In this document: piece by piece, positions 1 to 28,181 of the stretch | Layout: every line of letters starts with the position of its first letter | How positions within the stretch are numbered: the first letter of the stretch is position 1 | Virus record (IMG/VR): IMGVR_UViG_3300049215_000814 | Coordinates: 1-28,181 of that record | Source of the DNA: a virus | Reading direction: 5' to 3' (one strand) | DNA length: 28,181 nt | Program-made: the position numbers and the translations under genes | Notes under the pieces: model-generated | Database searches by the model: none | Told to the model about the DNA's origin: nothing | Seen by the model: the letters and a program-made list of their open reading frames with translations, nothing else

Positions 1-306
1 TCAAGCATCGAGTCTTCCGAAAATCAACGGTCGCTGCATGATCAGGTTGAACTGATTAAGATCCAACTCACTCGGCCAGGAGGATTCACACGCCGGATTC
101 GGGAGCGCCTTCACCCAGCGGCAGGTGTGCGATAAGCGCGAAAAGCGCGGTAAGGCCTCCCTCCACCCCAGCCTTCCGCGCTTTTCAATCAAGAGCCGAG
201 CAAAGACCTCCTTTTCAGTTGACGAATGAACACGAAGCTTGATATTCAATGGGCGAGCGCTGGCGAAGCGTTCCGTGCGGGCATACCCGCAATCCCACCT
301 GGGCAT
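1..306 (-). CDS. Doubtful small ORF at the left edge
   Basis: An open frame of 101 codons ends with TGA at the first bases of the window. Its middle part (residues 20-55) has a plausible mix of hydrophobic and charged residues (for example EKEVFARLLIEKRGRLG). I recognise no family, there is no clear ribosome binding site, and the composition is rich in Arg and Trp, as is common in chance frames of GC-rich DNA. Nothing else in positions 1-317 looks coding. It could be a real short gene, the tail of a decayed gene, or a shadow. Confidence 0.2.
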   Translation of the reverse strand: MPRWDCGYARTERFASARPLNIKLRVHSSTEKEVFARLLIEKRGRLGWREALPRFSRLSHTCRWVKALPNPACESSWPSELDLNQFNLIMQRPLIFGRLDA

Positions 307-317
307 TCACCCGAACT

Positions 318-647
318 ATGAACAAAAACATACGAATCGAAAACCCTGTGTCCGGGTGCGAGTTCACGTCGAAGAATCGCGCGCAGCGTTTCATAAAGCA
401 GGGACGGGCGGAGTGGGTCCAGACTGGAGTTTCGATACGGTTTGTTCAATCAGATCACCGCCACAGCTCCGCACAGAAAACTGTGGACCAGACGCGCTAT
501 TGGTACGAGCGATCGGCGAACACCGGCTTGGCGCAACTTGCAGAACTGGCGAACTTGCCGATGATCTCGCCAGCCGTAGCCCTGGGAATCGGGCGACGGA
601 AGGGTGCCAGCAGACACACGTTTTTGGCGACTCAGGGGCCACGATGA
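318..647 (+). CDS. Small basic protein of unknown function
   Basis: The predicted protein has 109 residues. I start it at the ATG at 318 because the region upstream in the same frame reads as low-quality sequence, while from MNKNIRIENP onward it looks like a real protein. Residues 10-35 (FTSKNRAQRFIKQGRAEWV, then SIRF) resemble a short motif I associate with small hypothetical proteins of soil bacteria and their phages, in which a T-S-x-x-R-A repeat is followed by a basic G-R-A/V-W segment. The second half has no recognised domain. It lies just upstream of the Ntn-hydrolase gene on the same strand. No function can be assigned. Confidence 0.5.
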   Translation: MNKNIRIENPVSGCEFTSKNRAQRFIKQGRAEWVQTGVSIRFVQSDHRHSSAQKTVDQTRYWYERSANTGLAQLAELANLPMISPAVALGIGRRKGASRHTFLATQGPR

Positions 648-746
648 TCGCTGCGAGCGGCCAACCTGAACGGAGGTATGTACTTCCCCAAGGGTCCAAG
701 TGATATCATCCCTTACGATTCATCGGAAGGAAGACGAGGCCCGAGG

Positions 747-1430
747 GTGACATATCAAATCGTAATGTGCGGCAAAGAAGGCTTGGTCGTGGCTAGCGAC
801 AAGCGCGAACTCAGGGAATCCGGCGGCATCGATCAAGTGGGTCATGGGTTCAGTGCCAACATGCTATCGAAGATTTACATCAATAGCGCGCATAGTCTGG
901 CATGGGCGTTCGCGGGTGGTGAAATCAGTAGAATCGCTGCAGCGTACCTTGACGATGCCTTCAACAATGCATCTTCCGATCTTTCAATCGAGGAAGTAAA
1001 ACAGACGATAGTGCAGTGTGGAAACAGCGCATGGAAAGATTATGCTCGTGGCCCCCAACAGGCTGTTGTTACGCTCGTGATCGGCCCAACAAGGACAATT
1101 CTACGCGCTACGATCACACCAACTACGGTGGTAGATGAGCTGAGTGGTACTCATCCCGTCTTCGCTGGCCAGGCGCACAGTCAAGCAAGCCTACTTCCGA
1201 CTAGATTCTATTCGAGAGACATGACCATCCCGGAATTGGCATTCTTAGCTGGATGCACGATCCGCATGGCCCACGAAGCTGATCCGCAGATAATCGACGG
1301 ATTAGATATTGCCGCATATCGTGACGCCACCAAGAGCTTCGAGTTGCTGGACCCAACTCTCTACTGGGATCGTGCAAAAGAAATTGACGCAGTGGTGATG
1401 GAATGCATTCGCAGAAACAACCCTGCGTAA
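747..1430 (+). CDS. Proteasome-like (Ntn-hydrolase fold) protein, possible threonine peptidase
   Basis: This 227-residue protein resembles the 20S proteasome beta / HslV family. I chose the GTG at 747 over the ATG at 678 (the same frame is open upstream) for two reasons. GAGG sits 7 bases before the GTG. That start also places Thr directly after Met, so removal of Met would expose Thr1, as the family requires. In mature numbering Thr1 is followed by GLVVASD with Asp17, the catalytic position in proteasomes. Lys41 in SKIYIN can stand for Lys33 after an eight-residue insertion. WAFAGGEI and later ADPQIIDGLDIAAY match the glycine turn and the D-x-x-SGG-like segment. Self-compartmentalised assembly is not shown. 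A counted sample has 25 G+C in 60 bases, well below the phage genes, suggesting cargo. It could instead be an inactive family member. Confidence 0.7.
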   Translation: MTYQIVMCGKEGLVVASDKRELRESGGIDQVGHGFSANMLSKIYINSAHSLAWAFAGGEISRIAAAYLDDAFNNASSDLSIEEVKQTIVQCGNSAWKDYARGPQQAVVTLVIGPTRTILRATITPTTVVDELSGTHPVFAGQAHSQASLLPTRFYSRDMTIPELAFLAGCTIRMAHEADPQIIDGLDIAAYRDATKSFELLDPTLYWDRAKEIDAVVMECIRRNNPA

Positions 1431-1760
1431 AGTACGTGCCTTCCGAACTTGAAGGCCCTCGGCCAGGATATCCCCCGTTCGCGTATCGCATGGGTCAACT
1501 CTGCAGGCGAAAAGGGCACGTCGCCTGGATGCGCGGGGCATTTCGTGGCAGCACGGCGCGCCCGAGGAAGTCGGTGGCCCAACCGGCCAACCTGGAACCA
1601 GACGGCGCGACACGTAGCGCCCGGGCGCGAAACAGTGGCGTCCCGTGCGCGACTTCGCGGGTTTCACGAACGCCCGGCCCGGGTTTCAGGGACCTGACTT
1701 GCGAGGCCGCGGCCGCGGGTCGGATGGCGGCGGAGTTTGCCTAGTTAGTTGCTTAATTTC
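1431..1760 (+). other. Non-coding stretch, no gene seen
   Basis: About 330 bases separate the Ntn hydrolase from the short repeats. Small open frames exist on both strands, but they are Arg/Pro-rich, lack ribosome binding sites and resemble no family. The only structure noticed is a perfect 12-base palindrome, CCGCGGCCGCGG, at 1707-1718. The GC content is high compared with the gene upstream. It may be a junction between the cargo gene and the phage module. Confidence 0.5.
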
Positions 1761-1845
1761 AGGTTGTCACCGTGCATTTAAATCGTTGATTCTTCGAGAC
1801 TGGGCCTGATTTTCCCAGGTTGTCACCCCCTTTCAAGTTGTCACC
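1761..1845 (+). repeat. Three direct copies of an A(G/A)GTTGTCACC motif
   Basis: AGGTTGTCACC occurs at 1761-1771 and again at 1817-1827, and AAGTTGTCACC occurs at 1835-1845. The last copy ends one base before the methyltransferase start codon. Copies 2 and 3 are offset by 18 bases, and copies 1 and 2 by 56. Each copy is preceded by a pyrimidine-rich TTTC or TCCC. They could be binding sites for an autoregulator (possibly the ParB-like methyltransferase), iterons, or a relic end of an IS21-type element, whose ends carry several short repeats. No transposase was seen next to them. Confidence 0.7.
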
Positions 1846-1846
1846 C

Positions 1847-3184
1847 ATGCGCAGCCCCAAACAAATCAAACCGCAGTCCCCGTCCTTCGCCGTCGAGTGG
1901 TGGCTGATTGGCCGCGTCACGCCGTATCCGAACAACGCCAGGGTGATTCCGGCGTCGGCAGTTGAGAAGGTCGCTTCCTCCATTCGAGCCTTTGGGTGGC
2001 GTCAGCCGATCGTGGTCGATGCCGATGGCGTGATTATCGTCGGGCACGTTCGGCTGCTGGCCGCGCAGTCAATGGCGATGACCCAGGTTCCCGTTCACGT
2101 CGCGCTCGATCTCACGCCCGGCCAGGTGAAGGCGTACCGGCTCATGGACAATCGGTCCCATGATGAGGCGACGTGGGATTTGGATCTGATCGGGCCGGAA
2201 CTTCAGAGCATCCAGGAACTGGACAGCGATTTCGATCTGGCGCTGACCGGGTTCGATCAAGATGAGCTCAACGCCTATCTGTTCCCGGAGGAGGAAACCA
2301 CCGGGGAAGAGGATCTGGTTTCGTTGCCGCCGGTCGTGCCGGTCACTCGGGCCGGCGACCTGTGGCTCTGCGGCGAGCACCGAGTGCTCTGCGCGGATTC
2401 GACGAGCCCGGAGGCGGTGGCCCGGTTGCTCGGTGATCGCAAACCGTTTCTGATGATCACGGACCCGCCTTACGGAATCGAGCTGGATTCAGAGTGGCGC
2501 GATCGTGCCGGACTGAACGGCTGCGGACCTGCAGAGGCGAGTTACATGAAGCACCGCACGGAGGGTCACACGCAAACGGAAATCTCGGGCGACACCCGCG
2601 CGGATTGGTCGGAAGCCTTCGCGCTGGTGCCGAGCCTCGAGGTGGCCTACGTCTGGCACGCATCGAAGTTCACGCGCGAGGTTCTCGATGGTTTGCTGGG
2701 AATCGGTTTTCTGCATCACCAGCAGATCATCTGGAACAAGGGACGCACCGTGCTGACGCGCACGCACTACTGGTTCCAACATGAGCCGTGCTGGTACGTC
2801 CGAAAAAAGAACGCGCCATGGTTCGGGAAGCCCGGCGAGAACTCCACCATCTGGGATTCTCCGTCGCCGAAGTTCATCATGGGCGGATCGGACGAGGAGA
2901 AACTCGATCACCCCACGCAAAAACCCGTCGCGCTGATGCGGCGGCCGATTCTGAATCACACCAAGCTTGGCGAACTGGTGTACGAGCCGTTCCTCGGCAG
3001 CGGCACCACGCTCGCCGCGGCGGAGTTGACGGAGCGCGTCTGCTGCGGCATTGAACTCGATCCGAAGTACGTCGATGTGGTGGTCGAGCGATGGCAGCGG
3101 CTCACGGGCACGGAAGCAACGCTCGATGGTGATGGCCGGACGTTCGAGCAGATGAAGGCCGAGCGTGTGGGGATCGCCGCATGA
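1847..3184 (+). CDS. ParB-like domain fused to a DNA methyltransferase
   Basis: The protein has 445 residues. Residues 15-110 form a ParB-N-like domain (GHVRLLAA at 66-73, DNRSHDE at 101-107). Residues 165-425 form an N4-cytosine/N6-adenine methyltransferase with DPPY at 206-209, HPTQKP at 355-360 and FLGSGTT at 382-388. The catalytic DPPY motif precedes the AdoMet-binding motif, which is the beta-class order. The same frame is open back to a TTG at 1820, but that start lies inside the repeat array, so the ATG at 1847 is preferred. No restriction endonuclease lies next to it, so it is an orphan methyltransferase of the kind common in phages. Likely roles are protection of phage DNA from host restriction or epigenetic control. 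The target sequence cannot be read from the protein. Confidence 0.9.
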   Translation: MRSPKQIKPQSPSFAVEWWLIGRVTPYPNNARVIPASAVEKVASSIRAFGWRQPIVVDADGVIIVGHVRLLAAQSMAMTQVPVHVALDLTPGQVKAYRLMDNRSHDEATWDLDLIGPELQSIQELDSDFDLALTGFDQDELNAYLFPEEETTGEEDLVSLPPVVPVTRAGDLWLCGEHRVLCADSTSPEAVARLLGDRKPFLMITDPPYGIELDSEWRDRAGLNGCGPAEASYMKHRTEGHTQTEISGDTRADWSEAFALVPSLEVAYVWHASKFTREVLDGLLGIGFLHHQQIIWNKGRTVLTRTHYWFQHEPCWYVRKKNAPWFGKPGENSTIWDSPSPKFIMGGSDEEKLDHPTQKPVALMRRPILNHTKLGELVYEPFLGSGTTLAAAELTERVCCGIELDPKYVDVVVERWQRLTGTEATLDGDGRTFEQMKAERVGIAA

Positions 3185-3325
3185 ATCGCCCGATGCCACC
3201 GCGAGATCGGGGAGGTCGAATCGCTGATCCTGTCCGGGCACCCCGATCTTCAGGGCCTGTGCCTCGCGCTCTCGGACTGGTCAGCGGAGTTGAGGATCAT
3301 CGAACGCGATGTTGGTTCCAGTTGA
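3181..3325 (+). pseudogene. Small phage ORF with an apparent frameshift
   Basis: An ATG at 3181 overlaps the methyltransferase stop as ATGA, the usual sign of a coupled downstream gene, but its own frame soon turns into Arg/Pro-rich sequence. In the next frame, positions 3203-3325 read as convincing protein (REIGEVESLILSGHPD, then LCLALSDWSAEL) ending in TGA at 3325. Removing one C near 3196 would join the two into a protein of about 47 residues. That frame also directly continues the methyltransferase past its TGA. Possible explanations are a mutation, an assembly error, or a programmed frameshift. The end overlaps the next gene by 17 bases. Confidence 0.4.
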
Positions 3326-3602
3326 AGTTCTGATTGCTGGCACTGGACTTGCCACTGGCCTGGTCGGCTCCTACGTGGGTCTTAAGAACCGCGTCCTCCT
3401 TGCGGAGGTTCAAAAGGAAGCTGCCGAATTGGAAACCCGAATGGTCTCCAGGATCTGCAACATTTATGTACGCGCCGGAGAGTGCCGTTTGCAAGAAGAC
3501 CAGGTGAGGGACGCATTATGCAAGCTGGCTGAGGAAGTCCGCGGCCTCGCGCAGCGTCATCCGCACCAGAAGCATGAACGAGAAACGCCGCCGGATCGTT
3601 GA
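3309..3602 (+). CDS. Small single-pass membrane protein
   Basis: The protein has 97 residues. Residues 3-25 (VEVLIAGTGLATGLVGSYVGL) are a probable membrane segment with small residues. Residues 27-45 and 58-80 are charged and helix-prone (LLAEVQKEAAELETR, LAEEVRGLAQ), suggesting a short coiled coil in the cytoplasm. There are two cysteines around the middle (ICNIY, GECRL). A GAGG lies 13 bases before the ATG, which is rather far. Size and layout would allow a holin or spanin-like role, but there is only one membrane segment and no endolysin nearby, so I make no functional call. It converges with the DUF3489 gene across a hairpin. Confidence 0.5.
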   Translation: MLVPVEVLIAGTGLATGLVGSYVGLKNRVLLAEVQKEAAELETRMVSRICNIYVRAGECRLQEDQVRDALCKLAEEVRGLAQRHPHQKHERETPPDR

Positions 3603-3614
3603 ACCCGGCGGCGT
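3585..3614 (-). terminator. Hairpin between converging genes
   Basis: A perfect 10-bp stem (ACGCCGCCGG paired with CCGGCGGCGT) encloses a 10-base loop. On the minus strand the stem is followed by TTTCTCGTT, a short T-rich tract, so it fits a terminator for the DUF3489 gene, which ends 15 bases before it. On the + strand no T run follows, so termination of the small membrane gene, whose stop codon lies in the loop, would be weaker. Confidence 0.6.
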
Positions 3615-3629
3615 GATGGTGGGGAAGTT

Positions 3630-4058
3630 CTACTTGGCGGTTTTGTAAACGCGGTCGCCCGCGTCGTTCTTCGAGGACTCAATATTGATGCTGTGCTTCT
3701 TGGCGGCGATGGAAATGAAACCCCTGACGCTGTGGGCCTGCCAGTCGGTGGCCTTCATGATCTCGGCGAGGGTCGCGCCCTTGGCGCGGGCGATCATGTC
3801 CAGGATTTTCGCGCCTTTGCTCTCGGCGCGCGGGGCGGTGGCTTTGCGTTCGGGCTTGGCGGCTTTCTTCGCGGCCTTGGCTGCCTTCTTCGGCGCAGCG
3901 GCTTTGGCTTTGGCACCCTTGGCGGTTTGCTGGCCCTTGGGCGCGCCCTTCTTCTGGGTGGCAGCCGTCTTCGAGGCGGCCTTCGCGAGCGCAATGGGCG
4001 CGCCCTGTTCCGCAACGGCGGCGGGTTGGGTGGTTTCTGTGGCTTCGTGGTTCTTCAT
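3630..4058 (-). CDS. DUF3489 protein with a histone-like Lys/Ala tail
   Basis: I start this 142-residue protein at the ATG at 4058, which has AAGGA about nine bases upstream. The same frame is open to 4106, but there is no better signal there. Residues 25-85 are a disordered Lys/Ala/Pro tract (KAAKAAKKAAKPERKA) like the tails of histone H1 or AlgP-type proteins. Residues 85-142 (KGAKILDMIARAKGATLAEIM, then SVRGFISIAAKK) are the DUF3489 domain, a probable winged-helix DNA-binding fold. The likely role is DNA binding. It runs against the structural genes, immediately upstream of the terminase pair, where lambda-like phages carry cos and packaging signals. A regulatory or chromatin-like role is inference. 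Confidence 0.85.
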   Translation of the reverse strand: MKNHEATETTQPAAVAEQGAPIALAKAASKTAATQKKGAPKGQQTAKGAKAKAAAPKKAAKAAKKAAKPERKATAPRAESKGAKILDMIARAKGATLAEIMKATDWQAHSVRGFISIAAKKHSINIESSKNDAGDRVYKTAK

Positions 4059-4086
4059 GGTCTTTAATCCTTTCCGTTCAAGTGCT

Positions 4087-4102
4087 TGCGCGTCTTCGCG
4101 CA
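4087..4102 (+). promoter_or_regulatory. Short hairpin in the divergent terminase/DUF3489 spacer
   Basis: TGCGCG and CGCGCA form a perfect 6-bp stem around the tetraloop TCTT. It lies in the 96-base spacer (4059-4154) between the diverging DUF3489 and small terminase genes. This spacer should hold promoters for one or both genes, though I see no convincing -35/-10 pair. In lambda-type phages cos lies just upstream of the small terminase, so the hairpin could be part of a packaging or operator site. This is weak evidence. Confidence 0.25.
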
Positions 4103-4154
4103 CCACGATTCATCACTCCGTTTGAACCGGAAAGCAAGGCGAATCTTTCTTCCA

Positions 4155-4676
4155 ATGGGGATCTCTTTACGGGCTTACGCAAAGGCGCGCGGATGCAGCC
4201 TGACCGCTGTTCAGAAAGCCATCGCCACCAAACGGATCACGAGACTCCCAGATGGCAGCATCGATGCGGAGCGCGCCAACCGGGAGTGGTCTAAGAACAC
4301 GTTCGCCGGGCAGACGGTCCGCGAAGCTGCCGCCACGCCGGAGCGGCTTCCGCCGATGCACGAGTCCCCGGCTCCGACCGGCGATCCGGTCACTGCTTAC
4401 TTGCGGGCACGCGCGGTCAAGGAGAGTTTTCAGGCGCGAACGGCCGAGCTTGATTATAAGGAGCGCGCCGGGAAGTTGATCGAAGCGACGCGTGCTTCGG
4501 AGTACGCGGCCACATTCTCCGCGATCGTCAAGGACGGCCTGATGGCGATGCCGGATCGCCTGGCTCCGATGCTGGCGGCGGTGGATGACGAGAAGACGAT
4601 TCATCGAATGCTGGGAGCTGAGATTACTGCCCTCTTGCGGAAGGTGAGCAAGTCGGTCGCGGACGCGGGTCTCTGA
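4155..4676 (+). CDS. Terminase small subunit (Nu1-like)
   Basis: The protein has 173 residues from the ATG at 4155. The frame is open back to 4086, but the sequence there reads as non-coding, and MGISLRAYAKARGC is the typical beginning. Residues 3-45 form a helix-turn-helix domain (LRAYAKARGCSLTAVQKAI, then RLPDGSIDA), as in Nu1-type small terminases that bind the packaging site. Residues 80-115 are helical (YLRARAVKESFQARTAELDY) and probably mediate oligomerisation or contact with the large subunit. The C-terminal 60 residues are helical too. The large terminase follows after a 2-base gap, which supports the call. It would recognise cos and load the large subunit onto DNA. Confidence 0.8.
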   Translation: MGISLRAYAKARGCSLTAVQKAIATKRITRLPDGSIDAERANREWSKNTFAGQTVREAAATPERLPPMHESPAPTGDPVTAYLRARAVKESFQARTAELDYKERAGKLIEATRASEYAATFSAIVKDGLMAMPDRLAPMLAAVDDEKTIHRMLGAEITALLRKVSKSVADAGL

Positions 4677-4678
4677 AG

Positions 4679-6574
4679 ATGCAGCCGTTCTCGATTCACG
4701 AAGTGGGCGCCGCGGCGATGCTGCCACCACGCGACATCACGGTCGCGAAGTGGGCCGACGAGAATCGTGTGCTCACCGGCGGTGCGGCGGCCGAGCGCGG
4801 GCAGTGGCACACGCGTCCGTATCAGCGCGAGCCGATGGAGGTGCTCAGCCCAGCGCATCCGTGCCGGCAGGTCGTGTTGCTTTCGGCGGCGCAGCTTCTG
4901 AAGACCGAAGTGCTGCTGAACTTCATCGGCTTCATTGCCGACGTCGATCCGGGGCCGGTGCTGGTGGTCGAGCCGCGCGCTGAAGACGCGAAGGCGCTCT
5001 CGAAGGATCGCGTGGCTCCCATGTTCCGCGCCACGCCGGCTTTGCGCGGGAAGATCGCGCCCGCCAAGTCGCGCGATTCGAACAACACCACGCTGCATAA
5101 AGTTCTCGCCAACGGCGAAGGACACATCACGTTCACAGGTGCGATCTCGCCGTCCGGTCTTGCGATGCGGCCAATCCGGTACGCGCTGCTCGACGAGATT
5201 GATCGTTATCCGGCGAGCGCAGGCACGGAGGGCGATCCGGTATCGCTGGCCATCCAACGCACCTCCGAGTTCGCGCATAACAAGAAGATCGTCATGGCGT
5301 CGACGCCGACAATCAAAGGCATCAGCCGGATCGAGTTGGCGTGGCTTGAAAGCGATCAGCGCGATTACTTTGTGCCGTGCCCGAAGTGCGGGGAGTACCA
5401 GGTGTTGGTGATGGGAGACGGAACCGGACCTGGACTTGTGTGGACGGAGGGGAAACCGGACGAAGCGGCGTATCGCTGCGCCGGATGCCGCGAGCTGGTC
5501 CCGAACCACGAGAAGGCGCGGATGGTCGAGAGCGGCGAGTATCGCGCGCAGAATCCTTCGTCGCCGATTCCGGGATTCCGTGTCTCGCAGTTGATCTCGC
5601 CGAAACGGAGTTGGGGGTCGATCGCGGTCGAGTTCCTCGCGGCGAAGAAGTCGCCGGAGACGCTCAAGGCGTTCGTGAATACCGTCCTCGCCGAACTGTG
5701 GGAAGAGAAGCACGAAACTCCGATGGATGAGCGCGCGCTGTGGAATCGCTGCGAGCCGTTCGAGGCCGAGGCGCCGGAGGGAGCCGCGCTGATCACCGCC
5801 GGCGTGGACGTGCAGGCGGATCGGCTCGAGGTGGAGCTCGTCGGATGGGGGCGCGACGAGGAGTCGTGGTCGATCGCCTATCACGTGATCCCCGGCGACA
5901 TCATGCGTAACGAGGTGTGGGATCAACTGGAGAGCCTGCTCACTTCCGAGTGCATGCACGATTCCGGCCTGGGCATGCGCGTAGTTGCGGCGGCCATCGA
6001 TTGCGGATTCAAAGACGCGCAGGTACTGCGGTTCACGCGCGACCGCTATGCGCGCCGCGTATACGCCGTGAAAGGACGTCCGGGCCAAACTCCGATCTGG
6101 CCGCGCAAGCCGAGCCGGAAGAATCAGACGCCATTCTTTATGGTCGGGGTCGACGCCGCGAAGACGGCGATCTATGACCGGCTGAAGATCCAGGAGCCGG
6201 GACCGGGATTCTGCCATTTCCCGCTTGGCCGCGAGCTGGAGTACTTCGAGCAGTTGACTGCGGAGAAGAAATTCACGCGCTATCACAACGGCTTCCCGAA
6301 GCAGGAATGGAAGAAGGCCGCCGGCGCGCGGAACGAGGCGCTCGATTGCCGGGTCTACGCCTACGCGGCGCTGTACGCGCTGTACGCGAGCGGGTTGCGG
6401 CTGGGTGCGCACTGCGACAAGTTCGCGCAGATGGCGGGTGGTCGACGCGCTGAGCCCAAGCCGGCGATGCCGCCTCAGGAACAACATCGGCAGCAGCCGA
6501 CGGGAGGCGTGCCGCCCGCGCTCATTGAGCGGACGACTCCCGAGCCGTGGGTCCCACGGAGGAACTGGTTCTGA
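4679..6574 (+). CDS. Terminase large subunit, GpA family
   Basis: The protein has 631 residues, the usual size for lambda GpA-type terminases (641 in lambda). The N-terminal ATPase has a deviant Walker A (SAAQLLKTE, residues 69-77) and Walker B (YALLDEID, 168-175), followed by MASTP (206-210) as a coupling motif. Two CxxC pairs (Cys234/237 and Cys267/270) form a zinc-ribbon insertion. The nuclease half begins around residue 372 with AGVDVQADRLEVE, carrying the acidic metal ligands. The protein pumps DNA into the prohead and cuts it at packaging sites. GpA enzymes usually make cohesive ends, so the phage is probably a cos type. The next gene overlaps the stop by one base. Confidence 0.97.
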   Translation: MQPFSIHEVGAAAMLPPRDITVAKWADENRVLTGGAAAERGQWHTRPYQREPMEVLSPAHPCRQVVLLSAAQLLKTEVLLNFIGFIADVDPGPVLVVEPRAEDAKALSKDRVAPMFRATPALRGKIAPAKSRDSNNTTLHKVLANGEGHITFTGAISPSGLAMRPIRYALLDEIDRYPASAGTEGDPVSLAIQRTSEFAHNKKIVMASTPTIKGISRIELAWLESDQRDYFVPCPKCGEYQVLVMGDGTGPGLVWTEGKPDEAAYRCAGCRELVPNHEKARMVESGEYRAQNPSSPIPGFRVSQLISPKRSWGSIAVEFLAAKKSPETLKAFVNTVLAELWEEKHETPMDERALWNRCEPFEAEAPEGAALITAGVDVQADRLEVELVGWGRDEESWSIAYHVIPGDIMRNEVWDQLESLLTSECMHDSGLGMRVVAAAIDCGFKDAQVLRFTRDRYARRVYAVKGRPGQTPIWPRKPSRKNQTPFFMVGVDAAKTAIYDRLKIQEPGPGFCHFPLGRELEYFEQLTAEKKFTRYHNGFPKQEWKKAAGARNEALDCRVYAYAALYALYASGLRLGAHCDKFAQMAGGRRAEPKPAMPPQEQHRQQPTGGVPPALIERTTPEPWVPRRNWF

Positions 6575-6837
6575 TGGCACTCACCACGTTGACCGTCGCT
6601 CAACTGACTTCGAACCTGAACGCGCTGTACATGGCGCTGGGGAACCCGACGCTACGCGCGCGTTTTCCCGATGGACGCGAAGTGCAATATCGAACCGTTG
6701 ACGATATTCGGAAGGCGATCGCCGAGACCGAGGACGCGATCCGGGAGGCCAGCGCCCAGAAGACCAGCAAATCCACGCTTGCGGAGCATCGGCGCGGGGA
6801 CGGCCCCTACGTGGCGGGGTTCCCTTGGTGGGAGTAA
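6574..6837 (+). CDS. gpW-like head-tail joining protein
   Basis: The protein has 87 residues. The ATG at 6574 shares its A with the terminase stop codon, and GGAGG lies inside the terminase gene about 10 bases upstream, giving translational coupling. Residues 8-60 (LTSNLNALYMAL, then DGREVQYRTVDDIRKAIAET) resemble lambda gpW in layout: a first helix, a beta hairpin with DGRxVxY, then a second helix. gpW plugs the portal after packaging and prepares it for the tail. The position directly after the large terminase and before the portal matches lambda order. The C-terminal 25 residues are disordered. Confidence 0.8.
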   Translation: MALTTLTVAQLTSNLNALYMALGNPTLRARFPDGREVQYRTVDDIRKAIAETEDAIREASAQKTSKSTLAEHRRGDGPYVAGFPWWE

Positions 6838-6909
6838 TGGTGACGCCGCGGCATGTAGTCTCCCGCACCCCCGATATCGTGCGTCCGGGTTGGATCCGAC
6901 GAAAGTCGC

Positions 6910-6929
6910 ACCTCGTTATTCGGCGAGGT
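6910..6929 (+). repeat. Inverted repeat downstream of the gpW-like gene
   Basis: ACCTCG and CGAGGT form a perfect 6-bp stem around an 8-base loop, in the 136-base spacer between the gpW-like gene and the minus-strand membrane-protein gene. No T run follows on either strand, so a terminator is not well supported. I see nothing else in this spacer. Confidence 0.3.
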
Positions 6930-6973
6930 TCATGTTGGTGAACTGCCTTCACTATTAGGGCGCATCGACTCGC

Positions 6974-7678
6974 CTACTTAATACAGGCGCGGTGGGCAGC
7001 CACGTGCGAGGATTCTGACAACTCTTCCATCGCGACAGTTCGGCCGCAAAAGTGACACTTGACTTCTGACCCGCCGCTTTGAAATCTACGGACGTCGTTA
7101 GAGGTCGGCATAAATGTAACCGCCTCAGTCAGATGCTTTTCTCCAAACTGATCAACCAAGATGACTTTTCTTTTTAAGGCTCTCCCCGGCTTGGCGATGA
7201 TAGGCCGTACACCCAGGTGAATCACCTGAGGCTGGCCATACGGCCCAGCAACAACTAGAGGTAAGAACGGAAACGCCGGTTGCGTCCCTTCCAGGTACGC
7301 TTTGACGATTTGAAGAGAGCTCTCTGCCCGATGAGCGAGGTTGGCATGAAACGTTAAGTTCAGCGTTGGTGTATTCGCAGCGGCCGCGATCCCCCATCTC
7401 GGCTCTGGGACAGGGAGCACAACAATTCGGAGATCGATCTTGCTGTCACGCTTGTTTCTTAATCTGACGACAATAACTGCCGCGATTGCGAACGCGAAGA
7501 GAACTAAAATGACCACCCAGAGTGGAATTCCTCGACCGAGAAGCTTTTTCCAGAACTCGATTATCCCGGCGAGGCCGTTTAACGGCGTTCCATCGAATTT
7601 CGCTTTGATGATAGGGGCAGCAACCCAGCCGATTGCCGGGACTGCAAGCGCGCCAAGCGGTTTCAGGAACTTACGCAT
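6974..7678 (-). CDS. Membrane protein with C-terminal Cys/His motif (cargo gene)
   Basis: The protein has 234 residues from the ATG at 7678. The frame is open much further upstream, but that part is antisense to the portal and reads as noise. Residues 4-30 are hydrophobic, and residues 52-75 (PLWVVILVLFAFAIAAVIVV) form a clear membrane segment followed by RLRNKRDSK, which suggests the rest is cytoplasmic. Residues 80-190 look beta-rich. The C-terminus has Cys-x2-Cys, then His-x3-His-x2-Cys (CHFCGRT ... HVAAHRAC), a possible zinc site. I know no family. It points against the structural genes and splits gpW from the portal. A counted sample has 29 G+C in 60 bases, against 39-41 in structural genes. 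A moron acting at the host membrane, such as superinfection exclusion, is possible but unproven. Confidence 0.65.
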   Translation of the reverse strand: MRKFLKPLGALAVPAIGWVAAPIIKAKFDGTPLNGLAGIIEFWKKLLGRGIPLWVVILVLFAFAIAAVIVVRLRNKRDSKIDLRIVVLPVPEPRWGIAAAANTPTLNLTFHANLAHRAESSLQIVKAYLEGTQPAFPFLPLVVAGPYGQPQVIHLGVRPIIAKPGRALKRKVILVDQFGEKHLTEAVTFMPTSNDVRRFQSGGSEVKCHFCGRTVAMEELSESSHVAAHRACIK

Positions 7679-7704
7679 TGCATTAATTATCAGCCTTTTA
7701 CAGT

Positions 7705-7797
7705 ATGCCGCCGCGACGTTATGACCAGAACTTGAAACGCCTCGCGAGGGAAGTTTGCAGCACGGCCAGTACGCTCGACAAAAATACAAGTCGATGA
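7705..7797 (+). CDS. Possible 30-residue leader peptide or gene remnant
   Basis: A short frame begins MPPRRYDQNLKRLAREV and ends with a TGA overlapping the next ATG as ATGA. There is no obvious ribosome binding site. The basic N-terminus looks like a genuine protein start, so it may be a short coupled peptide or what remains of a gene shortened when the minus-strand cargo gene entered. Confidence 0.3.
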   Translation: MPPRRYDQNLKRLAREVCSTASTLDKNTSR

Positions 7798-7982
7798 GAA
7801 TCAACCCAACCGTGATCCAGTGCGACTGCGGATCGCCAGTACTCATTTTGAACGAGCAGGGCATGTTCACCTGCTCGAATCCGCAGTGCGTGAACTTCGA
7901 GAAGGTGTTTAAGCCGGTCGAGGTCAAGGCGGTTCGCTCGCAGAAGACGTACCGGGAAACTGTATATACGGCGGCGGAATGA
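7794..7982 (+). CDS. Small zinc-ribbon protein preceding the portal
   Basis: The protein has 62 residues. It contains CDCG, then CSNPQC (Cys-x-Cys, 15 residues, Cys-x4-Cys), which looks like a small metal-binding ribbon. The ATG at 7794 overlaps the stop of the upstream mini-ORF (ATGA). A TTG at 7755 with GAGGG just upstream is an alternative start adding 13 basic residues. The portal ATG overlaps its stop codon (ATGA), so it belongs to the head operon. Small proteins are common between gpW and the portal in lambda-like phages. The exact role is unknown. Confidence 0.7.
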   Translation: MRINPTVIQCDCGSPVLILNEQGMFTCSNPQCVNFEKVFKPVEVKAVRSQKTYRETVYTAAE

Positions 7983-9670
7983 ACGTTCTCGATCGGGCCA
8001 TCAACTTCGTTGCGCCTCGCTATGGGCTGCGGCGGACGCAGGCGCGCATGGCGCTGGAGTTGACCGAGGGTTACATTGAGCGGCACGCGTCGCGCTTTTC
8101 CTACGACGGGGCAACCGCGGGACGGCGCGCTTACGGCTGGTACGCTCCCTCGACCGACGCCAACGTCGAGTTGATGGGGTCACTGGTGTGGCTCCGCAAC
8201 CGAAGCCGCGATCTGATCCGCAACAATCCGTATGCGTCGAAGGCCATCGAGGAGCTGGCCGGCAACACGGTGGGGACCGGCATCGTGCCGCAGGCGAAGA
8301 CGGGTGATGCGGGCCTTGACCGAATCATCGATGCCGAGTGGCCGTACTTCGTAGAGAACTGCGACACCCCGCAACGGCTGGATTTTTATGGGATGCAGTC
8401 GCTGATCATGCGCACGGCCGCCGAGAGCGGCGAGGCCATCCTGCGGTTCCGGCCGCGCCTGGCGAAGGACAACCTGCGCGTGCCGCTGCAGCTCCAGATC
8501 CTGGAGGCCGATTTTCTAGACCAGACCAAAACGATGGGCACGGTCAATGGCCACATCATGCAGGGAGTCGAGTTCGATCTGCTCGGACGGCGGTCAGCGT
8601 ACTGGCTGTACACGTATCATCCCGGCGGCGTTCTGATTCTGAATCCGCGCGGCGGAATCCTGAGCCAACCGATTCCCGCCGAGCAGGTGCTGCACACGTA
8701 TCGGGTGCTGCGACCCGGACAGGTGCGCGGCATTCCGTGGCTGCATCCGGTGATGATGGCGCTGCGCGATCTCGATGACTACGCCGACGCGGAGCGGGTG
8801 CGGAAGAAGATCGAAGCCTGCGTGGTGGCAATGGTCACGCAGCCGGAAGGTATCGACGGCTCGACGCTTGGCCTTCAGGGGAAAGACCCGCTGACGCGGA
8901 ATCCGGTCGAGTCGTTTCAACCCGGTATGACCGCGTACCTGAAGCCGGGTGAGGACGTGAAGTTCAACAATCCTCCGGTCGCGGGCGGCTATCGCGAATA
9001 CAAGATGACGGAGTTGCAGGGGATCGCGGCGGGGCTGGGGATTCCTTACGAGATGCTGGCGGGCGATCTGTCGCTGGTCAATTATTCGAGCTGGCGGGGC
9101 GGGCAGTTGGGGTTCCGCAACACCATCGAAGGATACCGGTGGCTGACCCTGATTCCGATGTTCTGCATGCCGGTGCGACGGCGCGTGATCGACACGCTGG
9201 TGCTGTTGGGCAAGGTCCCGGCGAAGGCCGTCACTGATCCGAAGATCAACCTGTACGGCACGCAGTGGACGGCTCCTCGATTTGAATCGGTGGACCCGGT
9301 GAAGGACGCCGAGGCTGCGCTCAAGGACATTCGCATCGGGCGTGTGACGTGGTTTGAAGCGGTGGTGGCCAATGGATTCGACCCTAACGCGCAGATCGAA
9401 CAGATCGCCCTGTTCAACAAGCTGATGGACAAGTACGAAATCATCCTCGACTGCGATCCGCGCAACATGACTCTGCGCGGCCAGGAGCAGCCCGCCGGGA
9501 CCGAGGAACGAACGCCCACAAGCAAGGCGGTCGGAGGTGCGCCGAGGCCCGCGAATCAGTCGGCGAAGCTCGCCGATGAAGATCTGGGAATGATCAAGGA
9601 ACTGCTCGTGGCTGGCGCGACGAACCGCGCGCGTGGATGGGAATCTCCCACGCGGATGTACCTCACCTAA
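7979..9670 (+). CDS. Portal protein, lambda gpB family
   Basis: The protein has 563 residues, close to lambda gpB (533). It begins with the typical N-terminal region (NVLDRAINFVAPRYGL). Conserved stretches include LRNRSRDLIRNNPYASKAIEEL at about residues 71-92, the stem-like QILEADFLDQ near 170, and the GLGIPYEMLAGDLSLVNYSSWR segment near residues 350-371, characteristic of the lambda portal family. Twelve copies would form the ring at one capsid vertex through which DNA enters and to which the tail joins. The C-terminal 70 residues are charged and disordered. Translation is coupled to the zinc-ribbon gene by ATGA, and the capsid fusion gene follows after 16 bases. Confidence 0.97.
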   Translation: MNVLDRAINFVAPRYGLRRTQARMALELTEGYIERHASRFSYDGATAGRRAYGWYAPSTDANVELMGSLVWLRNRSRDLIRNNPYASKAIEELAGNTVGTGIVPQAKTGDAGLDRIIDAEWPYFVENCDTPQRLDFYGMQSLIMRTAAESGEAILRFRPRLAKDNLRVPLQLQILEADFLDQTKTMGTVNGHIMQGVEFDLLGRRSAYWLYTYHPGGVLILNPRGGILSQPIPAEQVLHTYRVLRPGQVRGIPWLHPVMMALRDLDDYADAERVRKKIEACVVAMVTQPEGIDGSTLGLQGKDPLTRNPVESFQPGMTAYLKPGEDVKFNNPPVAGGYREYKMTELQGIAAGLGIPYEMLAGDLSLVNYSSWRGGQLGFRNTIEGYRWLTLIPMFCMPVRRRVIDTLVLLGKVPAKAVTDPKINLYGTQWTAPRFESVDPVKDAEAALKDIRIGRVTWFEAVVANGFDPNAQIEQIALFNKLMDKYEIILDCDPRNMTLRGQEQPAGTEERTPTSKAVGGAPRPANQSAKLADEDLGMIKELLVAGATNRARGWESPTRMYLT

Positions 9671-9686
9671 TCACCAGGAGAAATCT

Positions 9687-11918
9687 ATGAGCGACCCACG
9701 AGGCGAGTACTTCGCCGCGAGTGACGAGGAGATCTCGTTCGTTCCGACCACGCTCGACGCGGACGAACGCACCGTCGATGTCGTTTGGTACGGCGGCGCG
9801 ACGGTCCCGAGAACCGATCCCGACACCGGCGATGAGTACATGCTGCAGCTCGATATGGACGGCGCGCGACTGGACCGGCTGAACAACGGCGCTCCGGTGT
9901 TCGACAACCACATGAACGGAACCGATGTTCGTTCGGTGATGGCGAACAAGTCCGGCACGCGCGCGCAGATCGGCGTCGTGCAGAAGGCTTGGGCGGATGG
10001 TCCGAAGGGGATGGCCACGCTCAAGTTCCGGCCGGAGGGTCAGGATCAAAACAGCGACCTGGTCTGGTCAGGAATCCAGTCTGGAATTATTCGCAGTCTC
10101 AGTTTCGGCACTTGGCTCTACGCCAAGGAGCCGCAGGACGCCAGCAATGGCGCGACCAGCAATGTTTTCACGGCGACCGATTGGGAGCCGTTTGAGATCT
10201 CGGCGGTGAACGTACCGGCGGATTTCACCACCACGTTTTTGTCCGCGACACCTTTGTCAGCTAAAGCCGCGGATCACACTCGGGCAACTCGCCCAATTAA
10301 GGAGACCATCGTTATGGAAACGACGACTCAAGCGGGCGGAGATGCCCGTAATGATCAGGTAGTGCTCGACGCGGCGCGCGCCGAGGGAACGAGGCTGGAG
10401 CGGCAGCGCGTGAGTGAAATCACGTCGCTGGGCACCAGTTTCAAGTTGGAGAAGCTCGCAGCTTCTCTGGTGACGGCGGGAGTCTCGATCGAGGACGCGA
10501 AGTTGCGGTTCGGTGGGGCTTCCGAGATCCGAACGATTGGAACACCAATGTTGAAGTACGGCGTTCCACAGCAGTTCATCGACGGGCTGATCGATCAAGG
10601 CGTGACGGTCGATGCAGCTCGCGCGAAGATCCAGGACGAGCTGGCAGCGCGGGCGAACCAGACTCGCGAGGGCCGCGAGTTCCAGCCGCGAAGCGAGGTT
10701 GTGATCACGCGCGACGCTAACGAAACGCGCCTCGCCTGCATGCAGGAAGCGCTGGTGCTGCGCTGCAATCCGCAGTTCTACATGCAGAAGCGGCGGTCGT
10801 TCGGGGGAGAGATGGAGTTTCTTCCGGGCGGCGGGTCCGAGATGCAGCGGCGCGCCGAGGAGATGGGCCGTGAGTACGTCGGCTTCTCGCTCCTGGAGAT
10901 GGCGCGCGAGAGCCTGGAGCTGCGCGGCGTCAACACGCGTGGCATGGACAAGATGACCATCGCAACCAAGGCGCTGATCCAGTACGACGGCAAGGTCGAG
11001 ATCTTCGGCGGCGGTGCGGAGTCGACCAGCGACTTCCCGTCGATCCTGGCGAACGTCGCGAACAAAACGCTGCGCCAGTCTTATGAAGCCTATCCGCAGA
11101 CGTTCAAGCCGTTCTGTCGTCAGGTGACCGCGCCGGACTTCAAACCGATCAACCGCGTGCAACTGTCGGATTCGCCCGCGTTGCGTCCGTTGAATGAAAA
11201 GGGCGAGTACACGCGCCTGACGCTCACCGACACGAATCAGAATTATTCACTCGCGACCTATGGCGGCGTCGTGGCGCTGACCCGCAAGACGATCATCAAC
11301 GACGACCTGCAGGCGTTCACGCGGATTCCGGCGGTGCTCGGTGTCGCGGCAGCGCGCAAGCAGTCGGACGTGGTCTGGGCCATCATCACCGGCAACCAGG
11401 TGATGCAAGTGGACAACACGGCGATGTTTGCGACCGCGCACAACAACCTGCTGACCGGCGCCAACAGTGCGCTGGCGCTTGGGGCGGGCAATCCGGTAAC
11501 GGGCATCGCCGCCGGGCGCGTCGAGATGCGCACGCAGACTGGTCCGCAGGGCACCCCGCTGAATCTGATTCCGCGGTATCTGCTGGTTCCCGCCGCGCTC
11601 GAAACGCTGGCGCTGCAACTGATCTACCCGATCCAGTTAGCCGCCAACCAGATCACCGGCGTGGTTCCCGAGTGGATTCAGGGACTGGTGCCGATCGTGG
11701 AACCGCGTCTTGACGTGAACAGCACGACCGCCTGGTACATGGTCGCCGATCCGACGCAGATCGACACCATCGAGTACTGCTTCCTCGAAGGGCAAGCGGG
11801 CGTGTACTTCGAAACGCGCCAAGGCTTCGAGGTTGATGGCATCGAAATGAAAGCGCGCATGGATTTCGCGGCTGCAGCGATCGATTATCGCGGGCTGCAG
11901 AAGAACGCTGGGAGCTAA
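9687..11918 (+). CDS. Prohead protease-major capsid fusion protein
   Basis: The protein has 743 residues. I start it at the ATG at 9687, which has AGGAG seven bases upstream. The frame is open back to 9633, inside the portal gene. Residues 15-190 are an HK97-type prohead protease, with candidate catalytic His75 (FDNHMNG) and a Ser at 137 or 139 (GIIRSLSFG). Residues 210-340 are helical and charged, resembling a scaffold or delta domain. Residues 420-743 are a Mu gpT-like major capsid protein (VLGVAAARKQSDVVWAII, then DNTAMFATAHNNL). Fusions of this kind are known in phages of many bacteria. The protease is expected to cut the scaffold part away during maturation. A strong internal start lies near the protease/scaffold boundary and is listed separately. 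Confidence 0.95.
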   Translation: MSDPRGEYFAASDEEISFVPTTLDADERTVDVVWYGGATVPRTDPDTGDEYMLQLDMDGARLDRLNNGAPVFDNHMNGTDVRSVMANKSGTRAQIGVVQKAWADGPKGMATLKFRPEGQDQNSDLVWSGIQSGIIRSLSFGTWLYAKEPQDASNGATSNVFTATDWEPFEISAVNVPADFTTTFLSATPLSAKAADHTRATRPIKETIVMETTTQAGGDARNDQVVLDAARAEGTRLERQRVSEITSLGTSFKLEKLAASLVTAGVSIEDAKLRFGGASEIRTIGTPMLKYGVPQQFIDGLIDQGVTVDAARAKIQDELAARANQTREGREFQPRSEVVITRDANETRLACMQEALVLRCNPQFYMQKRRSFGGEMEFLPGGGSEMQRRAEEMGREYVGFSLLEMARESLELRGVNTRGMDKMTIATKALIQYDGKVEIFGGGAESTSDFPSILANVANKTLRQSYEAYPQTFKPFCRQVTAPDFKPINRVQLSDSPALRPLNEKGEYTRLTLTDTNQNYSLATYGGVVALTRKTIINDDLQAFTRIPAVLGVAAARKQSDVVWAIITGNQVMQVDNTAMFATAHNNLLTGANSALALGAGNPVTGIAAGRVEMRTQTGPQGTPLNLIPRYLLVPAALETLALQLIYPIQLAANQITGVVPEWIQGLVPIVEPRLDVNSTTAWYMVADPTQIDTIEYCFLEGQAGVYFETRQGFEVDGIEMKARMDFAAAAIDYRGLQKNAGS
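10299..10316 (+). promoter_or_regulatory. Internal ribosome binding site and start in the capsid fusion gene
   Basis: AAGGAG at 10299-10304 lies nine bases before an in-frame ATG at 10314. This falls exactly between the protease domain and the helical scaffold part of the fusion protein. Initiation here would give a 534-residue protein containing scaffold plus capsid without protease. It parallels the nested scaffold Nu3 inside lambda gene C, where scaffold is needed in excess of protease. The match could be chance, but its strength and its placement at a domain boundary argue for function. Confidence 0.6.
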
Positions 11919-11938
11919 AGAGGAGAGGAGAATTTAAC

Positions 11939-12301
11939 ATGAAAAACTACATTCAACGCGGAGAAACGGTCACCGTCACTGCACCCTACACGGTGCTCTC
12001 GGGCGGTGGCCTACTCGTCGCCGGGACCGGCCACATTTTCGGCGTGGCGGTCAACAACCAGAGCAGCGGCGACAGCACCGAGGTCCTGACCGAAGGGGTG
12101 TTCGATCTCGCCAAGGACACGAGTACCTTTGCCGAGGGCGATTACGTGTATTGGGACAACACTGTGAAGCTGTGCACCTCGACCACGACCAGCAATACAA
12201 AAATCGGTGTGGCTGCGCTGACCACGCCGAGTGGAGTGAATGCGCCCGGCGGTCTGTCGGGCGATCCCACCGTCCGCGTAAGGCTGAACCAGTCCTTCTA
12301 A
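11939..12301 (+). CDS. DUF2190 capsid decoration protein
   Basis: The protein has 120 residues, the usual size of DUF2190 proteins. It starts MKNYIQRGETVTVTAPY and has the family's pattern of beta strands, with GGLLVAGTGHIFGVAV, then EGVFDLAKDT, GDYVYWD, and a closing KIGVAAL and VRVRLN. An AGGAG lies about 10 bases before the ATG in the 20-base gap after the capsid gene. Members of this family are annotated as recA/radA-like in older records, but structural work on related phages places them on the capsid surface as cement or decoration trimers. The position right after the capsid gene fits. Confidence 0.9.
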   Translation: MKNYIQRGETVTVTAPYTVLSGGGLLVAGTGHIFGVAVNNQSSGDSTEVLTEGVFDLAKDTSTFAEGDYVYWDNTVKLCTSTTTSNTKIGVAALTTPSGVNAPGGLSGDPTVRVRLNQSF

Positions 12302-12303
12302 TC

Positions 12304-12627
12304 ATGTCGGACTGGTCCACAATCGACGCGGCGGCGACCGCCGTCATGCAGCGGACGTTCGGGGAGCCAGTCGTTTATCAACCGGTCGAGTCCGGTGCTG
12401 CGGTTGGCTCGCCGTTGACGATCACGGCGATTCGCCATGCCCGTGAGCGCGAGGAGTCGGGCGCGACAGCGGGCTTCGAAGAGATTTCGGTGAACCCATC
12501 CGACTTTTCGAATCCGCCGGCGAAGGGCGATTGGGTGACCGCCTGGGGCACGCAATATGTGGTGACGACGCTGCGCCAGCCCGACGCCTACGGCATGACC
12601 GCCGTCACCCTTCTTAAACGTACGTGA
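12304..12627 (+). CDS. gpFII-like head-tail joining protein
   Basis: The protein has 107 residues from the ATG at 12304, two bases after the DUF2190 stop. The N-terminal part begins MSDWSTIDAAATAVM with a helix. The C-terminal half (SDFSNPPAKGDWVTAWGTQYVV, then GMTAVTLLKR) follows lambda gpFII in layout: a domain ending in strands of the type RGDTLTIGEENFWV. Size is close to gpFII (117). gpFII binds the filled head and forms the docking surface for the tail. The position after capsid and decoration genes is as in lambda. The next gene overlaps by GTGA. Confidence 0.7.
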   Translation: MSDWSTIDAAATAVMQRTFGEPVVYQPVESGAAVGSPLTITAIRHAREREESGATAGFEEISVNPSDFSNPPAKGDWVTAWGTQYVVTTLRQPDAYGMTAVTLLKRT

Positions 12628-13127
12628 TCAATCCGAAAACGATACTCGGCGAGTGGGTGACCGCGCTTCGATCCTGCCCGGACTTGGTCACCGCGATCGG
12701 CGGCAACTCGGAAAACATCTGGGCGTTCATGGAAGGGCTCGCTGATCACAACAATCTTCGGCTGGCCATTCTTCAGATGCTGCCAGGCTCAATCCTGGTC
12801 GCGTGGAACGGAACCACTCCGCGGCGACTGACCGGCGGTGCGCTGCACTTCGCGCATCGCTTCTCAATCTATCTGCGGGCGCCGGAGCAGAACTCGACCG
12901 CCACGTATGCCGATCTGTTCTGGCTGATGGTGAGCGCGATACCAACGGGTGCTCCCTCGTGGTCATCGCTCTTGCATTTCCAGATCGACCCCGACTGCTA
13001 CCCAATGGACCTGGATCTTCCCTCCGCGCAGCGAAACACGGTGGTGGTGAGCGCGGACGGCGCGACGCTCGATTATTTCGAAGTGCAGGCAACGCTGGTC
13101 GAGCAAAACAATCCCGGTGGGGAATGA
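12624..13127 (+). CDS. Probable tail completion or minor tail protein
   Basis: The protein has 167 residues and starts with the GTG at 12624, overlapping the previous stop as GTGA. It begins with a helix (PKTILGEWVTALRSCPDLVTAI), followed by beta strands (SILVAWNGTTP, HRFSIYLRAPE) and a C-terminal strand pair (YFEVQATLVEQ). This layout fits the small proteins between the head joiner and the tail tube (lambda gpZ/gpU region), which cap the tail end. I do not recognise a specific family. The next small gene has its own AAGGAG. Confidence 0.65.
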   Translation: MINPKTILGEWVTALRSCPDLVTAIGGNSENIWAFMEGLADHNNLRLAILQMLPGSILVAWNGTTPRRLTGGALHFAHRFSIYLRAPEQNSTATYADLFWLMVSAIPTGAPSWSSLLHFQIDPDCYPMDLDLPSAQRNTVVVSADGATLDYFEVQATLVEQNNPGGE

Positions 13128-13138
13128 AGGAGAACGTT

Positions 13139-13297
13139 ATGGACTGGGTGTTCATGGAATCGCCGACGGGCGAAGTAAAAGAAGTCGAGGCGACCGCCGC
13201 ATCGCTCACGCCGCTTATGGTCGCGGGTTGGCGTCAGGTTCCCGCGCCGGCGGCCACGGGACCAAGACCGGCAGCTCCGGTTGAGGAGAAACAATAG
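13139..13297 (+). CDS. 52-residue phage protein of unknown function
   Basis: The ATG at 13139 has AAGGAG six bases upstream. The N-terminal half (MDWVFMESPTGEVKEVEAT) could form two strands. SLTPLMVAGWRQV follows as a short helix, and the last 20 residues are Pro/Ala-rich and disordered. It sits between the tail completion candidate and the tail tube, with the tube start one base after its stop codon. Small proteins of this type occur in many siphovirus operons without a known role. Confidence 0.65.
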   Translation: MDWVFMESPTGEVKEVEATAASLTPLMVAGWRQVPAPAATGPRPAAPVEEKQ

Positions 13298-13298
13298 C

Positions 13299-14327
13299 AT
13301 GGCGAATATCAACGAATTAATGGAAGGCTGGGGCTTCGGAAAGCAGACCGCTATCGGGACGGCGAATGCGTCGGGGACGATCTGGCGTCACACCAACCTC
13401 AATACCAAGCCGTGGGCGAAGGTCCCGGTGAACGAGGATGACAGGGCGGAAAACGGCAAGGGCCACGAGTTCCCCACGCAGCTTTTCAGGTCGCATTACA
13501 ACATGCCGACCTTCGAGATTTCGAAGTACGCATCGTCGGAGTTTCTCGCCTGGGCGATGTCCTTCTCGCTGGGCAACGTCACGTTGAGCGGCAGCGGTCC
13601 CTATACGTATGTCATTGTTCCGGCTCTGGGAGCCACGAACGCGACTGGCCTCGAGTTGCCGTACTTCTCCTTCGTGCAGCAGATCCGGCCCGGCGGCTCG
13701 GCGGTGCTCGATGAAATGCTGGTGGGCTGCGCCGTCAAGTCCTGGAAGCTGTCGATCAAGAACTCGCCGGGCCGCGCCAGCGCGATGTGCTCGGCGGAAT
13801 GCGTGACGACTGGCCAGTACACTTCGCCCAGCGGCATCACGCTTCCAGCCGTTTTCACGCCGCATGAATTTAATGCGGGGATGATCAGCGCCCTGACCTT
13901 CAATGGCATAAACTACCTCTCGGGCGGCAGCGCGAAGCAGTTCGTGTCCATGGACGCCTCTTGGGAGAACAACTTCCGCCCTGGTTTCTTTCCCGGCTCC
14001 GGCTCTCAGGATGGCTACCAGATCCAGGGACGCTTCGAATGGGGCGACCGCGTCTTCGCGGTGCAGTTTGTGGTGCGCGTCCAGTATGGATCGACCGAGT
14101 ATTCGAACCTGATCAACCTGACCACCGGGACCGCCACGGTCACCGTGACCCGCGACGCCAACAACTCGTTCACGATGCTCATCCAGAAGATGGGCTTCAA
14201 CGTCGCCGAGCTTGGCAACACCGATGGAATCGTGACGCTCCAGATCACCGGCGTGCAACTCTACGACCCCACGAACGGCCTGGTCACGATGACGATTGTG
14301 ACGCCGCAAACCGGCATCTGCCAGTAG
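13299..14327 (+). CDS. Major tail tube protein
   Basis: The protein has 342 residues. I start it at the ATG at 13299, with GAGGAG about 10 bases upstream, rather than at the earlier in-frame start at 13281. The protein is beta-rich with few charges. It begins NINELMEGWGFGKQ, followed by PVNEDDRAENGKG, and ends with strands typical of tube domains (TATVTVTRDANNSF, GIVTLQITGVQLYD). Length, position directly before the chaperone gene and the lack of other candidates support tail tube. Stacked rings of it form the tail shaft. Sequence divergence makes the family assignment partly positional. Confidence 0.8.
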   Translation: MANINELMEGWGFGKQTAIGTANASGTIWRHTNLNTKPWAKVPVNEDDRAENGKGHEFPTQLFRSHYNMPTFEISKYASSEFLAWAMSFSLGNVTLSGSGPYTYVIVPALGATNATGLELPYFSFVQQIRPGGSAVLDEMLVGCAVKSWKLSIKNSPGRASAMCSAECVTTGQYTSPSGITLPAVFTPHEFNAGMISALTFNGINYLSGGSAKQFVSMDASWENNFRPGFFPGSGSQDGYQIQGRFEWGDRVFAVQFVVRVQYGSTEYSNLINLTTGTATVTVTRDANNSFTMLIQKMGFNVAELGNTDGIVTLQITGVQLYDPTNGLVTMTIVTPQTGICQ

Positions 14328-14336
14328 GAGGCTTGA

Positions 14337-14945
14337 ATGGAAACCGAAAAGAAAGCAGGCTTCGATGCGTCGAAGCCGTTTGTAGTGCCGATCCTTTCGG
14401 GCGGCGAGAAGAGTTGCGAGGTGCGCTTTCCCTCGGACGAGGAGTGGTGCGCCTGGGCGCGTGCGCAGCGCACCGTGCGGCACTTTCTCGGTCGCGGCAA
14501 ATCCCATAGCGAGGATGTAGATCTGCCGAAGATCAATGCCGAACTGTTCGCCAAGATCCGCATCGACAAGGACGGTCCTGAGTTTGACGATGCCGAAGCC
14601 GGCATGGTGATCGGCCGCATCGAGCGCTGTGCCGTGGCAAGCGTGGAGCGCGAAGGGATCAACTATAGGATCGAGATGAAAGTTCCGGGCACCCGCGTGG
14701 TTCACGTGCTGCGGATGCCGACCGCCAAGGAGATGCAGGAGCACGAGAGGGCTTCGATGAGCGTGGTCGCCGCGCGGCGCTCTGTCGAGACGCGGGCATT
14801 CCTGGAGCCGAGTGGCGCGCTCTATGACAAGCTGCACATCTCGCACGATGGCTACGCCGGTGCGGTGCCGATCGTGCACAAGTCGGCCGCAGTGTCCGAG
14901 GTCATCGCGCAACTGGCGATCGAGGCCGACGAAGACCCGGAATAG
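14337..14945 (+). CDS. Tail assembly chaperone candidate (lambda gpG position)
   Basis: The protein has 202 residues. AGGAGG lies six bases before the ATG. It is acidic, with FPSDEEWCAWARAQRTVRHFLGRG near residues 31-54, which resembles the short gatekeeper motifs of phage proteins that bind the tape measure. It lies between tail tube and tape measure, where lambda encodes G and, by -1 frameshifting, GT. The -1 frame here is open from 14828 through the end of the next gene, but no classic slippery heptamer was found. Its role would be to hold the tape measure soluble until tube polymerisation. Confidence 0.75.
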   Translation: METEKKAGFDASKPFVVPILSGGEKSCEVRFPSDEEWCAWARAQRTVRHFLGRGKSHSEDVDLPKINAELFAKIRIDKDGPEFDDAEAGMVIGRIERCAVASVEREGINYRIEMKVPGTRVVHVLRMPTAKEMQEHERASMSVVAARRSVETRAFLEPSGALYDKLHISHDGYAGAVPIVHKSAAVSEVIAQLAIEADEDPE

Positions 14946-14998
14946 CCGCGCCCGGCGACTGGCCGGAAGAGCCGGGCGTTCGTTTCCTAATCCGGTCG

Positions 14999-15364
14999 GT
15001 GCTGCAGCAGGGCGGGCTGTGCGCGCGTGAAGAGGATTGCCCCGACCGCGTCTTCCGTTGCCGGAAATGCGGATACTCGTCGCAGACGGAACTGGATGGC
15101 TGCCCCGCCTGCGGCGCGGATTGGAGGGCCATCGACGTCAGCCACGGGCCGGGCTGTCCGAAGAACCGGCTCGAAGAGGCGATGGACACGCCCGATGGCG
15201 CTCTTGTTCGCCGCTGCTTCCGCATTCTGAATGCGAAGAACATCGGACTGACGATCACGCTGGCTGACATCACGGAAGAGGAGTTCCGGGTGCTGGAGTT
15301 GATCGAGGCCGAGCGACAGGCGCAGATCAACAATGGGGACGGCGGCAACAGGAGTTCGCGGTAG
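14999..15364 (+). CDS. Zinc-ribbon protein after the chaperone gene
   Basis: The protein has 121 residues from a GTG at 14999, the only standard start in the frame. Cys-x2-Cys pairs (CRKCGYSS, CPACGADW), plus earlier and later cysteines, form a probable zinc ribbon at residues 20-42. The C-terminal half is helical (ITEEEFRVLELIEAERQAQ). The sequence upstream of the GTG in this frame also reads as coding (AAPGDWPEEPGVRFLIRS), reaching back to the previous stop codon. The true protein may therefore start earlier at an unusual codon (ATA at 14942) or be made as a -1 frameshift extension of the chaperone. It converges with the next gene at a distance of four bases. Confidence 0.7.
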   Translation: MLQQGGLCAREEDCPDRVFRCRKCGYSSQTELDGCPACGADWRAIDVSHGPGCPKNRLEEAMDTPDGALVRRCFRILNAKNIGLTITLADITEEEFRVLELIEAERQAQINNGDGGNRSSR

Positions 15365-15368
15365 CGGG

Positions 15369-15758
15369 TCAGTCGAGAAACGGCGGTGTCTCGACAATCG
15401 CGTAGGGTCTTCTGAAGTTCGTCGCTATTTTCTTGCCACTGCTCTTCAGCCGCAAGTCCTGTGGCGAGTGACCTTTGATCTTCCGCAACGCTTTAACGGA
15501 GTAGCTCGTGGTCTTGCCTTCGATTTCAGGCTGCTTAGTGAGGATTCCCCAATAAAGCAATCGCTCGCAGTTCGTTGCGTCCCCGAACACCACGAGCATT
15601 GTCTTGCCCTCGACATCCGCCTTACTCCACAGAGCGCAGCCAGTCCTCCAGACCTTCGCTTCAGAAAAAAGGATGGCCCTGCTACTACGCGCTGCCTTTG
15701 CGAGTTTGTCTGGATGCGCGATCGTGTAGATGCTGAACTTGAAGCGTTCCCGTGGCAT
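15369..15758 (-). CDS. Possible PUA/EVE-like cargo protein
   Basis: The protein has 129 residues, with GGAG six bases before its ATG. It is compact and contains SIYTIAHPDKLAK, TMLVVFGDATNCERLLYWGIL, SYSVKALRKIKG, and a closing NFRRPYAIVETPPFL. The pattern, with strands ending in a conserved R-P-Y-A segment, reminds me of PUA-like small-molecule or nucleic-acid-binding folds such as EVE/ASCH. This is an impression, not a match. It is on the opposite strand to the tail operon and splits the zinc-ribbon gene from the next tail gene. A sampled line has 32 G+C in 60 bases. EVE-like proteins often accompany restriction or defence genes, so a defence-linked cargo role is possible. Confidence 0.6.
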   Translation of the reverse strand: MPRERFKFSIYTIAHPDKLAKAARSSRAILFSEAKVWRTGCALWSKADVEGKTMLVVFGDATNCERLLYWGILTKQPEIEGKTTSYSVKALRKIKGHSPQDLRLKSSGKKIATNFRRPYAIVETPPFLD

Positions 15759-15779
15759 TATGATCTCCCCTGCGGTTCA

Positions 15780-15842
15780 GTGTGCCAACCATCTAAACAG
15801 GATATCCCGGACCGGAAGTGCCTCGGAATCCGATTGGCACAC
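15780..15842 (+). repeat. Inverted repeat upstream of the minus-strand cargo gene
   Basis: GTGTGCCAA at 15780-15788 and TTGGCACAC at 15834-15842 are perfect 9-bp complements separated by 45 bases. They lie in the 134-base divergent spacer (15759-15892) between the cargo gene and the next tail gene. An inner palindrome, TCGGAATCCGA, also falls in the loop. The pair could be a regulator site for the cargo gene, but an inverted repeat of this size is expected by chance somewhere in a window this long. Confidence 0.35.
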
Positions 15843-15892
15843 CAGGGGCTCCGCACCAGATTGTTTCTTTCATAACGAATCGCAGATAGTCT

Positions 15893-16351
15893 ATGGCGAG
15901 ATTCCAAACGGTTCTCAAACGCGCCCGCTTTGTCTACTCGCCTTACACCGCGACCGAGATGCAGGGATTCGCGCAGGTCTTAGCCGATTCGATTCGGTCG
16001 CGCATCCAGGGCGGACAAAATATCTACGACCAGGCGGCGGCGCCGCTGAAGCCTGGACTGTCGGGCCGGCGGGGGTACCCAGACTACAAATCCGCGCGAG
16101 GTCTCCAGCCCATCCGCGACTGGACCTGGAGCGGGCACACGCTGCGGTGCCTGAAGGTTTTGACTGCGAACGAAGACCGCGCGGCGATTGGGTTTCTTGA
16201 CGAGGCTCTTTCTGGCCGGCGCCAGACGGCTTCGCAGATCGCCGCCTTCAACAACCGGCGGGAGGCGCAATGGGGCGTGTCGCCGCAAGATCGGCGGGTG
16301 GTGCTCGCCGCGTTCCAGGCACGTCCCTTCGTAATGCTTAAGGCAGCGTGA
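15893..16351 (+). CDS. Small phage morphogenesis protein, role uncertain
   Basis: The protein has 152 residues from the ATG at 15893. The first part (FAQVLADSIRSRIQGGQNIYDQAAAPLKP) is helical, followed by basic DWTWSGHTLRCLKVL, then strands, and a closing helix-turn (QWGVSPQDRRVVLAAF). A start with a helix plus a central basic beta region and a W/G-S/T-G-x-L-like motif recalls virion-morphogenesis or HK97 gp10-type tail completion proteins, but I cannot assign the family firmly. It ends two bases before the tape measure start and is clearly part of the tail operon. Confidence 0.65.
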   Translation: MARFQTVLKRARFVYSPYTATEMQGFAQVLADSIRSRIQGGQNIYDQAAAPLKPGLSGRRGYPDYKSARGLQPIRDWTWSGHTLRCLKVLTANEDRAAIGFLDEALSGRRQTASQIAAFNNRREAQWGVSPQDRRVVLAAFQARPFVMLKAA

Positions 16352-16352
16352 A

Positions 16353-19300
16353 ATGGCAGACCAGGCAGAGCGCGTAATTCTCGAAGCAGAGGATCAGGTC
16401 AGTCCAGTTGTGGACAAGGCCAATGCCGGCCTGGATCGCTTCGAGAAGCAAGCGGAATCGTCGCACGGCAAGGTGATTCGGATTTCTGATCAGACGCGCA
16501 CCAGCGTCCAGCGGCTGATTGCATCGCTCGAAAAGCAGGCCGAAACCTACGGCAAGAGCGGCGTGGAACGGTTGATCACGCAGCGGGATCAGCTCTTGCA
16601 GCGATACAATCGCGAGCCACAGGCCATCGACGCGATCACCAAGTCCTACGAAAAGATGATTGCGATGGAGGAGAAGGTCGCGCGTGATGCTCACGCGCTT
16701 AAGGCAGCTAAGGAAGCGGAAGAGGCGCTGCTGAAGCAATCGGAAGCCATAAAGGGGTTCGGCGAGCGGGTCAGCCAGTTCATGGAGAATCCGCTCCAGG
16801 GAGCGAAGGGCGCGGTCTCGTCCGTGCTATCTGCCCTTGGTCCGTTCGGAATTGCGGTCACGACCGGCGCGGCGGTGCTCGGCACCATCGCGGTATCCGC
16901 ATTCGAGGCTGCAAAGAGCCTCGGCGAGTACGGCACGCGTGTGAAGGATGCGGAGTTGCGCACTGGTTTGACCGCGAAGGAAGTCGGCCAGTTCGGTTTC
17001 GCGGCGCGCGCCGTCGGCCAGGACATATCGATTGTCGAGCGCCTCATGCGCGGCATGGCGCAGGCGGCGAACGACAATTCCAACGAAGGTGAAAAGGCGC
17101 GGACAACGATGCGCGCGATGGGGATCGAGTTTCACACCGCTACGGGCGAGATGAAACCCACCTCCGAGATCCTGATCGAGCTCTCGGAGGGACTGAACAG
17201 GCTACCGGCGGGGTTTGAGCGGGACGCCGCTGCGATGGCGCTATTCAAGAAGGTCGGCGTCGAGGCGATTCCGTTCATGACGGAGCTGAATGAAAATCTG
17301 CGCGTCGCTCACGAGCAGGGCTTCGGGCCGACCGAGGAGGATGTCCACCGTTTCTCCGAATACCAGCGCGAAGTCACGGTACTCGAAACCAAGTGGGACT
17401 CGCTAGTCCGCAAGTTCAAGGAGGGGTTGGTCGTCACTGTGACGTGGGTCGGCAAGGGCGTCGATTGGTTCACTGGCGATGATGAACGGCAGCACCGCGA
17501 GGAGATCCAGGCGTTGCAGGAGGCCGCGCAGATCAAGTTAGTGGGAGGTTACGGCGCGAGCATGTCGGTCAGCGGCCACCGCAATGAGATGGGCAACATG
17601 GAGCGCCAGGCGCCGGACATCATGAAAAACCGCGATGCCACGCTGAAGCGCATCGAGGATCTGCGAGCCGAGCAGGAACGATTGACCCGCGGTTTCGGTA
17701 TGCTGCAGGCGATCGCTCCCACGCGCGATGAGGAAACGCGTTCGAAGAAGGCGAGCGACATCCAGGACCAGATCCAGCAGTTGCAGAAGATGCTGGAGGA
17801 TGCCGAGGCAACGACCAAGCGGAGCGATCTGCACGCTGGCAAGGAAGAGACGGAGCGCATTCGTGCCCGGTTTTTTGGCACGCACGACGGCATGGAGAAG
17901 GCGTACGCCGACGCCAAGAAGGATGTCGAGCGGTTGCAGAAACAACTTCTCGAACCGGACAAGCCGTTGACAAAATCGCAGGCGCAGGATCTGGATCAAC
18001 AACTCCACGCGGCGCAAGCTAACGAGACTCGCCGCAAAGCGGCGTTGGATGCGGTGACGAAGGGCGCGGAACAGCTCAAGGAGTTCCAGCGCCAGGCGGC
18101 CGAGTTCGAGAAGAAGGGCGATGAATCGGAACTGGACGCGATCGGCAAGATCTATTATCAGCGGGACCAGTTGCTGAAGCAGGCCGCGCTGGTGAAGGCA
18201 TCGGAAAAGGAGATCGCCGCGATTCGCAAGTCTGCTGACGCGCAGGCGTCGGTTTTGTACAAAAAGGAATGGGAGGCGTTTGAAAAGTACGACGAGAAGC
18301 AGAGGGACGAGCGGGTTAAGAGGATGCTCGCGCTGATGTCCCCGTCGAAGGACCAGATGAAGGAGTGGGAGGAGTACTTCGCCGCGCAGGAAAAGATCGA
18401 GGACATCGGAGTCCAGACGCAGCGTGAAGATGCTCGGCGGCGCGCGGCGCGATCCGGGCGCATGGCGGAACTGACTGCCGGCCAGGAAACGCCGGTGGCG
18501 ATGTCCGAAGCCGAAAAGCGCGACCGGGCGGATCGAAAAGAAGTGGCGGCTGCGCAGCAGGCATACCATGCCAGGCTCGACCTGGCGGTCCAACTGGCCG
18601 GCATCGAAGCGGAGCGCATCTCGAAAGAAGAGAACGCGGCGAAGCGCTCCGTGCTGGCGGCGCAGGCGCAGAAGGATCTGTTCACGGAACTCGCCCAGGC
18701 GCAGGACCAGTTCGAGGAGAAGCAGGCGCAGATCCAACAGAAGCGTCAACAGGAAATACAGTCGCAGATCGACGGGTTACAAAAGCAGGCCGAACGGCTG
18801 TTCGATGTCCTGTTCACGAAGCCCAAGAATTTCGGCAAGGATCTGTTCAGCACGATTCACGCCGCAGTGCTCAAGCCAGTGACGGAAACACTGGGCGGCG
18901 CGGTGGCGAACGTGGTGCATCCGATCATTTACGGATCGGACGGGCGCAGCGGCCTTAGCGGGATGTTGCGCGGCACCTCCCAGGATCCGGTGCGCGTCTC
19001 GACCGACATGAACACGTCGGCGACGATGCAGAACAGTGCGGTGATGGCCAGCTTGACGGCGATTCTTGCCGCGAGCATGGGAGTGGCGGCTCCGTCAACG
19101 TCCGGCGGCGCGGCTGGCGTTCCGTCGATCTCGATCCCGTCGATTTCGGCTCCGGCGAGCGCGAGTGCGAGCTTGAGCTTGCCAACGATCATCGGGGGCG
19201 GTTTCTCGTTGGGCGGAACGTCGAATGCAGCGGGCGGCGGTGGAAGCTCGGTTTCTGCAGCGGGCGCGCCTGATCTTCATGACCTTCCAATGCGTTCCAC

Positions 19301-20282
19301 TTCAGGGAGCGCTGGATTCAATCCGCTGGGGTTGTTGTTTCCAAGTTCCAGCAAAGGAATGGGCGGGATTGCGGGGAACATCTTCAACCCCGGTGGCCTC
19401 ACCGGCATGCTTGGAAATTTGAAGAATTCCGTCTACAACTCGGGCGGCATCATCATGGGGCCGGGCGTTGGCACTACCGCAGCGGGAATAGGCGGACCGC
19501 TTGGCACGGTTGCAGGTGTGGCCTCGAGCCCGGCGGCGGGCATGGCCGGCCTGATGCTCGGCATCAACGGCGTCCAGCGCCAGGGCGTCGGAGGAACGAT
19601 CGAGGCCGGTCTAGGCGGCGCGCTCGCGGGCTTCTCGCTGGGCTCGCAGATCGGTTCGCTCGGTGGTCCGATGGGAGCGGCGATCGGCGCCGGTGCCGGT
19701 GTCCTCGCAGGAGTCATCAGTTCGGTGTTTTTCGAGTCTCCGCAGAAAAAGGCTCACGACGACATCCAGCAAATCTACGGCGTGAACATCCCGCAGAACA
19801 GCGGCACGATCAAGCAGGTGGTGCAGCTCGCACAGTCGCAGTTTGGCGGGGATATCGCGGTGGCCGTGCGGTCGCCAAGCGTCCGTCAACTGGTGATGCT
19901 GTACTCGGAAGCCACCGGCCAAAAGATGCCGCTGTCGGCCACGACGCCGTACGCGGGGAGCCTCGTGGAGCAAGGCGGCAAAGTCTACCAACAAGCCAGC
20001 TATCAGGATGGCCAAGCGCATGTCTACGCCTCGAATATTCCGACTCTCGGAGGGATCGCGGCTGGAACCTATCCGACGCCGGGCGGTCCGAACACGTCTG
20101 GCGGGAGCGGCGCGACGTACATGTCGCTGAACATCAGCGGCAACGACGCCGCGAATTTCATGACCGGCCAGTTCGTGACGCCGCAGTTCGTGACCGACCA
20201 GGCGATGGCGGCGCAGTATTCGAGCTACGGGCGCACGCAGCAGTCGGCCAATATGCAACTGCCCGGTTTGACAGTGTCCTAA
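16353..20282 (+). CDS. Tail tape measure protein
   Basis: With 1309 residues this is the second-longest protein in the window, and it has the usual tape-measure plan. The start (VILEAEDQVSPVVDKANAGL) is typical. Residues 145-190 are a hydrophobic stretch (VSSVLSALGPFGIAVTT). Residues 200-330 carry the AKEVGQFGFAARAVG region found in many phage tape measures. Residues 390-840 are long charged coiled coil. The C-terminal 400 residues are Gly/Ser-rich with a glycine-zipper-like hydrophobic run (IGAGAGVLAGVISSVFF) near residue 1115. It sets tail length and may form the DNA-injection channel in the host membrane. At roughly 1.5 angstrom per residue it would specify a tail of about 0.2 micrometre. 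Confidence 0.95.
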   Translation: MADQAERVILEAEDQVSPVVDKANAGLDRFEKQAESSHGKVIRISDQTRTSVQRLIASLEKQAETYGKSGVERLITQRDQLLQRYNREPQAIDAITKSYEKMIAMEEKVARDAHALKAAKEAEEALLKQSEAIKGFGERVSQFMENPLQGAKGAVSSVLSALGPFGIAVTTGAAVLGTIAVSAFEAAKSLGEYGTRVKDAELRTGLTAKEVGQFGFAARAVGQDISIVERLMRGMAQAANDNSNEGEKARTTMRAMGIEFHTATGEMKPTSEILIELSEGLNRLPAGFERDAAAMALFKKVGVEAIPFMTELNENLRVAHEQGFGPTEEDVHRFSEYQREVTVLETKWDSLVRKFKEGLVVTVTWVGKGVDWFTGDDERQHREEIQALQEAAQIKLVGGYGASMSVSGHRNEMGNMERQAPDIMKNRDATLKRIEDLRAEQERLTRGFGMLQAIAPTRDEETRSKKASDIQDQIQQLQKMLEDAEATTKRSDLHAGKEETERIRARFFGTHDGMEKAYADAKKDVERLQKQLLEPDKPLTKSQAQDLDQQLHAAQANETRRKAALDAVTKGAEQLKEFQRQAAEFEKKGDESELDAIGKIYYQRDQLLKQAALVKASEKEIAAIRKSADAQASVLYKKEWEAFEKYDEKQRDERVKRMLALMSPSKDQMKEWEEYFAAQEKIEDIGVQTQREDARRRAARSGRMAELTAGQETPVAMSEAEKRDRADRKEVAAAQQAYHARLDLAVQLAGIEAERISKEENAAKRSVLAAQAQKDLFTELAQAQDQFEEKQAQIQQKRQQEIQSQIDGLQKQAERLFDVLFTKPKNFGKDLFSTIHAAVLKPVTETLGGAVANVVHPIIYGSDGRSGLSGMLRGTSQDPVRVSTDMNTSATMQNSAVMASLTAILAASMGVAAPSTSGGAAGVPSISIPSISAPASASASLSLPTIIGGGFSLGGTSNAAGGGGSSVSAAGAPDLHDLPMRSTSGSAGFNPLGLLFPSSSKGMGGIAGNIFNPGGLTGMLGNLKNSVYNSGGIIMGPGVGTTAAGIGGPLGTVAGVASSPAAGMAGLMLGINGVQRQGVGGTIEAGLGGALAGFSLGSQIGSLGGPMGAAIGAGAGVLAGVISSVFFESPQKKAHDDIQQIYGVNIPQNSGTIKQVVQLAQSQFGGDIAVAVRSPSVRQLVMLYSEATGQKMPLSATTPYAGSLVEQGGKVYQQASYQDGQAHVYASNIPTLGGIAAGTYPTPGGPNTSGGSGATYMSLNISGNDAANFMTGQFVTPQFVTDQAMAAQYSSYGRTQQSANMQLPGLTVS

Positions 20283-20316
20283 TACCGGTTTCATCACCCC
20301 ACAACTAGGATCGATC

Positions 20317-22461
20317 ATGCGGAAACTGCTTCTCCTTCTTGCGTTCTGGCTATTGTGCGCCCCGCTGTGCCGGGCACAGCCGGTGCTGACCACGATCCAA
20401 GACACGCTCTACAACGTCGATGGGTCGCTGATGGATGGCAACATCATCGTGACCAACGCGGCCTTCTCAGTCGGGGGCGTGCCGATCGCGCGCGGCGCTC
20501 GTGCCTTTCCGATCACGAACGGCGTGGTCAACATTCAACTCGCGCCCACGGATCACGCGAGCCCGGCCATCGTTTATACGATAAACACGGTCTCGAACGG
20601 GCAGACTTCGACGAGCGTTTGGTCGGTGCCGACACTCCCGTCGTCCCGGTGCCCATCGGGGACCTGCACCATCGTGCAAGTCACGACCCTTTACACGCCC
20701 GGCCCGACGACGACGGTCGCGCTCTCGCAGCTCTCCACGCAAGGTGCCACGAACGGGCAGCTCATCTGCGACAGCAGCGGTGTGGCCGTGTGGTGCAATC
20801 CGGCGGCCTCGGGAGTCACATCGTTCAACAGCAGAAGCGGCTCGGTCACACCCGCAGCGAATGATTACAACTTTAATCAGCTCGTGGGTGCAGCTTCGGT
20901 CGGCCAACTGCCGACAGGAATCCCGACCGCCAACATCGGAGGAGGCAGCGTCGGGAATACGGCTTTCGGATACGTCGCCAACTTGACGAGCGATGCGCAA
21001 GCTCAGCTCAATGCGAAGCTCGCCGCGGCGAACAATCTGTCCGACGTAGGCAGTCCAGCTACGGCGCTGTCGAATCTCGGTGCGCTTCCTAAGGGTGCGG
21101 TCGTCACGTGGATCGATCAGTATTGCAGTGTGCCGGGAACCTATGACGACACCTGCTTCTCCGGCGCGTTCACCGCAGCTGGGTCTGCGCAGAATGTGAC
21201 CTTCATAATGGGTCCGAATACCTATACGCTGCAAAACGGGCTCTCGATCTCCAGCAGGACGGGGTGGACCGTCATGGGCCTGAAGGCTCGCAGCAAGCTC
21301 ACTGTGAAAAATGGATTGAACGCTGCGATGTTGACGCTGAACTCGACCACCGATTTCGCGATGAGGGATGTGTTCGCCGACGGAAATTATACGAATCAGA
21401 CGAGTGAAACCTCGGTGATCTCGGCGACGAACATCATCGGTCTGATCGTCCAGGGAAACAGATTCGCGAACGTGAAGGGCCGTGCGGTGGTGGTGAGCAA
21501 CTCGTCTCCTGATTCCAGCGACGGACTGTTCATCGCGGACAACATCATCTCGGGCACCACAGATTCCGCGCTCTATCTGACGCTGTATCTGGACGCCCTG
21601 ACGATCGTCGGCAACCGGATCGACGGCGTCGGCATCGATGGAAGCAATCCGCAGAAGTCGGCCGCGATCTACGTCACCAAGGGCGTAAGTTTCGGACACC
21701 TCCTCGGGGCGGGCTACAGCGGGAATTACGTTATGGCCTCGCCCAACGTCAACGGCAATACGTTTCTCCAGTATGGAATTCTGTTCGATTCGATCGGCGG
21801 ACTGCCGGTCACGGACATGACAAACTCGTACACGAACATCCAGACCAACTGCGCCGCCATCAACTCTGGCCTGACCTGTGTCACGGGCGTCCCCAGCATG
21901 GTGAGCGGGAACCCGACCCAGATTTACCCCCTCGGCTACTGCTCCTCGGTCGGCGCGACCCCCATCCCGAGTCCGCACTTCGTGGGATCGAGCACGGCGA
22001 TGCAGTGCATCTCGGTCGGAGGCACCGCGATGGCAGCGGTCCCGTTGGCCCACGGAGGCGGCGACGTGTACGTTTCGATGTTGGTTGAACCTCCGGTGAC
22101 GTACCTGTCGACGACCTTGTCCTTGGGTGGTTACACGGATGCTGCCGGCGGCAACGTTGACTTCATCGCTTTCATGGCGTGCGCGCCGTTCAGCGTTTCC
22201 AGTGGGCCGACTTTTCCGGCCATGCTTTCAGGTTCGGCCTCGCTTCCGGTGACGTCGGGCGGCAGCAGCTCGTCGATCAGCAGTTCCTCGGTCAACGAGT
22301 TCGCCCCGCCGTACAGTCTCGGCATCAACTCGACTTGTCAGATTCCAACGGGAGCCGTGATCACGCGCCAGTATCGGCGCGGCAGCAACGCGGCTGATAC
22401 GAACACCGGGACCTTATGGATTGTTTGGGCCAAGTACGAACAGAACTTCAGGGTCCAGTAG
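20317..22461 (+). CDS. Tail fibre/spike with beta-helix and signal peptide
   Basis: The protein has 714 residues, and AGGA lies six bases before the ATG. Residues 1-20 (MRKLLLLLAFWLLCAPLCRA) look like a Sec signal peptide with a C-R-A cleavage site and no lipobox, which is unusual for a phage tail protein. Residues 237-258 contain NLSDVGSPATALSNLGA, a repeat widely seen in tail fibres. Residues 300-450 have the regular short strands of a right-handed beta-helix (LIVQGNRFANVKG, LFIADNIISGT, LTIVGNRIDGV), as in host-polysaccharide-binding spikes. The C-terminal part is Ser/Gly-rich with paired cysteines and may be a receptor-binding head. It lies between the tape measure and tip genes. It could alternatively be an exported bacterial surface protein captured by the phage. 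Confidence 0.8.
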   Translation: MRKLLLLLAFWLLCAPLCRAQPVLTTIQDTLYNVDGSLMDGNIIVTNAAFSVGGVPIARGARAFPITNGVVNIQLAPTDHASPAIVYTINTVSNGQTSTSVWSVPTLPSSRCPSGTCTIVQVTTLYTPGPTTTVALSQLSTQGATNGQLICDSSGVAVWCNPAASGVTSFNSRSGSVTPAANDYNFNQLVGAASVGQLPTGIPTANIGGGSVGNTAFGYVANLTSDAQAQLNAKLAAANNLSDVGSPATALSNLGALPKGAVVTWIDQYCSVPGTYDDTCFSGAFTAAGSAQNVTFIMGPNTYTLQNGLSISSRTGWTVMGLKARSKLTVKNGLNAAMLTLNSTTDFAMRDVFADGNYTNQTSETSVISATNIIGLIVQGNRFANVKGRAVVVSNSSPDSSDGLFIADNIISGTTDSALYLTLYLDALTIVGNRIDGVGIDGSNPQKSAAIYVTKGVSFGHLLGAGYSGNYVMASPNVNGNTFLQYGILFDSIGGLPVTDMTNSYTNIQTNCAAINSGLTCVTGVPSMVSGNPTQIYPLGYCSSVGATPIPSPHFVGSSTAMQCISVGGTAMAAVPLAHGGGDVYVSMLVEPPVTYLSTTLSLGGYTDAAGGNVDFIAFMACAPFSVSSGPTFPAMLSGSASLPVTSGGSSSSISSSSVNEFAPPYSLGINSTCQIPTGAVITRQYRRGSNAADTNTGTLWIVWAKYEQNFRVQ

Positions 22462-22463
22462 AC

Positions 22464-22880
22464 ATGCCCGGAAACATTCAATTCGCCGTGCCGAGCGGAG
22501 TGATGCCGGCATCACTCTGCACGGCATTCACGGAGCTGCGCGAATACGTCCAGCTTCAGAACCAGTATCACGACGGGACCGTCCAGCGATCGCAGCTCGC
22601 GCAGACCTCGCGGCGAACCTTCCGGCTCAGCAAACGACTGACCGCGTCGCTGCTGTCGGCGCTGTACAGCTTCTGGGGTTCGCAGAATGGCGGTGTGACG
22701 CCGTTCGCGTTCTACAATCCATTCGACGTGGCGTCGGGCCAGCAGATCGGCAGCAACTTCGATTCGACCGGCAACAACACCCAGGGGCGCGTGACCGTCG
22801 TGTTCCGAGGCAACTGGGCGCAGGCCACGGATGTCGCGCGGACAAACGTGCAGGGGTTGGAACTGGTGGAAGTGGCGTAG
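22464..22880 (+). CDS. gpM-like / DUF2460-like minor tail protein
   Basis: The protein has 138 residues from the ATG at 22464, two bases after the fibre stop. The pattern RTFRLSKRLTASLLSALYSFW, then GGVTPFAFYNPFD, and RVTVVFRG, ending in LELVEVA, fits the small minor tail proteins that sit at the tail tip (lambda gpM, DUF2460), where a strand-helix-strand core precedes an aromatic F-x-F/Y-x-x-P-x-D. The N-terminal part of the 1468-residue protein downstream shows the same pattern, so the two are probable paralogues. It likely joins the tape-measure end to the tip complex. Confidence 0.75.
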   Translation: MPGNIQFAVPSGVMPASLCTAFTELREYVQLQNQYHDGTVQRSQLAQTSRRTFRLSKRLTASLLSALYSFWGSQNGGVTPFAFYNPFDVASGQQIGSNFDSTGNNTQGRVTVVFRGNWAQATDVARTNVQGLELVEVA

Positions 22881-23012
22881 ACAGATCTTTTCGCGAAGCC
22901 TGCGGCAAAGGACTGTGCAGATGTGAGATATGCTCGACTGCAGGACATCGCACTCGCTATAGCCATCCTGGACACTGACTTGCCGAGTGGTGAGCAGGGT
23001 TTCCATGAAGCA

Positions 23013-23050
23013 GGGGGGGGTGGCGAAATCGGTTAATCGGTATAGGTGTT
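23013..23050 (+). other. tRNA-Leu-like 5' fragment next to a cargo gene
   Basis: A run of eight G is followed by TGGCGAAATCGGT. The 14 bases GTGGCGAAATCGGT at 23020-23033 equal the end of the acceptor stem and the D-arm of bacterial tRNA-Leu as I remember E. coli leuX. After that the match fades. The right D-stem arm and the anticodon stem do not pair well, and no T-arm or 3' half follows. It is not a working tRNA. It may be a scar of integration or recombination at a tRNA-Leu gene. The rest of the 185-base spacer 22881-23065 holds nothing I recognise. Confidence 0.35.
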
Positions 23051-23065
23051 AGGCATGAACAATCC

Positions 23066-23692
23066 ATGACCAATATTCTGAATTGGATCACCAGGAATCC
23101 GTCTGCCGTTGCGCCACTGGCTTCCGCCGTGATCGCCGCATCGGTGGCCCTGTTGGTCTTCGCGATCACCCAATTTCTTACCCACAAACGGGAGCGTACC
23201 CAGTTCTTGACGCCTAAACTTGAGGAGCTTTATCTCCTTCTTAACAAGGTCGCAGAAGACAATACGAGGTTCTTCAAACTCATCTATCTTAGTCTCGAGG
23301 GCAGTCCTGACGCGCGGCACGAGATAGGATCGATTGATGATCTCGATCTGTATGGTCACTCGACAGCCAAGCGGATGATCATGTATATCCGCCTGTACTT
23401 TCCCCGTCTGTCTCGGATACATCAACTGCTTTTTGCCGCGCAACGCGACCTCAACCAGTTCGTCTTCCAATTGCACTCAGAGACGCCCCCGGATCTTGTC
23501 AATGTGGTGAATGCTAGCGGACGAGTCGGTCATTTTCTGAGGCTGATGGAAGAAGAAATCATCAGTAACCGGGATCATCTTCTGGGCGATTATTTCATTC
23601 CGAGGCGATATAGAGACACAACACAAGACGCCATCAAAGCGGAAATCCCGCCTCCGGATGGCCCCATAATGAATTTGCCGGACAATTCATAA
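23066..23692 (+). CDS. Membrane-anchored helical protein (cargo gene)
   Basis: The protein has 208 residues from the ATG at 23066. Residues 12-38 (SAVAPLASAVIAASVALLVFAITQF) are a membrane segment, followed by THKRERTQF. Positive charges on that side put the remainder in the cytoplasm. Residues 48-180 are mainly helical (LEELYLLLNKVAEDNTRFFKL, RIHQLLFAAQRDLNQFVF) without a catalytic motif that I can see. The protein splits the gpM-like gene from the tip gene, and a sample line has 25 G+C in 60 bases. I know no function. Membrane-anchored helical proteins of this kind occur both as host housekeeping genes and as exclusion factors. Confidence 0.65.
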   Translation: MTNILNWITRNPSAVAPLASAVIAASVALLVFAITQFLTHKRERTQFLTPKLEELYLLLNKVAEDNTRFFKLIYLSLEGSPDARHEIGSIDDLDLYGHSTAKRMIMYIRLYFPRLSRIHQLLFAAQRDLNQFVFQLHSETPPDLVNVVNASGRVGHFLRLMEEEIISNRDHLLGDYFIPRRYRDTTQDAIKAEIPPPDGPIMNLPDNS

Positions 23693-23774
23693 AGCAAAAT
23701 CCACGGCTCCGGGGCTTTCTCAATCTTCAGGCCCTATCTCGCCTTCGTTCAGACTGTTCCCCCCTCGCAAGTAA

Positions 23775-26700
23775 ATGGCAGACACTATCGGCCGGATCAC
23801 CGTCCCCACGGTGATCAACTCCGGCCAGACATTTCCGCTCACCACGCAGTACCCGTTTGGCTTTTCTGTCGAGCGCCCGGTGATCGTGCACCGCTTCGGC
23901 AGCCTTGATGCCAAGCAAGAGCAGCGGTATTACGTCGGCATTGGCCCGCGCAAGTTTCAGTTCAAACATCCGAATCTCAACTGGACTGAAGGAAAGCAGC
24001 TTCGGGATTTCTGGGAGTCCATGCAGGGACCGTGGCAGGCTTTCACCTACACCGTCCCCAATCCCGATGGAACGACCTCCAGCGTCCTGGTGACCTTCGA
24101 GCAGACGCCGATCTCCTTCGAGTATCTGCGCAACGCGGTCCAGGTTGGATTGAATCTCATCGAGGTCGTCGACCCGACATCAGCACCCTCCTACACGATT
24201 ACTTCCACCTGCGTGCGGTTCCCCTCGACCGCTCTCTCCACGGCGCTCCTTTCCAAGGTTCAGCAGATCGTCCCACTCATCCATATCCGCGTGCGTGACT
24301 CCGCGGTTGCGGACATCTATCTCTCCGACCGACGCGTCACAGTGGGCGGGCAGTTATACCTGCCACGTCTGATTGGGATCGGCGAGCCCGGCTCCGACGT
24401 TCTGATCTCTCAAGACATCAAAGGCACCTCGGACAACGTCCGCTTCACCTTCGGCAACGGCGACCGCGTGATGACGCAGCTCGCCAACGATACGGACTTG
24501 AAGTACGCCGAGATCGATCTCTGCCTCTTCCACGTTAACTCCGGGATTTTGCTGCAGCTTTGGAAGGGCGTCATCCAGAACTTCACCAGCGACGGGACGC
24601 CGATCTTCCCGGTGACGTGCTCGGACGGCTTCTTCCAGATCATGAACCAGTACCCGGAGCGGCAGGTCAGCCGCCAGTGCTGGAAAACCTACAACGACGG
24701 CGTGAACTGCCCGTGGGCCACGAAGGGCCGCAGCTCTTCGGCGGTAACGGCGGCGGGTGGCGATCCCGCAACCTGCGACTACTACCTCGAGTCGGCGAAC
24801 GGCTGCCAGGTGCACGGAATGGCTCCCTATTTCGGCGGGCACCAGGCCGACCCGCAAGGCGTCGTCATCAAGGACGACTCGACCGGCTTTCTCGGCTTCG
24901 GCCGCAACGTCGTCACCGCCACGTCGATCATCTCAGACACGGTCTGGGGGCTGGCGCTTCCCGAAATCTGGTGTAACAGCGGCGGCAATCCGCTCTTTGC
25001 CTTCTTGGCGACCGCGTTGATGGTCGATTACCGTGATGAATCGGGCTATGCGGACTCGCTCGGTATCTTGAGCGCGGGACCTCTTGGTGGATTCACGGCG
25101 TCGATGGTTGTGACGAATGCGGACGGCTACCGTTACGTAGTCGCCCCGATGGTCGACGGCTACCTCTGGCAAGGACTGAAGGTTAACGGCAACCTGAACG
25201 TCACGAAATTCCAGCCTGGATACGGTCTTCGATACATCGTCGGCAAGGACCCAGCGATTCCGACTACCGACTACTTCTCGCTCGGGCAAGGGTCGCCGCA
25301 GGTTTGGGAGCCCAACGTTTATGCGGCGGGCACCGCGGCCTGCGAGATTCGCATCGTCAAGTCCACTACGATTCAGCCGAGCACTCCCGACCAGCACCAG
25401 ATGACGGTCCCGATCGATTACGGGATGTGGGGATGGACGTGGGACCAGAGCGGCAACCGGACGGCGGTCCAGGGACTGATCAATCCGTTTTGGATTGCGG
25501 TGAACATGGTGCTACGCGCGACTGCGCTGTACGGCGATCCGTCCACCGGCTCAGACCCAGGAGGGGGATCAGGCCCGGCTTCATCAGACCAACTCGCCAT
25601 GTTCGTACTGCCATCGCTAATTGTGGGCGATGGCAGCGGCGCGGCCGAGATCGCCGCTACCCAAGTCGCCGCCATTCTCGGAACCGGAACCGAGACGCAG
25701 TTTCAGTTTCAGGGAATCATCAGCGCCCAGAAGCCGTTCCGCGACTGGCTCACCGAGGTCCTGAACTGTTGCTTGGGATTCTACACGTGGGAGTTCGGGC
25801 AATTGAAGCTTGGCTGCCGAATCAACGCGAGCGCGGTGGATGCGTACACGCTAGCTAACTCGCTTTATCAAACCCTGCGGTTGACACCGATCCAAGCTGG
25901 CTTCGAGCACCTGGTGATCTCGTTCGCCGACGTTGCCTATCAATACCAGGCGAACACGGGCGAGTATTGCGACAAGAGCCACGCGGCTTACTACGGGCGC
26001 GCGGGCTCTCCGCTGACCACCCAGATGCATTCGGTGGGGTGCTCGACGCTGAGCCAGTCGCTGCGCATCGCGGCCACGCGCACACGCGAGGAACTCGGCG
26101 GCGTGACTCCTGCGGAGTGGCGCGATGCGCGAACTGCTGCGTGGCAGACGACACTGCTCGGTCTGGGCAACGAAGTCGGACAAGTGGTGTCGATGACACA
26201 CCCGGATATTCCGGGCGTTCACGGAACGTGCAATGTTTCCGGCAGCACGGCGACTTGGGTGAGCGGCGATCCCTGGACCTATGCAGGGACCGCGACGGGA
26301 GACGCGGAGCTGCTTAATAAAGAGATCCTGATCGGCGGCTTTCAGGTGACGATTACCGCCGTCGCCAGCGACGGCTCGACGATCACCACATCTCCGGCCC
26401 CTCCAAACGAAACCGGTCTGGCTTTCCAGGTCGTCACGATGTGTTTCCGCATCCAGCGCTGGAGCCTGAAGAAGGACTGGTCGGTGCAGATCGAGGCACA
26501 GACCGTCACAGCTTCCATGTACGACCTGGACGTCGGGCCGAAGCCGATGGACGTGGTGCCTGCGCCCCTGCCTGCGCTGTTCTATCCGATTCCGCTCGGG
26601 CCGGTTTGGGCGCCATACCAGGTGCAGGCGTCTTCTAGCGACGCGCTATTCCCCAGCGAGTGGACTTTCGACTCCGACCAGGAATATACGACGCTCGCCG

Positions 26701-28181
26701 ATGGCAGCGCGCTCGCGAGCCTGATCGTCACCGGCAAACTTCCGGTGAACGAGTTCAGTGCCACGGGTGCAGGCGCGCCGGGAATCGGATCGATTACACA
26801 GAGCGCGACCGGCGGATCACTCGCGGTTGACGTCACCTTGTGGGTCGCGATCTGCGCGATTGATTCGAACGGGCTTCCTTCCGCGCCATCGAATATCGCG
26901 ATTATTGGAACCGGAACGGCGGCGGGAGGCTCGTTCACGCTCGACAACATCACGTGGCCAGCAGTCTCCGGACTCGCCTCTTATGTGCTGTTCGTAGGAA
27001 CGCAACCCGACCTGATCTGCGAACAGGCAACCGGCACTTTGACGGCTGGCAGCGGTAACACCTACACGCCCGCGTCGATCACGTTCGGTGGGCCGGTAGT
27101 GCGCTCGACGTGGGCGCTGCCGTCGCCGTACGTCGCCAAGGTTCGAATCAAAGCTAAGCTCCTGGTGCACTCTGGCGTCGCAGGCGTCGCGGTTACCACC
27201 GTCTCGACGGACACCCTGGTTTGTTCCGAACTGGTCGATACTTCCTCCACGCCATTCAGTCCCGTCGGCCGCATTCTTTCCGTAATCGGCAGGCCCAACG
27301 GCAGCACACCATTCGCGAGCTTCAACATCACAGCGTTCGTGCCCACCACAGGGACAATCACTCTGGACCGAGATCCCACCGGGATTGTAAACGTGGGCGA
27401 CGCCGTCGTCATCCGCAACAAATCGAGCTTGTCGAGCACGGCTGCGTCTGTGACTCAGGTCACCGACCCGGGCTACCAGAACGTTGCGAACAGTTATGGT
27501 GGCATGGCCGCTGGCGCAGAGGTTGGCAATCTGATTCGCGTGATCGCTGGCACAGGACGCGGCCAATCGCCAAGCACGATCACTGCGAACACATCGACGC
27601 AGTTGAGCTTCCAGCCGCCGTTGCTCATGGACGACACCTCCATATGGATCGTTGAGGCACCCGGCTGGTCTTTCCAAGCCGATTCGACCAGCATCGACAA
27701 CGCGAACCCGCTAACGCCGGTCAGCCTCTCGGTGCCGACTGCGAACTTCATCGACCAGCCAATGCTGATCGCCGGCTTCACCGTGGACGTGAACGGGAAC
27801 GAATCTCCGGATGGCGACCAGCCTTTCCGCGAGGACTGGATTTACGGGGAAGTCGGCGCGCCGTCGGGCGAGATGAAGATCTCGATTCCCGGCACGCTCG
27901 CGATTGGAAGCGACCTTGGCCCAGCGGCGTTCTACACCTCCACCGTTTCGTTACAGAACGGCGTGACGTGCATGGTGAAGCAGGCACCCATCGGCGCAGA
28001 CCTCGTGATCCAGGTTTATGCCGGAACCACATTGTTGTTCACGGTGACGATCGCGGCGGGCACCACGGTCGGCTCTGCTACTGGCACGCCCGCAATCGGC
28101 CCGGAGACGCCGGTCATCATAAATCTCACCGCCGTCGGCACGACGTTCCCTGGATCGGACCTCACAACCGCGCTGTCGTAA
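23775..28181 (+). CDS. Giant tail-tip protein: gpM-like + gpL-like + hub/gpJ-like
   Basis: The protein has 1468 residues and ends with TAA at the window's last base. Residues 30-135 repeat the gpM-like pattern (RKFQFKHPNL, LRDFWESM). Residues 145-360 resemble lambda gpL, with four cysteines (302, 312, 334, 344) and a closing GMAPYFGG. In lambda gpL such cysteines hold an iron-sulphur cluster. Residues 600-930 resemble baseplate-hub/gpJ proteins (KPFRDWLTEVLNCC, FYTWEFGQLKLG, then R-x-R-W-S-L-type strands). Residues about 1000-1110 look like a fibronectin-type III domain (WPAVSGLASYVLFVGT), and the last 400 residues are beta-rich. Lambda has M, L and J as separate genes, so this is a fusion of tip parts that would close the tail and bind the host. 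Confidence 0.88.
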   Translation: MADTIGRITVPTVINSGQTFPLTTQYPFGFSVERPVIVHRFGSLDAKQEQRYYVGIGPRKFQFKHPNLNWTEGKQLRDFWESMQGPWQAFTYTVPNPDGTTSSVLVTFEQTPISFEYLRNAVQVGLNLIEVVDPTSAPSYTITSTCVRFPSTALSTALLSKVQQIVPLIHIRVRDSAVADIYLSDRRVTVGGQLYLPRLIGIGEPGSDVLISQDIKGTSDNVRFTFGNGDRVMTQLANDTDLKYAEIDLCLFHVNSGILLQLWKGVIQNFTSDGTPIFPVTCSDGFFQIMNQYPERQVSRQCWKTYNDGVNCPWATKGRSSSAVTAAGGDPATCDYYLESANGCQVHGMAPYFGGHQADPQGVVIKDDSTGFLGFGRNVVTATSIISDTVWGLALPEIWCNSGGNPLFAFLATALMVDYRDESGYADSLGILSAGPLGGFTASMVVTNADGYRYVVAPMVDGYLWQGLKVNGNLNVTKFQPGYGLRYIVGKDPAIPTTDYFSLGQGSPQVWEPNVYAAGTAACEIRIVKSTTIQPSTPDQHQMTVPIDYGMWGWTWDQSGNRTAVQGLINPFWIAVNMVLRATALYGDPSTGSDPGGGSGPASSDQLAMFVLPSLIVGDGSGAAEIAATQVAAILGTGTETQFQFQGIISAQKPFRDWLTEVLNCCLGFYTWEFGQLKLGCRINASAVDAYTLANSLYQTLRLTPIQAGFEHLVISFADVAYQYQANTGEYCDKSHAAYYGRAGSPLTTQMHSVGCSTLSQSLRIAATRTREELGGVTPAEWRDARTAAWQTTLLGLGNEVGQVVSMTHPDIPGVHGTCNVSGSTATWVSGDPWTYAGTATGDAELLNKEILIGGFQVTITAVASDGSTITTSPAPPNETGLAFQVVTMCFRIQRWSLKKDWSVQIEAQTVTASMYDLDVGPKPMDVVPAPLPALFYPIPLGPVWAPYQVQASSSDALFPSEWTFDSDQEYTTLADGSALASLIVTGKLPVNEFSATGAGAPGIGSITQSATGGSLAVDVTLWVAICAIDSNGLPSAPSNIAIIGTGTAAGGSFTLDNITWPAVSGLASYVLFVGTQPDLICEQATGTLTAGSGNTYTPASITFGGPVVRSTWALPSPYVAKVRIKAKLLVHSGVAGVAVTTVSTDTLVCSELVDTSSTPFSPVGRILSVIGRPNGSTPFASFNITAFVPTTGTITLDRDPTGIVNVGDAVVIRNKSSLSSTAASVTQVTDPGYQNVANSYGGMAAGAEVGNLIRVIAGTGRGQSPSTITANTSTQLSFQPPLLMDDTSIWIVEAPGWSFQADSTSIDNANPLTPVSLSVPTANFIDQPMLIAGFTVDVNGNESPDGDQPFREDWIYGEVGAPSGEMKISIPGTLAIGSDLGPAAFYTSTVSLQNGVTCMVKQAPIGADLVIQVYAGTTLLFTVTIAAGTTVGSATGTPAIGPETPVIINLTAVGTTFPGSDLTTALS

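Follow-up and report, generated by a model that had tools for sequence, protein, structure and literature searches.

A proteasome-like gene within a phage of probable acidobacterial hosts

The window, by which we mean the whole 28,181-base stretch of DNA analysed, corresponds to the entire IMG/VR virus record IMGVR_UViG_3300049215_000814, itself a fragment, and encodes head decoration and tail proteins in addition to the features below.

318–647, plus strand: small conserved phage gene of 109 aa (NIRIENP), on the left flank of the insert; it adjoins the ParB-methyltransferase gene in the sister phages L002 and L006 and in prophage L082
665–1543, no strand assigned: insert of ~880 bases with the proteasome-like gene, missing in L002 and L006 (blastn)
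678–746, plus strand: in-frame upstream extension from ATG 678 (23 residues), judged untranslated or not retained; no well-spaced ribosome site
735–738, plus strand: Shine-Dalgarno-like GAGG, 8 bases 5' of GTG 747
747–1430, plus strand: proteasome-like (Ntn) protein, 227 aa from GTG, assigned from the ORF, hhalign, BLASTP, Foldseek/VIA-align and alignment
750–752, plus strand: Thr1 codon (ACA), candidate nucleophile, kept in 21/21 aligned sequences
798–800, plus strand: Asp17 codon, kept in 21/21 aligned sequences
870–872, plus strand: Lys41 codon (proteasome Lys33 position), in an SK[IF] motif common to the relative L163; Lys column kept across relatives
915–917, plus strand: Gly56 codon, candidate for the oxyanion-hole Gly47, invariant in alignments A4 and A7
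1847–3184, plus strand: ParB-like and N6/N4 DNA methyltransferase, on the right flank of the insert (PHROG 498, E=1.5e-115; Pfam N6_N4_Mtase)
3630–4106, minus strand: Ala/Lys-rich protein with DUF3489 at its C-terminus (Pfam), on the opposite strand within the phage
4679–6574: terminase
7979–9670: portal
9633–11918: head maturation protease fused to the major head protein in a single 761-aa ORF (PHROG 4523)

We retained 80 IMG/VR relatives of the terminase (69–100% identity). Metagenome-assembled genomes from Solibacteraceae, Bryobacterales and other Acidobacteriia contain relatives of the phage, so that its host is most likely a soil acidobacterium; members of its group form prophages.

Translation from GTG 747, which is followed by ACA, runs to the end of the ORF at 1430 and reads MTYQIVMCGKEGLVVASDKRELRESGG...MLSKIYI...AFAGG. 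With Thr as residue 1, Asp falls at 17, Lys at 41 and Gly at 56, which bears out the first-pass annotation in its Met-Thr start, its exact placement of Asp17 and its assignment of Lys41 to a Lys33-like segment, the T1, D17 and Lys columns being kept among 21 aligned relatives. The lysine is found at 41 rather than 33 because ~6–8 residues are inserted between D17 and Lys; this insertion is lacking in the nearest relative (MTYQVGLVGADGFVLASDQ...), which is encoded on the 59-kb IMG/VR phage contig L163 and has its lysine at K35, 1 or 2 columns off the alignment column yet within the same S-K-[IF] motif.

The sole Shine-Dalgarno-like sequence near ATG 678, GGAGG, ends 1 base 5' of that codon, and the spacing of GAGG favours GTG 747 over the upstream start, whose use without processing before Thr the first-pass annotation had named as counting against its proposal. 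An ATG, GTG or TTG directly precedes the Thr codon in 18/18 profile-set relatives as well as in L163 and L164, and this pattern in 20 relatives supports the predicted Thr1; purine-rich, Shine-Dalgarno-like stretches lie ~7–10 bases 5' of the start in L163, L009 and L164. Methionine aminopeptidase takes off a Met that precedes Thr. According to the published survey, only proteasome beta and HslV have propeptides (PMC8665760).

Agreement at T1, D17 and Lys is weak evidence when judged by motif alone, and we regard these matches as other than chance because they are accompanied by a BLASTP match to L163, a profile match and a fold search. The equivalents of proteasome Ser129 and Ser169 are not kept in the alignment of the window protein, and its activity could therefore be reduced or absent. 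The conserved residues and the start-codon pattern nonetheless make a catalytically competent Thr1 likely.

Remote homology and predicted fold

Standard libraries overlook this protein. Pfam PF00227 (Proteasome) gives 13.4 bits (E=0.063), below the curated cut-off of 22.4 bits, and there is no match in NCBIfam, PHROGs or PADLOC; PDB sequence searches, whether queried with this one protein or with a pair of sequences, return nothing credible, and direct searches of phages, plasmids, IMG/VR and GTDB genomes return nothing. Searches of 396 + 257 acidobacterial genomes yield chance-level matches only, and the gene was not found in the searched chromosomes. L163, which came out of scanning IMG/VR with a degenerate DNA pattern for the beginning of the protein, is the sole close-type homologue recovered, at 25% identity over residues 1–192 (BLASTP, E=3e-10), and the match takes in a C-terminal segment, FLAG.TI..A...P....GL.IA. 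A match in L093 was dismissed as a ribosomal S16 region, and L168–L170, found in a looser scan, encode proteins that are not proteasome-like.

Profile comparison extends this relationship. A joint profile built from eight acidobacterial Anbu proteins and ten group II-like homologues, of which acidobacteria supply nine and phage L009 one, aligns collinearly with residues 1–198 at an hhalign score of 42.9, compared with maxima of 19.6 for 200 shuffles and 19.0 for 12 unrelated phage proteins. Searched against the PDB on its own, the group II-like profile retrieves 20S beta subunits (E=8.7e-9). A profile of Anbu alone gives a weak match to the window protein (score 24.7, probability 5%). HslV was considered as nearest relative and rejected, with hhalign giving only 11.8 and no match for a two-sequence HslV profile. 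In the tree, the window protein joins L163 at 97/92, a grouping to be taken cautiously given that both branches are long; the window protein falls outside the acidobacterial Anbu clade, with deeper placement weakly supported, and the phage proteins of L009 and L164 are placed apart from the pair. Phages have thus probably gained proteasome-like genes more than once, although one origin is also compatible with the tree.

AlphaFold was run on the single sequence (pLDDT 34.8) and then on an alignment of four phage-borne sequences, which gave a low-confidence model (mean pLDDT 41.5, pTM 0.43). The order of elements in this model (pLDDT 41.5) is proteasome-like, namely β-β-α-α-β-β-α-β-β-α, with helices at 58–73 and 81–99 and a C-terminal one at 203–224, all at low confidence. 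Foldseek with this same low-confidence model (pLDDT 41.5) places proteasome subunits at the top of its PDB matches with probability 1.00, and VIA-align, from the same low-confidence coordinates, gives its best alignments to Anbu 5nyw_J (195 residues, Z 10.1, rmsd 5.6) and, tied with it, to 20S subunits. The fold result supports the sequence evidence and is no substitute for it, since AlphaFold may recall common folds.

The BLASTP match to L163, the profile score of 42.9 against a maximum of 19.6 and the fold search, with its low-confidence model, uphold the proteasome-like identity first proposed, and no structure lacking the predicted four-layer alpha-beta-beta-alpha Ntn fold emerged. The suggested likeness to 20S and HslV stands as regards the active-site arrangement; overall, the protein resembles Anbu and the group II homologues more than HslV. 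This placement also bears on whether the protein might serve as a decoy, joining or inhibiting a ring of the host, be it HslV or some other proteasome-like assembly. HslV-sized proteasome-family genes are near-universal in Acidobacteriota, the prophage-bearing genome G002 included, and would offer such a target, but HslV (11.8) is a more distant relative of the protein than are Anbu and group II, and the conserved T1, D17 and Lys speak for catalysis; we consider a decoy role very unlikely.

Insertion site, sister phages and mobile elements

Comparison with sister phages defines the insert. The flanks at 212–664 and 1544 onward match L002 at 87–89% identity with 16 bases between them, and in L006 the flanks at 212–664 and 1556 onward align likewise, with 28 bases between; prophage L082 has both neighbours of the insert and lacks the proteasome-like gene. 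The GC3 of the gene is 0.54, versus 0.77–0.83 in most structural genes, and from the empty sister sites together with this low GC3 we infer that it is accessory cargo. That the window protein is a true, very divergent member of the proteasome-like (Ntn) family, carried as such cargo, appears almost certain from the sequence comparisons. The gene had been described as standalone, which holds, and as lying next to a phage module, which does not, as it is cargo inside a phage, the whole window being a virus record.

Decay into a functionless passenger would account for the missing counterparts of Ser129 and Ser169, for the low GC3 and for the patchy distribution of the gene. Its 227 codons are open, however, and the T1, D17 and Lys columns and the start context have been kept while the remainder diverged to ~25% identity, a pattern that leaves decay with little probability.

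The left neighbour of the insert is itself variable. In this phage group the 109-aa protein at 318–647 alternates, left of the methyltransferase gene, with an unrelated small conserved protein of ~120 aa (L009:4712–5074 and relatives), and neither has a Pfam or PHROG match. Other contents of the proteasome-gene region in sister phages include homologues of PADLOC RmrA and RmrT (L005:1–1763), PIN-domain and methyltransferase genes (L017), an HD-domain gene (L013) and, in L009, a different proteasome-like gene.

The search for homologues and their neighbours proposed at the outset recovered L163, L009 and L164, with endolysin, HicB-like and transposase genes among the neighbours, the first two of these lying beside the L163 gene. 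The proteins of L009 (3237–4226) and L164 (4869–5657) are unlike that of the window, and both have T1 and D17; the L164 gene, on a 107-kb contig, matches PHROG 1040, 'peptidase HslV family'.

An anti-phage or toxin-antitoxin-like function in the prophage might be suspected from the RmrA/RmrT, PIN, HD and methyltransferase genes that sister phages hold in the same region, and from the HicB-like gene adjoining the L163 homologue. Such shared location is indirect evidence, though; no PADLOC model matches the window protein or its phage relatives, and none of the literature searched ties such a proteasome-like family to defence. We regard a defence role as unlikely.

Proteasome-like genes also occur beside insertion sequences. 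They lie tail to tail with IS1-like transposase genes, with few bases between or overlapping, in L009 (2462–4226), L096 (1438–3279) and L154 (1387–3212), the transposases of L096 and L154 being 57–59% identical to that of L009; another transposase type, IS1595-like by eye, is found nearby in L095, L162 and L153. These arrangements suggest that some IS elements carry proteasome-like passenger genes. The L009-type transposase is not a general carrier, as only one (L186) of ~30 other copies adjoins such a gene, and the window insert does not qualify as an IS-borne passenger, as it lacks both a transposase and terminal inverted repeats. A literature search on transposon passengers returned nothing on proteasome genes.

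Proposed function and relation to known systems

Searches with AAA_2 and AAA find no match and no HslU-like ATPase in the window record, a fragment, in agreement with the first-pass annotation, and AAA_2 finds none in the L163, L009 and L164 records. The same absence is described for the novel proteasome homologues, with which no AAA+ partners co-occur (PMC8665760). A partner gene could lie outside the fragmentary window record.

We favour, at a probability of roughly 0.6, a divergent standalone Ntn hydrolase that is optional cargo of an Acidobacteriota phage and acts as a Thr peptidase without a dedicated unfoldase. Translation would begin at GTG 747, host methionine aminopeptidase would strip the Met and expose Thr1, and Thr1, activated by Lys41 and Asp17, would attack a peptide bond in a substrate that is either unfolded or recognised specifically, without the help of a dedicated AAA+ unfoldase. 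The phage or lysogen might gain from having a host or rival-phage protein processed by a small Thr peptidase; we put forward this kind of substrate and this benefit tentatively, with somewhat less than even confidence.

Several known systems resemble this arrangement. Fuchs, Alva and Lupas described 22 new proteasome-like families in 2021, several of them in phages and with functions unknown (PMC8665760), and a Citromicrobium phage encodes an annotated proteasome homologue (PMC8953757), so that the phage setting, which had been called unusual, is uncommon and has precedent. The phage families PPH, AAH, CPH, PMI-4 and DAH (PMC8665760) share with the window protein a standalone fold, Thr1/Asp17/Lys, occurrence in tailed phages and the lack of an AAA+ partner. 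PPH proteins have ~140 residues and no helix H2, whereas the window protein has 227 residues and, in the low-confidence model, both helices, and by length and helices it is unlikely to be a PPH. It may or may not be a member of PMI-4, AAH or DAH.

Likeness to Anbu comprises the MTY start, an EGLV.ASD motif, the C-terminal helix of the low-confidence model and the 5nyw_J match tied with 20S; the window protein differs in having phage genes in place of the Anbu operon neighbours and in its weak match to the Anbu-only profile. The long C-terminal helix of Anbu, H5, forms a coiled coil, and its possible counterpart in the window model is helix 203–224, at low confidence. With HslV the protein shares the arrangement of Thr1 and Asp17, and it differs in lacking a profile match and, in this fragmentary record, HslU.

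Connectase, an archaeal ligase, is likewise a standalone proteasome homologue with an identical set of active-site residues, and it raises the prospect that the window protein is a peptide ligase or transpeptidase that joins or swaps peptides and does not degrade them. That a homologue with this triad is able to act as a ligase (PMC8665760), and that an AAA+ partner is absent here, fit such an activity. However, connectase lacks H1-H2 and the window model has both (58–73 and 81–99, in a weak model), and the extra residues of the window protein precede the Lys, whereas connectase carries a two-helix insertion between S3 and S4. Ligation is accordingly improbable by our estimate. A broader conjecture, to which we give low odds, is that the window protein and L163 form a phage-restricted subfamily of unfoldase-free, substrate-specific processing enzymes or peptide ligases that prophages turn against proteins of the host or of rival phages.

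The window protein represents a new, divergent phage lineage of an already known kind of phage-borne proteasome homologue. It adds a lineage overlooked by Pfam, NCBIfam, PHROGs and PADLOC to the phage proteasome homologues without known function, and it places the gene as removable cargo at a defined site that is empty in sister phages. In the corresponding region a related phage, L009, gained another, different gene of the proteasome-like type, and IS elements are one route by which proteasome-like genes may spread.
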